Below, piece by piece: positions 1 to 64,000 of a stretch of 64,000 nucleotides of DNA. The position numbers and the translations under genes were made by a program. Positions within the stretch are counted from its first letter, which is position 1, and every line of letters begins with the position of its first letter. This stretch comes from Umezawaea beigongshangensis (GTDB lineage: Bacteria > Actinomycetota > Actinomycetes > Mycobacteriales > Pseudonocardiaceae): the NCBI RefSeq assembly GCF_016464305.1, contig NZ_JAEIOJ010000009.1:186001-250000 (forward strand), given 5' to 3'. The notes beneath the pieces were generated by a model. That model made no database searches and was not told where the DNA came from. It saw nothing but the letters and a program-made list of their open reading frames with translations.

Positions 1-432
1 GCGGTCACCGAGTTCGAAGCCGAGCGCGTGCTCGACGACCAGCATCCCTACCTGCACGAACTCACCTCGCGCACGGCGTGGGAGGCGTGGCGCGACGTCA
101 TCGTCGAGCGCTGTCGCAACCAGGGACCGCACTGCCCGCTCGGAGTGCTGATCGCCGACGTGGGCCGGTACGGCCCGGCGGCCAGGGCCGTCACGACGCA
201 GTTGATCCGGCGGTGGCAGGACGCCGTCCGGGACGGCATCGAGGCCACGCAGGCGGCCGGCGAGGCCGACCCCTCCCTCGACGCCGACCGCATGGCCGCA
301 GCCGTGGTCACCACCATTCAGGGCGGTGTCAGCGTCCTGCTCTCCACCGGCTCCGCGGACCACCTGGAGGTCGCGCTGAACCTCTGCCTCGACCACCTGC
401 TGGTCGCGGACGTGCGCCACGGGCAGCGATGA
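1..432 (+). CDS. TetR/AcrR-family regulator, C-terminal part (5' end outside window)
   Basis: The reading frame is open through base 1 and stops at 432, so about 143 C-terminal residues are visible and the DNA-binding N-terminus lies to the left. What remains reads as an all-helical TetR ligand-binding and dimerisation domain, with the segment around CPLGVLIADV typical of the LmrA/YxaF-like branch. It is convergent with the methionine aminopeptidase gene, with 31 bp between the stops. The ligand and target genes cannot be told because the partner genes are outside the window. The family call rests on overall pattern only, without the helix-turn-helix. Confidence 0.75.
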   Translation, partial: AVTEFEAERVLDDQHPYLHELTSRTAWEAWRDVIVERCRNQGPHCPLGVLIADVGRYGPAARAVTTQLIRRWQDAVRDGIEATQAAGEADPSLDADRMAAAVVTTIQGGVSVLLSTGSADHLEVALNLCLDHLLVADVRHGQR

Positions 433-463
433 GCACGTGACGCCGCAGTCCGAACAGGACGGT

Positions 464-1288
464 CTACGCGTCCTTGCTGGACGCCCCGTCGGCGGAGCCG
501 GCCCGCGTCGCCGGGATCTCCCCCTCCCGCCGGGTGAGCACCAGGGGGGCGTCCTCCGTGACGGCGATCGTGTGCTCGGAGTGGGCCGTGCGCGAGCCGT
601 CGGCCGACCTGATGGTCCAGCCGTCGGGGTCGTAGACGATCCGGTCGGTCGTGCGGGCGAACCAGGGTTCGAGCGCGAGGGTCAGACCGGGCCGGAGCTT
701 CAGGCCGCGTCCGGCGCGACCCTTGTTGGACACGTGGAGATCCTCGTGCATGGTGCGGCCGATGCCGTGACCGCCGAACTCGGTGTTGACCGGGTAGCCG
801 TAGTCGCGGGCCACCGCCCAGATGGCCGCCGAGATGTCGCCCAGGCGGTTGCCCGGACGCGCGACCTCGATCGCCGCCTCCAGCGCTTCCTCGGTGGCGC
901 GGATGATCCGCAGGTCCTCCTCCGCCGGGGTGCCGACGACGATCGTGCGCGCCGAGTCGGCCACCCAGCCGTCGATGCCGACCGCGAGGTCCGCGCTGAG
1001 CACGTCGCCGTCGCGCAGGACGTAGTCGTGCGGCAGGCCGTGCAGGACGGCGTCGTTCACCGACAGGCAGATGACGTTGCGGAACGGGCCCTCGCCGAAG
1101 GACGGCGCGTAGTCCCAGTAGCACGACTGCGCGCCGCGCCGTTCGATCATGCCGCGCACGTGGTGCTCCAGGTCCAGCAGGTTGACACCGACGTCGGCGA
1201 GCCCGCCGACCTCGGTGAGCACCTCGGCGACGAAGCGGCCCGCCACGTGCATCCGCTGGATCTCCGCAGGTGTCTTCAGTTCGATCAC
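464..1288 (-). CDS. map: Methionine aminopeptidase, type I
   Basis: Removes the initiator methionine from nascent cytosolic proteins. The 274-residue protein has all five metal ligands in family order, D100 (SADLAV), D111 (ADSART), H174 (GHGIG), E207 (LALEP) and E238 (HSEH), plus the substrate-contacting H83. This is the E. coli MetAP pattern shifted by three residues. It lacks the N-terminal SH3-binding extension of type Ic enzymes. The GTG start at 1288 has an AGG-containing ribosome-binding site a few bases upstream. Actinomycetes usually carry more than one map gene. This copy is divergent from an XRE regulator and shares a perfect 21-bp inverted repeat with it, so it is probably a locally regulated accessory copy (inference). 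About ten C-terminal residues are low-complexity. Confidence 0.95.
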   Translation of the reverse strand: MIELKTPAEIQRMHVAGRFVAEVLTEVGGLADVGVNLLDLEHHVRGMIERRGAQSCYWDYAPSFGEGPFRNVICLSVNDAVLHGLPHDYVLRDGDVLSADLAVGIDGWVADSARTIVVGTPAEEDLRIIRATEEALEAAIEVARPGNRLGDISAAIWAVARDYGYPVNTEFGGHGIGRTMHEDLHVSNKGRAGRGLKLRPGLTLALEPWFARTTDRIVYDPDGWTIRSADGSRTAHSEHTIAVTEDAPLVLTRREGEIPATRAGSADGASSKDA

Positions 1289-1307
1289 GAGTACCTCGCG
1301 TCACGGG

Positions 1308-1363
1308 GGGTTGGTATTACTATCCCGGTACGCTAGCACTTGCCGGGATAGTAATACCAACCC
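1308..1363. promoter_or_regulatory. Perfect 21-bp inverted repeat between map and the XRE regulator
   Basis: Arms 1308-1328 and 1343-1363 are exact reverse complements with a 14-base centre. Each arm contains GGTATTACTATCCCGG, unusually AT-rich for this genome. The element fills the whole divergent intergenic region. It ends 12 bases before the regulator ATG and lies 20 bases before the map GTG, so it must overlap both promoters. Most likely it is two operator copies facing each other, bound by the adjacent XRE protein. An RNA hairpin is the alternative. Confidence 0.8.
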
Positions 1364-1375
1364 TATCCTGGGACG

Positions 1376-1645
1376 ATGGTCCGCCAACCGCTCACACCCG
1401 AGCAGATCGAAGCAGGCAGGCGTCTCGGCGCACTGCTGCGCCGCGCGCGAGCGGGGCGCGACCTCACCGAGGTCGCGCACGCGGCGGGCATCTCACCGGA
1501 GACCCTGCGCAAGATCGAGACCGGACGACTGCCCTCCCCGGGGTTCGGCACGATCGTCTGCCTCGGCAGGGCACTTGACCTGCCGCTCGAGGAGTTGGCG
1601 GCCTGCTGGCGCGGCAACGACCAACCACTCGAAGCCGTCTCCTAG
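1376..1645 (+). CDS. Small XRE-family helix-turn-helix regulator
   Basis: An 89-residue protein consisting almost only of a Cro/CI-type helix-turn-helix (residues about 10-70), with the recognition segment around GISPETLRKIETGR. There is no ligand-binding or dimerisation domain beyond it. The ATG at 1376 follows a weak GGGA ribosome-binding site. It is divergent from map across the perfect 21-bp inverted repeat, so autoregulation plus control of map is the simplest reading (inference). Stand-alone XRE proteins of this size are also found as antitoxins, but no toxin-like gene is adjacent. Confidence 0.85.
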   Translation: MVRQPLTPEQIEAGRRLGALLRRARAGRDLTEVAHAAGISPETLRKIETGRLPSPGFGTIVCLGRALDLPLEELAACWRGNDQPLEAVS

Positions 1646-1690
1646 CCACCGCCGCGCACCGCCCGGCCCCCCACCCCGCGCGGAGGACGC

Positions 1691-2305
1691 TCAGCCGATC
1701 CCGGCGGGCCCGGACCGCTCGCGGGATCGGCGCGGCGCGTGATCGAGCAGGGTCTCGGCGGCCGCTCTGGCGTGACGGCCGTAGTGCGGGTCGTCGAGCA
1801 CCATCGCACGGCTCGCGGCGCCGTCGGCGAGGGTGACGAGCTGCTCGGCCAGCAGTTCCGGAGCGTCGACGCCGAGTTCGTCCACCAGAGCGGTCACCAG
1901 CGCGAGCATCACGAGCTTCTGCTCGCGCGCGAAGGCGTGCACGCGACCGGAGGGGTCGGGGTGCTCGGCCGCCGCGTTGACGAACGGACACCCCCCGACG
2001 ACTCCGTCCGGCCTCGACCGCACGGCGAACATCGCCAACAGCCGGTCGCGAGGCGGGAGGTCGGCGCGCGCCAGGGTCTCCAGCAGCGTGTACCCGGACC
2101 CCAGGAGGTGGTCCAACTGCGCCAGGACGAGGTCCTCCTTGGTCGGGAAGTGCGCGTAGAGGGTCCGCTTCGAGACCGGAGCCTCGGCGGCGACGTCCTC
2201 CATCGTGGTCGCCGTGATGCCCCGCCTCGCGAAGAGACTGCTCGCGGCGACGAGCACGCGCTCCCGGCCACCCCTCCCGGCTCGACGCACCGGCTCACCG
2301 CCCAT
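1691..2305 (-). CDS. TetR/AcrR-family regulator next to the nitroreductase
   Basis: 204 residues. The N-terminal DNA-binding domain covers about residues 15-60 (ARRGITATTMEDVAAEA, then the TLYAHFPTKEDL recognition region). The C-terminal ligand domain contains GCPFVNAAAEHPDP, typical of regulators of redox or quinone-stress genes (a family-level statement). It is divergent from the nitroreductase gene with an 86-bp gap that contains two 7-4-7 inverted repeats, so it probably represses that gene and itself. Start ATG at 2305; the ribosome-binding site is weak. Confidence 0.9.
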   Translation of the reverse strand: MGGEPVRRAGRGGRERVLVAASSLFARRGITATTMEDVAAEAPVSKRTLYAHFPTKEDLVLAQLDHLLGSGYTLLETLARADLPPRDRLLAMFAVRSRPDGVVGGCPFVNAAAEHPDPSGRVHAFAREQKLVMLALVTALVDELGVDAPELLAEQLVTLADGAASRAMVLDDPHYGRHARAAAETLLDHAPRRSRERSGPAGIG

Positions 2306-2312
2306 GCCCCGA

Positions 2313-2379
2313 CTGTACGGCAGCGTTTACACGATGCGGACGCTCCGCCGCGGTCACCGATGTAAACGAAAACGTGTAC
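2313..2379. promoter_or_regulatory. Two putative TetR operators in the divergent promoter region
   Basis: Site 2362-2379 reads GTAAACG-AAAA-CGTGTAC, a 7-4-7 inverted repeat with one mismatch. Site 2313-2330 reads CTGTACG-GCAG-CGTTTAC, the same geometry with a well-kept right arm and a poor left arm. The half-site CGTTTACA is repeated inverted at 2324 and 2361. The sites lie 49 bp apart between the TetR and nitroreductase genes. Binding by the adjacent TetR is inferred. Confidence 0.6.
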
Positions 2380-2391
2380 TTAAGGGGTGGC

Positions 2392-3078
2392 ATGACAGCG
2401 GTGACGAGTGACCTCGCCGGGACGGCGGAGCGGCTCATCCGAGGTCGGCGCGCGACCAGGGCGTTCCTGCCCGACCCCGTGCCCGAGGCGACGCTGCGGG
2501 TGGTCTTCGACCTGGCCGGTGCCGCGCCGTCGAACTCCAACGCGCAGCCCTGGCAGGTCGAGGTGGTCAGCGGAACCGCGCGCGACGAGCTCGCCGAGGC
2601 TCTCGTCGCCGCGCACCGCGCCGGTCGGCGGACGGTCGACTTCCCCTACAGCGAGGACATCTACTCACCGGCGCACCAACGCCGGCGCGAGGCGGCGGGC
2701 AGCGCGCTCTACGGCGCGCTCGGCATCGGCCGCGACGCCCACGACCTGCGCGACGCCCACGACGTCACGAGCCTCGGCTTCTACGGCGCACCGCACGTCG
2801 CGCTGCTGTTCGCACCGGAGTCGGGTGATCCGCGACTGACCGCCGACGTCGGCATGTACGCGCAGACGCTGCTGCTGGCCATGACCGCTCACGGGGTGGC
2901 CAGCTGCCCCCAGGGGCTGCTGAGCTTCTACGCCGACACCGTGCGCGACACGCTCGGCGTCACCGGCGGCAAGCTGCTGCTCGGAATCTCGTTCGGCCAG
3001 GCCGATCCCGCGGCCGCGGTCAACACCGTCACCGTCGGCCGCGAACCCCTGGCCGAGACCACGCGGTTCCACGGCTGA
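2392..3078 (+). CDS. Nitroreductase-family flavoprotein
   Basis: A 228-residue NAD(P)H-dependent FMN oxidoreductase expected to reduce nitro-aromatics, quinones or similar electrophiles in the cytosol. It has the family N-terminus RRATRAF (FMN phosphate contact), then PSNSNAQPW (FMN isoalloxazine region) and the C-terminal G-V-A-S-C-P-Q-G segment. The ATG at 2392 is chosen because AAGGGG sits 5-8 bases upstream; an in-frame GTG at 2374 falls inside the operator. It is divergent from a TetR regulator with operators between them, which suggests induction by a toxic substrate. The natural substrate is unknown. Confidence 0.9.
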   Translation: MTAVTSDLAGTAERLIRGRRATRAFLPDPVPEATLRVVFDLAGAAPSNSNAQPWQVEVVSGTARDELAEALVAAHRAGRRTVDFPYSEDIYSPAHQRRREAAGSALYGALGIGRDAHDLRDAHDVTSLGFYGAPHVALLFAPESGDPRLTADVGMYAQTLLLAMTAHGVASCPQGLLSFYADTVRDTLGVTGGKLLLGISFGQADPAAAVNTVTVGREPLAETTRFHG

Positions 3079-3160
3079 CCGGACCACCGAGCCCGCCTCC
3101 CGGACCGTCGACCGCCCTCGGGCCGACGCCGGGCCGCGGTGGTCCAGCCGCGCCCCGGTA

Positions 3161-3194
3161 CCGCTCCCGCACGGGCGCTCAGTGCGGGGAGCGG
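3161..3194. terminator. Hairpin between convergent genes
   Basis: CCGCTCCCGCAC (3161-3172) pairs with GTGCGGGGAGCGG (3182-3194), leaving one bulged G and a 9-base loop. It lies between the nitroreductase stop and the stop of the minus-strand hypothetical gene, so it could end transcription from both sides. There is no T-run. Confidence 0.45.
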
Positions 3195-3565
3195 TTCACC
3201 ACGCTCGCGCGGGAGCGGGAGAGCGGCGCGGGTGCGCCGACGCGGTCACGCCGGTGCGCCCCGGTCACGAGCGACGCCTCGTCGCCCGGTTCCCGCTCTT
3301 CCCGTTCAGCGAGACCCGCGCGGTGGTCCAGGAGGTCGCCGTACGTCGGAGGAGCGCCCCGCCAGCCCAGTTCGCGGTGCCGCACGGTCATGCGGTTGAG
3401 CAGCCACACGTCGGCCATCTCCGGGGTCTGCGGAGTCATGCGGGCCTGGAGGCGGATCAGCGGGTTCTCGTGCTCGCGAGCCTGCTCGTCGGTCATGGCG
3501 TGCGTGCCCAGCAGCAGGACCAGTTGCGCACGGCGGCCGGTGGAGGTGTCGGTCATGACGGCCAT
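3179..3565 (-). CDS. Hypothetical protein
   Basis: A 128-residue frame with balanced composition (for example MTDEQAREHENPLIRLQARM, then DVWLLNRMTVRHRELGW), unlike the Arg/Pro/Gly-only translations of the other frames here, which supports real coding. There is no signal peptide, membrane segment or motif I recognise. Two in-frame ATGs compete, 3565 and 3556 (MTDTSTG...); neither has a clear ribosome-binding site. It is convergent with the nitroreductase gene and follows the SDR gene after 112 bp on the same strand. The last ~25 residues are low-complexity and overlap the terminator hairpin, so the true end may have been changed. Confidence 0.45.
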   Translation of the reverse strand: MAVMTDTSTGRRAQLVLLLGTHAMTDEQAREHENPLIRLQARMTPQTPEMADVWLLNRMTVRHRELGWRGAPPTYGDLLDHRAGLAEREEREPGDEASLVTGAHRRDRVGAPAPLSRSRASVVNRSPH

Positions 3566-3677
3566 GATCCGGGCGGGGTCCTCGCACGATCGAGACACCG
3601 TGCTCCGCCGGAGACCGTCACCGGCAGCGACGGCCCGGCGAGGTCCTCTCCTCCGGAAACCCGTCGCACCGGGACGG

Positions 3678-4418
3678 TCAGTCCTGGACGGTCGGCCGGA
3701 TGGTGATCTCGCCGATCTCGACGTCGTCGGGCTGTTCGACGGCGAAGGCGATGGCGCGGGCGACGGCCTCCGGCCGGATCGCGAACTCGGCCATGTTCTC
3801 CCGGACGGCGCCACGCAGCACGGGATCGTCGATCGAGTCCGCCAGTTCGGTGCTGACGTAGCCGGGCGAGATCGAGGTCGTGCGCAGCACGCCGTCGGTG
3901 GACTCCTGCCGCAGACCCTCGACGACGGTGCGCACGGCGTTCTTGGTCCCGGCGTAGACCGCCATGGTGGGCGTGATCTTCAGCCCCGCCGTGGACAGCG
4001 TCGTCACCAGGTGGCCGCGTCCCTGACGGCGGAACACCGGCAGTGCCGCAGCGACGCCGTGCAGCACGCCGCGCACGTTGACGTCGATCATCGCCGACCA
4101 GCCGTCGACGTCCAGGTCCGCCACGGGTCCGATCTTGCTGATGCCGGCGTTGCCCACCAGCACGTCGAGCCGGCCGAACTCGGCCACGGCCCGATCGACG
4201 AGCCGGTGCAGGTCCTCGCGGCGGGTGACGTCCACCGCGCAGGCGACGGCACGGCCGCCCCGATCGCGGATGTCGCGCGCGAGCGCGTCGAGGCGGTCCT
4301 CGCGGCGCGCGCCGAGGACGACGGCCGCGCCGCGTTCGGCCAGCAGTCGTGCCGTCGCCTCGCCGATGCCGCTGCTGGCCCCCGTGATGGCGACGACCTT
4401 GTGGGTGATGCCCGTCAT
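3678..4418 (-). CDS. SDR-family NAD(P)-dependent oxidoreductase
   Basis: A 246-residue classical short-chain dehydrogenase. The Rossmann motif TGASSGIG is at 12-19, R38-R39 after beta-2 suggest NADP preference, NAG is at 90-92, and the catalytic residues are N114, S142, Y155 and K159 (YAGTK). It is closest in pattern to the YdfG/serine-dehydrogenase-like group; the substrate is unknown. The ATG at 4418 lies just downstream of two GGACACGTGTCC palindromes shared with the divergent TetR gene, so it is probably that regulator's target. Confidence 0.92.
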   Translation of the reverse strand: MTGITHKVVAITGASSGIGEATARLLAERGAAVVLGARREDRLDALARDIRDRGGRAVACAVDVTRREDLHRLVDRAVAEFGRLDVLVGNAGISKIGPVADLDVDGWSAMIDVNVRGVLHGVAAALPVFRRQGRGHLVTTLSTAGLKITPTMAVYAGTKNAVRTVVEGLRQESTDGVLRTTSISPGYVSTELADSIDDPVLRGAVRENMAEFAIRPEAVARAIAFAVEQPDDVEIGEITIRPTVQD

Positions 4419-4440
4419 CGTGCTCCCCCTCCACTAGTGT

Positions 4441-4480
4441 GGACACGTGTCCGCTTCTTCACGTTAGTGGACACGTGTCC
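4441..4480. promoter_or_regulatory. Twin palindromic TetR operators GGACACGTGTCC
   Basis: Two perfect 12-bp palindromes, GGACACGTGTCC, at 4441-4452 and 4469-4480, 28 bp centre to centre. Both sit in the shared context GTGGACACGTGTCCGCTT. They lie between the SDR start (4418) and the TetR start (4510), overlapping both likely promoters. The spacing of nearly three helical turns would place both dimers on one face of the DNA. Confidence 0.8.
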
Positions 4481-4509
4481 GCTTGTCCACGCCGCACCGA
4501 AGAGGGCAG

Positions 4510-5061
4510 ATGAACGCACCCCGCCTGCGCGCCGACGCCGCCGACAACCGGGCCAGGATCGTCGAGGCCGCACGGGACGCCGTCGCCGGTTCCGACGAGT
4601 TCAAGCTCAACGCCGTCGCCAAGCGGGCGGGGGTCGGCCAGGGCACGCTCTACCGCCACTTCCCCACGCGGGAGGCCCTGCTCGCCGAGGTCTACCGGTT
4701 CGACGTCGAGGAACTCGTGGCGGCCGCGCCGGCCCTGCTCGCCGAGCACGACCCGATCACCGCACTGGCCCGCTGGTTCGACCGCCTGGTCGACTACGCG
4801 CGGGTCAAACGCGGGGTGCTCGCCGCTGTCGAGGCGGGGGTGTGGCAGGAGCTCTCCGCCCACGGCCTCGGCCCGATCGGAGACGCGATCACCGCGCTGC
4901 TGGACGCCGGCAGGGCCGCCGGGGCCGTCCGGTCCGACGTGGACGCGCGCGACGTCGTCCTGCTCCTGGGCTACCTGACCCGGCTCGACGAACAGGAGTG
5001 GGACACCCGTGCCCGGCACCTGCTGCACGTCGTCCTGGACGGTCTGCGCGCGCGGGAGTAG
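4510..5061 (+). CDS. TetR/AcrR-family regulator of the SDR gene
   Basis: 183 residues. The N-terminal helix-turn-helix (about residues 12-60) includes VGQGTLYRHFPTREALLAEV, followed by a SACE_7040-like helical ligand domain. The ATG at 4510 is preceded by AGAGGG with a short spacer; a TTG at 4483 in the same frame is less likely because it lies close behind the operators. It is divergent from the SDR gene and separated from it by two perfect GGACACGTGTCC palindromes, so autoregulation and SDR control are likely (inference). Confidence 0.9.
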   Translation: MNAPRLRADAADNRARIVEAARDAVAGSDEFKLNAVAKRAGVGQGTLYRHFPTREALLAEVYRFDVEELVAAAPALLAEHDPITALARWFDRLVDYARVKRGVLAAVEAGVWQELSAHGLGPIGDAITALLDAGRAAGAVRSDVDARDVVLLLGYLTRLDEQEWDTRARHLLHVVLDGLRARE

Positions 5062-5119
5062 GCGACCGCGTCGCGGCGGCCGGCCCCGTTCCCGCGTCCT
5101 CCAGCCCGCACGACGACGA

Positions 5120-5154
5120 CCGGGTGGGCGGCGGACGTGCCGCCACCCACCCGG
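5120..5154. terminator. Strong bidirectional hairpin terminator
   Basis: A 9-bp stem CCGGGTGGG/CCCACCCGG, one mismatched pair, then 5 bp GGCGG/CCGCC closing an ACGTG loop. It sits between the convergent TetR gene (ends 5061) and the small secreted-protein gene (ends 5208). Confidence 0.7.
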
Positions 5155-5207
5155 CCACCGCCATCGCGCCCCGGCTCTCCCGTCCGCGGTCCTGCCGGGG
5201 CGGGTCG

Positions 5208-5420
5208 TCAGCCGCCGAGGCCGGGCAGGCCACCGCCGCCGAGGAGCGGGAGGTTGCTCAGGAGATCGTTGAGGAGCGGCAGATCCCCGACGAGCGGGAG
5301 CGCGCGCTCCGTGCTCGCCGTGTCCGTGCCGAGCTGCTGCGCGTTCGCGGCACCCGTGCCCGCAGCGATCCCACCGACGGTCGCGACGAGCAGAGCCGTC
5401 GCGGTGAACGTCTTTCGCAT
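5208..5420 (-). CDS. Small secreted protein, Leu/Gly/Pro-rich
   Basis: 70 residues: a Sec signal peptide (MRKTF, hydrophobic core, GAANA with cleavage near residue 27) and a mature part of about 43 residues ending in PLLGGGGLPGLGG. The ATG at 5420 has a very good ribosome-binding site, GGAAGGA, 6 bases upstream. Tiny secreted proteins with L/G/P repeats are common in actinomycetes and mostly uncharacterised; no Cys, chaplin or enzyme motif is present. It stands alone, convergent with the TetR gene. A cell-surface or extracellular structural role is only a guess. Confidence 0.75.
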   Translation of the reverse strand: MRKTFTATALLVATVGGIAAGTGAANAQQLGTDTASTERALPLVGDLPLLNDLLSNLPLLGGGGLPGLGG

Positions 5421-5594
5421 GACGATCCTTCCAGTTCGGGAGCCGCCCACGCTAAGGAGATCCACCCGCGCCGCGCCGCGCCGACACGACGGCCCGCCTC
5501 GTACTTCACCGTCTCGACGGTCCCCCGACCGTGAGAGTCGGTCCACGGCCGACACCGCTCGCGGGTGCGGGCCGCGGTTTTCTACGGTCCTGGG

Positions 5595-6407
5595 GTGAAC
5601 GTGACATCACTGGGCCACCGCACCGACCTGGCGCTGCTGCGGCTCGGCGGCACCCTCGTCCAGGACCGGGGCGACCACCTCGTCGTGCGCAGTCCCCACA
5701 ACCCGGCGCACTGGTGGGGAAACTTCCTGCTCCTGCCCGCGGTACCGGCACCACGCGACACCGCCGCGTGGCTCGACCGGTTCGCCGCGGAGTTCCCCGA
5801 CGCCGAGCACGTCGCCCTGGGCTTCGACGGGGTCGACGACCGTCCCGACGCGCTCACCGCGCTCACCGGGCACGGGCTGCACGCCGCGGCGACCACCGTG
5901 ATGACCGCGACCGCGGTGCACCTCCCGCGCCACTGCGACCGGAGGGCCACCTGCCGTCCGCTGACCTCCGACGCCGACTGGGAGCAGGCCGTCGAGCTGC
6001 AGGTGCTCTGCCACCAGCACGACGACGGCGGCGACCCGGCGGACCACCGCGTCTTCGCCACGGCCAAGGCCCTGACGGACCGGCGGCTGGTCGAAGCCGG
6101 GCACGGCGCCCGGTTCGGCGCGTTCACCGACGGGCTGCTGGTCGCGCAGGCGGGTCTGTTCACCGCGGAGCCCGGCCTGGTCCGGTTCCAGTCGGTCCAG
6201 ACGCACCCGGGGTTCCGCGGCCGCGGTCTGGCCGCGACCCTGGTGCACCGGCTCGGCCACCACGGCTTCGACGCGCTGGGCGCGGTCACCCTGGTGATGG
6301 TCGTCGACCCCGGTCACCCGGCGATCCGGCTCTACCGCTCGCTCGGCTTCACCGGCTCTCAGGCGCAGTTGCAGGCGCACCGCCCACCCGCGCACGGGCC
6401 CGCGTGA
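5595..6407 (+). CDS. GNAT-family N-acetyltransferase
   Basis: About 270 residues. The C-terminal half is a GNAT fold, with the acetyl-CoA pyrophosphate loop in THPGFRGRGLAATLVHRL (R-G-x-G-L/A) and the last strand RLYRSLGF. The N-terminal half (HNPAHWWGNFLLLP) resembles a degenerate first GNAT domain. The start is uncertain: GTG 5595, GTG 5601 and GTG 5565 are all in frame and none has a strong ribosome-binding site. I chose 5595 because the protein similarity pattern seems to begin at VTSLGHRTDLALL. The acceptor is unknown. It stands alone. Confidence 0.85.
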   Translation: MNVTSLGHRTDLALLRLGGTLVQDRGDHLVVRSPHNPAHWWGNFLLLPAVPAPRDTAAWLDRFAAEFPDAEHVALGFDGVDDRPDALTALTGHGLHAAATTVMTATAVHLPRHCDRRATCRPLTSDADWEQAVELQVLCHQHDDGGDPADHRVFATAKALTDRRLVEAGHGARFGAFTDGLLVAQAGLFTAEPGLVRFQSVQTHPGFRGRGLAATLVHRLGHHGFDALGAVTLVMVVDPGHPAIRLYRSLGFTGSQAQLQAHRPPAHGPA

Positions 6408-6571
6408 TCGGCCCCGGGTGCTCGGGAGCGTCACGGACATCCCCGGATCGGCCGGGTGCTGCGGCTGGTGGTGAACCGCGTCCACCGGTCCGGGCTGCGG
6501 AGGGAGGACTACGACGACGTCGAGGTCGGCGTGCGGCCGAGCCCGCGGCGGCACGGCCGACGTCCCGCTCG

Positions 6572-6619
6572 TGCGCGGTCGGCAACTGCGCGGTCGGCAA
6601 CTGCGGGGACTGCGGGGAC
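6572..6619. repeat. Short tandem repeats in the gap between GNAT and TetR genes
   Basis: Two exact 15-base units TGCGCGGTCGGCAAC (6572-6586, 6587-6601) are followed by two exact 9-base units TGCGGGGAC (6602-6610, 6611-6619). They lie in a 257-bp gap (6408-6664). A 59-codon frame from GTG 6456 to 6635 crosses them but looks repeat-driven at its end. I see no convincing gene in this gap. Confidence 0.7.
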
Positions 6620-6664
6620 TGCGGTCGCCCGGTGACCGCGGTGTGCGGCGGCGGACGGCCGCCG

Positions 6665-7258
6665 CTACGACGCGGGCCCCGGGTCCAGTCGCGGCCAGAG
6701 CTCCTGGTCCAGGGTGAGCCGGACGAGCTGGCGCTCCAGCAGACGGGCCTCGGCGGGGAGCAGGGCACCGCCCCACAGCGGGGCGGTGCTCGCGCCGTCC
6801 GCAGCGGCGACGACCAGGGTCAGCACGTGCTCGGGCAGACCGTCGGCACACAGCTCGGCGGTCCAGCGACGGGTGTCGGCGCGAGCGAGCGCGGCGATCT
6901 CGGGCAGGGTGCTGAGCTGGGTCACCAGCGCGATGCTCTCCCGCACCTCGACCTCGTCGTGGGAGGAGGCCAGGCACGCTCTGACGTAGGCGCGGACCAG
7001 ACCGCCGGGTGCCTGGTCGGCGGGATCGACAGCGGCGGCCACCTGCGCCCGGAACGTCTCCAGCAGATCGTGCGCCAGAGCGCGGACGAGGTCGTCCTTG
7101 GCGGCGAAGTGGTAGAGCAGACCGCCCTTGGACACCTCGGCCTCGCGGGCGATCTCGTCCAGGCTGGCGGCGATGCCGCGGGTGCGGATCACGGTGGCGG
7201 CCGCGTCGAGCAGCGCCCGGCGGGTCTCCTCCGGCGTGCGCCCGGCCTTGCGTGCCAT
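6665..7258 (-). CDS. TetR/AcrR-family regulator, coupled to the MFS pump
   Basis: 197 residues. The helix-turn-helix at about 10-55 includes AREAEVSKGGLLYHFAAKDDL, and a TetR C-terminal domain of the BetI/YcdC-like type follows. Its ATG starts 2 bases after the stop of the upstream MFS gene, so both are on one mRNA. The palindrome TACCGTC-CA-GACGGTA before the pump gene is the obvious operator for negative feedback: pump substrate binds, repressor leaves, pump and repressor are made (inference from the family). Confidence 0.92.
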   Translation of the reverse strand: MARKAGRTPEETRRALLDAAATVIRTRGIAASLDEIAREAEVSKGGLLYHFAAKDDLVRALAHDLLETFRAQVAAAVDPADQAPGGLVRAYVRACLASSHDEVEVRESIALVTQLSTLPEIAALARADTRRWTAELCADGLPEHVLTLVVAAADGASTAPLWGGALLPAEARLLERQLVRLTLDQELWPRLDPGPAS

Positions 7259-7260
7259 GC

Positions 7261-8781
7261 TCACCCTCCTTCCGACGCGCTCCCGGTGCCCGCCGCGCTC
7301 CCGTTCATACCGGAGGGGATGGTGCGCCAGGCGACCAGGGCCGCGCCGGCGGTGATCACGGCGGCGATCACCGACGTGGTCTGCACGGCCGTGGTGAACG
7401 CCTCCCGCACGGTCTCCGCCAGTGCGGAGGCGGGGTCGAGCGCGACCAGCGCCGAGGCCGCCGAGTCCTCGACGGAGGGGCGTGCCGCGTCGGGCACGTC
7501 CAGGTTCGCCCGGTAGACCAGGTTCACCACGGACCCGAGCACGGCGATGCCGAGCACGACGCCGAGTTCGTAGGCGGTCTCGGAGATGGCCGACGCTGCG
7601 CCGGCCCGGTGCGGCGGCACCGCCGAGACGACCGCGTCCACGGTCAGCGTCATCGCCAGTCCCACGCCCATCCCGACCGGCAGGAGGGCCAGTCCCAGCC
7701 ACAGGTAGCTCTCCGCGCCTTCGGCGACCGCGACCAGCAGCAACCCGACCGCGGCGACGGCCAGCCCGGCGGCCACGGCGCGACCGGTGCCCCACCGCGC
7801 GGCGGCCGCGCCGACCACGCCGACGACCAGGACCGCGGCGATCGTGGTGGGCATCTCCGCCAACCCGGCCACCAGCGGACCGAAGCCGCGCACCAGTTGC
7901 AGGTACTGGGAGAAGAAGAACAGCAGCCCGGTGAGCGCGAAGATCGCGATGACGTTGGCCAGGACCGCGCCGCTGAACGCCCTGTTCCGGAACAGGGCGA
8001 CGTCGATCATCGGCGAGTCCGTGCGGCGCTGCCGCCGGACGAACAGGGCCCCGGCCGTCAGACCGGCCAGCGCGCAGCCCGCGGTCCACACGTCCGGGCC
8101 GGAGCCGACGGCGTGCTTGATCGCGTACACCAGCGGGGTGACGGCGGCGAAGGACAGGACGGCCGAGAGCGGGTCGAACCGGCCGGGGTCCGGATCGCGG
8201 GACTCCGGCAGCAGCAGTGCTCCCGCGACGAGGAGGACGAGCACGACGGGCACGTTGATCAGGAACACCGAGCCCCACCAGAAGCGCTCCAGCAGCGCGC
8301 CGCCCACGAGCGGTCCCAGTGCCAGGCCGCCTCCCGAGCCCGCCGACCAGATCGCGATGGCCCTGGTGCGCTCGCGCGCGTCGGGGAACAGGCCGCGGAT
8401 GATCGACAGCGTCGAGGGCATGATCGTGGCACCGGCGACGCCCAGCAGCAGGCGGGCGCCGACGAGCATCTCCGCGCTGGTGGAGAACGCCGCCAGCAGG
8501 GAGGCTGCTCCGAACGCGGCCGTGCCCGCCAGCAGCACCCTGCGGCGACCGACGCGGTCGGCGAGCGTGCCGCTGGTGACCAGCAGGCCCGCCAGTGCCA
8601 GCGAGTAGACGTCGCCGATCCACAGGATTTCGGTGGCGGTCGGAGCCAGGTCGCGGGACAGCGACGGCACGGCCAGGTAGAGCACCGTGCCGTCGACGGC
8701 CAGCAGCAGCACCGAACCCACCAGCACCGCCAGAGCGGCCCAGCGACGCCGGGAACCCGGAACGACCCGGTTGTTCGTCAT
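7261..8781 (-). CDS. MFS drug exporter, EmrB/QacA (DHA2) type, 14 TM
   Basis: A 506-residue proton-coupled efflux pump of the inner membrane. The N-terminus RRRWAALAVLVGSVLLLAVDGTVLYLAVPSLS is the DHA2 signature, with D30 in TM1. The loop motif ADRVGRRRVLL follows TM2, and motif C GLALGPLVGGALL lies in TM5. Hydrophobic stretches account for about 14 helices. The ATG at 8781 has no ribosome-binding site. A TATAGT hexamer 13 bases upstream would give a nearly leaderless mRNA, and it overlaps the TetR operator. It is the first gene of a two-gene operon with its repressor. Confidence 0.93.
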   Translation of the reverse strand: MTNNRVVPGSRRRWAALAVLVGSVLLLAVDGTVLYLAVPSLSRDLAPTATEILWIGDVYSLALAGLLVTSGTLADRVGRRRVLLAGTAAFGAASLLAAFSTSAEMLVGARLLLGVAGATIMPSTLSIIRGLFPDARERTRAIAIWSAGSGGGLALGPLVGGALLERFWWGSVFLINVPVVLVLLVAGALLLPESRDPDPGRFDPLSAVLSFAAVTPLVYAIKHAVGSGPDVWTAGCALAGLTAGALFVRRQRRTDSPMIDVALFRNRAFSGAVLANVIAIFALTGLLFFFSQYLQLVRGFGPLVAGLAEMPTTIAAVLVVGVVGAAAARWGTGRAVAAGLAVAAVGLLLVAVAEGAESYLWLGLALLPVGMGVGLAMTLTVDAVVSAVPPHRAGAASAISETAYELGVVLGIAVLGSVVNLVYRANLDVPDAARPSVEDSAASALVALDPASALAETVREAFTTAVQTTSVIAAVITAGAALVAWRTIPSGMNGSAAGTGSASEGG

Positions 8782-8791
8782 GCTTGAACTA

Positions 8792-8807
8792 TACCGTCCA
8801 GACGGTA
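8792..8807. promoter_or_regulatory. TetR operator TACCGTC-CA-GACGGTA
   Basis: A perfect 7-2-7 inverted repeat 11 bases upstream of the MFS start codon, extended outward by CT...AG. It overlaps a TATAGT -10-like hexamer on the minus strand, so binding would block transcription directly. This type of site is common for TetR repressors of efflux pumps. Confidence 0.8.
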
Positions 8808-8962
8808 CAGTTTTGTGCGCGTCGTGACCGGAGCCACGACGAACAGGCCGACCTCCCGGCGCTCGACGGCGCGCACACGCCTCGGTGTCGCCGATGTCGT
8901 CGCAGCGGACGGTGAGCACCACCCCCGGCTGGGCGACGCCGTCGTCGGGCGCGACCGGAGCG

Positions 8963-9829
8963 TCAGCGCAGCACCCGCCCGAGGAAGCCGCGCAGGTGGC
9001 CCGCGACGACGTCGAGGTGGCTCTCCAGCAGGAAGTGACCGCCGTCGACCAGGTGCACCTCCGCGTCCGCGGCGTCGCGGGCGAAGGCCCGCGCGCCCTC
9101 CGGCCCGAAGATCTCGTCGTTGCGGCCCCACACGGCGAGCACCGGAACTCCGCTGGTGCGCAGGAACTCGTGCAGCAGCGGGTAGAGCGGGCGGTTGTTC
9201 TGGTAGTCGCGGAACAGCGCCAGCTGGATCTCGTCGTTGCCCTCGCGGGAGATCAGGGCCGCGTCGTGCTCCCAGGTGTCGGGGCTGACCAGGCTCGGGT
9301 CGGGCACGCCGTGCACGTACTGCCAGCGGATCGCGTCGACGCTCAGCGCGGCGCGGACGGCGGGTTCGGTGTCGGGGCCGGGATTCGCCCCGTAGGCCCA
9401 GACGTCGGCCCAGAACGACTCGACGAAACCGTCCTCGTAGCCGTTGCCGTTCTGGGTGACCACGGCGGAGATCCGCTCGGGGTGCTTCAGCGCGAGCCGC
9501 CAGCCGACGGGGGCGCCGTAGTCCTGGACGTAGAGGGCGTAGCGCTTCAGGCCCAGCTGGTCGAGCAGTCCGGAGGTGAGTTCGGCGAGGGCGTCGAAGG
9601 TGTAGGTGAACCGCGCCGCGGACGGGGCGGCGGAGTGGCCGAAGCCGAGGTGGTCCGGCGCGATGACGCGGTGGTCCCCGGCCAGCAGCGGGATGAGCGC
9701 GCGGAACATGAACGAGCTGGTCGGGTAGCCGTGCAGCAGGACGATCGCGGGAGCGTCGGCGGGGCCCGCCTCGCGGTAGAAGATCTCGTGGCCGTCGACG
9801 GTGGCGGTCCGGTGGTGCACCGAGTTCAT
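8963..9829 (-). CDS. Alpha/beta hydrolase, haloalkane dehalogenase/epoxide hydrolase-like
   Basis: 288 residues. HGYPT (33-37) supplies the oxyanion loop. The nucleophile is an aspartate, D103, in VQDYGAPVGW, the haloalkane-dehalogenase/epoxide-hydrolase signature rather than the Ser of esterases. The acid is probably D238 and the base H265 (GGHF). The start is ATG 9829, with GAGG 7 bases upstream; an in-frame TTG at 9844 is less likely. It is divergent from the CGNR regulator across twin CTAACC-N18-GGTTAG elements, so it is probably that regulator's target. The substrate is unknown. Confidence 0.9.
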   Translation of the reverse strand: MNSVHHRTATVDGHEIFYREAGPADAPAIVLLHGYPTSSFMFRALIPLLAGDHRVIAPDHLGFGHSAAPSAARFTYTFDALAELTSGLLDQLGLKRYALYVQDYGAPVGWRLALKHPERISAVVTQNGNGYEDGFVESFWADVWAYGANPGPDTEPAVRAALSVDAIRWQYVHGVPDPSLVSPDTWEHDAALISREGNDEIQLALFRDYQNNRPLYPLLHEFLRTSGVPVLAVWGRNDEIFGPEGARAFARDAADAEVHLVDGGHFLLESHLDVVAGHLRGFLGRVLR

Positions 9830-9831
9830 GT

Positions 9832-9918
9832 CTAACCTCTTCAAAGATTTGATCCGGTTAGTTCCTCACCAGGCAAGCACGGGGTGGGCTAACCTGTCAA
9901 AGGATGTGATCCGGTTAG
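9832..9918. promoter_or_regulatory. Twin CTAACC-N18-GGTTAG elements between hydrolase and CGNR regulator
   Basis: Element 1 (9832-9861) and element 2 (9889-9918) are 30-bp near-copies in direct orientation, 57 bp apart. Each starts CTAACC, contains TCAAAG and TGATCC, and ends GGTTAG, so each is also an inverted repeat with 6-bp arms and an 18-base spacer. Element 1 overlaps the ribosome-binding site and start region of the hydrolase gene; element 2 lies just before the regulator gene. Probably operators for the CGNR protein. Confidence 0.7.
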
Positions 9919-9934
9919 AAGGGGGCGGGGCCCG

Positions 9935-10414
9935 ATGGACGTGCTGCTGGACCTGCTCAACAGCAGGCCGCTGGTCAACGGTGAGGAGCAGGACGCGCTG
10001 GGCGACCCGGCCGCTGGCAGGCGCTGGGCGCGGGAGCACGGCGGCGACGGCAGCCTCGCGGAACTGGCGCTGCTGCGCGAGGCGCGGGACCTCCTGCGGG
10101 ACGTGGTGAGCGGTCACAGCCCTCCCGCCGCGCTGAGCCCGCTGCTCGACGGGGTCCGCCGGGTCCCGGAGTTCACCTCGGACGGGCTGCGGTGGACGGT
10201 CGAGACTCCCCCGCACGCCCGGCTGGCCGTCGAGGTGGTCCTGGCCTGGGCCGCCGCCGAGGAGCAGCTGCCCGGCCGGTTGCGCCCCTGCGCCAACGAC
10301 GAGTGCCAGCTCTTCCTGCTCGACCGCAGCCGCGCCAACCGCGCCCGCTGGTGCTCGATGGCCGTCTGCGGCAACCGCGAGAAGGCACGCCGCCACTACG
10401 AACGCACCCGCTGA
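9935..10414 (+). CDS. CGNR zinc-finger (ABATE-type) transcriptional regulator
   Basis: 159 residues. An N-terminal all-helical ABATE-like segment (about 1-110, stress-sensing in the family description) is followed by a C-terminal CGNR zinc finger. The finger has the Cys pair in CANDEC and the pair WC...VC, ending CGNREKARRHYERTR. Many family members have a longer N-terminal domain, so this is a short version. The start is supported by a purine-rich GAAGGGGG upstream. It is divergent from an alpha/beta hydrolase with twin inverted elements between them. Its last 203 bp are duplicated at 15557-15759 with about 97% identity. Confidence 0.9.
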   Translation: MDVLLDLLNSRPLVNGEEQDALGDPAAGRRWAREHGGDGSLAELALLREARDLLRDVVSGHSPPAALSPLLDGVRRVPEFTSDGLRWTVETPPHARLAVEVVLAWAAAEEQLPGRLRPCANDECQLFLLDRSRANRARWCSMAVCGNREKARRHYERTR

Positions 10415-10417
10415 TCC
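10215..10417 (+). repeat. Source copy of a 203-bp duplication (partner 15557-15759)
   Basis: This 3' part of the CGNR gene matches 15557-15759 base for base except for about six substitutions, with no gaps. Five of the changes are synonymous and one gives Ala to Thr. The offset is 5342 bp and both copies have the same orientation. The full gene is here, so this is the parental or intact paralogue and the other is a truncated copy. Confidence 0.9.
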
Positions 10418-10489
10418 GCCGGGGAACGCGGCGACACGGAGCTCTCGCGACACCGCTGTGGACGGTCGTCGGCGAGCTCGTGCGGCCGG

Positions 10490-11863
10490 TCAGGTCCGCG
10501 CGGTGACGCGGAGCGCGAGCCGGGGACGCAGCGCGGCGGACGGCACGGTGCGCACCGGGCGGTAGGACACCGGGTCCAGGCGCCAGCGACCGGCGACGGA
10601 GGCCAGGACGAGCACCGCCTCGGTGAGCGCGAACCGGTCGCCGATGCACTTGCGCGCCCCGACCGCGAACGGGATGTAGCCGGTGCGCGGGGGCGGCGGG
10701 CGGGACGGGCCCCACCGGTCGAGGTCGAACACGGTGGCGTCGGGGAACACGTCGTCGCGGTTCTGGACGGTCACCGCGCTGTAGGCGATGGTGCTGCCCC
10801 TCGGGAAGCGGTGCCCGCCGAGCGTGGTGTCGACGCTGGTCTCCCGCGTCAGCAACCACCCCGGCGGCCACAGCCGCAGGGTCTCGTCGAAGATCGCGGC
10901 GGTCACGGGCAGAGCGGGCAGGTCGCCGTGGGCCGGTGCGCGACCGGCGAGGACGGCGTCGACCTCCTCGTGCAGCCTGCGTTGCACGTCGGGCCGGGTG
11001 GCCAGCACGTGCAGCGCCCAGGACAGCGTGCTGGAGACGGTCTCCACCCCGGCGATGGCGAAGGTCACGACCTGGTCGACGACCTCGGTGTCCGACAACC
11101 CCCGACCGGCGTCGGCGGACTCGGCGTCCCGCGCGGCCAGCAGACCGGAGAGCAGATCGCCGCGGTCGACGCCGCTCGCCCTGCGCTCGGCCACGACACC
11201 CGCCGCGGTGGCGCGCAACCGGCGCAGAGCGCGGTCGAAGCGGCGGTTCATCGGCAACGGCAGGCGATCGGCCCACGCCGGGAGGAACATCCGCACGCTC
11301 AGCGCCTCGGCCAGGTGGACGATGTCCTCCCGCGCGTCGCGCAGCGCCCGCGGCGGGATCGTGTCCGAGAAGACGGTGGCGACCAGCATCCGCGAGGTCA
11401 GCGCCGACAGCTCCCCGAACACGTCGAGCGTCGCGCCGTCGCGCCAGCCGCGCAGCACCTCGTCGATCTCCCCGGCCATGATCGCGGCGTAGCCGGGCAT
11501 CCGGTCGGTCCGGAACGCCGGTTGCAGCAACCGCCGCAGTCGGCGGTGATCGCGGTGGGGGCATCCGGCCAGGCCGTTGCCCATGATCTCCACGACCCGC
11601 TCGAAGAACGGTCCGCCCTTGTCGAACGTGCGGTCGTCGAGCAGCAACTGCCGGGTCAGCGCGGGATCGCACACCACCACCGCGTCGACCGGCCCCATCC
11701 GCACCCGTACCAGATCACCGTGCTCGGGCAGTGACCACAGGAACCCGATCGGATCGCGCAGCAGCGCCACCGCGTGCCCGAGCACCGGCAGCGCGCCCGG
11801 CGCCATCGCGATCACACCGCCCGCCCGGTCCGCGCCGTCCGGCTGAGCCCGGGACGTCGACAC
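10490..11863 (-). CDS. Cytochrome P450
   Basis: A 457-residue soluble monooxygenase. The I-helix oxygen-binding motif AGVETVSS is followed by ExxR in ETLR, and the heme loop FAVGARKCIGDRFA carries the Cys ligand at C406. MAPGALPVLGHA near the N-terminus is the Pro-rich start typical of terpene- and fatty-acid-oxidising bacterial P450s. The GTG at 11863 is chosen because AGGAGG lies 7 bases upstream; an upstream in-frame GTG at 11944 has no such site. No ferredoxin, ferredoxin reductase or terpene cyclase is adjacent, so redox partners come from elsewhere and the substrate is open. Confidence 0.94.
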   Translation of the reverse strand: MSTSRAQPDGADRAGGVIAMAPGALPVLGHAVALLRDPIGFLWSLPEHGDLVRVRMGPVDAVVVCDPALTRQLLLDDRTFDKGGPFFERVVEIMGNGLAGCPHRDHRRLRRLLQPAFRTDRMPGYAAIMAGEIDEVLRGWRDGATLDVFGELSALTSRMLVATVFSDTIPPRALRDAREDIVHLAEALSVRMFLPAWADRLPLPMNRRFDRALRRLRATAAGVVAERRASGVDRGDLLSGLLAARDAESADAGRGLSDTEVVDQVVTFAIAGVETVSSTLSWALHVLATRPDVQRRLHEEVDAVLAGRAPAHGDLPALPVTAAIFDETLRLWPPGWLLTRETSVDTTLGGHRFPRGSTIAYSAVTVQNRDDVFPDATVFDLDRWGPSRPPPPRTGYIPFAVGARKCIGDRFALTEAVLVLASVAGRWRLDPVSYRPVRTVPSAALRPRLALRVTART

Positions 11864-12064
11864 GGCGGACCTCCTGCGCGGCCGGAGCTGACCCTGCCCG
11901 GCCAGTCTCCCGATCCTCCGGGACCGGCGCCAGCACCCCGCCACCTCTGGGCGACGGGATCACCCGCACGCGCGAACGCGCCCCGCGCGGGTACCGCCGC
12001 ACCGCCCCGCCGGTTCTGGCCGCACCTGCCCCCGGAGACCCGCGACCAGCGCCGAGGCCCCCGG

Positions 12065-12541
12065 TCATCCCGCGGGGAAACGGTCCGGCAGCGCTTGCAG
12101 CAGGTGCGGCGACGGGGCGAAGCCGTGCCGCCGGTAGAGCGGCACGGCGCGTCCCGACGAGTGCACGGTCACCCGTTCCAGCCCGAGTTCCGCGGCCAGG
12201 CTCAGGAGCGCCTCGACCAGCACGCCGCCGAGACCGCCGTCGCGAGCCTCCGGCACCACGTACACGCACTGCACGTCACCGCACACTCGCGACAGCGCCC
12301 CCGGCGCGGGCACGCGAGCGGTGACCGCGAGGAACCCCATCCCGATCACCCCCTCCCCGTCCACCAGGACCAGGCACGGGTGCGTGGTCGCGTTCTCCCG
12401 CGCCCACCGTGCGAACTCCCGCACGAACTCCTCGCGACCAGCGCCGGGCGCACCGTCGTGCTCGGCCACCCAGCGCCACCGCAACCCGGCCACGGCGGCG
12501 AACTCGGCAGCTCGCGCGGGACGGACCTCGATCCTCGTCAT
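12065..12541 (-). CDS. GNAT-family N-acetyltransferase
   Basis: 158 residues covering a whole GNAT fold. Strand beta-4 is GDVQCVYVVPEARDGGLGGVLVEALL; here the acetyl-CoA loop has D-G-G-L-G-G in place of the usual Q/R-x-x-G-x-G/A. The end is VPLYRRHGF. The ATG at 12541 has no clear ribosome-binding site. It follows directly on the remains of a glycosyltransferase pseudogene whose broken frame runs into this one, so it may have been translationally coupled to that gene before it decayed. Confidence 0.85.
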   Translation of the reverse strand: MTRIEVRPARAAEFAAVAGLRWRWVAEHDGAPGAGREEFVREFARWARENATTHPCLVLVDGEGVIGMGFLAVTARVPAPGALSRVCGDVQCVYVVPEARDGGLGGVLVEALLSLAAELGLERVTVHSSGRAVPLYRRHGFAPSPHLLQALPDRFPAG

Positions 12542-12649
12542 GCCCCCGATCCTGGACCGCCGCACCGCCCCGCGGCGCACAACGGCGGCCGCTCGCCGGG
12601 ATGAACCCGTTCGGTTGTCCGGCACCCGTGCCGATCCGGCTCGGCGCAG

Positions 12650-13188
12650 CCCACGCCGTGTCCCGTCCGCGCCGCGGGCCGCCCCGCCGCTGCCGCGGAC
12701 GACCTCCCGCACCCGGTCGAGGGCGGTGCGCACGGAGGGGTCGGAAGCGACCCGGTCGACGGCGGCGCGCAGTTCCTCCGCGGTGACGGTGCCGGGGTCC
12801 AGCCGCTCCCCCAGCCCGAGTTCGACGACCCGGTCGGCGTTGACCACCTGTTCGGGCGTCCGGGGGCAGGACGACCAGCGGGACGCCGCGGCGCAACGCC
12901 CCCACGACCGGGTTCATCCCGGCGCGGGAGACAAAGGCGGCGGCGTGCCGGAGCACGGCGAGCCGGGGGAACCGAGATCGTACGTCCACAGTGGAGGGAA
13001 GTGGGCCCGGTGCGCGATGTCGGTGTCGCCCACGGACGTCGCCACCCGCCGCGCGCCAGCACCGGCGACGGCGTCGGCGTGCTCCGGAGCCGTGGCGCAC
13101 TCCACCCGGTGGCCACGCCGGAGCAGTTCCTCGACCGGGGCAGGATCGGCGTGACGTGACCGCGGCCGGTCAGGACGGCGAACAGCAC
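12650..13188 (-). pseudogene. Decayed macrolide-type (MGT/GT1) glycosyltransferase
   Basis: Pieces of one GT1 protein appear in different frames. GTG 13188 opens with [13 protein letters not shown], the family N-terminus. The next frame continues EELLRRGHRVECATAPEHAD up to WTYDL. A third frame has LRHAAAFVSRAGMNPVV, the UDP-sugar-binding C-terminal region, and a fourth has NADRVVELGLGERLDPG. At least three frameshifts and loss of roughly 200 central residues are needed to join them. It is clearly non-functional. The 3' end cannot be fixed, because the last frame runs into the acetyltransferase gene. Confidence 0.8.
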
Positions 13189-14027
13189 GCGCGAGGACGC
13201 ACCTCCGCAGCGCAGGAGCGGTCACCGTCCGCACCAGCGGACCACCGCCCCGGCAGGGCGTGCTCGGTGAACCGGCCGGCGGCGGTGAAACCGAGGCGCC
13301 GGTAGACGGGTTCGCCGTCGCTCGACGCCTGGAGGACCGCGGTCGTGGCACCGGCCGCGCGCGCGGCGCGCAGGACCGCCGAGGTGATCGCGCCGCCGTG
13401 GCCGCGACGGCGGTCGGCGGCCAGGGTGGCGATGTTGTAGATGCCAGCCACGCCCGCGTGCAGGAACGCCTCCGCCGTGCACACCGGGCGTCCGTCGACC
13501 CGGCCGATCAGGTAGCGGGCCGGGTGGGCGGGGGCGAGCGCGCGGTCGGCGACGTCGGCGTAGAAGCGGCGAACGGTGGCCGCGGGCGGGTCCCAGTTGG
13601 CGGCGAGGACGGCGGCGAAGTCGGCCAGGTCCTCCGGCGTGGTCACCTGGCTGATGTCGAGGCCGTTCGTCGGCGTCGGCGGCGGCAGGTCCGTCAGATC
13701 GCGCCACATGCCGCTCTCGGAGTCCGCCGCGGGCAGACCGGCCGCCGCGAGCAGGTGTCCGAGGCCGTGCGGACGGGAGGCGGGGCCGACCCACCAGGCG
13801 AACGGGCGACCGGTGGCGCGCACGTGCTCGACGGTCTGTTCGACGCGCCGGACCGCGTCCCGCGGGGCGAAGCGGGCGTTCGCGACGAGGTTGAACGTGT
13901 CGTCGTCCAGGCCGCTGTCGGCGACCAGCAGGTCACCGGTCTCGACGACGGTGGCGCTCGGCGAGTTCCGGTGCAGGTGGGCGGCGTGCTCGGCGAGGTT
14001 GTGCTCCATCGCCTCCTCGATCGTCAC
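13170..14027 (-). CDS. GNAT-family N-acetyltransferase
   Basis: 285 residues. A variable N-terminal domain is followed by a C-terminal GNAT with the acetyl-CoA loop in [18 protein letters not shown] and the end strand EPVYRRLGF. The last ~20 residues (from about [12 protein letters not shown]) are atypical and overlap the start of the glycosyltransferase pseudogene, so the present stop may have been created by local rearrangement. The ATG at 14027 is preceded by a weak purine stretch. The substrate is unknown. Confidence 0.88.
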
Positions 14028-14084
14028 GGCTGAGCACGGTACCCGCCGGACGAAACGTGATCACCGGGGTTTCCCGCCCTCCGG

Positions 14085-14816
14085 CTACCCGCGATCCGCG
14101 CTCGGCTCCGGTCTGGCGTGCAGGATCTCGCGCCCCTGCTCCGCGGCGCGGGTGATGCTCTCGGAGACGAAGTCCACGAAACGGGCGATGTTCTCCAGGC
14201 GCGCGGCGGCCGGGGTGCCCGGTCCGAGGACTCCGACGCCCCGCCGGGCGATCCCGACGAGGTGAGCGGTGGAGCGGGCGCTGGTCATCATCGACCGGTA
14301 CCAGACGTCGTCGTCGACGACGTAGCGCTCGCGGCGGCGCTCGTCGCGTTCCCGGCGGACCAGGCCGTGCTCTTCGAGGTACGTGATCGCCTTGGAGATC
14401 GACGCCGGGCTGACCCGGAGGCGCTGGACGAGCTCGGCCGCGGTGAGGCTGCCCGCGTCGGTGGTGGACAGGCACGCCAGCACCTTCGCCATCATCTTCG
14501 GCGTGCCCGTGCGCATCAGGACGGTCGTGAACGTCTCCTGGTAGTCGCGCACGGCCTCGGCGTCGCGTCCGTGGGCCTGCGGGAGCACCTGCGGATCTCG
14601 GGACGCGACGCGCCTGCGCCGGTGGGCGCGGTGCTCGGTGGCGCGGTGGGCGAGGTCGGCGCGGTAGGCGGCGGGACCGCCGTTGCGCCCGACCTCGCGC
14701 GTGACCGTCGAGGTCGGGCGGTCGAGACCTCGGGCGATCTCCGCGTAGGCCAGGCCGTCGGCCAGTCCCAGCGCGATCTGCTGTCGGTCCTGCTGGGTGA
14801 GCCTGCCTCCCGGCAC
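14085..14816 (-). CDS. Regulator with IS30-type HTH fused to a GbsR/MarR-like domain
   Basis: 243 residues in two parts. Residues 1-65 (RLTQQDRQQIALGLADGLAY, then EIARGLDRPTSTVTREVGRN) match the N-terminal helix-turn-helix of IS30-family transposases. About residues 90-200 form a MarR/GbsR winged helix (LTAAELVQRLRVSPASISKA, then LEEHGLVRRERDERRRE). Such fusions occur as regulators in actinomycetes; no transposase catalytic (DDE) domain is present, so this is not an insertion sequence. It stands alone next to the holin-like gene; targets are unknown. Confidence 0.85.
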   Translation of the reverse strand: MPGGRLTQQDRQQIALGLADGLAYAEIARGLDRPTSTVTREVGRNGGPAAYRADLAHRATEHRAHRRRRVASRDPQVLPQAHGRDAEAVRDYQETFTTVLMRTGTPKMMAKVLACLSTTDAGSLTAAELVQRLRVSPASISKAITYLEEHGLVRRERDERRRERYVVDDDVWYRSMMTSARSTAHLVGIARRGVGVLGPGTPAAARLENIARFVDFVSESITRAAEQGREILHARPEPSADRG

Positions 14817-14909
14817 CGCGACCTCCTCCGTGCGTCCTCCCCCTCAGCGTACGACCGCCGCCACGACGAGGACGGGAACGGCGGCCGACGCGGGAAGCCC
14901 GGTCGCGCC

Positions 14910-15287
14910 TCAGGCCGCGACCGTCGCCGGGGCCGCCGCGACGTTGGAGCTGAACCCGCGCTCCGCCGGTGTGGCGGGGCTGGTCTGGGTGCGGTTGAAC
15001 ATGCCGATGACGACCGCCACCAGACCGATCAGGGTGCCGGTCTGCTCGGAGGTCAGGGTCAGGCCGAAGCCGATCAGCAGTGCCAGCACGGCATCGGACA
15101 GGGCCAGCACGACGCTGGCGAGCGTGTCCTTGGTGGCCCGCGCGACGTAGACGCCCAGCAGGGCAGCCACCGCCGCGTTGACCAGGCTGATCTGCTCGGC
15201 CGACCAGCTCAGGCCGAGCGAGACGACGAGGGCGATGGCGGCCTTGATGAGCCCGGCCACCAGGGCCGGTTCACGTCCGAAGATCAT
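14910..15287 (-). CDS. Phage holin-like small membrane protein
   Basis: 125 residues starting MIFGREPALVAGLIKAAIAL, with about four hydrophobic segments up to residue 95 and a soluble Ala/Thr-rich tail. The beginning (REPAL, a first helix ending before SAEQ) and size match small membrane proteins annotated as holins or holin-like in actinobacteriophages, and no other family fits. The ATG at 15287 has a strong ribosome-binding site, GAGGGGAAG. No endolysin, tail or capsid gene is nearby, so it is either a lone phage remnant or a domesticated gene. Lytic function is unproven. Confidence 0.65.
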   Translation of the reverse strand: MIFGREPALVAGLIKAAIALVVSLGLSWSAEQISLVNAAVAALLGVYVARATKDTLASVVLALSDAVLALLIGFGLTLTSEQTGTLIGLVAVVIGMFNRTQTSPATPAERGFSSNVAAAPATVAA

Positions 15288-15415
15288 GGCTTCCCCTCGG
15301 TGCGAGCGGTTCGCGCTGGTGCGCGCATCATGGCAACGCGACCGTCACCGACCCGCGTCGCCACCGTCGCGCGGCAGTCACGGGAGCGTCACCGGCGCAC
15401 GCGGCGGCTCGCCGA

Positions 15416-15556
15416 TCACGCCGCCCGCGCCAGGCGTCCACGACGCATCGCCCGGTAGACGGCCAGCATCGCGCGGATGCCGCCGGGCATCGAGCAGCAG
15501 CGCACGTACTCCTCGATCGCGTCCGGTGTGGCGCTGTCCGGGTGGCCGCGCTCGTT
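15416..15556 (-). pseudogene. C-terminal fragment of an alpha/beta hydrolase
   Basis: A 46-codon stretch with a stop at 15416 reads DAIEEYVRCCSMPGGIRAM and onward. The pattern E-Y-V-R-x-x-S-x-P-G-x-x-R-A, then Y-R-A, is typical of the cap region of epoxide-hydrolase-like alpha/beta hydrolases. The frame ends abruptly at base 15556, exactly where homology to the CGNR gene begins on the other strand, so it was cut by a recombination or deletion event. It is a different family member from the intact hydrolase at 8963-9829. Confidence 0.6.
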
Positions 15557-15756
15557 ACGCCCGGCTGGCCGTCGAGGTGGTCCTGGCCTGGGCCACCGCC
15601 GAGGAGCAGCTGCCCGGTCGGCTGCGTCCCTGCGCCAACGACGAGTGCCAGCTGTTCCTGCTCGACCGCAGCCGCGCCAACCGCGCCCGCTGGTGCTCGA
15701 TGGCCGTCTGCGGCAACCGCGAGAAGGCGCGCCGCCACTACGAACGCACCCGCTGA
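15557..15756 (+). pseudogene. Truncated CGNR zinc-finger gene (3' end only)
   Basis: It encodes the last 65 residues of the CGNR regulator at 9935-10414, including the whole zinc finger (CANDEC to CGNREKARRHYERTR), with one amino-acid change. Homology covers 15557-15759 at about 97% of bases and stops sharply on the left. There is no start codon with a ribosome-binding site in front, so expression is unlikely. The few, mostly silent differences suggest a fairly recent duplication or a conserved paralogue that has only just been truncated. Confidence 0.85.
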
Positions 15757-15872
15757 TCCCCCCCGACGACCCTCACGCCGCTCCGGGTGTCCGACCGGAC
15801 GAGCGCGTTGCACCACCGGCGTGATCACGACGCGCCGCGGCGTTGTCGGTGGTCCGCTCTAGGGTTCGCGCT

Positions 15873-16268
15873 GTGGTGGAGAGACCGAGCACGTACTGGC
15901 GGCGGACGGTGTCGGAGGAAGCGGAACAGGTCGCCGCCGGTGTCCTGGCCCGGGGCGAGGCCCACGCCGCGCAGCTGTGGCCGCCGCGGTTCACCGCGGA
16001 GGTCGACGAGGTCCTGCTCGCCTACGAGCGCGAGATCGCCGCGCTGGACGAGCCGTCCGACGAGGCGGTCTGGGCGGCGGTGGAGCGGGCCGTCCTCGCT
16101 CTCAACGACGTCAACGTCGAGCACGGCCGCATCGAGACCGAGGAGCGGGAGGACCTGTGCGAGCACCTCGACGCCGTCCTGACCCGCGCGGGGGTCGACG
16201 TCGATGCGCTCACCGGCCGACGCGACGCCGACCGCAGCGAACTGACCGACGAGTGGCGCGAGTGGTGA
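15873..16268 (+). CDS. Conserved hypothetical protein, acidic and helical
   Basis: 131 residues, strongly acidic and predicted mostly helical (SEEAEQVAAGVLARGEAHAA; later NDVNVEHGRIETEEREDLC). No signal peptide, membrane segment or catalytic motif is visible. GTG 15873 is chosen because AGGG lies 8 bases upstream. It heads a run of three same-strand genes (15873, 16312, 16856) with gaps of 43 and 61 bp that could be one operon. I do not recognise the family. Confidence 0.65.
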   Translation: MVERPSTYWRRTVSEEAEQVAAGVLARGEAHAAQLWPPRFTAEVDEVLLAYEREIAALDEPSDEAVWAAVERAVLALNDVNVEHGRIETEEREDLCEHLDAVLTRAGVDVDALTGRRDADRSELTDEWREW

Positions 16269-16311
16269 GACCGCTCCCGCCCACGGGTGGCCCGACCGGC
16301 CGGAGGCGGCC

Positions 16312-16794
16312 GTGACCACGACCCACCGGCAGGTCGGCGTCGTCGAAGCCTCGCGCGGGTGCTTCCTGTTCGAGGCCGAGGAGCTGCCGCAGACCGGGCC
16401 CCGCGCCGAGTACGGCGCGATCCTCGTCGACCCCGGCAGCGGTCAGCTCGAACTGCTCACCGATCGCGACTACGGCCCCGTGCACCTCACCGTCGAAGTC
16501 CACGACGGCCCCGTCCCGCCGACGACGCGCACCTGGAAGGAGGCCGTCACCGCGACGGTGCGCTGGCAGGGCACGAACACGGCCCGCATCTGCGCACTCG
16601 AAGTCGACCTGTGCGACTGGTGGGAGGTTCCGCTGCCCGCACCGCACTTCGTGCTCGACGTCCGCTACCGGGAGCTCGGCGAGCAGGAGCACTGGCTGCT
16701 GCGCCTGTGGCCCGCGACCGCGCCGCAGGCGACGGTGCCGCGACCCGCCCGCGCCCGGACGGCGATCCTCCCCGCGATCCGGTGCGACCTGTGA
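16312..16794 (+). CDS. Hypothetical protein
   Basis: 160 residues rich in beta-strand patterns (HLTVEVHDGPVPPTTRTWKE; later HFVLDVRYRELGEQEHWLLR), soluble, with no recognisable motif. The GTG at 16312 is supported by GGAGG 5 bases upstream. It has the look of small actinomycete proteins encoded beside regulators or toxin-like genes, but I cannot assign a function. It lies in the possible operon 15873-17656. Confidence 0.7.
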   Translation: MTTTHRQVGVVEASRGCFLFEAEELPQTGPRAEYGAILVDPGSGQLELLTDRDYGPVHLTVEVHDGPVPPTTRTWKEAVTATVRWQGTNTARICALEVDLCDWWEVPLPAPHFVLDVRYRELGEQEHWLLRLWPATAPQATVPRPARARTAILPAIRCDL

Positions 16795-16855
16795 TCCACT
16801 GCTGAGCCGGGAGGGGACCGGTTCTCCTCGCACCGGACGAGGTGAGGAAGTGCCG

Positions 16856-17656
16856 ATGACGGATCGTGCGCACTCGATCGAGTCGATGCAGCAGCTCGCC
16901 GCGGTGTGGCGCGTCGTGGTGCTCGACCGGGATCCCGGCGCCGACGTGCGGGACCTCCCCGGCGTCGCCGTCCGCTGGGCCGACAGCGAGTTCGTCTTCT
17001 GGAACTGCGTCACGCTGACCGACGTCGGCCCGGACGCGGAGCTGCTCGGGCGACGGCTGGGCGTGGCGGCGGACGTCATGCGCTCGAAGCAGCGGGCCGG
17101 TTTCCTGTGGCTCTTCGAGGGTCTCCTCGACGACGACGCCCGCGCCGCGCTGGACGCGGCGGCCGGGCGCGCGGGCCTGCGGCACGCCTTTCCCGGCACC
17201 GGCATGGCCGCAGACCTGCTCCCCGTGCCCGACCCCGTCCACCCCGACCTGACGTTCGCGCGCGTGCGCACGAACGAGGACCTGCGGGCCTACGCGGACC
17301 TCAACTCGCGCGCCTACGGCTTCCCCCTCGAAGCCGGCCGCGACGGCCTCCTCGGCTCCTCGCTGTGGACGAACGAGGTGCACGCCTACCTGGGCCTGCG
17401 GGACGGCGTGCCGGTGACGTGCGCCTCGGCGGTGGAGGCGGAGGGCCGCCTGTTCGTCGCGCTCGTCGCCACCGATCCGCGGTGGCAGCGCAGGGGCTAC
17501 GGCGAAGCGGTGACGCGGAAGGCGCTGCACGAGGGTGGCCGGGCCACCGGACTGACCCGTGCCACCCTCCACGCCACCGTCGCGGGAGCACCCGTGTACC
17601 CGAGGATCGGGTTCGAGCCGAACTCGCCGATCCGCTTCTACGGCCTGGACGGCTGA
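16856..17656 (+). CDS. GNAT-family N-acetyltransferase
   Basis: 266 residues. The C-terminal GNAT domain has VALVATDPRWQRRGYGEAV (acetyl-CoA loop Q-R-R-G-Y-G) and ends VYPRIGFEPNSPIRFYGL. The N-terminal ~125 residues resemble a second, non-catalytic GNAT-like lobe. ATG 16856 is preferred over GTG 16850 because GAGGAAG is 5-6 bases upstream. It is convergent with the RNA-repair gene, with only 4 bp between the stops, so there is no room for a terminator. The substrate is unknown. Confidence 0.88.
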   Translation: MTDRAHSIESMQQLAAVWRVVVLDRDPGADVRDLPGVAVRWADSEFVFWNCVTLTDVGPDAELLGRRLGVAADVMRSKQRAGFLWLFEGLLDDDARAALDAAAGRAGLRHAFPGTGMAADLLPVPDPVHPDLTFARVRTNEDLRAYADLNSRAYGFPLEAGRDGLLGSSLWTNEVHAYLGLRDGVPVTCASAVEAEGRLFVALVATDPRWQRRGYGEAVTRKALHEGGRATGLTRATLHATVAGAPVYPRIGFEPNSPIRFYGLDG

Positions 17657-17660
17657 GCGG

Positions 17661-20198
17661 TCACAGCCTGGGGTCGACCGGCTCCGACTCCAGGGCCAGC
17701 ACCGCGAAGGCGCACTCGTGCACCCGCCACAGCGGTTCACCGCGCGCCGCGCGCTCCAGTCCCTCCAGCCCCAGCGCGTACTCGCGCAGCGCCAGGGAGC
17801 GCTTGGCGCCCACCGCGCGCTGCCGCAGCCGCGCCAGGTTCGCGGGTTCGGTGTAGTCGGGGCCGTAGACGATGCGCAGGTACTCCCGGCCCCGCACCTT
17901 CAGCCCCGGCTGCACCGGGCCGCGCTTGCCGCGCAGCAGGTTCGCCATCGGCTTGACGACCATCCCCTCGCCACCGGCGGCGGTCAGCTCCTCCCACCAC
18001 GCCACCCCCGCACCGGTCGACGCCTCGTCTCCGGTGGTCACCAGCAGCCGCCGCGTGGTCGCGAACAGCTCCTCGTCGGCCTCGCGCAACCGGTCGGCCA
18101 GGGCGAGGTGCCAGCCGTGGTCCCGCCGGGAGAACGTCGCCCCGGACGCGGCCAGCAGCTGGAACGGCGCGAGCCGCACGCCGGTGAGACCGTCGGTGTC
18201 CCAGCGGTAGCGGCCGTACGCCCGGTCGAACGCCGCGGCGTTGGCGAGCCTCGACGTGGTGCGGGCCAGCAGGTCGGCCACGTCCGCGCCGCGCTCGCTC
18301 GCCGCGGTCAGCGCGCGCACGGCAGCGGGCAGCGCCGCCCCGGCGGCCGCCCCGACCGCGGCGTAGCGCTCGCGGAGGAGGCCGTCCGCCTTGGCGCTCC
18401 ACGGCAGCAGTTCCGCGTCCAGCAGCAGCCAGTCGCTGTCCAGCTCCTCCCACAGACCCGCCGCGGTCACGGCGTCGCGCACCCGCCCCAGCAGCTGCGC
18501 CGTCAGCTCCGGGCCGAAGAACGGACGGCCGGTGCGGGTGTGCACCGCGCCGACGCCCTCCGCGCCGAAGCGCGCCGCCGCGGCGGCCTCGTCCCGGCAC
18601 ACCAGCACGATCGCGCGGGAGCCCATGTGCTTCTCCTCGCACAGCACCTCCCCCACCCCGGCGGAGCGGTAGGCCTCGAACGCCTCGTCGGGGTGCTCCA
18701 GGACGTCCTCGCGCCGCGACGTCGCCACGGGAGACATCGTCGGCGGCAGGTGCAGCAGCCAGCGCGGGTCCACCGCGAACCGGCTCATCACCTCCAGCGC
18801 CGCTGCGGCGTGCTCCGCGCCCACGGTGATCCGGCCGTGCTCGGCGGTGGCCACGACCCGCTTGCCCGCCACGTCGGTCAGGCTCAGCACGCCCGGCTCG
18901 CGCGCCACCGGCGCCTGCGGCGCGACCAGCGGCCTGACCGGCGCGTACCAGACCTCGTGGGCGGCGACGGAGACCACCTCGCGCTCCGGGTAGCGCAGGG
19001 CGGTCAGCTTCCCGCCGAACACCGCACCGGTGTCCAGGCACATCGTGCCGTTGACCCACTCCGCCTCGGGCACGGGCGTGTGTCCGTAGAGGACGGTCGC
19101 CGAACCCCGGTACTCGTTCGCCCACGGGTAGCGCACCGGCAGGCCGTACTCGTCGGTCTCGCCGGTGGTGTCGCCGTAGAGCGCGAAGCTGCGCACCCGT
19201 CCCGACGCGCGCCCGTGGTACCGCTCGGGCAGACCGGCGTGCGCCAGCACGAGGTCACCACCGTCGAGGACGAGGTGCGACACCAGGTCGTAGCAGAAGC
19301 GCTCCACCCGCGCGCGGAACTCGGCCGGCTCCGCCGACAGCTGCGCCAGCGACTCGGCCAGGCCGTGCGCGACGGTCACCTTCTTGCCGCGCAGGGCGCG
19401 CACGAGCTTCTGCTCGTGGTTCCCGCAGACGGCGAGCGCGTGTCCCGCCTCGACCATGCCCATGACCAGACGCAGCACCCCCGGCGTGTCCGGGCCCCGG
19501 TCGACCAGGTCGCCCACGAACGCCGCGCGCCTGCCGCCGGGGTGCGCGGCGTCCACCGCGCGCCCCTCGGCGTCGCGCACCAGCGCGTAGCCCAGTTCCG
19601 TCAGCAGCTCCTCCAGCTCGGCGCGGCAGCCGTGCACGTCGCCGATCACGTCGAACGGCCCGGTGTCCTGCCTGCGGTCGTTGAGCAGCGGTTCGACCAC
19701 GATCTTCGCGGCGTCCACGTCGGACTGCGCGGACAGCACGTGCACCCGCCGGAAGCCCTCCTTCTGCAGGTGGCGCAACGACTTGCGCAGATCGGCGTGC
19801 TGGCGCCGCACGACGTGCGGGCCGAAGTCGCGGTCGGGGCGGGAGGCGTTGCGCTCCAGGCACACCGCCTCGGGCAGGTCCAGCACGATCGCCACGGGCA
19901 GCACGTCGTGCGCGCGGGCCAGCGCCACCAGGCCCGCGCGGGCCTCGCGCTGCACGTTGGTGGCGTCCACGACCGTGATGCGGCCGGCCGCCAGGCGCTT
20001 GCCCGCCACGAAGTGCAGCACCTCGAAGGCGTCCTTCGTCGCGGCCTGGTCGTTCTCGTCGTCGGAGACCACACCGCGGTAGTGGTCGCTGGAGAGGACC
20101 TGCGTGGGGGCGAAGTGCCGGTGCGCGAAGGTGGACTTGCCGGAGCCGGAGGTGCCCACGAGCACGACCAGCGACATGTCGGGGACGACGAGCTTCAC
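17661..20198 (-). CDS. pnkp: Polynucleotide kinase-phosphatase-ligase (bacterial RNA repair)
   Basis: An 845-residue end-healing and sealing enzyme. The kinase P-loop GTSGSGKST (15-23) phosphorylates RNA 5'-OH ends. The binuclear metallophosphatase has GDVHG (186-190), GDLVDRG, GNHE and GHTP and removes 2',3'-cyclic phosphates. A C-terminal ligase-type adenylyltransferase has KHMGSR with the nucleotidyl lysine at K523. In the family, Pnkp acts with Hen1 to repair RNAs, such as tRNAs cut by ribotoxins, and the complex leaves a 2'-O-methyl mark. The GTG at 20198 overlaps the Hen1 stop (GTGA) and has GAGGAGA upstream, so the two are translationally coupled. Confidence 0.96.
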   Translation of the reverse strand: MKLVVPDMSLVVLVGTSGSGKSTFAHRHFAPTQVLSSDHYRGVVSDDENDQAATKDAFEVLHFVAGKRLAAGRITVVDATNVQREARAGLVALARAHDVLPVAIVLDLPEAVCLERNASRPDRDFGPHVVRRQHADLRKSLRHLQKEGFRRVHVLSAQSDVDAAKIVVEPLLNDRRQDTGPFDVIGDVHGCRAELEELLTELGYALVRDAEGRAVDAAHPGGRRAAFVGDLVDRGPDTPGVLRLVMGMVEAGHALAVCGNHEQKLVRALRGKKVTVAHGLAESLAQLSAEPAEFRARVERFCYDLVSHLVLDGGDLVLAHAGLPERYHGRASGRVRSFALYGDTTGETDEYGLPVRYPWANEYRGSATVLYGHTPVPEAEWVNGTMCLDTGAVFGGKLTALRYPEREVVSVAAHEVWYAPVRPLVAPQAPVAREPGVLSLTDVAGKRVVATAEHGRITVGAEHAAAALEVMSRFAVDPRWLLHLPPTMSPVATSRREDVLEHPDEAFEAYRSAGVGEVLCEEKHMGSRAIVLVCRDEAAAAARFGAEGVGAVHTRTGRPFFGPELTAQLLGRVRDAVTAAGLWEELDSDWLLLDAELLPWSAKADGLLRERYAAVGAAAGAALPAAVRALTAASERGADVADLLARTTSRLANAAAFDRAYGRYRWDTDGLTGVRLAPFQLLAASGATFSRRDHGWHLALADRLREADEELFATTRRLLVTTGDEASTGAGVAWWEELTAAGGEGMVVKPMANLLRGKRGPVQPGLKVRGREYLRIVYGPDYTEPANLARLRQRAVGAKRSLALREYALGLEGLERAARGEPLWRVHECAFAVLALESEPVDPRL

Positions 20199-21580
20199 CG
20201 GGTCTCCTCGGGGGTGAACACGGCCATCTGGGTGGGCGGACCGTGCACGGGGTCCTCGGGGCCGATCGGCAGGTACCGCACGCGCAGGCCGTGCCGGGCG
20301 GCGACGCCGTCGGCCCACCGCGCGAACTGCGCCCTGGTCCACTCGAAGCGGTGGTCGGTGTGCCTCATCTGCCCCGCGGGCAGCGTCTCGAACAGCACGT
20401 TGTGCTCGGCGTTCGGCGTGGTCACCACCACCGCGCCCGGCGCGGCCACCTCGAACACCGCTCGCTCCAGCGCCGGCAGGCGGTCGGGCTCGACGTGCTC
20501 CACCACCTCCATCAGCACCGCCGCGTCGTGACCGGCGAGCGACGGGTCGGTGTAGGTCAACGCCGACTGCCGCAGCGAGATCCGCTCCCGGACCCGGTCG
20601 GGCGCGCGGTCGAGCCCGAGCCGGGCGTGCGCCGCGGCCAGCGCGCCGGCCGACACGTCCACGCCCAGCACGTGCGTGAACGACGGATCGGCCAGCAGGT
20701 CCCGCAGCAGCGCCCCGGCGCCGCAGCCGAGGTCGAGCACCCGGCGCGCGCCCAGTTCCCGCAGCACGGTCAGCACGGCCTGCCGCCGCTGCTCGGCCAG
20801 CGAGATCCGCGGCGGGACGAGGGCGTCGTCCAGCTCGCCCTCCGCCGGGTCGTCGCCCTCGGCGAGCCTGCTCAGCGCCGACCTCACCAGGACGGAGGTG
20901 CGCTTGAGGTAGCGGCTGGTGATCAGCTCCCGCTCCGGGTGCGCGGCCAGCCAGCCCTCACCGGCGCGCAGCAGCTTGTCCACCTCCTGCTGCTCCACCC
21001 AGTAGTGCTTGGCGTCGTCGGCGACGGGCAGCAGCACGTACAGGTGCCGCAGCGCGTCGGACAGCCGCAGCTCACCGGTCAGCTCGACGTCGCAGCAGCG
21101 CGAGTCGCCCCACTCGGGCACCGCGGCCGACAGCGGGACCGGCCGTGCCGCGACGTGCCACCCCAGCGGTGCGAACAGCCGCCGCAGCAGTTCCGGACCG
21201 CCGCCGCAGGGCAGCGCGGGCAGGTGCACCCGCAGCGGGATCGCCGAGTCCGCCAGCTCCTGGTGTCCGTCGCAGCGCCCGTTCATCGCGGTGCGGAACA
21301 CCGCCCCCAGCGCGACGGCCAGCAGCGAACCCGCCGTGTAGGGACGGTCGTTGACGTACTGCCCCAGCGTGAACGCGTCGTCCCGGCGCCCCCGGACCAG
21401 ACCGATCGGGTCGACCTCCAGCAGCAGCGCCGCGGTGCACTCCCGCTCGTCGGCGCGCGGGTAGAACACGTGGGCGGTGCCGGAGGCGACGCGGAAGGGC
21501 TGCACCTTCGCGGGGTGCTTGTGCAGCAGGAAGCCGAGGTCCGTCGCGGGTCGGTGGGTCGTGGTGATGGTCAGCAGCAC
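20195..21580 (-). CDS. hen1: 3'-terminal RNA ribose 2'-O-methyltransferase Hen1
   Basis: 461 residues. The N-terminal domain (LLTITTTHRPATDLGFLLHK), which in this family supports ligation by Pnkp, is followed by a C-terminal SAM methyltransferase with DLGCGAG from D283. The metal-binding set is E358-V-V-E361-H362 plus a later His in PNAEHN. It methylates the 2'-OH at the 3' end of cut RNA before sealing, so the repaired RNA resists re-cleavage at the same site (family knowledge). The start is GTG 21580 with a weak ribosome-binding site. It is the first gene of the hen1-pnkp operon and divergent from a metal-type transport cassette across the Zur-like box. Confidence 0.95.
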   Translation of the reverse strand: MLLTITTTHRPATDLGFLLHKHPAKVQPFRVASGTAHVFYPRADERECTAALLLEVDPIGLVRGRRDDAFTLGQYVNDRPYTAGSLLAVALGAVFRTAMNGRCDGHQELADSAIPLRVHLPALPCGGGPELLRRLFAPLGWHVAARPVPLSAAVPEWGDSRCCDVELTGELRLSDALRHLYVLLPVADDAKHYWVEQQEVDKLLRAGEGWLAAHPERELITSRYLKRTSVLVRSALSRLAEGDDPAEGELDDALVPPRISLAEQRRQAVLTVLRELGARRVLDLGCGAGALLRDLLADPSFTHVLGVDVSAGALAAAHARLGLDRAPDRVRERISLRQSALTYTDPSLAGHDAAVLMEVVEHVEPDRLPALERAVFEVAAPGAVVVTTPNAEHNVLFETLPAGQMRHTDHRFEWTRAQFARWADGVAARHGLRVRYLPIGPEDPVHGPPTQMAVFTPEETR

Positions 21581-21662
21581 ACCGGGAGTCTGCCCCGGGG
21601 CACGGCCCGCGCACCTGCGGATCAGCGCGACCGGTCCGACGTGGGACGAAACACACCGACTA

Positions 21663-21677
21663 TGAAAACGGTTATCA
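21663..21677. promoter_or_regulatory. Fur-family (Zur-like) box TGAAAACGGTTATCA
   Basis: A 7-1-7 inverted repeat with a single mismatched pair, AT-rich in very GC-rich surroundings. It matches the general form of actinobacterial Zur boxes (TGAAAA...TTTTCA type) better than the iron box found at 29002. It ends 19 bases before the GTG of the binding-protein gene and lies 82 bases before the Hen1 start, so it could govern one or both divergent units. Which regulator binds is inferred. Confidence 0.6.
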
Positions 21678-21696
21678 CTGTGCTTATGGTGCTGCC

Positions 21697-23184
21697 GTGC
21701 GCTTCTCCCTCCCCCTCGCCCTCCTGTCGATCCCGGTGCTGCTGCTGCCGGGCTGCTTCGCCGGCACGCCCGAGACGGACACCGCGTCGTCCGGTGGCCG
21801 CATCAGGGTGGCCATGCTCCAACCGCCGCGATCCGGCCTCTCCCCGCTCAGCGACGACGCGTTCAAGCTGTCCCGCTGGTCCACGGCGGAAACCCTGGTG
21901 ACCCTCGACGCCGACAGCAACGCGCTGCCCGGCCTGGCCACCGGGTGGACCAGGACGTCGGAGCTGAGCTGGGAGTTCACCGTCCGGACCGGCGTGTCCT
22001 TCCACGACGGCAGCGCCCTCACCCCGGCCGCGGTCGCCGCCGCGCTGAACCGGGCCACCACCGCCTCGCCCAAGCCGCGCATCCTCGACGGCGTCGTGCT
22101 GACCGCCGAGGCGCGACAGGACGCCGTCGTCGTGACGACCGCCGAGCCGGACCCCCTGGTGCCGCAGCGCTTGTCGTCACCGCAGCTCGCGATCCTGGCC
22201 GAGAGCGCCTACACCGCCGACGGCCGCGTGAACCCGGTCGGCACCGGCACGGGGCCGTTCCGGCTCGTCGCCGTCAACGGCACCACCACCGCCACCCTCG
22301 ACCGGTTCGACGGCTACTGGGGCGAGCGGGCGAGGGCCGACGGGATCGACGTGTCGTTCGTGCCGGACGGCACCGCCCGCGCGGCGGCGATCCGCAGCGG
22401 CGAGGCGCACGTCGCGGAGGCCGTGCCCGTGTCGCAGGCGGCGCTGCTCGATCCGGCGACGATCACCGAGGTGCCCATGCCGCGCACCAACACCCTCTAC
22501 CTCAACACCCGCTCCGGTCCGTTCACCGACGCGCGACTGCGCGCCGCGGTCCGCGAGGCCGTCGACGCCGACGAGATCGTGCGCGGCGTCTACGAGGGCC
22601 GCGCCGACGCCGCCGAGGGCCTGCTCGGCCCGGCGCTGCCGTGGGCCGCCGCCGGGCGCGCGCCGATCACCGACCCGACCCCGGCCGCCGACGCCGGTGG
22701 CACCGCGATCACCCTCGCCACGTTCTCCGACCGCGCCGAGCTGCCCGAGGTCGCCTCGGTCGTGCAGCAGCGGCTGGAGGACGCCGGGTTCACCGTGACG
22801 CAGGTCGTGCGGGAGTACGCGCACATCGAGCAGGACGCGCTGGCCGGGAAGTTCGACGTGTTCATCCTGTCGCGGGCCACCGTGCTGGACTCCGGCGACC
22901 CCGTCGCCTACCTGCGCTCCGACTTCACCTGCGACGGGTCGTTCAACCTGTCCGGGCTGTGCGACCCGGCGGTGGACGAGCTGGTCCGGACGGCGGCGGG
23001 CACCGAGGCCGGTGACGCCCGCCGCGCGGCGGTCCTGGCAGCCGAGGCCGCCGTGCTGCGCACCGACGCCGCGATCCCGATGCTGCACGAGCGCGTCGTG
23101 CAGGGCGACGCGACGTCCGTCGCCGACTCGGCCAAGGACCCGCGCGAGCGGCAGCTGATCACCAGCGCCACCCACCTGCGGTGA
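21697..23184 (+). CDS. ABC transporter substrate-binding lipoprotein, family 5
   Basis: 495 residues. A lipoprotein signal peptide with lipobox LLPGC (Cys20) is followed by a peptide/nickel/metallophore-type (SBP_bac_5) fold: PGLATGWTRT, SWEFTVRTGVSFHDG, and GTGPFRLV before the DGYWGE segment. Proteins of this family bind oligopeptides, nickel complexes or opine metallophores. A Zur-like box 19 bases upstream favours a metal-chelate ligand (inference). The GTG start has no good ribosome-binding site. The stop overlaps the next start (GTGA). Confidence 0.9.
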   Translation: MRFSLPLALLSIPVLLLPGCFAGTPETDTASSGGRIRVAMLQPPRSGLSPLSDDAFKLSRWSTAETLVTLDADSNALPGLATGWTRTSELSWEFTVRTGVSFHDGSALTPAAVAAALNRATTASPKPRILDGVVLTAEARQDAVVVTTAEPDPLVPQRLSSPQLAILAESAYTADGRVNPVGTGTGPFRLVAVNGTTTATLDRFDGYWGERARADGIDVSFVPDGTARAAAIRSGEAHVAEAVPVSQAALLDPATITEVPMPRTNTLYLNTRSGPFTDARLRAAVREAVDADEIVRGVYEGRADAAEGLLGPALPWAAAGRAPITDPTPAADAGGTAITLATFSDRAELPEVASVVQQRLEDAGFTVTQVVREYAHIEQDALAGKFDVFILSRATVLDSGDPVAYLRSDFTCDGSFNLSGLCDPAVDELVRTAAGTEAGDARRAAVLAAEAAVLRTDAAIPMLHERVVQGDATSVADSAKDPRERQLITSATHLR

Positions 23185-24914
23185 GCGCGGCCCTCCCCCG
23201 CGTCGGGCCGCTCGCCGCGCGGGCCGCGTCGATCGCGGTCGTCGTCGCGGCGGTGGGGCTGCTGCCGTGGCTGGCCGGGCGCGACCCGGCGCTGTCGGTG
23301 CTGCGGGCCCGCGCGGGCGAGCAGGACCCGACGCGGGAGGCGCTGGACGCCGTGCGCCGGGAACTGGGCCTCGACGCCCACCCGCTCGCGCTGTTCGGCG
23401 ACTGGCTGGCCGGGGCCGCGCGCGGCGACCTGGGCCGGTCCTGGGTCACCGGGAACGTCGTGCTGCCCTCGGTCCTGTCCGGTCTCGGCGCGTCGGTGAC
23501 GCTCATGGCCGCGGCGCTCGTCGTCGCGCTGGCGGTGGCCTGCGGGCTGTGCGCGCCGACCGTGCTGCGCGGCGCGCGGGGGCTGCCGCGGCGCGGCAGC
23601 GGGGCGACGGCCGCCGTGCTCGCCGCGGCACCGGAGTTCCTGATCGCCGCCGTGCTGCTGGTGCTCGGCGCGGTGTGGCTGGGCTGGTTCCCGCCCTACG
23701 GCTGGCAGGGACCGCAGCACCTCGTGCTGCCCGCGCTCGCGCTGGGCCTGCCCGCCGGGGCCGTGCTGGGACGACTGGCCGACGACGCCGTGGCACCGGT
23801 GTTCGCGGAGCGCTGGGTGGAGCTGTGGCGGTCGTGGGGCTGCCCACCCCGGACGGTCGCCCGCGCCGCGGTCCGCCGCGCGCTGCCGCCGGTGCTCCCG
23901 CAACTCGGCCTCGTCGTGGCCGGGCTGACCGGCGGCGCGGTCGCGGTCGAGGTGGTGTTCGCGGTGCCGGGCCTGGGCCGCACGGCGCTGGGTGCCGCGG
24001 AGTCGCAGGACCTCCCGCTGCTCCAGGGGGCCGTGATCGCGCTGGTGCTGCTGGGCGCCGGGGCCGGGGCCGTGACGGCGCTGCTGCGCCACCGGCTGCT
24101 GGGTCCGGCGCTGCGCGCCGCAGCCCTGCCGGTGCCGCCACCGGTCGCGACCGGTGGCGGTCGCGCTCCGCTGGTCGTGACCGCAGCGTCCGCCACCGCG
24201 CTCGCGGTCGTCGTGGGCTGGGGGCTGCTGCGGGAACCGCTGCGCCTGGACACGACCGTCCGGCTGACCGCGCCGAGCGCGTCGCACCCGCTGGGCACCG
24301 ACGGCCTCGGCCGGGACGTGCTCGCCCGCGTCGGTCACGGCGCGCTCGCCACGATCGGCACGGCCGCGCTGGTCTGCCTGTGCTCGTTGCTGGTCGCGGT
24401 GGCGCTCGGGTTCCTGCCCGGCGTCGCCCGCGCCGTCGCGGAGACCGCCAACGCCGTGCCGCCGGTCGTCGCCGGTCTGCTGGTGGCCGCGGTGACCGGG
24501 CCCGGCGCGGCCGGCGCCGCGCTCGCCGTGGGACTGGTGTCCTGGCCGCCGCTGGCGTCGCACGCGGCCGCTCTGGTGGAGGAGAGCCGGGGCGCGAGCC
24601 ACACCGAGGCGCAGCGCGCGATCGGCGCGTCACCGCTGTGGACGCTGCGGCGGCACGTGCTGCCCGCCGTGGCCGGTCCGCTCGCCCGGCACGCCGTGCT
24701 GCGGTTGCCCGGCGTCGCGCTCGCCCTGGCCTCCCTCGGCTTCCTCGGGCTCGGCGCGGCGCCGCCCGCGCCGGAGTGGGGCGTGCTGCTGGCCGAGTCG
24801 CTGCCCCACGTCGAGCGCGCCCCGTGGGCGGTGCTCGCCCCGGCGAGCGCGCTGGCGCTGCTCGCGGTGCTGGCGGTGGCCTCGGCGACGGCGCTCGGCG
24901 GGCGGACCCGGTGA
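23181..24914 (+). CDS. Fused DppB-DppC-type ABC permease (two permease domains)
   Basis: 577 residues. The first half (about 1-295) has the DppB layout, with the EAA-type loop around VELWRSWGCPPRTVARAAVR and GLGRTALGAAESQDLPLLQG. The second half (about 320-577) has the DppC layout: HPLGTDGLGRDVLARVGHGA, the EAA loop EAQRAIGASPLWTLRRHVLP, and LGLGAAPPAPEWGVLL near the end. In most bacteria these are two proteins; here one chain supplies the whole membrane channel. It is coupled by GTGA overlaps to the lipoprotein before and the MFS gene after. No gene for the ATP-hydrolysing subunits follows. Confidence 0.9.
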   Translation: MSAALPRVGPLAARAASIAVVVAAVGLLPWLAGRDPALSVLRARAGEQDPTREALDAVRRELGLDAHPLALFGDWLAGAARGDLGRSWVTGNVVLPSVLSGLGASVTLMAAALVVALAVACGLCAPTVLRGARGLPRRGSGATAAVLAAAPEFLIAAVLLVLGAVWLGWFPPYGWQGPQHLVLPALALGLPAGAVLGRLADDAVAPVFAERWVELWRSWGCPPRTVARAAVRRALPPVLPQLGLVVAGLTGGAVAVEVVFAVPGLGRTALGAAESQDLPLLQGAVIALVLLGAGAGAVTALLRHRLLGPALRAAALPVPPPVATGGGRAPLVVTAASATALAVVVGWGLLREPLRLDTTVRLTAPSASHPLGTDGLGRDVLARVGHGALATIGTAALVCLCSLLVAVALGFLPGVARAVAETANAVPPVVAGLLVAAVTGPGAAGAALAVGLVSWPPLASHAAALVEESRGASHTEAQRAIGASPLWTLRRHVLPAVAGPLARHAVLRLPGVALALASLGFLGLGAAPPAPEWGVLLAESLPHVERAPWAVLAPASALALLAVLAVASATALGGRTR

Positions 24915-26137
24915 CGACCGATCCGCTCGCCCGGCTGCTGATCGGCACGCAGTGCGCGTTCAACCTCGGCTTCTACGCCGTGCTGCCGCACCTGGCGGTC
25001 CACCTCGGCGGCACCCTCGGTCTGAGCGGCTGGCTCGTGGGGTTCGTGCTGGGGCTGCGCACGTTCAGCCAGCAGGGGCTGTTCGTGGTGGGCGGTGCGC
25101 TGACCGACCGGTTCGGGCCGCGTCCGGTGGTCCTCGCGGGCTGCGCGCTGCGGGTCGCCGGGTTCGTCTGGCTGGCCCTCGCCCGCGACACCGGGTCGGT
25201 CGTCGGCGCGGTGCTGCTCGTCGGGTTCGCCGCGGCCCTGTTCTCCCCCGCCGTGGAGACGGAGGTGCTGCGGCTGGCCGTCGAGCGGGAGCGCCGCACC
25301 GGCGAGCCGCGCACCCGCCTGCTGGGCCTGTTCAACGCCGCGGGGCAGGCCGGTGCGCTGGTGGGGCCGGTGCTCGGCACGCTGCTGCTGGGCTCGGGTT
25401 TTCCCGCGGCGTGCCTGGCCGGTGCCGGTGTGTTCGTGCTCGTGCTGGCCGGGCACCTGCGGCTGGTGCCGCGCCGGGCCGTCGCACCGCGACCGCGTCT
25501 CGTCCGCACGGGGATCGGCGGTGTGCTGCGCAACCGGCGCTTCGGGCTGCTGTGCCTGGCCTACGGCGGTTACCTGGTGCTGTACAACCAGATGTACCTC
25601 GCGCTGCCCGCCGAGCTGGAGCGCGCCACGGGCGGCCAGGAGGCGCTGGGGTGGCTGTTCGCCCTGTCGTCGGGGCTCGTCGTGCTGGGGCAGGTGCCGC
25701 TGTCGCGCTGGTCGGCGCGGGTGCTGGGCACGACCGCGGCGCTGCGCGCGGGACTGCTGGTGATCGCCGCCGGGTGCGTCGCGACGGCACTGCTGCTGCC
25801 GGTGCGCGCGGTCGGCGGGCTGCTGCCCGCGGTCGTGTTCGTCGTGACGCTCACGGCGGGGCAGGTGCTCGCCGCTCCGGCCGCGCGAGCGCTGGTGCCC
25901 GACCTCGCCGACGAGCGCGACCTCGGCGTCAGCACCGGTGCGATGTCGTCGCTGGCCGGGCTGCTGGTGCTGCTGGCCTCGGCGCCGCTGGGCGCCCTGC
26001 TGGAGGTGGGCGGAGCGTGGCCGTGGCTGGTCCTCGCCGCGGTGCCGCTGGCGGGCGCGGTGTGCGTGCCGCGCCCGCCAACTGCCGACGCCCCCGGCCC
26101 GGTCCAGCGGCACCGCAGCACCACCGCGGCCCGCTGA
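24911..26137 (+). CDS. MFS transporter coupled to the binding-protein/permease cassette
   Basis: 408 residues and about 12 hydrophobic helices, with ALTDRFGPRPVVLAGCALR as the TM2-TM3 loop motif and a second-half loop after the DUF-free central linker. The GTG at 24911 overlaps the permease stop (GTGA), so it is translated as part of the same unit. In staphylopine-type systems an MFS protein exports the metallophore that the SBP5-type transporter imports; the same division of labour is possible here (inference). It is convergent with the aldo/keto reductase gene across 35 bp. Confidence 0.88.
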   Translation: MTTDPLARLLIGTQCAFNLGFYAVLPHLAVHLGGTLGLSGWLVGFVLGLRTFSQQGLFVVGGALTDRFGPRPVVLAGCALRVAGFVWLALARDTGSVVGAVLLVGFAAALFSPAVETEVLRLAVERERRTGEPRTRLLGLFNAAGQAGALVGPVLGTLLLGSGFPAACLAGAGVFVLVLAGHLRLVPRRAVAPRPRLVRTGIGGVLRNRRFGLLCLAYGGYLVLYNQMYLALPAELERATGGQEALGWLFALSSGLVVLGQVPLSRWSARVLGTTAALRAGLLVIAAGCVATALLLPVRAVGGLLPAVVFVVTLTAGQVLAAPAARALVPDLADERDLGVSTGAMSSLAGLLVLLASAPLGALLEVGGAWPWLVLAAVPLAGAVCVPRPPTADAPGPVQRHRSTTAAR

Positions 26138-26172
26138 CCGCCGACCGCCGACCTCTGAGCTCCGACCGGACG

Positions 26173-27252
26173 TCAGTAGCGGACGTCGCTCAGGAGCGGC
26201 GGGTACACCTCGGACGGCTCACCGTCGACGGTGGCCCCCGCGAACTGGAGCATCGCCCGCTGCGCGCCGTGCATCGGGGCCGGGTAGTCCAGGGTCGGGG
26301 CCGACACCTCGTCCAGCGCCCGCAGGTGCTCGGCGGTGAGGGTCACGTCGAGGGCGGCGAGGTTGGCCTCCAGGTGTTCCACGCGCCGCGCACCCACGAT
26401 GGGCACGACGGTGCCCGGCCTGCCGCGCAGCCAGGCCAGCGACACGGCCGCGGAGGTGGTGCCGAGGTCGTCGGCGACCGCGGCGACGGCGTCGATGACC
26501 GCGTGCTGGTGCTCGTCGGGTCCGCCGACGAAGGCGGCGCGGGCGGAGTCGGCGACGTCGCCGCCGCGCCGGTACTTGCCGGACAGGAAGCCGTTCTTCA
26601 ACGGGCTCCACGGAAGCAGTGCCAGGCCCTGGTCGAGGGCGAGGGGCGCCAGTTCGCCCTCGACGGTGCGCGCCAGCAGCGAGTACTCGACCTGGAGCGC
26701 GATCAGCGGCGTCCAGCCCCGCAGCAGTGCCGTGGTCTGCGCCTGCGCGGTGACCCAGGCCGGGGTGTTGGAGAACCCGACGTAGCGGATCTTCCCCGCC
26801 CGGACCAGGTCGTCGAGGGCGCGCATCGTCTCCTCGATCGGCGTGTGGCGGTCCCAGTTGTGCAACCAGTACAGGTCGAGGTGGTCGACGCGCATCCTGC
26901 GCAGGCTCTCCTCCAGCTGCGCGACGATCGAGGAGCGGCCCGCGCCGCCACCGTTGGGGTCACCGGGGAACATGTTGCCGAAGAACTTCGACGCCAGCAC
27001 CACGTGCTCGCGGCGGCCGGGACGGGCGGCGAACCAGTCGCCGAGGATCTTCTCCGAGTGGCCGTTGGTGTAGAAGTTCGCGGTGTCGACGAAGTTCCCG
27101 CCCCGGTCCAGGTAGGTCTCCAGGATCTTCTCCGACTCCTCGACGCCGCACCCGGCACCGCCCCGGTCGTCTCCGAAGGTCATCGCGCCGAGGGCGAACG
27201 GGCTGACCCGCAGCCCGGACCGGCCGAGGGTGACGTAGTGGTCGAGAGGCAC
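26173..27252 (-). CDS. Aldo/keto reductase
   Basis: A 359-residue NADPH-dependent (alpha/beta)8 oxidoreductase with the full catalytic tetrad D56 (DTANFY), Y61, K89 (LASKF) and H131 (YWLHNWD). GFSNTPAWV and the C-terminal VPIVGARRVEHLEANL complete the cofactor-binding pattern. The GTG at 27252 is chosen because GGAG sits 8 bases upstream; the longer frame to 27342 lacks such a site. It belongs to the general-stress/YghZ-like group of broad substrate range. Its only neighbours are the convergent MFS gene and a 384-bp gap. Confidence 0.92.
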   Translation of the reverse strand: MPLDHYVTLGRSGLRVSPFALGAMTFGDDRGGAGCGVEESEKILETYLDRGGNFVDTANFYTNGHSEKILGDWFAARPGRREHVVLASKFFGNMFPGDPNGGGAGRSSIVAQLEESLRRMRVDHLDLYWLHNWDRHTPIEETMRALDDLVRAGKIRYVGFSNTPAWVTAQAQTTALLRGWTPLIALQVEYSLLARTVEGELAPLALDQGLALLPWSPLKNGFLSGKYRRGGDVADSARAAFVGGPDEHQHAVIDAVAAVADDLGTTSAAVSLAWLRGRPGTVVPIVGARRVEHLEANLAALDVTLTAEHLRALDEVSAPTLDYPAPMHGAQRAMLQFAGATVDGEPSEVYPPLLSDVRY

Positions 27253-27636
27253 GAGCACGCTCCAGGGGTGTCGAAGTGGGACACCTCCATGCAAGCGGCC
27301 GCGGCCGGCCGGGGGTAGACCGATCCGCGCCCGGTCCTGCACGATCCTCCCGACCTCGCCCGGATCGGTCCTGCGCGGTCCCGTCGCGGACGCTCGCCGC
27401 GGCCCGCTGCTCCCCGCGTCCCGAGGAGCGCAGCGGGCGAGCGAGGACGGACCGCCCTCCGGCCACGCGGGGACGCTGTCGACTTCCGGACAGGAAGCGG
27501 AGAGCGATCTTGACGGCCGTGGCGGAGGCCGAGAGGGTCGGTGTGCCGATCGTCCGGCGCAGGACGCGGGAGTCCACTCGCGACGGTGCCGGTCACCCGC
27601 GAGGCGCGCTTCGCGGTCTTCTCAGGTGGAGGTTGC
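27253..27636. other. Intergenic region of 384 bp
   Basis: It holds the divergent promoters of the aldo/keto reductase and the secreted hydrolase. No palindrome stands out. A minus-strand stretch near 27455-27577 reads VLRRTIGTPTLSASATAVK and could be a gene remnant, but it has no start signal or stop in keeping with a gene and I could not assign it. Confidence 0.4.
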
Positions 27637-28878
27637 GTGAGCAGCACGAGGACTGCCGGACCGCTCCTGCTCGTCCCGGCGGTGGTGGCGGCGCTGGCGC
27701 TCGCCGCCTCCCCCGCCGCCGCGGCCGACGCCGGGCTCGGCTACGTGTCGCTGGGCAGCTCCTTCGCCGCCGGGCCCGGCATCCCGTCCGCGCAGCCGGG
27801 GAGCCCGGCGGCGTGCGCCAGGTCGACCGGCAACTACCCCAGCGTCGTGGCGCGCGACCTGGGCGCGGACCACACCGACGTCAGTTGCAGCGGCGCGACC
27901 ACCGCGCACGTGCTCGACGGCGGCCAGGCGGGGCTGGGTCCGCAGGTGGACGCGGTCAGCGCCGGCACGCGGGTCGTGACCGTCACCATCGGCGGCAACG
28001 ACGTGAACTACCTGGGCAGCGTCGGCGTCTACTCGTGCCAGAACACCGGGGGCGTCAACTGCGGCACGGTCGACCGGGAGGCCGTCGACCGGGCGTTCGG
28101 CGCGCTGACCGCGCGGCTGGAGAACGTGGGGAACGCGGTGCGGAGCCGTGCGCCGGGCGCGCGGGTGTTCTTCGTCAGCTACTTCACGCTGCTGCCCGAC
28201 TCCGGGACCTGCGAGGGCGTGCCGCTGACGGCCGACCAGCTCGCGTTCGAGCGGTCGGTGGCGTCCCGGCTGGTCGACGCGACGAACGCGGCGGCGCGGG
28301 CGACCGGTGCGACCGTGGTGGACCTGGCGGGGGCCAGCCGCGGGCACGACGCGTGCTCGGCCGTCCCGTGGGTGGAGGACTTCACGCCCGCTCCCGGTCG
28401 CGCCACGTACCACCCGAACGAGGCGGGGATGGCCGGGGCCGCACGGCTGGTGGAGGCGGCGCTGGACGCGGCGGGGGTGACGGCGACCGGTCCGGTGCGC
28501 TCGGCGCTCGCGGGCGCGAAGTGCGTGGACGTGGCCGGGGCCGGCACCGCGAACGGCACCGCCGTGCAGCTGTTCGGCTGCAACGGCACCGGCGCGCAGA
28601 GCTGGACGGTCGTGCCCGACGCCGGGGGCGCGCTGCGGGCGCTGGGCGGCTGCCTGGACGCGACCGGTGGCGGCACCGCGAACGGCACGCGCGTGCAGCT
28701 GTGGGAGTGCAACGGCACCGGTGCGCAGCGGTGGCTGGCCGGTGCGGACGGCTCGCTGGTGAACCCGCGGTCGGGTCGCTGCCTGGACGTGCCGAACGCC
28801 TCGACCGCGGACCGGACGCGCTTGCAGCTGTTCGACTGCAACGGCACGGCGGCGCAGCGCTGGACCCCGGCCGGCTGA
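27637..28878 (+). CDS. Secreted SGNH/GDSL hydrolase with C-terminal ricin-B-type lectin domain
   Basis: 413 residues. The signal peptide runs to about A30 (ASPAAAA|DA). The SGNH domain has block I as GSS rather than GDS, with S42 as likely nucleophile, block III GGNDV, and block V YHPNEAG with the catalytic His. It resembles the two-domain lipase/esterase group of Streptomyces. The C-terminal ~130 residues form a beta-trefoil with three Q-x-W repeats (AQSW, AQRW, AQRW) for carbohydrate binding. The GTG at 27637 has GGAGG 5 bases upstream. Likely an extracellular esterase targeted to polysaccharide. Confidence 0.92.
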   Translation: MSSTRTAGPLLLVPAVVAALALAASPAAAADAGLGYVSLGSSFAAGPGIPSAQPGSPAACARSTGNYPSVVARDLGADHTDVSCSGATTAHVLDGGQAGLGPQVDAVSAGTRVVTVTIGGNDVNYLGSVGVYSCQNTGGVNCGTVDREAVDRAFGALTARLENVGNAVRSRAPGARVFFVSYFTLLPDSGTCEGVPLTADQLAFERSVASRLVDATNAAARATGATVVDLAGASRGHDACSAVPWVEDFTPAPGRATYHPNEAGMAGAARLVEAALDAAGVTATGPVRSALAGAKCVDVAGAGTANGTAVQLFGCNGTGAQSWTVVPDAGGALRALGGCLDATGGGTANGTRVQLWECNGTGAQRWLAGADGSLVNPRSGRCLDVPNASTADRTRLQLFDCNGTAAQRWTPAG

Positions 28879-29001
28879 GCGCCCGTCGGTCGCGCAGACG
28901 CGTCCTCGCAGCTACGACACGTGACCGGCCGGTCACCAGACCTCGGCGGGATCGGGGTCCAGATCACAGTGGACAGATCTTTTGACTTCGCCGGGCAGCG
29001 A

Positions 29002-29020
29002 TTAGGTTAGGCAAGGCTAA
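29002..29020 (+). promoter_or_regulatory. IdeR/DmdR-type iron box upstream of the siderophore importer
   Basis: TTAGGTTAGGCAAGGCTAA matches the 19-bp actinobacterial iron box TTAGGTTAGGCTAACCTAA at 16 of 19 positions. A TTGACT -35-like hexamer at 28982-28987 places the box over the -10 region. The box lies about 100 bp before the lipoprotein gene, so iron-dependent repression of the whole import operon is expected. Confidence 0.88.
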
Positions 29021-29122
29021 ACACACTCGGAGTCGGTAGCTGCCGCGCAGCCCGTGGCCGACGAGGCACTCCCGTGTGGCACCGACACCCGGTGCTCAGC
29101 CTCGATGAAAGGGGTTCGTCCC

Positions 29123-30169
29123 GTGCGCTCACGTCGCCTGCGGGTCGGGGCCGTTGCCGCCGCCGTCGCCGCGCTGACCCTCAGCGCCTGTTCCTCCGCG
29201 AGCGAGAACGGCAGCACCGGCGCCAGCGCCGGTCAGACCGCTGCCGCCGGAGACTCGTTCCCGGTCACGATCGAGCACGCGCTCGGGTCGACCACGATCT
29301 CCGCGAAGCCCGAGCGGGTCGCCACCGTCAACTGGGCCAACCAGGAGGTGCCGCTGTCCCTGGGCATCGTGCCCGTGGGCATGGCCAGGGCCGACTTCGG
29401 CGACGACAACGGCGACGGCGTGCTGCCGTGGGTCACGGCGAAGCTGGAGGAGCTGAACGCCGAGACGCCGGTCCTGTTCGACGAGACCGACGGCATCGAC
29501 TTCGAGGCCGTGGCCGACACCCGGCCGGACGTGATCCTGGCCCCGTACTCCGGGCTCACCCAGGAGGACTACACGACCCTGAGCGACATCGCCCCGGTCG
29601 TCGCCTACCCCGAGTCGGCGTGGGCCACCCCGTGGCGCGAGAGCATCACGCTGAGCAGCAAGGCCCTCGGCCGGTCCGCCGACGGCGAGAAGGTGATCTC
29701 CGACATCGAGCAGCAGATCTCCGCCGTCACGGCGAAGTACCCGCAGCTCAAGGGCAAGTCGACGATGTTCATGACGCACTTCGACACCACGGACCTGAGC
29801 CAGGTCGGCTTCTACACCACGCACGACACCCGCGCGCTGTTCTTCGAGGACCTCGGCCTGACCACGCCGGGCAGCATCGCCGCGGCCTCGGCGAGCACCG
29901 ACAAGTTCTCGCTCCAGCAGAGCACGGAGCAGATCGACGCGTTCAACGACGTGGACATCGTCGTCGGGTACGGCGACGAGGAGGTGGGCCGCACCCTGGC
30001 CGCCGACCCGCTGCTGTCCAAGATGCGCGCCGTGGCCAACGGCTCGGTCGTCATGCTGTCGGGCGCCTCGCCCTCCGGCACCGCGGCCAACCCGACGCCG
30101 ATGTCGGTGTCGTGGGTGCTGGACGAGTACGCCGGCAAGCTCGCGGCGGCCGCCGACAAGGTCAAGTGA
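29123..30169 (+). CDS. Ferric-siderophore-binding lipoprotein (FepB/FhuD-like)
   Basis: 348 residues. A lipoprotein signal with LSAC (Cys23) is followed by a PBP2-type siderophore-binding fold: TIEHALGSTTISAKPERVAT, DFEAVADTRPDVILAPYSG, and the helical backbone linker. GTG 29123 is preferred because AAAGGGG is 8 bases upstream; ATG 29105 is in frame but has no ribosome-binding site. It is the first gene of a four-gene importer joined by GTGA overlaps and sits behind an iron box. It delivers a ferric siderophore to the FecCD permease pair. Confidence 0.93.
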   Translation: MRSRRLRVGAVAAAVAALTLSACSSASENGSTGASAGQTAAAGDSFPVTIEHALGSTTISAKPERVATVNWANQEVPLSLGIVPVGMARADFGDDNGDGVLPWVTAKLEELNAETPVLFDETDGIDFEAVADTRPDVILAPYSGLTQEDYTTLSDIAPVVAYPESAWATPWRESITLSSKALGRSADGEKVISDIEQQISAVTAKYPQLKGKSTMFMTHFDTTDLSQVGFYTTHDTRALFFEDLGLTTPGSIAAASASTDKFSLQQSTEQIDAFNDVDIVVGYGDEEVGRTLAADPLLSKMRAVANGSVVMLSGASPSGTAANPTPMSVSWVLDEYAGKLAAAADKVK

Positions 30170-31212
30170 TCACGACGATCGACCGGACGACCGCCCGGGG
30201 TGCCGCCAGCGCGCGGCACCCCGGGCGCGTTCGGTCCGTCTGGCTGCTCGTCGTGCTCGCCGCCCTGCTGGTCGCGATGATCGCGTCGGTCGTGGCCGGT
30301 GCGCGCGACGTCACCGCGGACGACGTCCTCGCCGGGCTGAGCGGCACGCGGGACACGCTGGCGCAGGCCGCGGTCTCCCAGCGCCTCCCCCGCACCGTGC
30401 TGGCCGTGCTGGTCGGCGCGGCGCTGGGCCTGGCCGGAGCCGTCATGCAGGGCGTGACCCGCAACCCGCTGGCCGACCCCGGCATCCTCGGCGTGAACAC
30501 CGGGGCCTCGCTGGCCGTGGTGACCGGCATGTCCTCCTTCGGCCTGGTCAGCGCCACCTCCCACGTCTGGGTCGCGATCGTCGGCGCGGCGGCCACCGCG
30601 GTGTTCGTCTACGCCGTCGGCTCTCTCGGCCGCGGCGGCCCCACCCCGCTCAAGCTCGCCCTCGCGGGCGCGGTCAGCTCGGCCGCCCTGTCCTCGCTGA
30701 TCAGCGCGGTCCTCCTGACCCGCGGCGACATCGCGTCCACCTTCCGGTCCTGGCAGATCGGCGGCGTCGGCGGCGCGTCGTTCGACCGGATCTCGCTGGT
30801 GCTGCCGTTCCTCGCGGTCGGCGCGGTCGTGTGCCTGCTGGCGGCGCGCGGGCTGAACTCGCTGGCGCTGGGCGACGACCTGGCCGCCGGGCTCGGCGAG
30901 CGGGTCGCGCTCATCCGGCTCGGCGCCTCGTTCGGCGCGGTCGTGCTGTGCGGCGCGGCCACGGCGGTGGCGGGCCCCATCGGGTTCGTCGGCCTGGTCG
31001 TCCCGCACCTGTGCCGGCTGCTGATCGGCGTCGACCACCGCTGGCTGCTCCCCCTCTCCGCCCTGGGCGGGGCGGTGCTGCTGACGTCCGCCGACGTCGT
31101 CGGCCGCCTGGTGACCCGGCCGGAGGAGATCGACGTCGGCATCATCACCGCGCTCGTCGGGGCGCCGTTCTTCATCTGGATCGTCCGCCGGCAGAAGGTC
31201 CGCGCCCTGTGA
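30166..31212 (+). CDS. FecCD-family siderophore permease 1
   Basis: 348 residues and about nine to ten membrane segments. Family signatures are GAALGLAGAVMQGVTRNPLA, ADPGILGVNTGAS and, near the end, GPIGFVGLVVPHLCRLLIGV (the ATPase-contacting loop). The GTG overlaps the binding-protein stop (GTGA). It forms the channel as a heterodimer with the next gene product. Confidence 0.94.
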   Translation: MITTIDRTTARGAASARHPGRVRSVWLLVVLAALLVAMIASVVAGARDVTADDVLAGLSGTRDTLAQAAVSQRLPRTVLAVLVGAALGLAGAVMQGVTRNPLADPGILGVNTGASLAVVTGMSSFGLVSATSHVWVAIVGAAATAVFVYAVGSLGRGGPTPLKLALAGAVSSAALSSLISAVLLTRGDIASTFRSWQIGGVGGASFDRISLVLPFLAVGAVVCLLAARGLNSLALGDDLAAGLGERVALIRLGASFGAVVLCGAATAVAGPIGFVGLVVPHLCRLLIGVDHRWLLPLSALGGAVLLTSADVVGRLVTRPEEIDVGIITALVGAPFFIWIVRRQKVRAL

Positions 31213-32249
31213 ACGCCACCGTCACCACCAGCGAACTCGTCGTCCGCACCAGGGCTCGCCGCTCCCGGCGCCGCCGCACCGTGATCGCGGTGCTGACCGC
31301 GCTGATCCTCGTGGCGTTCGCGGTGTCGCTCATGGTCGGCCAGCGGTTCTACCCGCCGGGCGACGTGCTCGCCGTGGTCCTCGGGGAGCAGGTGCCGGGC
31401 GCGTCGTTCGCCGTCGGGCGGCTGCGGCTGCCCAGGGCCGTGCTGGCGACGCTCGTCGGGCTCAGCTTCGGCCTGGGCGGCGTGACCTTCCAGACCATGC
31501 TGCGCAACCCGCTGGCCAGCCCGGACCTCATCGGCGTCAGCGCCGGCGCCAGCGCCGCCGCCGCGTTCGCGATCGTCACGCTCTCGCTGTCCGGTGCCGC
31601 CGTCGAGGCGTTCGCCATCGTCGCGGGGCTCGGCGTCGCGCTGCTCATCTACCTGCTGTCCTACCGGGGCGGGGTCGTGGGCACCCGGCTGATCCTGATC
31701 GGCATCGGCATCGCGGCGATGCTGGAGAGCGCGATCAACTGGGTGCTCAGCGGCGCGGGTCAGTGGGACCTCCAGCAGGCGCTGCGGTGGCTCACCGGCA
31801 GCCTCAACGGCGTGGCCTGGACCGACGTCGTGCCGGTCCTGTGCGCCGTGGTCGTCCTCGGCCCGCTGCTGCTGGCCCAGACCCGCCGTCTCGCCACCAT
31901 GCAGCTCGGCGACGACGCCGCCGCGGCGCTGGGCGTGCGCATCGACCTGACCAGGGTGGTCGTGATCGTCTGCGCGGTCGGGCTGATCTCGTTCGCGACG
32001 GCGGCCACCGGGCCGATCGCCTTCGTCTCGTTCCTGTCCGGGCCGATCGCCGCCAGGCTGGTCGGGCCGAGCGGGTCGCTGATGGTCCCGGCGGCGCTGG
32101 TCGGCGCGCTGCTGGTGCTCGTGGCCGACTTCAGCGGTCAGTTCCTGCTGGGCGCGCGGTACCCCGTCGGCGTCATCACCGGTGTGCTCGGCGCGCCCTA
32201 CCTGATCTACCTCATCGTCCGCTCCAACCGCGCCGGAGGCTCGCTGTGA
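31209..32249 (+). CDS. FecCD-family siderophore permease 2
   Basis: 346 residues with the same fold. An Arg-rich cytoplasmic N-terminus precedes the first helix. The signatures are GLSFGLGGVTFQTMLRNPLA, SPDLIGVSAGASAAAA and GPIAFVSFLSGPIAARLVGP. GTGA overlaps join it to the genes on both sides. It is the partner subunit of the permease at 30166. Confidence 0.94.
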   Translation: MNATVTTSELVVRTRARRSRRRRTVIAVLTALILVAFAVSLMVGQRFYPPGDVLAVVLGEQVPGASFAVGRLRLPRAVLATLVGLSFGLGGVTFQTMLRNPLASPDLIGVSAGASAAAAFAIVTLSLSGAAVEAFAIVAGLGVALLIYLLSYRGGVVGTRLILIGIGIAAMLESAINWVLSGAGQWDLQQALRWLTGSLNGVAWTDVVPVLCAVVVLGPLLLAQTRRLATMQLGDDAAAALGVRIDLTRVVVIVCAVGLISFATAATGPIAFVSFLSGPIAARLVGPSGSLMVPAALVGALLVLVADFSGQFLLGARYPVGVITGVLGAPYLIYLIVRSNRAGGSL

Positions 32250-33064
32250 CCACCACCCACACCCTCGCGGTGGAGGAGCTGACGATCGGCTACGGCGATC
32301 GCGCGGTCATCACCTCGCTGGACCTGGTGATCCCGCCCGGTGAGATCACCGTGATCGTCGGTGCGAACGCCTGCGGCAAGTCGACCCTGCTGCGCTCGAT
32401 GACCCGGCTGCTCGCGCCCAGGTCCGGCCGGGTGCTGCTGGACGGCAAGCTCGTCCACCGCACCCCCGCCAAGGACCTGGCGCGCACGATGGGCCTGCTC
32501 CCCCAGTCCCCGCTCGCCCCCGAGGGCATCACGGTGACCGAGCTGGTCGGCCGGGGCCGCCACCCGCACCAGGGCATCCTGTCGCGGTGGAGCCGGGAGG
32601 ACGACGCCGCCGTGGCCGCCGCGCTGGAGGCCACGGCGACGGTGGACCTGGCCGACCGCGCCGTCGACGAGCTGTCCGGCGGTCAGCGCCAGCGCGTGTG
32701 GATCGCGATGGTGCTCGCCCAGCAGACCGACCTGCTCCTGCTGGACGAGCCCACCACGTTCCTGGACGTGAGTCACCAGATCGAGGTCCTGGACCTGCTG
32801 ACCGACCTCAACCGGACCCGCGGCACGACGATCGTCATGGTGCTGCACGACCTCAACCTGGCCGCGCGCTACGCGGACCACCTCATCGCGCTGGCCGACG
32901 GCGGCCTGCACGCGGCGGGGACGGCCGAGGAGGTGCTCACCGCCGAGTGCGTGCGCGCCACCTTCGGGCTCGACTGCCAGATCATCGCCGACCCCGTCTC
33001 GGGCAAACCGCTCATGCTCCCGATGGGCAAGCACCACACCCGCACGCGCGACGCCGTCGGCTGA
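32246..33064 (+). CDS. Siderophore ABC transporter ATP-binding protein (FepC-like)
   Basis: 272 residues with a complete ABC ATPase: Walker A GANACGKST (39-47), Q-loop in LLPQ, signature LSGGQRQR, Walker B LLLLDEPTTFLD and switch His in VLHD. The FepC-type C-terminal extension CQIIADPVSGKPL is present. Coupled to the permease by GTGA. With 29123, 30166 and 31209 it makes a complete importer. Confidence 0.95.
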   Translation: MTTTHTLAVEELTIGYGDRAVITSLDLVIPPGEITVIVGANACGKSTLLRSMTRLLAPRSGRVLLDGKLVHRTPAKDLARTMGLLPQSPLAPEGITVTELVGRGRHPHQGILSRWSREDDAAVAAALEATATVDLADRAVDELSGGQRQRVWIAMVLAQQTDLLLLDEPTTFLDVSHQIEVLDLLTDLNRTRGTTIVMVLHDLNLAARYADHLIALADGGLHAAGTAEEVLTAECVRATFGLDCQIIADPVSGKPLMLPMGKHHTRTRDAVG

Positions 33065-33149
33065 GGAGCAGCGGGGTGCCGTCCCGCTCCGGCGCCGCGC
33101 GGTGAGTACCGTCGCCCCGAGGACGATCACACGGTTCTCGGGAGGGCTC

Positions 33150-33968
33150 GTGACACGCACCACCGCTGGTGACGGCACGGCCGTCGACCACCGGGAGCAC
33201 GGCGATCCGCGGGGACGGCCCGTCGTGCTGCTGGCCGGGTTCAAGGCCGCCGCGGCCTCGTGGCGCTACCAGGTGCCCGCTCTCGTGGAGAGCGGGCACC
33301 GCGTGCTGGCCGTCGACCTGCCCGGTCACGGGACCGCGGCCCCGCTGCCCTCCGGCGTCACGATGGACCGCCGGGCGCTCCACCTGCACGCGGTCCTCGA
33401 AGAACTGGACCTGCGCGACGCCGTGCTCGTCGGCGGTTCCCTGGGCGGCAACACGATCTGGGCGTACGCCTCGCAGTTCGGCACCGACCGGGTGGGGTCC
33501 GTCGTCGTGGTCGACCAGACGCCGAAGATGCTCAACACCGCGGACTGGCCCCACGGCTTCTACGGCTACGACGAGAGCAACGCCGACACGTACTTCGCCG
33601 CGGACGTGCCGGCGACCGGGCACGGCACTCCGCTCCGGCGGCGCGGGAAGCGGCTCGTGCGGCTGCTGCGGGCGATGCGCGGCGGTGGCGGCGGCCGCGC
33701 GCTCACCCCGGCGGAACTCGCGCTGCTCCGCGACCACGCCGGGCGCGACTGGCGCACGACGATCGCCGGGATCGACGTGCCCGTGCTGTTCGTCGCCGGG
33801 GCCGAGAGCGAGCTGTGGCCGTCGAGCCACGCCGCCGCCGCGGCCGCGCTCGCTCCGCGCGGGACGGCGGCGGTGGTCGAGCGGGCCGGGCACGCGACGA
33901 ACGTGGAGCAGCCGAACGCGTTCAACCACGGCCTGCTGCGCTTCCTGACCGCTGCGTCCGGCCGGTAG
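33150..33968 (+). CDS. Alpha/beta hydrolase following the siderophore importer
   Basis: 272 residues. The Ser nucleophile lies in VGGSLGGN, the oxyanion loop is LAGFKAAAASW, DLPGHG follows strand beta-4 and the base is His in GHATNVEQPNAF. GTG 33150 has GGGAGGG 4-5 bases upstream; GTG 33102 is a poorer choice. It lies 85 bp after the ATPase gene on the same strand, probably still on the iron-regulated mRNA. Hydrolysis of an ester-type siderophore after uptake is an attractive guess, but the sequence does not show substrate type. Confidence 0.88.
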   Translation: MTRTTAGDGTAVDHREHGDPRGRPVVLLAGFKAAAASWRYQVPALVESGHRVLAVDLPGHGTAAPLPSGVTMDRRALHLHAVLEELDLRDAVLVGGSLGGNTIWAYASQFGTDRVGSVVVVDQTPKMLNTADWPHGFYGYDESNADTYFAADVPATGHGTPLRRRGKRLVRLLRAMRGGGGGRALTPAELALLRDHAGRDWRTTIAGIDVPVLFVAGAESELWPSSHAAAAAALAPRGTAAVVERAGHATNVEQPNAFNHGLLRFLTAASGR

Positions 33969-34369
33969 CGCGGGCGGGGCGGCGACCGGTCGCACTCCGG
34001 GCGCGGCGCCTCGTCCGCCTCCGCTCCGACGTTCCGCGCCGCGCCGCCCGACAGGCCCGGTCCGGGAACCCGATCTCCCCGTCCTCCGCCGCTGATGCTG
34101 GCCGGGGCTCTGCTGCGGTTGCACGTCTCCTTCTTCTTCCCCGCGCACGACCAGCGGCCCGGCCCGAGCGCTCGGCGCGTGGCGCACGCGGCTCCTCGGA
34201 CCGCCGCGCGCCGTCGCCCTCGCGCTCACGGCGGCCCTGCCCCCTGGCGTGTTCGAGGGCACCGCCCCGCTGACGCTGCTCGCCCTGACCGGACTCGCGG
34301 TCGCCCTGCCGCCGCTGGGGTTCGGCCTGCTGCGCCAGCACCCGCGTCCCCGGCGCGCCACCGTGCCGC
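33969..34369. other. Degenerate stretch, possible membrane-protein remnant
   Basis: No intact gene. On the plus strand a hydrophobic run between about 34210 and 34350 (EGTAPLTLLALTGLAVALPP) looks like the end of a membrane protein, and another frame near 34095 reads LAGALLRLHVSFFF. They do not join without frameshifts and neither has a ribosome-binding site. I read this as decayed DNA. Confidence 0.4.
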
Positions 34370-34742
34370 GCTGGACCCTCGCCGAGCAGGCCGCGCCACG
34401 TCTCCCGGTTGCCCTTGCGCAGCTCGGTGCGGCGCAGGGTGCGTCGCGCGATCCGCAGGAGGATCAGCGGCAGCGGAGGTCCAGCCACACGATCGTGTCC
34501 GCCCGTGGCCACGCGGAGCCACCGACCGCGGCGATGCAGGTGCCGTCGACCACCCACGACGGACCGCCCGTCCGGGCGGCCGCGCGCTCGCGGAGGGCCT
34601 CCCGCGGAACCGGCCGCCAGGTCGGGCCGTGGTGCGGCGCGTCCAGTTCGACGTGCTCCGCTCCGCTGCGCGTGGAGAGCTTCCGCGCCAGCGCCGACCT
34701 GCCAGGCCCGCACGTCCCGAGGACCACCCGGTCGAGCCGTCC
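34370..34742 (-). pseudogene. Frameshifted P-loop kinase (topology-modulation/adenylate-kinase-like)
   Basis: The first part reads VVLGTCGPGRSALARKLSTR, then HVELDAPHHGPTWRPVP, SWVVDGT and ADTIVWLDL, the order seen in small FlaR-like nucleotide kinases. It stops just after WLDLRCR at 34464, and the expected continuation (ILLRIARRTLRRTELRKGNR, then ETWRGLL) is found in another frame. The P-loop has GPGRS where G-x-G-K-S/T is needed, so the phosphate-binding Lys is lost. Both defects argue for a dead gene. Confidence 0.7.
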
Positions 34743-35007
34743 GGCACCGACGTGGCCGTTCAGCGTCGAGAACCTCCTTCTCCCAGCTCGGACCTGCGAG
34801 AACGTCCACTGCCGACGAGCGGGGGTCGCGGCCGCGGGTGCCGCACGTCACACCGTGCTCGTTCCACGGCGCGGCCGGGTCGCGGCGTCGCGAATGCTCA
34901 GGTCAGCCGCCGACGTCCGGGGGCCTTTGTCGGGTCCCCACAAAGAGGGGAGCGCGGCGTGCTCCACTCACGACATTCCCCTACCAGCCGGTAGAGGGAA
35001 GTCTGCA

Positions 35008-35039
35008 CCCTGCAGGGAACCGGGAGAGCAGCTCCCGGT
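35008..35039 (+). promoter_or_regulatory. Palindrome and hairpin in the leader of the carboxylase gene
   Basis: CCCTGCAGGG (35008-35017) is a perfect palindrome. It is followed by ACCGGGAG (35019-35026) and CTCCCGGT (35032-35039), an exact 8-bp inverted repeat around a 5-base loop. They end 30 bases before the GTG at 35070. It could be an operator for a lipid-synthesis regulator or a 5'-UTR hairpin; the sequence does not decide. Confidence 0.45.
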
Positions 35040-35069
35040 GTGTGTCAGCTACAAGAAGGGCTCGCCTCG

Positions 35070-40532
<5,463 letters not shown>

Positions 40533-40615
40533 GTTCCGGACCCGCGTGATCGACGGCCCCCGCCGCCCGTCTCGGGCTGCGGGGGCCGTCGGACGTCCGT
40601 GCCATGATCGGTCGC

Positions 40616-41347
40616 ATGGCCTCTGGACCGGAGAACCGCGCTCTGCCCGCCGACTACGACGGCTTCGCCGAGGCGTACTCGGCGGAGAACGAGACCAGCA
40701 TCGACAACGCCTACTACGAACGGCCCGCGACCCTGGCGCTGGCCGGGGACGTGGCCGGACGGCGCGTCCTCGACGCCGGTTGCGGGTCGGGGCCGCTGTT
40801 CGCGGCGCTGCGCGACCGGGGCGCCGTCGTGAGCGGCTTCGACCAGAGCGCCGGGATGCTGGAGCAGGCCCGGCGGCGACTCGGCGCCGACGCGGACCTG
40901 CGCGTCGCCGACCTGGCCGACCCGCTGCCCTACCCCGACGACGCCTTCGACGACGTCGTCGCGTCCCTGGTGCTGCACTACCTGCGCGACTGGGGACCCG
41001 CGCTCGCCGAACTGCGGCGCGTGCTGAGGACCGGCGGCCGGCTGATCGCCTCGGTCAACCACCCCACGGCCGACTACTGCGTCGAACGCCTGGCCGGGCG
41101 CAGACCCGACTACTTCGCCATCCGCAGTTCGATCGCCGAGTGGCCCGTGGGCGACCAGACGGCCAGGGTGACCTTCTGGAACCGGCCGCTGCACGCGATG
41201 ACCGACGCCTTCACCGCGGCCGGCTTCCGCATCTCCGTCATCAGCGAACCCCAGCCCGCCCCCGCCGCCCGCGAGCTGTTCCCCGAGGGGTTCCACCTGC
41301 TCTCGACCGCCCCGAGCTTCCTGTTCTTCGTCCTGCACGCCGACTGA
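40616..41347 (+). CDS. Class I SAM-dependent methyltransferase
   Basis: 243 residues, methyltransf_11/25 type. Motif I is VLDAGCGSGPLFAALR, motif II/III is FDDVVASLVLHYLRDW and the post-motif is LRTGGRLIASVNHP. The start may be ATG 40616 or ATG 40604, neither with a ribosome-binding site. It follows the carboxylase gene by about 80 bp in the same direction. The C-terminal part (FWNRPLHAMTDAFTAAGF) resembles ubiquinone/small-molecule methyltransferases. The substrate is unknown. Confidence 0.9.
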   Translation: MASGPENRALPADYDGFAEAYSAENETSIDNAYYERPATLALAGDVAGRRVLDAGCGSGPLFAALRDRGAVVSGFDQSAGMLEQARRRLGADADLRVADLADPLPYPDDAFDDVVASLVLHYLRDWGPALAELRRVLRTGGRLIASVNHPTADYCVERLAGRRPDYFAIRSSIAEWPVGDQTARVTFWNRPLHAMTDAFTAAGFRISVISEPQPAPAARELFPEGFHLLSTAPSFLFFVLHAD

Positions 41348-41730
41348 CCGCCGCGGCGCAGCGTCCGCGCCCTCCGGTCTGGATCGCCGGGTTCTGGCCG
41401 CACCGCCGTCCGATGCGCCGGGCCGCGCGCTGGGACGGCGCCGTGCCGCTGTTCGCCGACGCGAGCCACGGCCACGCCCCGCCCGTCGACCAGGTCCGCG
41501 ACCTCGTCGCCCACGTCCGGCAGCACCGCGGCGAGCGGGACGGCACGCCCTTCGAGATCGTGCTCGGCGGCGTCAGCCCGGCCGACCCGGCCGGAGCGCG
41601 CGACCTGATCGGGCCGCTGATCGACGCGGGCGCCACCTGGTGGGACGAGCGCCAGCTCGCGGAGGGCGACGACCTCGACCGGCTCGAACCGGTCCTGCGC
41701 CGCGTCGAACGGGGACCACCCGCGTTCTGA
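41348..41730 (+). pseudogene. C-terminal fragment of a luciferase-like flavin oxidoreductase
   Basis: About 120 codons begin directly after the methyltransferase stop and read PPVWIAGFWPHRRPMRRAAR, then WDGAVPLFAD, a GTPFEIVLGG segment and GATWWDE near the end. This is the C-terminal third of F420/FMN-dependent LLM-class monooxygenases. There is no start codon with a ribosome-binding site, and the N-terminal ~180 residues with the flavin pocket are missing. A deletion joining it to the methyltransferase gene would explain the tight junction. Confidence 0.75.
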
Positions 41731-41800
41731 CGTCCCGGCGCGGGAGCCGGGTCGCCGGTGCGTGCAGGAGGAGGGCGGATCGGGTGCGAGGATCGACCAC

Positions 41801-43345
41801 GTGTTCTCCGGCGACTTCGAGGTGCACCTGACCGGTTCCGAGTGGAAGGGGGACGAGCTCGCGGCGTTCGCCGGGCGGCACGGCGCGAAGTTCAGCCACA
41901 TCCGGCTCGACCGCGGTGCGACGCCGTCCCAACCGATGCTGACCGTCTCGGGCAGCGGCACCCTGGCCCAGCTGCGCGAGCTGGCCGCGCGGTGGCGGAC
42001 CGACCTGGAGGCGGCCGGTCTGGAGGTGCTCCGGGTGAAGATCGAGGCGGCACCGTGGAACGAGGGCGTGCCGTCCTCCGACGAGGACGCGCGCGACGAC
42101 CTGTACTTCGAGCACCACGTGAAGGTGCTGCTGCCGACCGGTGACCTCCGCACGATGGCCGCGCTCGACTCGGCGATCCACGAGCACGCGGCCCGCGCGT
42201 CGCGCAACGCGCGGCGCACGCGCGACGACGCGCACGAGGAGCGGTTCGTCACCCAGCGCTGTCGCGGTGTGGGCCGGTCGACGGCTCGCGGCCGGCTCGA
42301 CGCGCTGCTGGCGGCACTGCGCGACGGCGGGTTCGCGGTGCTGGAGGTCGAGGAGGAGTACGTCGTCCACGACGACGCGCTGCACGTCGACCGGGGCTGG
42401 CTGGAGGCCGGGCCGCTGGGGCACCGGCGGGTGCGGGAGGAGCAGCGGCTGCTGGCCCCGTCCGCCGAGGGCGGCGACTACCCGTCGACCTACCGTCCGC
42501 TGGCGGTGACGCCGGAGCGGGGCGTGCGGCAGGAGGTCGTGTTCGACCCGGCGCTCAAGCACTTCGACCGCGCCTTCCGGACGGGTGAGCCGGTGTTCGA
42601 CGACGCGGCCGAGGGCGAGCGCTGGCGCACCGCGCGGCGCGCGGCGATGACGCACGTGCTGGCGGTCGTGGCGGCCTCGTCGTGGGCCGGGCACCTGGTG
42701 CTGCGGGGCAGCGTCGTGCTGCGGGCGTGGCTCGGCGACACCGCCCGCGAACCCGGTGACCTGGACTTCGTGGTCGTCCCGCACACCGTGGACTCCGACG
42801 GCGAGGAGACGCGGGCGATGCTGGAGGGCCTGGTGGCCGCCGTCGCCGCCGACCCGGGTCCTGGCCTGCGCGCGGACCAGGTGGTGTCCGAGCACATCTG
42901 GACCTACGAGCGGGTGCCCGGCAGGCGGCTGGTGTTCCCGTTCGACGTCGACGGCCTGCCGGGGGGCGCGGTGCAGGTGGACCTCGTGTTCGGCGAGCAC
43001 CTGCCCGAGGAGCCGATCGCGGTCGAGGTCCCGCGGGTGGGCAGGCCGATGCTCGCCGCGACGCCGTCCCTGTCGCTGGCGTGGAAGTTGCAGTGGCTGA
43101 TGACCGACTCCTACCCGCAGGGCAAGGACCTCTACGACGCGGTGCTGCTCGCCGAGCACACCACCGTGCCGCTGGCTCTCGCCCGCGACCTGATGCGTCC
43201 TGAACTCGGCGCGCTGGCCGACGAGTTCACCGCGCGGTCCGTGCTGTCGCTGACGGTCGACTGGGACAACTTCCGCGGCGAGCACCCCGGTGTCGAGGGC
43301 GACGCGACGTCGTGGCTGCACCGGCTCGCCGCGGCACTCGGGTGA
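41801..43345 (+). CDS. AbiEii-like nucleotidyltransferase with duplicated N-terminal domain
   Basis: 514 residues. Two similar N-terminal units are visible: about 1-90 (FEVHLTG, then HGAKFSHIRLDRGATPSQPM and VLRVKIEAAPWN) and about 100-200 (YFEHHVKVLL, ERFVTQRCRG, LEVEEEYVVHDD). The C-terminal half is an AbiEii/DUF1814-type nucleotidyltransferase with G303-S304 and the metal pair D320-x-D322 (GDLDFVV). It lacks the usual paired antitoxin gene upstream. GTG 41801 has GAGGA 8 bases upstream. Its stop overlaps a GTG that opens a short downstream remnant. It may modify RNA or nucleotides; function unproven. Confidence 0.8.
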   Translation: MFSGDFEVHLTGSEWKGDELAAFAGRHGAKFSHIRLDRGATPSQPMLTVSGSGTLAQLRELAARWRTDLEAAGLEVLRVKIEAAPWNEGVPSSDEDARDDLYFEHHVKVLLPTGDLRTMAALDSAIHEHAARASRNARRTRDDAHEERFVTQRCRGVGRSTARGRLDALLAALRDGGFAVLEVEEEYVVHDDALHVDRGWLEAGPLGHRRVREEQRLLAPSAEGGDYPSTYRPLAVTPERGVRQEVVFDPALKHFDRAFRTGEPVFDDAAEGERWRTARRAAMTHVLAVVAASSWAGHLVLRGSVVLRAWLGDTAREPGDLDFVVVPHTVDSDGEETRAMLEGLVAAVAADPGPGLRADQVVSEHIWTYERVPGRRLVFPFDVDGLPGGAVQVDLVFGEHLPEEPIAVEVPRVGRPMLAATPSLSLAWKLQWLMTDSYPQGKDLYDAVLLAEHTTVPLALARDLMRPELGALADEFTARSVLSLTVDWDNFRGEHPGVEGDATSWLHRLAAALG

Positions 43346-43425
43346 CCGACGTCCGCGCGTTCCACCAGGCCCGTCACGACGCCCTCGACCTCGTCGCGCT
43401 CGCGGCAGCGCAGCGTCGAGTCCGA
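43342..43425 (+). pseudogene. Possible remnant of a gene once coupled to the nucleotidyltransferase
   Basis: A GTG overlaps the nucleotidyltransferase stop (GTGA), the coupling used throughout this window. It opens a protein-like stretch, TDVRAFHQARHDALDLVALA, followed after about 26 codons by Arg/Gly-rich sequence and then the NRPS-operon terminator. I read it as the first codons of a gene whose body was lost. Chance is possible, because the piece is short. Confidence 0.35.
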
Positions 43426-43484
43426 CGTCGGGGTCTGCCCGTCGGAGGCGAACGCGCCGGGGCCGCGGACGTGCCGTCCTGCGG

Positions 43485-43512
43485 CGGGCGGGAGCGCACC
43501 GGCTCCCGCCCG
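43485..43512. terminator. Terminator of the NRPS-MFS-MbtH operon
   Basis: An exact 11-bp stem, CGGGCGGGAGC (43485-43495) with GCTCCCGCCCG (43502-43512), closes a 6-base loop. It starts 10 bases past the MbtH stop on the minus strand and also lies downstream of the plus-strand nucleotidyltransferase gene, so it can serve both. No T-run, as is common in actinomycetes. Confidence 0.75.
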
Positions 43513-43521
43513 CGCCGGGGC

Positions 43522-43728
43522 TCAGCTCCGCTGGTCCGCGGCCATCCGCTCGCGCAGGCTGCGCGGGCGCATGTCCGTCCACACCTCGTCCACGTGCTGC
43601 ACGCACTCCTGCTTCGTGCCCTCCTTGCCCGTTCTGCGCCAACCGGCCGGCACCTCCTTGTCCGCCGGCCACAGCGAGTACTGCTCCTCGTCGTTGATCA
43701 GGACCTGGTAGGTGCCCTCGTCGTCCAC
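43522..43728 (-). CDS. MbtH-family NRPS chaperone protein
   Basis: 68 residues with the family's conserved positions: NDEEQYSLWP, VPAGW, then Cys, and the WTDMRP signature. MbtH proteins bind adenylation domains and are needed for their solubility or activity. The GTG at 43728 has AAGGAG 7 bases upstream. It is the last gene of the NRPS operon, 25 bp after the MFS stop. It presumably serves all A domains encoded upstream. Confidence 0.96.
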   Translation of the reverse strand: MDDEGTYQVLINDEEQYSLWPADKEVPAGWRRTGKEGTKQECVQHVDEVWTDMRPRSLRERMAADQRS

Positions 43729-43753
43729 GGGAATCTCCTTCTCTCGTCGAGCG

Positions 43754-45010
43754 TCAGGTGGGGGAACCGGAGGTGCGGTCGAGTTCGGGGCTCTCGTCCT
43801 CCGGAGCCGGGTCGCGGGAGAACCCGCGCAGGGTGGGACTGATCGCGGCCAGCACGGTGACCACGGCGATGGCCGCGGCGCACACCAGGACGGCCCGGTC
43901 GTCGGGCAGGAACTCGGCGAGCAGGCCGCCCACCGCGGGGCCCGCCGCGGCGGCCACGCCGCTGGCCACCCCCATCACCCCGCTGAGCCTGCCGCGCAGG
44001 CGGTCCGGGGTGAGCAGGAGCTGGTGGGTGGTGATGGCGGTGTTGGCGGCGGGCGCCAGGAACGCCATGGCGGCGAACAGCACGCCCGTCGCGTAACCGC
44101 TGCGCAGGAACACCGCGAGCGGGGTGAGCAGGGTCAGCCCCCAGAACACGCCCGTGATCAGCGCGTACGGACTGAACCTGGCGTGCAGGCGCGGTGCGGC
44201 CAGTGCGCCGAGGATGCCGCCCGCACCGAGCATCGCGGCCATCACGCCCAGTTCGGCCGCTCCGACGCCGCGCTCGCTGCCCAGCACGACGATCACCAGG
44301 TAGTACGCGCTGAAGAACAGGTTGACGCTGATCGCGCACAGCGCGGTGACCCGCAGCCGCCGGTGGCCCCACACCCAGCGCACGCCCTCGACCACGTCGC
44401 GGCCCAGGTGGGGCGCCGGGCCGGTGGGCGCCGGGTGCGGCGGGACGCGGACGAACAGCAGCGCGACGAACGCGACCACGTGGGTGACGACGTCGAAGAC
44501 GAACGGGACGATCCGGCCAGCGGCGAACAGGACGCCGCCCAGGGCGGTGCCCCCGAGCTGGGCCGCGTTGGAGCGTGCCGCGTTCATGGCCACGGCCGCC
44601 GGGACCTGCTCGGTGGACACCAGTCTCGGCAGCGTGGCGTCCTCCGCGGGCTCGAACAGCGCGCGGCACAGGCCGATCACCGCGGCGGCGGCGATCAGGT
44701 GCACGACTCCCGCCGCGCCGGTCCACAGGGCGAGGACGAGGCCCGCCAGGGCGACCGCCTGCGCGGCCTCGCAGGCGAGCATGATCTTCTTGCGGTTCCA
44801 CCGGTCGGCGAGCGCGCCCGCGGGCAGGCCCACGACCAGCTGCACCACCGCCACCGCGCCGAGCACCGTCCCCGACTGCGCGGCCGAGCCGGTCACGGCC
44901 AGCGCCAGCAGGGGGAACGCGAACATCGACGCGCTGAACCCGGTCTCCGAGATCGCCTGGCCGCCCCACAGCAGGCCGTAGGCGCGGTTGCGCGCGAGCG
45001 ACGTGGTCAT
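43754..45010 (-). CDS. MFS exporter of the NRPS operon, EntS-like
   Basis: 418 residues and about 12 hydrophobic helices, with the EntS/enterobactin-exporter-type N-terminus [20 protein letters not shown], then [18 protein letters not shown] after TM2 and [15 protein letters not shown] in the second half. The ATG overlaps the NRPS stop (ATGA), so synthesis is coupled to the assembly line. Its expected role is export of the finished peptide, in line with siderophore exporters of this subgroup. A general drug exporter is the alternative. Confidence 0.9.
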
Positions 45011-48000
45011 GCGCCGGTCCCCCGGCAGTCCCGCGCGATGCCGCGCAGCGCGTCGCCGAACGCGGCGGCCACCCGTTCCACGGTGGACCGGTCGTGCCGG
45101 TCCGGCTGGTAGTACCAGGAGAACTCCAGGCGCCCCTCGTGCACTCCGCCCACCACCTCCAGCAGGTGCGCGGCACCGTTCGCGGGGTCCTGCTCGCGGC
45201 CGACCGGCGGGAGCGAGGCGTGGTAGAGCCCGTCTCCGGCCGACGTGTCGTCGCCCTGCCCGAGGTAGTTGAAGGCGATCTCCGGGGCCGCCCCGCGTGC
45301 TCCTGCGTCGCGCGAGTACCGCAGGGCGCCGTACCCGAGGCCGTTGCCGGGAACAGCGCGCAGCTGCCGCCGCACGGACTTGACGAGGTCGCGCCAGCGC
45401 GGCTCTCCGGGCGGGACGTCCAGCGCGACGGGGAACAGGGTGGTGAACCAGCCGACGGTGCGGGACAGGTCGATGTCGTCGGCGAACTCCTCCCGTCCGT
45501 GGCCCTCCAGGTCGATCGTGACCGCCCGCTCGCCGGTCCACCCGCTCACCGCCCGCGCGAGCGCGGCGAGCAGCACGTCGTTGATGCGGGTGCGGTAGGC
45601 GCCGGGAGCGGTGTGCAGCAGCGCGTCGGTGTCCTCGGTTCCCAGCAGGACCGGCACGACCTCCGGTGCGGTGCCCGGTCGCCCGGTCTCCCGGTCCACG
45701 GGCAGCGCGCGGGCGGGCACCGCGTTCGCCCAGTGCTCCCGCTCGTGGTCCAGGCCGCCGCCGAGCGCGTGGTCGCGCAGCCGGTGCGCCCAGTCGCGGA
45801 ACGAGGTCGTCTTGGCGCCCAGGTCGATCGCCTCGCCCGACGCGGCCTGCCGGTGCGCCCGGTCGAGGTCCTCGAGCAGGATGCGCCAGGACACGGCGTC
45901 CACGACCAGGTGGTGGGCGGCGACGAACAGCAGCGGACGGCGTCCGGCGCCGAGGTCGAACAGCTCGGCGCGCAGCAGCGGAGGCACCGCGAGGTCGAAG
46001 CTCGCGTGCGCCTCGTCGGCGATCCTCTCCACGGCGGCCGTCCGCTCCGCCTCGTCCACGGCGGACAGGTCGTGCCGCCGCAGCGGTGCGGGCACGCCGA
46101 CCGGGGCGTTGTGCTGCCGCCACCGGCCGTCGACCCGCTCGAAGCTCAGCCGCAGCGCGTCGTGGTGCGCCACGACCGCCTCCAGCGCCGCCCGCAGGGG
46201 CCGCTCGTCCGCGTCCGCCGCGAGTTCGACCAGGACGGACTGGTTGAAGTGGTGCGGGTTGGCGGTGTGCCCGGCGAAGAACCAGTGCTGGATCGGGGTG
46301 AGCGGCACCTCGCCGACCACCTCCTCCCGCGTCACCGGCTCGTCGTCCAGTTCGGTGACGACCCCGGCCAGCTCGGCGACGGTCTGGTGCCCGAACAGGT
46401 CCTTCGAGGTCATCCGCAGCCCGGCCTGCCGCGCCCGGTGCACCACCTGGATGCTGAGGACGGAATCGCCGCCGAGGTCGAAGAAGTTGTCGTGCGCGCC
46501 GATCGGATCGCGGCCCAGGACCTCGGTCCAGATCCTGGCGAGCGCGGTCTGCACGGGTCCGTCCGGCGGCACGGACGACGTCGTCGGCGGTGGGGCGTCC
46601 GGCGCGGGCAGCGCGGCGCGGTCCAGCTTGCCGTTGCGGGTGAGCGGCAGTTCCGCCAGCGCCACGAACGCCGGGGGAACCGCGTGCTCGGGCAGGGAGC
46701 GGGCGAGGAACTCCCGCAGCTCCTCCGGCGACGGGGTCCTCTCCCCCGGCACCAGGTAGCCCACCAGGCGTCGGTGTCCGTCGTCCTCGCGCACCGACGC
46801 CGCCGCCCCGGCGACGTCCGGGTGACCGAGCAGCGCGGCCTCGACCTCGCCGAGTTCGAGGCGGAACCCGCGGATCTTGACCTGCTCGTCGGCGCGGCCT
46901 CGGTACTCCAGCTCACCGTCTGCGGTCCAGCGGGCGAGGTCGCCGGTGCGGTACATCCGCGATCCGGGAGCGCCGTGCGGGTCGGCCACGAACCGTTGCG
47001 CGGTCTGGCCCGGCCGGTCGAGGTAGCCGCGCGCCAGACCGTCGCCCGCCACGTACAACTCACCCGGCACACCGACCGGCACCGGCTCCAGCGCCGCGTC
47101 CAGCACGTACAGGCGCGTGTTCCAGATCGGCCGCCCGATCGGCACCGCACCCGCCGCCAACACCACACCCGGCTCCACCCGGTGCACCACACACCCCACC
47201 GTCGTCTCGGTGGGCCCGTACTCGTTGACCACCACCGCACGCGGATGCGTCCCGCGCCACGCGTCCACCGCCGCACCCAACAACTGCTCACCACCCACGA
47301 CCAGATCACCGGTCGGCGACAGGTCCTCCGACAGGGAAGCCAGAACCGGCAGGTGACTCGGCGTCGCCTTCAAGAACGAACACTGCGCACCCGGCCCGCT
47401 CTCCGCCAGATCGGCGAACCGGATCGCGCCACCGGCCAACAACGGCCCGAACAGGGTCGTCACCGTCAGGTCGAACGACACCGACGAGTGCAACACCGAC
47501 ACACCAGACAGACCCGGATACGCCGACACCGCCCACCGCAGGTAGTTCACCACCGCACCATGACCCACCACCACACCCTTGGGCGTACCCGTAGAACCCG
47601 ACGTGTAGATCACGTACGCCGGATGCTCCGGCCGCAACCGGCGGACACGACACGCGTCGTCCGGGTCCGTCTCCGGCAAACCAGCGGTGTCCAGCACGGC
47701 CACCGGATCGTCCAGCACCAGCACCGGAGCGCAATCACGCAGCATCAACTCGACGCGCTCACGCGGATACGACGGATCAACCGGCACGTACGCCGCACCG
47801 GCCTTCACCACCGCCAGCAACGCCACCAGCAACTCCACCGACCGCGGCAGCACCACCGCCACCCGATCCTCCGCACCCACCCCCGCACCGATCAACCGGT
47901 GCGCCAACCGGTTCGCCCGCACCCCCAACTCCCGATACGTCAACGACCTCCCACCCTCGACCACCGCCACCACATCCGGCGTCCGATCCACCTGACGAGC

Positions 48001-51000
48001 GAGCAACTCCGGCAGCACCACCGCCGAAAGCCGGTGAACGGTGTCGTTCGCCCCCTCCAACACCCGTGCACGCTCGGCGACCGTCAGCAGGGGCAGCTCT
48101 CGGACCGGCCGCGCCGGATCGGCGACGATCCCGTCCAGCAGCACGCGCAGCCAGCCGATCAACCGCCGGATCGTGGCGGCGTCGAACAGGTCGGTGTTGT
48201 AGTTGACCGATCCGCTCAGGCCGCCCTCGTGCTCCTCGAACTGGAGGAGCAGTTCGAAGCTCGCCGTCGTCAGCGGGAGGGCGAACTCCTCGGCGATCGG
48301 GCCGGACACCGCCGGGGACACAGCCGTCGGGGCCTGGTCCCTGGTGTTCTGCAGCGACACCATCGTCTGGAACAGGGGCGTGCGGCTGGTGTCGCGCACC
48401 GGTTGCACCGCGTCCACGACGCGTTCGAACGGCACGTCCTGGTGGGCGAAGGCGTCGAGCACGGTGTCCCGCACCTCGCCCAGGAACTCGCCGAAGGACC
48501 GTGTGCCGTCCACGGTGGACCGCAGGACCAGCGTGTTGACGAAGAAGCCGATCAGCGGCTCCAGCTCCACCCGGTCGCGCCCGGAGGTGACGGTGCCGAC
48601 CGCGACGTCGTCCTGGCCCGACCACCTGCTCAGCAGCACCTGGCACGCCGCCACCAGCGTCGTGAACAGCGTGCAGTTCCTCCCGCGCGAGAGGTCGCGC
48701 AGACCGGCGACCAGGCCGGTGGGGAGGTCGAAGTCCAGCCAGGCGCCGTTCGTGGTCCGCTCGGCCGGGCGCGGCCGGTCGACGGGCAGGTCGAGCGGGG
48801 TGAGGCCGCCGAGCCGGTCCCGCCAGTGCGCGAGCTGCTCGTCCAGCACCGGTCCGTCGAGGTGCTCGCGCTGCCACACCGCGAAGTCGGCGTACTGGAC
48901 CGGCAACGGCGGCAGCACGGGCTCCTCGCCGCTTGCGAACCCCGCGTACAGGGCGGTCAGCTCGCGGGTGAGCACACCGGAGGACCAGCCGTCGGTGACG
49001 ACGTGGTGCAGCACGAGGAGGAGCACGTGCTCTCGGGGGGCGAGCCGGATCAGCCGCGCGCGCAGCAGCGGTCCGCGGCGCAGGTCGAAGGGACGGCGGT
49101 TCTCCCGCTCCAGCAGCTCGGCCAGCCGGGTCTCGCGGTCCTGTTCGGACAGTGCGCTCAGATCGGTCACCGGCACGCGGACCTCGTGCGGCGGGCCGAC
49201 GACCTGCACGCCGCGTCCCTCCACCGCGTCGAACGTGGTCCGCAGCGTCTCGTGCCGCTCGACCAGCGCCGTGAGCGCCCGGTCGAGGGCGTCGGCGTCC
49301 AGCTCGCCGCGCAGCCGCAGGGCGGTCGGCGACACGTACTCCGTGCTGCCGGGGTCGAACTCGTCGAGGAACCACAGGCGCTGCTGGGCGAACGACAGCG
49401 GCAGCGGGCCGCCGCGCGGCACCGCCGTGACGCCCGGTGTCGTGGCACGGCCGGTCGGCAGCGCGGCGGCGAACCCGCCGGGGGTGGGGTGCGTGAACAG
49501 CGTGCGCGGCGACACGTCGACGCCGAGGGCCTCGCGGACCCGCGAGGCGATCCTCATGCTGAGGATGGAGTCCCCGCCCAGCTCGAAGAAGTCGTCGTCG
49601 AGACCGACCCGGTCGAGCCCGAGGACGTCCGCCCACACGGCGACCAGCTCGCGTTCGACGGGGGTGCGGGGCGGCACGTGCTCCGCACTCTCCGGCCGTT
49701 CACCGGGAGCGGGCAGCGCACGCCGGTCCACCTTGCCGTTCCGGGTCATCGGCAGCGCCTGCAGCGCCACGAACGCGGCCGGCACGAGGTGCTCCGGCAG
49801 GGTCCGGCGCGACCGGGCCCGCAGCTCGGAGGCGTCCAGGCCCGACACGACGTAGGCGACCAGGCGCGCCACCCCCGGCACGTCCTCGCGGGCGACCACG
49901 AGCGCTTCGGTGACCTCCGGGTGCGCCAGCAGCGCGGCCTCGACCTCGCCGGGCTCGACGCGGAACCCGCGGATCTTGACCTGCTCGTCGACCCGGCCGA
50001 GGTAGTCGAGCTGTCCGTCCGCCGTCCAGCGGACCCGGTCACCCGTGCGGTACAGCCGCGAGCCCGGCTCGCCGAACGGGTCGGCGACGAAGCGCTCGGC
50101 CGTCGTGCCGGGCCGGTTCAGGTAGCCCCGCGCGAGCTGCACCCCGGCGAGGTGCAGCTCTCCGGGCGCGCCCACCGGGACCGGGGACAGCGACTCGTCG
50201 AGCACGTGGCACCGGACGTTGCCCGTCGGCCGCCCGATCAGCGGCCGGTCACCGGTGATGCGGCAGGACACCGCGTCGACGGTGACCTCGGTGGGCCCGT
50301 AGTAGTTGTACGCGGTGACTCCCGGTGTGCCGCTCAGCTCCCGCCACGGGGCGGGGCCGGTGGCCTCTCCGCCCAGCAGCACCGTCCGCGGGCGGTGCGC
50401 GCCGGTCAGCAGTCCGGCGGGCAGGAGCTGCTGGAGGTAGGTCGGAGTGACGTCCAGGAAGTCGATCCGGTGGTCGCGCACGTACCGGACGACCGCGCGC
50501 GGGTCCAGACGGGTGTCGTCGTCGAGGACGTGCAGCTCGTGCCCGTCGATCAGGTGCAGCAGCCCCTCCCAGGACGTGTCGAAGGAGAACGAGGCGGTGA
50601 GCGCGGCCCGCACCCGGTCCCGGTCGGCGTCGGTGAGGAAGGTCCCGCGGTGCTCGGCGAGCAGGTTGTGCAGGGAGCGGTGCTCCACGACGACGCCCTT
50701 GGGCCGCCCGGTGGAACCGGAGGTGTGGATGACGTAGGCGGCGTTCGCCGGGGTGGGCCGGACGGCGACGGGTGCGCCGTCCCGGCGCGCGCAGCGGTCG
50801 CGGACCTCGGCCAGGTCGTCGAGCACGACGACCGGGGCGGCGTCCTCCAGCAGGAGCGCCACCCGCTCGCGCGGCAGGCCGGGATCGACCGGCAGGTGCA
50901 CCGCACCCGCCTTGAACACCGCGAGGAGGGCGACGACCGCCTCGGCCGAGCGCGGGAGCACCACGGCCACGACGCGCTCCGGCCCGGCCCCCCGCTCCAC

Positions 51001-54000
51001 CAGGTGCCGCGCCAGGGCGTCGGCGCGCGCGTTCAGCCCGGCGAAGTCCAGGACGGTGTCGCGGAACACCAGGGCGGTGTCGCGGGGCCTGCGCGCGACC
51101 GTCGCCTCGAACACGTCCAGCACGGTTCCCGGCGGGACGTCGAGCGCGGTGTCGTTCCAGTCCGAGAGCATCCGCCGGTGCTCGTCCTCCGTCGGCCGCA
51201 CCAGCGCGCCGACGCGCTGGTGGGGATCGGCGGCGAAGCGCTGGACCACCACCGAGAGCTGGTCGGCCAGGCGCTCGGCGGTGGCCGCGTCGAACAGCCG
51301 CGGGTCGTAGGACAGCTCCAGGCCGAGCCGGTCGTGCAGGTGGGCGGTGAGGTTCAGCGGGTAGCTGGTGGTGTCGGCCGAGTCGACGTCCAGCACGCGG
51401 ACGCCCCGCTGCCCGATGCTCTCGTCGATCGGGTAGTTCTCGAAGACCACGACGCTGTCGAACAGGGCGGCGCCCGCCGGGAGGTCGCTCCAGCCCCGCA
51501 CCCTCGCCAGGGACAGGAAGTCGAAGCGCCGCGACTCGGCCTGCTCGGCCTGCGCGGCGCGCAGCCACGACACGGCGTCCCGGTTCCGGTCGACGGTCAT
51601 CCGGGTCGGCACGGTGTTGATGAACACGCCGATCATCGACTCGACGCCGGGCAGCTCGGCCGGGCGACCGGCCACCGTGGTGCCGAACAGCACGTCGTTC
51701 TCGCCGCTGTGCAGCGCCAGCAGCAGCGCCCACGCGCCTTGCACGACGGTGTTCACGGTCAGGGCGGCACGCTTCGCCGTCTCGTGCAGGCGCCGGGAGT
51801 CCTCCGGGGACAGCTCGACCAGCACCGCCTCGGAGGACTCGGCGCGGTGCGCTTCGAGCTGCGGGCGGTCGCGGGGCAGCGGGGTGGCCGCGGTGACGCC
51901 GTCGAGCGTCCGCCGCCAGTACCGCTCCGCCTCCTGCTGGTCCTGCGCGGCGAGCCACGCCAGGTAGTCGCGGAACGGCCGCCGCGACGGCACGTCGGGG
52001 TGCCGCGCCTCGACGATCGCGGCGTACTGCTCGAACACCTCTCCGAGGATCTGCGCGGTGCTCCAGCCGTCGAGCAGGACGTGGTGGGCGGTCCAGACGA
52101 GCTGGACCTCGTCGTCGGAGAGCCTGCCGATCACCAGGCGCGTCAGGGGCGGCGTCGTGAGGTCCACCCCCGTCGCACGGTCCTCCGCGAGCACGCGCTC
52201 CAGCGCGGCGGCCCGGTCGTGCTCAGGCAGCGCCCGCCAGTCGTGCTGGACGACGGGCACCCGCACCCGGCGGTGCACCACCTGGAGGGGCTGCTCCACG
52301 CCCTCCCACACCACGCTGCTGCGCAGGACGGGCGTGCGATCGACGACCCGCTGGAACGCCTCGGCGAGCGCGTCGGGCCGGGCCACCCCGCCCAGCCGCA
52401 GCCGGAACTGGTCCACGTAGGCGGTCGAGCCGGCGTCGACGAGGCCGTGGAAGACCAGACCGGCCTGCAACGGCGTCAGCGGGTAGACGTCCTCGACGTG
52501 GCGGCCGTCGCCGACGACGCGGTCGACCCCCTCCTGGTCGAGCCCGGCGAGCGGGAAGTCCGAGGGAGTGCGGCCACCGGCGTCCGGCCCGGCGCAGTGC
52601 TCGACGATCTGTCCCAGGGCCAGCACGGTGTCCTCCGCCAACCGGCGCACGGTCCGCTCGTCGTGCACCTCGGAGGAGTACTCCCAGGTCAGGTGCAGCT
52701 CTCCGGCTTCGACCACTCCGGTGACGTCGAGCAGGTGCGCGCGCGGAGAGTCCGGGTCGAGGTCCTCGCCGAGCACGTCGAGGCGGTCGCGGACCAGCGC
52801 GCCGGAGGTGTCCGCGCCCGACCCGACGTCCCACCGGCCGTGGTAGTTGACGGAGATCTGCGGCGCCGGGTCATCGCGCAGCCGGTTCGCGGGTGAGCCC
52901 TCCGCGCTCAGGTACCGCAGCGCCTCGTAGCTCGCGCCGCCGTGCGGCACGGCGCGGAGCTGCTCCTTGACCGACCCGAGCACACCGCCCCAGTCCTCGT
53001 CGCGCACGTCGAGCGCCACCGGGTACTGGGCGGTGAACCAGCCGACCGTGCGGGACAGGTCGAGGCCCTCGACGATCTCCTCCCGGCCGTGGCCCTCCAT
53101 CGTGACCACGACCCGGTCGCGGCCGGTCCACCGGGCCAGGACCCGGCCCAGCGCGCTGAGCAGCACGTCGTTGACCCGCGTCCGGTAGACCGGCGGGACG
53201 TCGTGCAGCAGCGCGTGCGTCTGCGCGCGGCCCAGGCGCACCGAGACGCTGCGGGCGGCGTCGGCGGTGTTGCGGGCGACGCGGTCGACGGGCAGAGCCG
53301 GGTCGACGCCGTCGAACACCGTCGTCCAGTGCGCGAGGTCGCCGTCCAGTGCGCCCGAGCGGACGTGCTCGGCCAGCGACCGCGTCCACCGGGTGAACGG
53401 GGTGCCGACCGGGGCGAGCGGCACGCCGCGGTGCGCCGCCTCCAGGTCGTCGAGCAGCACGCGCCACGACACCCCGTCCATCACGAGGTGGTGCGCGGTG
53501 AGGAACAGCCGCGGTGCCCGTCCGGTGCCGGCGGAGAACAGCACGGCCCGCCACAGCGGTCCCCGCTCCACGTCCAGGGAGTTCTGCGCGGCCAGCGCCG
53601 CCCGGTGCGCCGCGGCGTCGCGCTCCGCGGGGTCCACGGCGGACAGGTCGACGTGCTCGACGACGTCGGCAGCGTCCGTCGCGGCGGGGTGCTGCACCCA
53701 GCTCCCGTCGACCCGCGAGAACCGCATCCGCAGCGCGTCGTGGTGCTCGGCGAGGCGGGCCAGCGCTCGGCACAGCGCTTCCGGGTCGACGTCGGGGGCG
53801 AGTTCCAGGTGCACGGAGGTGGTGAAGCGCCGGGAACCCGCCGCGCTCGCCAGGAACGACGACTGGACAGGTCCGAGCGGTGCCGGTCCCGCCACGTCGG
53901 CCTCGGCGACCGGTTCGGGCAGTGCCCGCGCCTGCACGACCGTCGCCAGTTCGGCGATGGTCTGGTGCAGGAACACGTCCTTGGAGGAGGTGGCGAGGCC

Positions 54001-57000
54001 CGCCCGGCGAGCTCGGGAGACGACCTGGATGCTCAGGATCGAGTCACCGCCGAGACCGAAGAAGTTGTCCTCGACGCCGACCCGCGCCACACCGAGCGCC
54101 TCGCTCCAGATGCGGGCCAGCTCCGCCTCGACCGGCGTGCGCGGCGGCACGTACCGGTGCACCGGCGCGTCGTCGTCCTCGGGGGCCGGGAGCGCGGCGC
54201 GGTCGAGCTTGCCGTTGGCGGTGAGCGGCATCGCGGACAGGGCGACCACGGCGTCGGGCAGCATGTGCGCGGGCAGTGACCGGCCGAGGAACTCGCGGAG
54301 TCCGGGAAGGGCGGGCGCGGTCGCGCCCGGTGCGGGGACGAGGTGGGCGACCAGCCGCGCCGGGGCCTGGCGGGCGACCACCGCCGCCTCCGCCACGTCG
54401 GGGTGCGTCACCAGCACCGCTTCGATCTCGCCCGGCTCGACGCGGAAGCCGCGGATCTTGATCTGCTCGTCGGACCGGCCCAGGTACACCAGGACGTCGT
54501 CGGCTCGGCGGCGCACCAGGTCCCCGGTGCGGTACATCCGCTCCCCCGGCTCGCCGAACGGGCAGGCCACGAACCGTTGCGCGGTCTGGCCCGGCCGGTC
54601 GAGGTAGCCGCGCGCCAGACCGTCGCCCGCCACGTACAACTCACCCGGCACACCGACCGGCACCGGCTCCAGCGCCGCGTCCAGCACGTACAGGCGCGTG
54701 TTCCAGATCGGCCGCCCGATCGGCACCGCACCCGCCGCCAACACCACACCCGGCTCCACCCGGTGCACCACACACCCCACCGTCGTCTCGGTGGGCCCGT
54801 ACTCGTTGACTACCACCGCACGCGGGTGCGTCTCGCGCCACGCGTCCACCGCCGCACCCAACAACTGCTCACCACCCACGACCAGATCACCGGTCGGCGA
54901 CAGGTCCTCCGACAGGGAAGCCAGAACCGGCAGGTGACTCGGCGTCGCCTTCAAGAACGAACACTGCGCACCCGGCCCGCTCTCCGCCAGATCGGCGAAC
55001 CGGATCGCGCCACCGGCCAACAACGGCCCGAACAGGGTCGTGACGGTCAGGTCGAACGACACCGACGAGTGCAACACCGACACCCCGGACAGGCCCGGAT
55101 ACGCCGACACCGCCCACCGCAGGTAGTTCACCACCGCACCGTGACCCACCACCACACCCTTGGGCGTACCCGTGGAACCCGACGTGTAGATCACGTACGC
55201 CGGATGCTCCGGCAGCAACCGGCGGACACGGCACGCGTCGTCCGGGTCCGTCTCCGGAAGCCCCTCCGTGTCCAGCACGGCCTGCGGATCGTCCAGCACC
55301 AGCACCGGAGCGCAATCACGCAGCATCAACTCGACGCGCTCACGCGGATACGACGGATCAACCGGAACATAAGCCGCACCGGCCTTCACCACCGCCAGCA
55401 ACGCCACCAGCAACTCCACCGACCGCGGCAGCACCACCGCCACCCGATCCTCCGGCCCCACCCCCGCACCGATCAACCGGTGCGCCAACCGGTTCGCCCG
55501 CACCCCCAACTCCCGATACGTCAACGACCTCCCACCCTCGACCACCGCCACCACATCCGGCGTCCGATCCACCTGACGAGCGAGCAACTCCGGCAGCACC
55601 ACCGCCGAAAGCCGATGAACGGTGTCGTTCGCCCCCTCCAACACCCGTGCACGCTCGACGACCGTCAGCAGAGGCAGTGCGCGCAGCGGACGCGTCGCGT
55701 CGGCGGCCACACCGTCCAGCACCAGCCGCAGCCAGCCGATCAACCGCTGGATCGTGGCGGCGTCGAACAGGTCGGTGTTGTAGTTGACCAGGCCGTCCAG
55801 TCCGTCGTCGCTCTCCTGGAACTGCACCAGCAGGTCGAAGGTCGCCGTGACGAGCGGCGGCGCGATCTCCTCCACGTGCAGCCCCGGCAGGGCGGCGCTC
55901 CCGCCGGGGGTGTTGTGCAGCAGGACCGCGACCTGGCACAGCGGGGTGCGGCTGGTGTCGCGCACCGGTTGCAGGTCGTCTACCACTCGATCGAACGGGA
56001 CGTCTTGGTGGGCGAAGGCGTCCAGGACGGTGGCCCGCACGTCGCGCAGGAAGTCCTCGAACGGTCTCGTCGCGTCCACAGTGGACCGCAGGACCAGCGT
56101 GTTGACGAAGAAGCCGATCAGGCCCTCCAGCTCGGTCCGCTCCCGCCCGGAGACGACGGTGCCCACGGCGACGTCGTCCTGGCCGGACCAGCGCGACAGC
56201 ACCAGCTGGCAGGCGGCCAGCAGCGTCATGAACAGCGTGCCGTCCCCGCGGCGGGACAGCTCCGCGAGGGCCGCGGTGGTGCCGCCGGGAACACCGAACT
56301 CCAGCAGCGCGCCGTTCCTCGTGCGCACGGCGGGCCGCGGCCGGTCGGTGGGCAGCTCCAGCGGGGGCACGGCGTCGAGCTGACGCCGCCAGTAGCCGAG
56401 CTGGTCGTCCAGGGCCGGACCGGTGAGCTGGTCGCGCTGCCACACCGCGAAGTCGGCGTACTGCACCGGAAGGTCGGGCAGTGCCGCGTCCTCCTGCCGC
56501 AGTGCGGCGGTGTAGAACGCGCTCAGCTCGCGCAGGAGGACACCGGAGGACCAGCCGTCGGTGACGATGTGGTGCAGGACCAGGACCAGCACGTGCTCGT
56601 CGGCGGCGAGGCGGACGAGGCGCGTCCGCAGCAGCGGACCGCCGCGCAGGTCGAACGGGTGGCTGGCCTCCTGCGCCAGCAACGCGCGCAGCGCGTCGTC
56701 CCGGTCGGTCTCCGCGCTCAGGTCCAGCAGCGGCACGCGCACCTCGTGCGGCGGGTGCACGACCTGCGTGCCGACGCCGTCGACGGTGTCGAAGGTCGTG
56801 CGCAGGGACTCGTGCCGCTCCACCAGCGCGGTCAGGGCGGTGTTCAGCGCCTCGGCGTCCAGCTCGCCGCGCAGCCGCAGCGCCGTGGGCGAGACGTACT
56901 CGGTGCTGCCCGGCTCGAACTGCTCCAGGAACCACAGGCGCTGCTGGGAGAACGACAGCGGCAGCGGGCGGTCGCGCGCGGCGACGGGGACGGTGGTCCT

Positions 57001-60000
57001 GGACCGCTCACCGCTCCCGCGGGTCAGGGCGGCGGCCAGCCTGGCGGGGGTGGGCGCGGTGAACAGCAGCCGCGCGGGCACGTCCGCGCCGAGCGCGGCG
57101 CGCAGGCGCGAGGTGATGCGGATGCCGAGGATCGAGTCACCGCCCAGCGCGAAGAAGTTGTCCTCCACGCTCACCCGCTCCAGGCCGAGGACCTCGGACC
57201 ACACCGCGGCGACCAGGCGCTCGACGTCGTCGCGCGGGGCGACGTGGTGCTTCCGGTCGGCGGACGGGTCCGGCGCTGGCAGGGCGCGCTGGTCGAGCTT
57301 CCCGTGCCGGGTCAGCGGCAGCCGGTCGAGCGCGACGAACGCCGACGGCACGAGGTAGTCGGGCAGCGACCGGTTGAGCAGGTCCCGCAGCTCGACCGGG
57401 GTGGGCGTGTCCGCACCGGACGCGACGGTGTAGGCGACCAGTCGCGCACCGCCCGGCCCGTCCTCGCGGGCCACCACCGCGGCCTGCCCGACGGCGGGGT
57501 GCGTCAGCAGCGCGGCCTCGATCTCACCGGGCTCCACCCGGAAGCCGCGGATCTTCACCTGCTCGTCGACCCGGCCGCGGTAGTCGAGCTGCCCGTCCGC
57601 CGTCCACCTCACGAGGTCGCCGGTGCGGTAGAGGCGCGAGCCGGGTTCGCCGAACGGGTCGGGCACGAACCGCTCCGCGGTCTGCCCCGGTTTGCCGAGG
57701 TACCCGCGGGCGAGCTGCGGACCGGCCAGGAACAGCTCGCCGGGCACGCCGGTCGGGGCCGGTTCCAGGTTCTCGTCCAGCACGTGCGCCCGCAGGTTGG
57801 CCAGCGGGCGTCCGATGAGCGGCCGGTCCCCGGTGACCGTGCGGCGCACGGCGTCGACGGTGGTCTCCGTGGGCCCGTAGTAGTTGTGGACGGTGGTGCC
57901 GGTGATCCCGCTCAGCTCGCGCCACAGCGACTCGCCCAGCGCCTCGCCGCCGAGCATGAGGTGCCGCGGCCGGTGGTCTCCGGCGAGCAGTCCGGCCGGC
58001 AGGAGCTGCCGCAGGTAGGACGGCGTCAGGTCGAGGAAGTCGACGCGGTGCTCGCGCACGTACCGGGTCAGCGCCTCGGGGTCGAGGCGGACGTCGTCGT
58101 CCAGCAGGTGCAGTTCGTGGCCGTCGGCCAGGAGCAGCGGCCCCTCCCACGAGGTGTCGAACGACAGCGCCGCCGTCAGCGCGACCCGCATCGTTCGCGC
58201 GCCGAACACCGCGCGGTGGTCGATCAGCAGGTTCATCAGCGCGCGGTGCTCCACGACGACGCCCTTCGGCGTGCCGGTGGAGCCCGAGGTGTGCACGACG
58301 TAGGCGGCGTCGCCCGGCGCGGGCCGCGACCGGTCCGGGGCCGGGCCGTCGGCGAGGTCACCGGTGTCGCGCAGCACGACCACCGGGTCCGTGTCGCGCA
58401 GCAGCAGCGCGATCCGCTCCGCGGGCAGCCCGGGGTCCACCGACTGGTGAACCGCGCCCGCCTTGAGGACGGCGAGCAGCGCCACCACGGACTCGGCCGA
58501 CCTGGGCAGCACGACGGCCACCACCCGCTCCGGCCCCGCGCCGCGGCGCACCAGTTCGCGCGCCAGCCGCTCGGCGCGGGCGTCCAGCTCGCCGAAGGTC
58601 AGCGACGTGTCCCGGAAGACCAGCGCGGTCCGCTCCGGGTGCGCGGCGGCGGTGGCCTCGAACACGTCCACGACCGTCGTGCCGGGAACGGGCACGTCCG
58701 TGGCGTTCCACTCCACCAGCAGGCGGCGCCGCTCCTCCTCGCCGACCAGCGGCAGGTCGGCGACCCGGCTGTCCGGGTGGTGCGCGACGGCGGTCAGGAG
58801 CGTCGTCAGGTGTCCCACGAGCGCGTCGACGGTGCCCGCGTCGAACAGGTCGGTGCTGTACTCGACGACGCCGCCCAGCTCACCGCCCGACTCGTGGAAC
58901 TCCACGCTGAGGTCGAAGTTGGACGACCTCCGGTCCACGTCGACGTCCCGCACGGCGAGTCCGGCGAACGACGACGGGGTGGACGGCGCGCTGTGCAGCA
59001 GCACCATCACGTCGAACAGCGGGTTGCGGCTGGCGTCGCGCTCGGCGCCCACGGCGTCGACGACGCGCTCGAAGGGCACCTCGTCGTGGGCGAAGGCGTC
59101 GAGCACGGTGCCGCTGACGCGGCCGAGCAGCTCGCGGAACGTGGCGGACCGGTCGACGGCCGATCTCAGCACCAGTGTGTTGACGAAGAACCCGACCACC
59201 CGCTCCAGCTCGGGCCGGTTGCGTCCTTGCACGACCGTGCCCACGGCGACGTCGTCCTGGCCGCTGTAGCGGGCGAGCAGCACCTGGCAGGCCGTGAGCA
59301 GCGTGCTGAACAGGGTGGTGTCCGCGGCCAGGGCGAGGTCGGCGAGCCGCTTGGCGACCTCCGTCGGCACGGCGAACTCGCGGACCGCGCCCGCCGTGCT
59401 CCGCTCGGCGGGCCGGGGCCGGTCGGTGGGCAGCTCCAGCGGCACGACACCGCTCAGTGCCCGCTTCCAGTGCTCCAGGTGCTCGTCCAGCACGGGCCCG
59501 GAGAGCCTGTCGCGCTGCCAGGCGGCGAAGTCCGCGTACGCCAGGGGCTGTTCGGGGAGGACGGCGGTCTCGCCCCGCGCGGCGGCGGTGTAGAGCGCGG
59601 CGAGCTCCTCGGTGAGCACGCCCATCGACCAGCCGTCGGTGACGATGTGGTGCACGCAGAGGACGAGCACGTGGTTCTCCGGGTCCTGCCGGACCAGCAG
59701 CGTGCGCAGCAGCGGTCCGGTCCGCAGGTCGAAGGGCCTGGCGTACTCCCGCGCGAGCACCCCGTCCACGTCCCGCTCCGCCACGTCCAGCACGGGCAGC
59801 GCCACCTCGTGCGGCGGGTGCACCACCTGGACGGCGTCGCCGTCCGCCTCGTCGAAGGTGGTCCGCAGCGACTCGTGCCGGGCCACCAGCTGCCGCAGCG
59901 CGGCGGTGAGGGCGGGCACGTCCAGCGGCCCCAGCAGTCGCAGGGCGAGCGCGCTGTTGTACTCGGGGTCGCCGGGCCGGAACTGGTCGAGGAACCACAG

Positions 60001-60153
60001 GCGCTGCTGGGAGAACGACAGCGGCAGCGGACGGCCGCGGTCGGCGGCGGGGATGGCGTCGGATCGTCCGGCCGCTCCCGCCAGCCTGCGGCGCAGCGCG
60101 TCCTGGAGGTGGGCGGGCAGCGCCGCGATGCGGTCCTGGCGTGACGACGTCAT
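45007..60153 (-). CDS. Four-module nonribosomal peptide synthetase, C-A-T-C-A-T-E-C-A-T-C-A-T-E
   Basis: 5048 residues. Approximate domains (bases, 5' to 3'): C1 60040-58760, A1 58700-57260, T1 57230-57060, C2 56985-55700, A2 55650-54200, T2 54140-53930, E1 53880-52600, C3 52520-51200, A3 51150-49700, T3 49640-49470, C4 49430-48120, A4 48080-46600, T4 46540-46370, E2 46310-45020. C1, C2 and C4 have HHIVTDG/HHVVTDG motifs. C3, after E1, has HHVLLDG and should accept a D-residue. Each T has GGDS with the pantetheinyl Ser. E1 has HHLVMDG, E2 HHLVVDA. Specificity residues 235-331: A1 DTWDMGYVD, A2 and A4 DLTKVGEVG (Asn type), A3 DTWDLGYVD (not assigned). The last domain is E; there is no thioesterase. 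ATG 60153 has GAGGG 7 bases upstream. Confidence 0.97.
46984..48098 (-). repeat. Recombined Asn A-domain block, copy in module 4
   Basis: A 1115-bp block aligned without gaps to 54565-55679 at about 97% identity (some 28 differences by eye). It spans most of the A4 N-terminal core, including the specificity residues DLTKVGEVG. Codon use inside (TTG, GAT, GGT, TAT, CGT) differs from the flanking CTG/GAC/GGC/TAC-rich sequence. The edges fall in the C-A linker and before the A-domain C-terminal lobe. Confidence 0.85.
54565..55679 (-). repeat. Recombined Asn A-domain block, copy in module 2
   Basis: The partner of 46984-48098, offset 7581 bp. Outside this block the A2 and A4 domains and their flanks diverge clearly: for example A2 continues [13 protein letters not shown] and A4 [13 protein letters not shown]. 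The similarity is therefore confined to the substrate-binding part and not a whole-module duplication. Confidence 0.85.
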
Positions 60154-60216
60154 TCTCGTTCCCTCACAGTTCTTCGACGCGCTCTGACGCGGACGGGACG
60201 TGCGGTCGGCCGGAAC

Positions 60217-63200
60217 TCATCCCGGGCGGCCGGGCTCCTCGGCTCCGGGCTGCTCGGCTCCGGGCTGCTCCCCGGAAGCGAGGCCCTCCAGTTCGCTCAA
60301 GATCTTTTCCTCGATCGTCTCGGCCAGGGCGGCCACGGTCCGCGCGGCCAGCACGTCCCGCGGGGTCAGGCGCACGTCGAAGACGGCACTGGCCCTGGCG
60401 GCGATGTGCAGGCTGCGGATCGAGTCGCCGCCGAGCTGGAAGAAGCTGTCCCGCACGCCGATGTCGCGCAGTCCCAGCACCTCCTCCCAGATCCCGGCCA
60501 CCGCTCGTTCCAGCTCCGTCTCCGGTGCGACGTGCTCGGTGCTGACCGCGGCGCTCGGGTCGGGCGCGGGCAGCGCGCGCCGGTCGACCTTCCCGGTGCC
60601 GCTCAGCGGCAGGCGCTCCAGCTGCACGAACACCGACGGCACCGAGTGCTCCGGCAGGGTCCGGTCGAGGAACGCGCGCAACGCCTCGGGGTCGAGGCGG
60701 GCGCCGGACACCGCGTAGGCGACGAGCGTCTTGACGCCCGGCCGGTCCTCGCGGGCCACGACCGCCGCCTGCGCCACGTCGGGGTGCGCCGCGAGCGCGG
60801 CCTCGACCTCGCCCAGCTCGATGCGGAAACCGCGCACCTTGACCTGCTCGTCGGTGCGGCCGAGGAACTCCAGCTCGCCGCGCGCGTTCCAGCGCACGAC
60901 GTCGCCCGTGCGGTACATCCGCTCACCGGGGCGGAACGGGTCGGCGACGAACCGCTCGGCGGTCGCCCCCGGTGCGCCCCAGTAGCCCCTGGCCAGTCCC
61001 GCGCCGGAGACGTGCAGCTCACCGGCCGCGCCGATCGGCACCGGTGCCAGGTCGGCGTCGAGCACGTGGACCCGCGTCCCGTCCAGCGGCCTGCCGATCG
61101 GCAGCACGTCGGGCAGGTCGTCCACACCGGACACCGGCCGCGCCGTGGCGAAGGTGGTGGTCTCGGTCGGCCCGTAGCCGTCGACCACCAGCAGCCCGGC
61201 ACACGCCTGCAGCACCCGTCGCACGGCGCCGGAGGGCACCACGTCACCGCCGGTCCAGACCTCGCGCAGCCCCGAGAAGCACTCGGGCGACTCCTGCGCG
61301 AGCAGGCGGAACAGCCCCGCGGTCAGCCACAGGCCCGTCACCCCGTGCTCGGCGACCGCCCGGCGCAGCACGACGGCGTCGACGTCCTCCGGCGGCGCGA
61401 CGACGACCCGGCCGCCGGACAGCAGCGGCACCCACACCTCGTAGGTGGAGGCGTCGAACGCCTGCGGCGAGTGCAGCAGCACCCGCTCGTGCCCGCCGGT
61501 GCGGAACCGGTGGTCGGCGGCCAGCGCGGCGACGTCGCGGTGCCGCACGGCCACCCCCTTGGGGACGCCGGTGGAGCCGGAGGTGAACATGACGTAGGCG
61601 AGCTGCTCGCCGTCCACGACGACGTCCGGGGCGTGCTCCGGCTCGTCCGCGAGCGCCGGGTCGTCCACGGCGGTGAGCACCCCGGTGTGCACCGCGGCCA
61701 CGTCGTCGTGCCGGACCGCGTCGGTCACCACGACGTCGACGCCGTGCAGGAGCAGGCGCAGCCGCTCGGCCGGGGCCCGCGCGTCGAGCGGGACGTACAC
61801 GCCGCCCGCCTTGGCGACGGCGAGCTGGGCGACCACGACCGCGGCGGAGCGGTCCACCGCGAGCCCGACCGGGTCCTCCGCCCGGACGCCGAGCCCGATC
61901 AGCCGGTGGGCCAGGCGGTTCGCGCGGCGGTCGAGCTCGGCGCACGTCAGCGACAGCCCGTCGGCCACCACCGCCGGGTCGTCCGGTCGTGCCCGGACCC
62001 GCTCGGCGAACAGCTCGGGCAGCGACCGCGACGGCGGCTCGTCGCCGGTGTCGTTCCACTCGCGCAGCACCAGCCGCTCCTCGTCGGCGGGCAGCGCGGG
62101 CAGGGCGGACAGGGGACGGTCGCCGTCGGCGACGAGGGCGGTCAGCAGCGACAGGAGGCGGGCGGAGAGCCGCTCGACCGTGGACACGTCGAACAGCTCG
62201 GGGTCGTAGCCGATCTCGACGGACAGCGTGCGGCCCGGCGAGGCCACGACGGTGAGCGGGAAGTTCGTCGTCTCCAGGGCGCTGAGGTCGCGGACGCGCA
62301 GGCCGTGCTCGGCGGCGGCCTCGTCGTCCACGGGGTAGTTCTCGAACACGACCAGGCTGTCGAACAGGCTCTCGCCGCCGGTCTGGAGCTCGGCCAGCGG
62401 GACGAAGTCGAACGCACGGGCCTCCGCCTGGGCGGCCTGGAGGTCTCCGAGCCACCGCGCCACCGGCGCGGCGCGGTCGATCCGGACGCGGACGGGCAGG
62501 GTGTTGATGAAGATGCCGATCATCTCGTCCACGTCCGGCAGCTCGGCGGGCCTGCCCGACACGGTCGCGCCGAACACGACGTCGCGCCGGCCGCTGTGCC
62601 CGGCCAGCAGCAGCGCCCAGGCGCCCTGCACCACGACGTTCGCCGTCAGCCCGTGCCGCTTGACGAACGCGGCGAACCGGTCCGACGCGGCCTCGTCCAG
62701 CGCGCACGGCAGCCACTCGGCCGAGCAGCTCGTGTGCGTCCCGGCCGGTGCGCGGTCCAGCGGCAGCGGCGTCGGGCCCTCCAGGCCGTCGAGGGTGTCG
62801 CGCCAGAAGCGCAGGGCTTCGGCGCGGTCGCGTCCGGCCAGCCACTGCAGGTAGTCCCGGAAGGGGCGCCGGACCGGGAGCGGGTGACCGGCGTGCGCGC
62901 CGAACAGGTCGGCGAGCACCTGGAACACGCTCCAGCCGTCCAGCAGGACGTGGTGGAACGTCCACAGCACCTGGACCTCGGTGTCCGACAGCCGGGCCAG
63001 CGCCACCCGCATCAGCGGCGCGCGGCCGGGGTCGAGACCGGTGGCGCGGTCGTCGGCCAGCAACCGCTCCAGCTCCCGCGCCCGCCGCTGCGGCGGCAGG
63101 CCGGTCCAGTCGAGGTGCCGGACCGGCAGGACGACGTCGCGGTGCACGACCTGCACCGGCTCGGGCACGCCGTCCCAGACGAACGAGCTGCGCAGCACCG

Positions 63201-64000
63201 GCGTGCGGTCGAGGACCCGCTGCCAGGCGGCGGCCAGCGCGGCGGGGTCGGCCACGCCGTCCAGCACGAACGTGGCCTGCTCGAAGTACAGGCCGCGGCC
63301 GGACTGCGACAGTCCGTGGAACACCATCCCGCTCTGCATGGGCGTCAGCGGGTAGACGTCCTCGACCGAGCGGGTCGCCAGCCGGTCCACCGCGGCCTGG
63401 TCCAGACGCGCGAGGGGGAAGTCCGACGGGGTGCGGCCACCGGCGTCCGGTCGCGCGCAGTGCTCCACGACCTCCCGCAGCGCCTCGACCACGTCCCCGG
63501 CCAGCGCGGCGACGGTCCGCTCGTCGTGCAGGTCCTCGGAGTAGAACCAGGTCAGTTCGAGGTCGTCGTCCTCGATGCGGCCCACCACGTCCAGCTCGTG
63601 GGTCCTGACCTCGGAGGGGTCCACGTCGGCCGCCAGGCCGCCGCGCACCGCGCGCAGGAGACCGTCACCGGCGAAGTGCCAGTCGAAGCGGCCGAGGTAG
63701 TTGAAGCCGACCCGCGGGGACACCTCGGGCACGGCGCCGGTGAGGTGGCGCAGGGCGCCGTGGCCGATCCCGCGCCGGGGCACGGCGCGCAACTGCTCCT
63801 TGACCGCCTTCAGCGCGGCGCCCCAGTCGTCGGGGACGTCCAGCGCCACCGGGAACGCGCTGGTGAACCAGCCCACCGTGCGGGACAGGTCCACGTCGTC
63901 GAACAGGTCCTCGCGGCCGTGGCCCTCCAGCTCCACCAGCACCGGTCCGGACCCGGTCCGCAACACCCGGCCCAGCGCGGTGAGCAGCACGTCGTTGATC
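60217..64000 (-). CDS. Nonribosomal peptide synthetase, partial (E-C-A-T visible; 5' end outside window)
   Basis: The frame is open through base 63999; about 1260 C-terminal residues are visible. They begin inside an epimerisation domain (EGHGRED, to about 63440), followed by C 63370-62130 (HHVLLDG, D-donor type), A 62080-60580 and T 60500-60320 (GGDSIRS). The A-domain residues read DAYWWGGTF, close to known Val-type codes. The C-terminal tail carries the small repeat GEQPGAEQPGAEEPG and could be a docking element for the next synthetase, which starts 63 bp downstream with a helical N-terminus and a C domain. The product order is therefore D-residue, Val-like, then the four residues of the next protein. 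Confidence 0.95.
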   Translation of the reverse strand, partial: INDVLLTALGRVLRTGSGPVLVELEGHGREDLFDDVDLSRTVGWFTSAFPVALDVPDDWGAALKAVKEQLRAVPRRGIGHGALRHLTGAVPEVSPRVGFNYLGRFDWHFAGDGLLRAVRGGLAADVDPSEVRTHELDVVGRIEDDDLELTWFYSEDLHDERTVAALAGDVVEALREVVEHCARPDAGGRTPSDFPLARLDQAAVDRLATRSVEDVYPLTPMQSGMVFHGLSQSGRGLYFEQATFVLDGVADPAALAAAWQRVLDRTPVLRSSFVWDGVPEPVQVVHRDVVLPVRHLDWTGLPPQRRARELERLLADDRATGLDPGRAPLMRVALARLSDTEVQVLWTFHHVLLDGWSVFQVLADLFGAHAGHPLPVRRPFRDYLQWLAGRDRAEALRFWRDTLDGLEGPTPLPLDRAPAGTHTSCSAEWLPCALDEAASDRFAAFVKRHGLTANVVVQGAWALLLAGHSGRRDVVFGATVSGRPAELPDVDEMIGIFINTLPVRVRIDRAAPVARWLGDLQAAQAEARAFDFVPLAELQTGGESLFDSLVVFENYPVDDEAAAEHGLRVRDLSALETTNFPLTVVASPGRTLSVEIGYDPELFDVSTVERLSARLLSLLTALVADGDRPLSALPALPADEERLVLREWNDTGDEPPSRSLPELFAERVRARPDDPAVVADGLSLTCAELDRRANRLAHRLIGLGVRAEDPVGLAVDRSAAVVVAQLAVAKAGGVYVPLDARAPAERLRLLLHGVDVVVTDAVRHDDVAAVHTGVLTAVDDPALADEPEHAPDVVVDGEQLAYVMFTSGSTGVPKGVAVRHRDVAALAADHRFRTGGHERVLLHSPQAFDASTYEVWVPLLSGGRVVVAPPEDVDAVVLRRAVAEHGVTGLWLTAGLFRLLAQESPECFSGLREVWTGGDVVPSGAVRRVLQACAGLLVVDGYGPTETTTFATARPVSGVDDLPDVLPIGRPLDGTRVHVLDADLAPVPIGAAGELHVSGAGLARGYWGAPGATAERFVADPFRPGERMYRTGDVVRWNARGELEFLGRTDEQVKVRGFRIELGEVEAALAAHPDVAQAAVVAREDRPGVKTLVAYAVSGARLDPEALRAFLDRTLPEHSVPSVFVQLERLPLSGTGKVDRRALPAPDPSAAVSTEHVAPETELERAVAGIWEEVLGLRDIGVRDSFFQLGGDSIRSLHIAARASAVFDVRLTPRDVLAARTVAALAETIEEKILSELEGLASGEQPGAEQPGAEEPGRPG
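60241..60270 (-). repeat. 15-bp tandem repeat in the NRPS C-terminal tail
   Basis: GGCTCCGGGCTGCTC occurs twice head to tail (60241-60255, 60256-60270), with a shortened third unit at 60232-60240. It encodes the EQPGA units of the NRPS C-terminal tail and keeps the frame, so copy number can change without breaking the gene. Confidence 0.8.

What the first reader, a model, noticed from the sequence alone, without database searches (positions are those of the whole stretch)
46984..55679. Gene conversion or swap of the Asn adenylation core between modules 2 and 4
Bases 46984-48098 and 54565-55679 align without gaps at about 97%, while the DNA just outside diverges normally. The shared block covers the substrate-binding part of the A domain with identical specificity residues (DLTKVGEVG). 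Its codon use (TTG, GAT, GGT, TAT, CGT) is unlike the rest of this NRPS. The simplest story is that an A-domain core of foreign or distant origin entered one module and was copied to the other. The edges would be natural A-subdomain exchange points.
Basis: seen in the sequence. Interest (0 to 1): 0.68.

Follow-up and report, generated by a model that had tools for sequence, protein, structure and literature searches.

The report
Asparagine-selecting core copied between synthetase modules
In a giant bacterial peptide-making enzyme, the DNA for the part of one module that picks asparagine was copied over the matching part of another module; relatives use other amino acids at one or both of these positions, so this is a clear natural example of how such enzymes change their product, of a kind already known.

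Summary
In the 5,048-aa, four-module NRPS gene at 45007-60153 (-), a 1,116-nt block is 97% identical between modules 2 and 4 (30 differences; 19 of 26 changed codons silent). Flanks fall to about 65-85% and the E domains to about 47% aa. The block carries a codon signature found nowhere else in about 100 kb (TTG 39% of Leu codons against 1%).

I found 27 orthologous four-module genes in the same bacterial family. In them module 2 is Thr in 25 and Asn in 2; module 4 is Asn in 7 and something else in 20. C- and E-domain trees place own module 2 with module 2s and own module 4 with module 4s. The block tree joins own modules 2 and 4 (100/100) inside the family's Asn-core clade.

Just outside the block, module 2 carries Asn-type sequence and module 4 non-Asn-type sequence (clear on the 3' side, weak on the 5' side). 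So the last copy most likely went from module 2 to module 4. The foreign-codon stretch lies inside the copied tract, so that core was resident before the copy; no donor was found.

A-core exchange between modules is known from microcystin and wollamide. Here the C-A linker travelled too. Verdict: real, new member of a known kind.

The parts
45007..60153 (-). NRPS gene, 5,048 aa, C-A-T / C-A-T-E / C-A-T / C-A-T-E
   Evidence: ORF, Pfam domains, motifs
54565..55680 (-). Identity block in module 2 (aa 1492-1863): C-A linker plus A core up to just before motif A7, Asn code DLTKVGEVG
46984..48099 (-). Identity block in module 4 (aa 4019-4390), the matching copy
54622..55647 (-). Foreign-codon stretch in module 2 (aa 1503-1844)
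   Evidence: two-state codon model; codon counts; edges are good to about 10 codons
47041..48066 (-). Foreign-codon stretch in module 4 (aa 4030-4371)
54484..54564 (-). Asn-type sequence directly after the block in module 2 (aa 1864-1890)
   Evidence: profile score +18.1; Asn references mean +17.5, non-Asn -15.4; BLAST
46903..46983 (-). Non-Asn-type sequence directly after the block in module 4 (aa 4391-4417)
   Evidence: profile score -16.4; BLAST best matches are mostly Thr-type modules
55681..55728 (-). End of the C domain just before the block in module 2 (aa 1476-1491), weakly Asn-type
   Evidence: profile score +3.5; reference ranges overlap
48100..48147 (-). End of the C domain just before the block in module 4 (aa 4003-4018), weakly non-Asn-type
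   Evidence: profile score -3.3; reference ranges overlap
52561..53883 (-). Epimerization domain of module 2, groups with module 2 E domains of orthologs
45022..46314 (-). Terminal epimerization domain of module 4, groups with module 4 E domains of orthologs

Best explanation
The block is a gene-conversion tract between two paralogous modules of one NRPS gene. Shown: a linker-plus-A-core unit (aa 1492-1863 / 4019-4390) is shared by modules 2 and 4, while each module keeps C and E domains that belong to its own position. Both A domains carry the Asn code, so the enzyme should add D-Asn at both positions. Inferred, in order: (1) module 2, ancestrally Thr, became an Asn module by taking up an Asn cassette that runs from the end of the C domain to about the A8 hinge; (2) the core of that module was replaced by a core of unlike codon use, probably from a homologous cluster in another organism; (3) module 2 then served as template and its linker plus core replaced the matching part of module 4, which probably was not Asn-selecting at that time. 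The process is inferred to be ordinary non-reciprocal homologous recombination. My probabilities: copying between the two modules 0.95; foreign core resident before the copy 0.8; direction module 2 to module 4, 0.7.
For: 97% identity, with silent sites equally conserved, between sharp limits. Codon signature in both copies and nowhere else in about 100 kb, not a trait of Asn cores nor of orthologous cores. Foreign stretch narrower than the copied tract. C and E trees by position, core tree by substrate. Orthologs: module 2 Thr in 25 of 27. Context beyond the block Asn-type in module 2, non-Asn in module 4. L161, next to the own gene in the C and E trees, has module 2 Asn and module 4 non-Asn, the inferred state before the copy. 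L143 is an independent copy of the same kind, module 4 to module 2.
Against: No donor of the foreign core was found. The linker in both own modules resembles that of Asn module 4s rather than Thr module 2s, so an earlier module 4 to module 2 step, or import from a module 4, is needed. The 5' context signal is weak. Core and flank divergence of own module 4 from its orthologs are similar, so a native module 4 core is not excluded by distance alone.
Confidence: 0.72

Rival explanations
1. Same conversion, opposite direction: the Asn core was resident in module 4 and was copied onto module 2 (Thr to Asn); the sequence beside the block in module 4 was replaced later.
For: Module 4 is Asn in 7 of 27 orthologs and in the Lentzea/Saccharothrix relatives. 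The linker type in both modules is that of Asn module 4s. L143 shows just this direction. Own core sits in the tree about where a native module 4 core would.
Against: Needs a further exchange beside the block in module 4 after the copy; the non-Asn context is clear on the 3' side.
Confidence: 0.22
2. Both modules received the same foreign core independently.
For: Foreign codon use is in both copies; L143 and L161 show that module 2 took up Asn cores more than once.
Against: The copied tract also shares host-like margins of about 11 and 19 residues and the tract edges coincide, which one internal copy explains better.
Confidence: 0.04
3. Assembly artefact: a repeat copied or mixed by the assembler in a 61-contig draft.
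For: Draft genome; blocks of 1.1 kb at 97% can confuse short reads.
Against: 30 differences spread over the block, an open frame through both copies, a single 332-kb contig, and flanks that match orthologs at both positions.
Confidence: 0.03
4. Recent duplication of whole modules, or strong selection keeping two old cores alike.
For: Modules 1/3 and 2/4 are paralogous pairs.
Against: E domains only about 47% aa alike, flanks belong to separate position clades, and silent sites agree only in the block.
Confidence: 0.01

Closest known systems
Microcystin synthetase McyC to McyB1 A-domain exchange (PMC8097286, citing Fewer 2007, Meyer 2016)
   Same: The specificity-giving part of one module is copied into another module of the same pathway; recurrent; changes the residue at one position.
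   Different: There the stretch is reported as A3 to A9 and the modules lie in different genes; here both lie in one gene, the tract starts at the C-domain end and stops before A7, and it carries a codon tag.
Wollamide WolG1 A2 intragenomic recombination (PMC9205934)
   Same: Core replaced inside an A domain while the flanks stay; tested there by enzyme assays.
   Different: Donor there is another cluster in the genome and the tract spans A2 to A5/A6; here donor and recipient are paralogous modules with the same outcome in both.
McyA2 replacement giving [D-Leu1] microcystin (PMC3640908)
   Same: Described as gene conversion of nearly the whole specificity-giving portion, with C and E trees by position and A trees mixed.
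   Different: Cyanobacteria, position 1 only; no two-position homogenisation.
Linker plus A-domain substitution in pyoverdine PvdD (PMC7486941)
   Same: Upstream exchange point at the very end of the C domain, so that the linker moves with the A domain; C-A junction is a natural breakpoint hotspot.
   Different: Engineered, and exchanges the A domain rather than stopping before A7.

Membership tests
A-core exchange / gene conversion between NRPS modules | Sharply bounded tract of high identity between modules, silent sites included | tested here: met
A-core exchange / gene conversion between NRPS modules | Tract tree conflicts with flank trees | tested here: met
A-core exchange / gene conversion between NRPS modules | Tract includes the specificity-giving residues | tested here: met
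   all nine code positions lie in the block and are identical
A-core exchange / gene conversion between NRPS modules | Substrate at the recipient position differs in orthologs | tested here: met
   module 2 Thr in 25 of 27, module 4 non-Asn in 20 of 27
A-core exchange / gene conversion between NRPS modules | Usual trend: native C-A linker and C-terminal A subdomain stay in place (PMC8097286) | tested here: not met
   the linker lies inside the tract; the C-terminal subdomain stays. This is a trend, not a requirement.
A-core exchange / gene conversion between NRPS modules | Activated amino acid shown by assay or product | not testable with these tools
   Asn is read from the code only
Horizontally acquired segment | Codon use unlike the host gene | tested here: met
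Horizontally acquired segment | Closest relative found in a donor lineage | tested here: inconclusive
   best matches 64-70% aa, all in orthologous clusters; no near donor
Asn-selecting NRPS A domain | Code DLTKVGEVG with core motifs present | tested here: met
   that this code means Asn is general knowledge, not tested

The most novel reading that the evidence does not exclude
This NRPS family has two interchangeable positions (modules 2 and 4) whose linker-plus-core units move repeatedly within the gene, in both directions, while modules 1 and 3 stay nearly fixed: a natural cassette exchange with preferred exchange points (C-domain end; A7-A8). Support here: three lineages with Asn in module 2, one of them (L143) an independent module 4 to module 2 copy, and three substrate types in module 4.
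Probability: 0.4. Interest if true: 0.65.

Novelty: new member of a known kind. Interest (0 to 1): 0.45.

Why it matters
The codon signature acts as a tag that orders the events: a core from elsewhere settled in one module, then was copied to a second module in a slightly larger tract. The set of orthologs gives likely ancestral states and native exchange points, including the linker moving with the core, which bears on where NRPS engineers should cut. It also predicts a testable product with D-Asn at two positions.

Tried and rejected
Whole-module duplication: rejected by flank trees and orthologs. Low GC3 as a general trait of Asn cores: rejected. Donor search in genome contigs, the order, the class and a TTG-rich genus: no near core (the closest anywhere is about 70% aa). 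NRPS genes with the most similar codon use are in Streptomyces seoulensis (L064), genus g20 (L027, L127) and Kutzneria sp. 744 (L051), but the Asn cores of genus g20 are only 54-59% identical. Silent differences as a sign of which copy is older: 13 against 6, not significant. Another own module as source of module 4's non-Asn flank: best 83% nt (module 3), no recent copy. Product identity: not found by searching specificity codes in papers.

Full report
OBSERVATION. In frame they are aa 1492-1863 (module 2) and aa 4019-4390 (module 4), with 30 nt and 26 codon differences, 19 of them silent. The differences are somewhat clustered (10 within 100 nt, permutation p 0.01) and one identical run is 247 nt (p 0.016), which suggests a patchy or repeated tract. 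Outside, a gapped codon alignment gives roughly 63-75% nt in the C-terminal A subdomain, 83-84% in the 40-codon windows just before the block, 63-89% in the C domain, and 33-60% aa in the E domain.

CODON USE. Inside the block TTG is 39% of Leu codons against 1.1% in the rest of the gene; TAT and CAT occur there and nowhere else in the gene. GC3 is about 0.84 against 0.95 in the C domains of the same modules. A scan of the window and neighbouring cluster DNA found this signature only in the two cores; the score was trained on those cores, but the margin is very large. Other Asn cores in high-GC genes do not differ from their genes (0.001 +/- 0.030, n = 64, which includes the own two), and orthologous Asn cores have TTG at about 0.10 or less. 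A two-state codon model puts the foreign stretch at aa 1503-1844 / 4030-4371, inside the identity block. So the copied tract includes about 11 and 19 residues of host-like codons, as expected if the foreign core was already resident in one module when it was copied.

ORTHOLOGS. A family-wide search with the module 3 core found many homologous genes. I fetched 26 of them plus G015 and read the specificity codes. Module 1 is DTWDMGYVD in nearly all, and module 3 is usually close to it. Module 2 is DFWN[VI]GMVH (Thr for DFWNVGMVHK in PMC9113097) in 25, and Asn in L143 and L161. Module 4 is Asn-type in 7, DAL-type in 14 and DAS/DAV-type in 6. The own gene is the only one of the 28 with an identical Asn code in both positions; L143 has DLTK and DLNK. 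More distant relatives (Lentzea californiensis L040, Saccharothrix sp. L041, G050 and others) have DAWSAGLVD at module 2 and Asn at module 4, and L040 and L041 also end after an E domain. (In one search and earlier tables the third code letter of non-Asn modules reads differently because of a different alignment.)

TREES. In the C- and E-domain trees own module 2 lies with module 2s and own module 4 with module 4s; forcing own modules 2 and 4 together is rejected (AU p 0.012 and 7e-86). In the core tree own modules 2 and 4 are sisters (100/100) inside the clade of this family's Asn cores (97/87), and forcing all module 2 cores together is rejected (p 0.007). L143's module 2 Asn core groups with the module 4 cores of its own close relatives (100/100), whose module 2 is Thr: an independent copy from module 4 to module 2, with edges near the C-domain end and the A8 motif.

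DIRECTION. A profile score trained on Asn and non-Asn modules was applied to the sequence just outside the block. On the 3' side (27 aa) Asn references average +17.5 and non-Asn references -15.4; own module 2 scores +18.1 and own module 4 -16.4. On the 5' side (16 aa) the scores are +3.5 and -3.3, the same signs but with overlapping reference ranges. BLAST agrees: right after the block own module 2 matches mostly DLTK modules and own module 4 mostly Thr-type modules; further on, each tends towards its own position. Module 2 thus holds the Asn core in Asn surroundings and module 4 holds it in non-Asn surroundings. The simplest reading is that the last copy went from module 2 to module 4. L161 (module 2 Asn, module 4 DALFVGAVV), which branches next to the own gene in the module 4 parts of the C and E trees, shows the inferred state before the copy. 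The opposite direction remains possible.

FUNCTION. Both modules should load Asn and, having E domains, pass on D-Asn. The upstream gene (60217 to beyond the window) carries five codes DAYWWGGTF or DAYFWGVTF, assigned to Val in PMC9113097. Domain coordinates and A-domain positions suggest A-T-C-A-T-E-C-A-T-E-C-A-T-E-C-A-T, so a nonapeptide Val-D-Val-D-Val-D-Val-Val-X-D-Asn-X-D-Asn is inferred, with X unknown (acidic code residues hint at a basic side chain; my guess).

CONTEXT. Exchange of A cores between modules is well documented: microcystin (PMC8097286, PMC3640908) and wollamide (PMC9205934). Baunach et al. [quoted passage not shown] here the linker lies in the tract, and it also moved in L143, in line with the C-A breakpoint hotspot and the success of linker-plus-A substitutions in Calcott et al. 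(PMC7486941). The finding is a new, unusually well-polarised member of a known kind.

Noticed in passing
L142-L167 and G015 (L120+L121), modules 2 and 4: Across 27 orthologous genes modules 1 and 3 keep nearly the same code while modules 2 and 4 vary (Thr/Asn; Asn/DAL/DAS types), as if these two positions were hotspots of core exchange.
   Followed up: partly
L143 (G224), module 2: Independent Thr-to-Asn change in module 2 by a copy related to module 4 of the same lineage, with edges at the C-domain end and near A8.
   Followed up: yes
L098 (Kitasatospora humi), both Asn modules; L102 (Streptomyces sp. ISL-100): Asn cores with GC3 well below the adjoining C domain (0.77 and 0.79 against 0.92-0.94; 0.75 against 0.88), similar to the case here.
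   Followed up: no
L104 (Archangium lansinium) 10063 and 16480; L114 (Herpetosiphonaceae MAG) 5113 and 11479: Pairs of Asn cores within one locus that are nearly identical in the core tree; possibly further core copies or recent module duplications.
   Followed up: no
L145 (G179), modules 1-2: Module 1 lies in a separate 1209-aa frame from the rest (4917 aa), and the module 2 C region fits poorly: a frameshift or sequencing error.
   Followed up: no
45007-46314, and L040, L041, L044: The assembly line ends with an E domain and no thioesterase, in the own gene and in relatives; how the peptide is released is unclear.
   Followed up: no
43754 to about 45000 (-): The frame directly downstream of the NRPS gene reads as an MFS-type transporter, by eye from the translation; a likely exporter of the product.
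   Followed up: no
41762-43345 (+): ORF with a Pfam AbiEii nucleotidyl transferase domain (E 2e-19) close to the end of the cluster.
   Followed up: no
L064 (Streptomyces seoulensis A01): NRPS gene whose codon use is the closest of all loci held to that of the foreign core.
   Followed up: no
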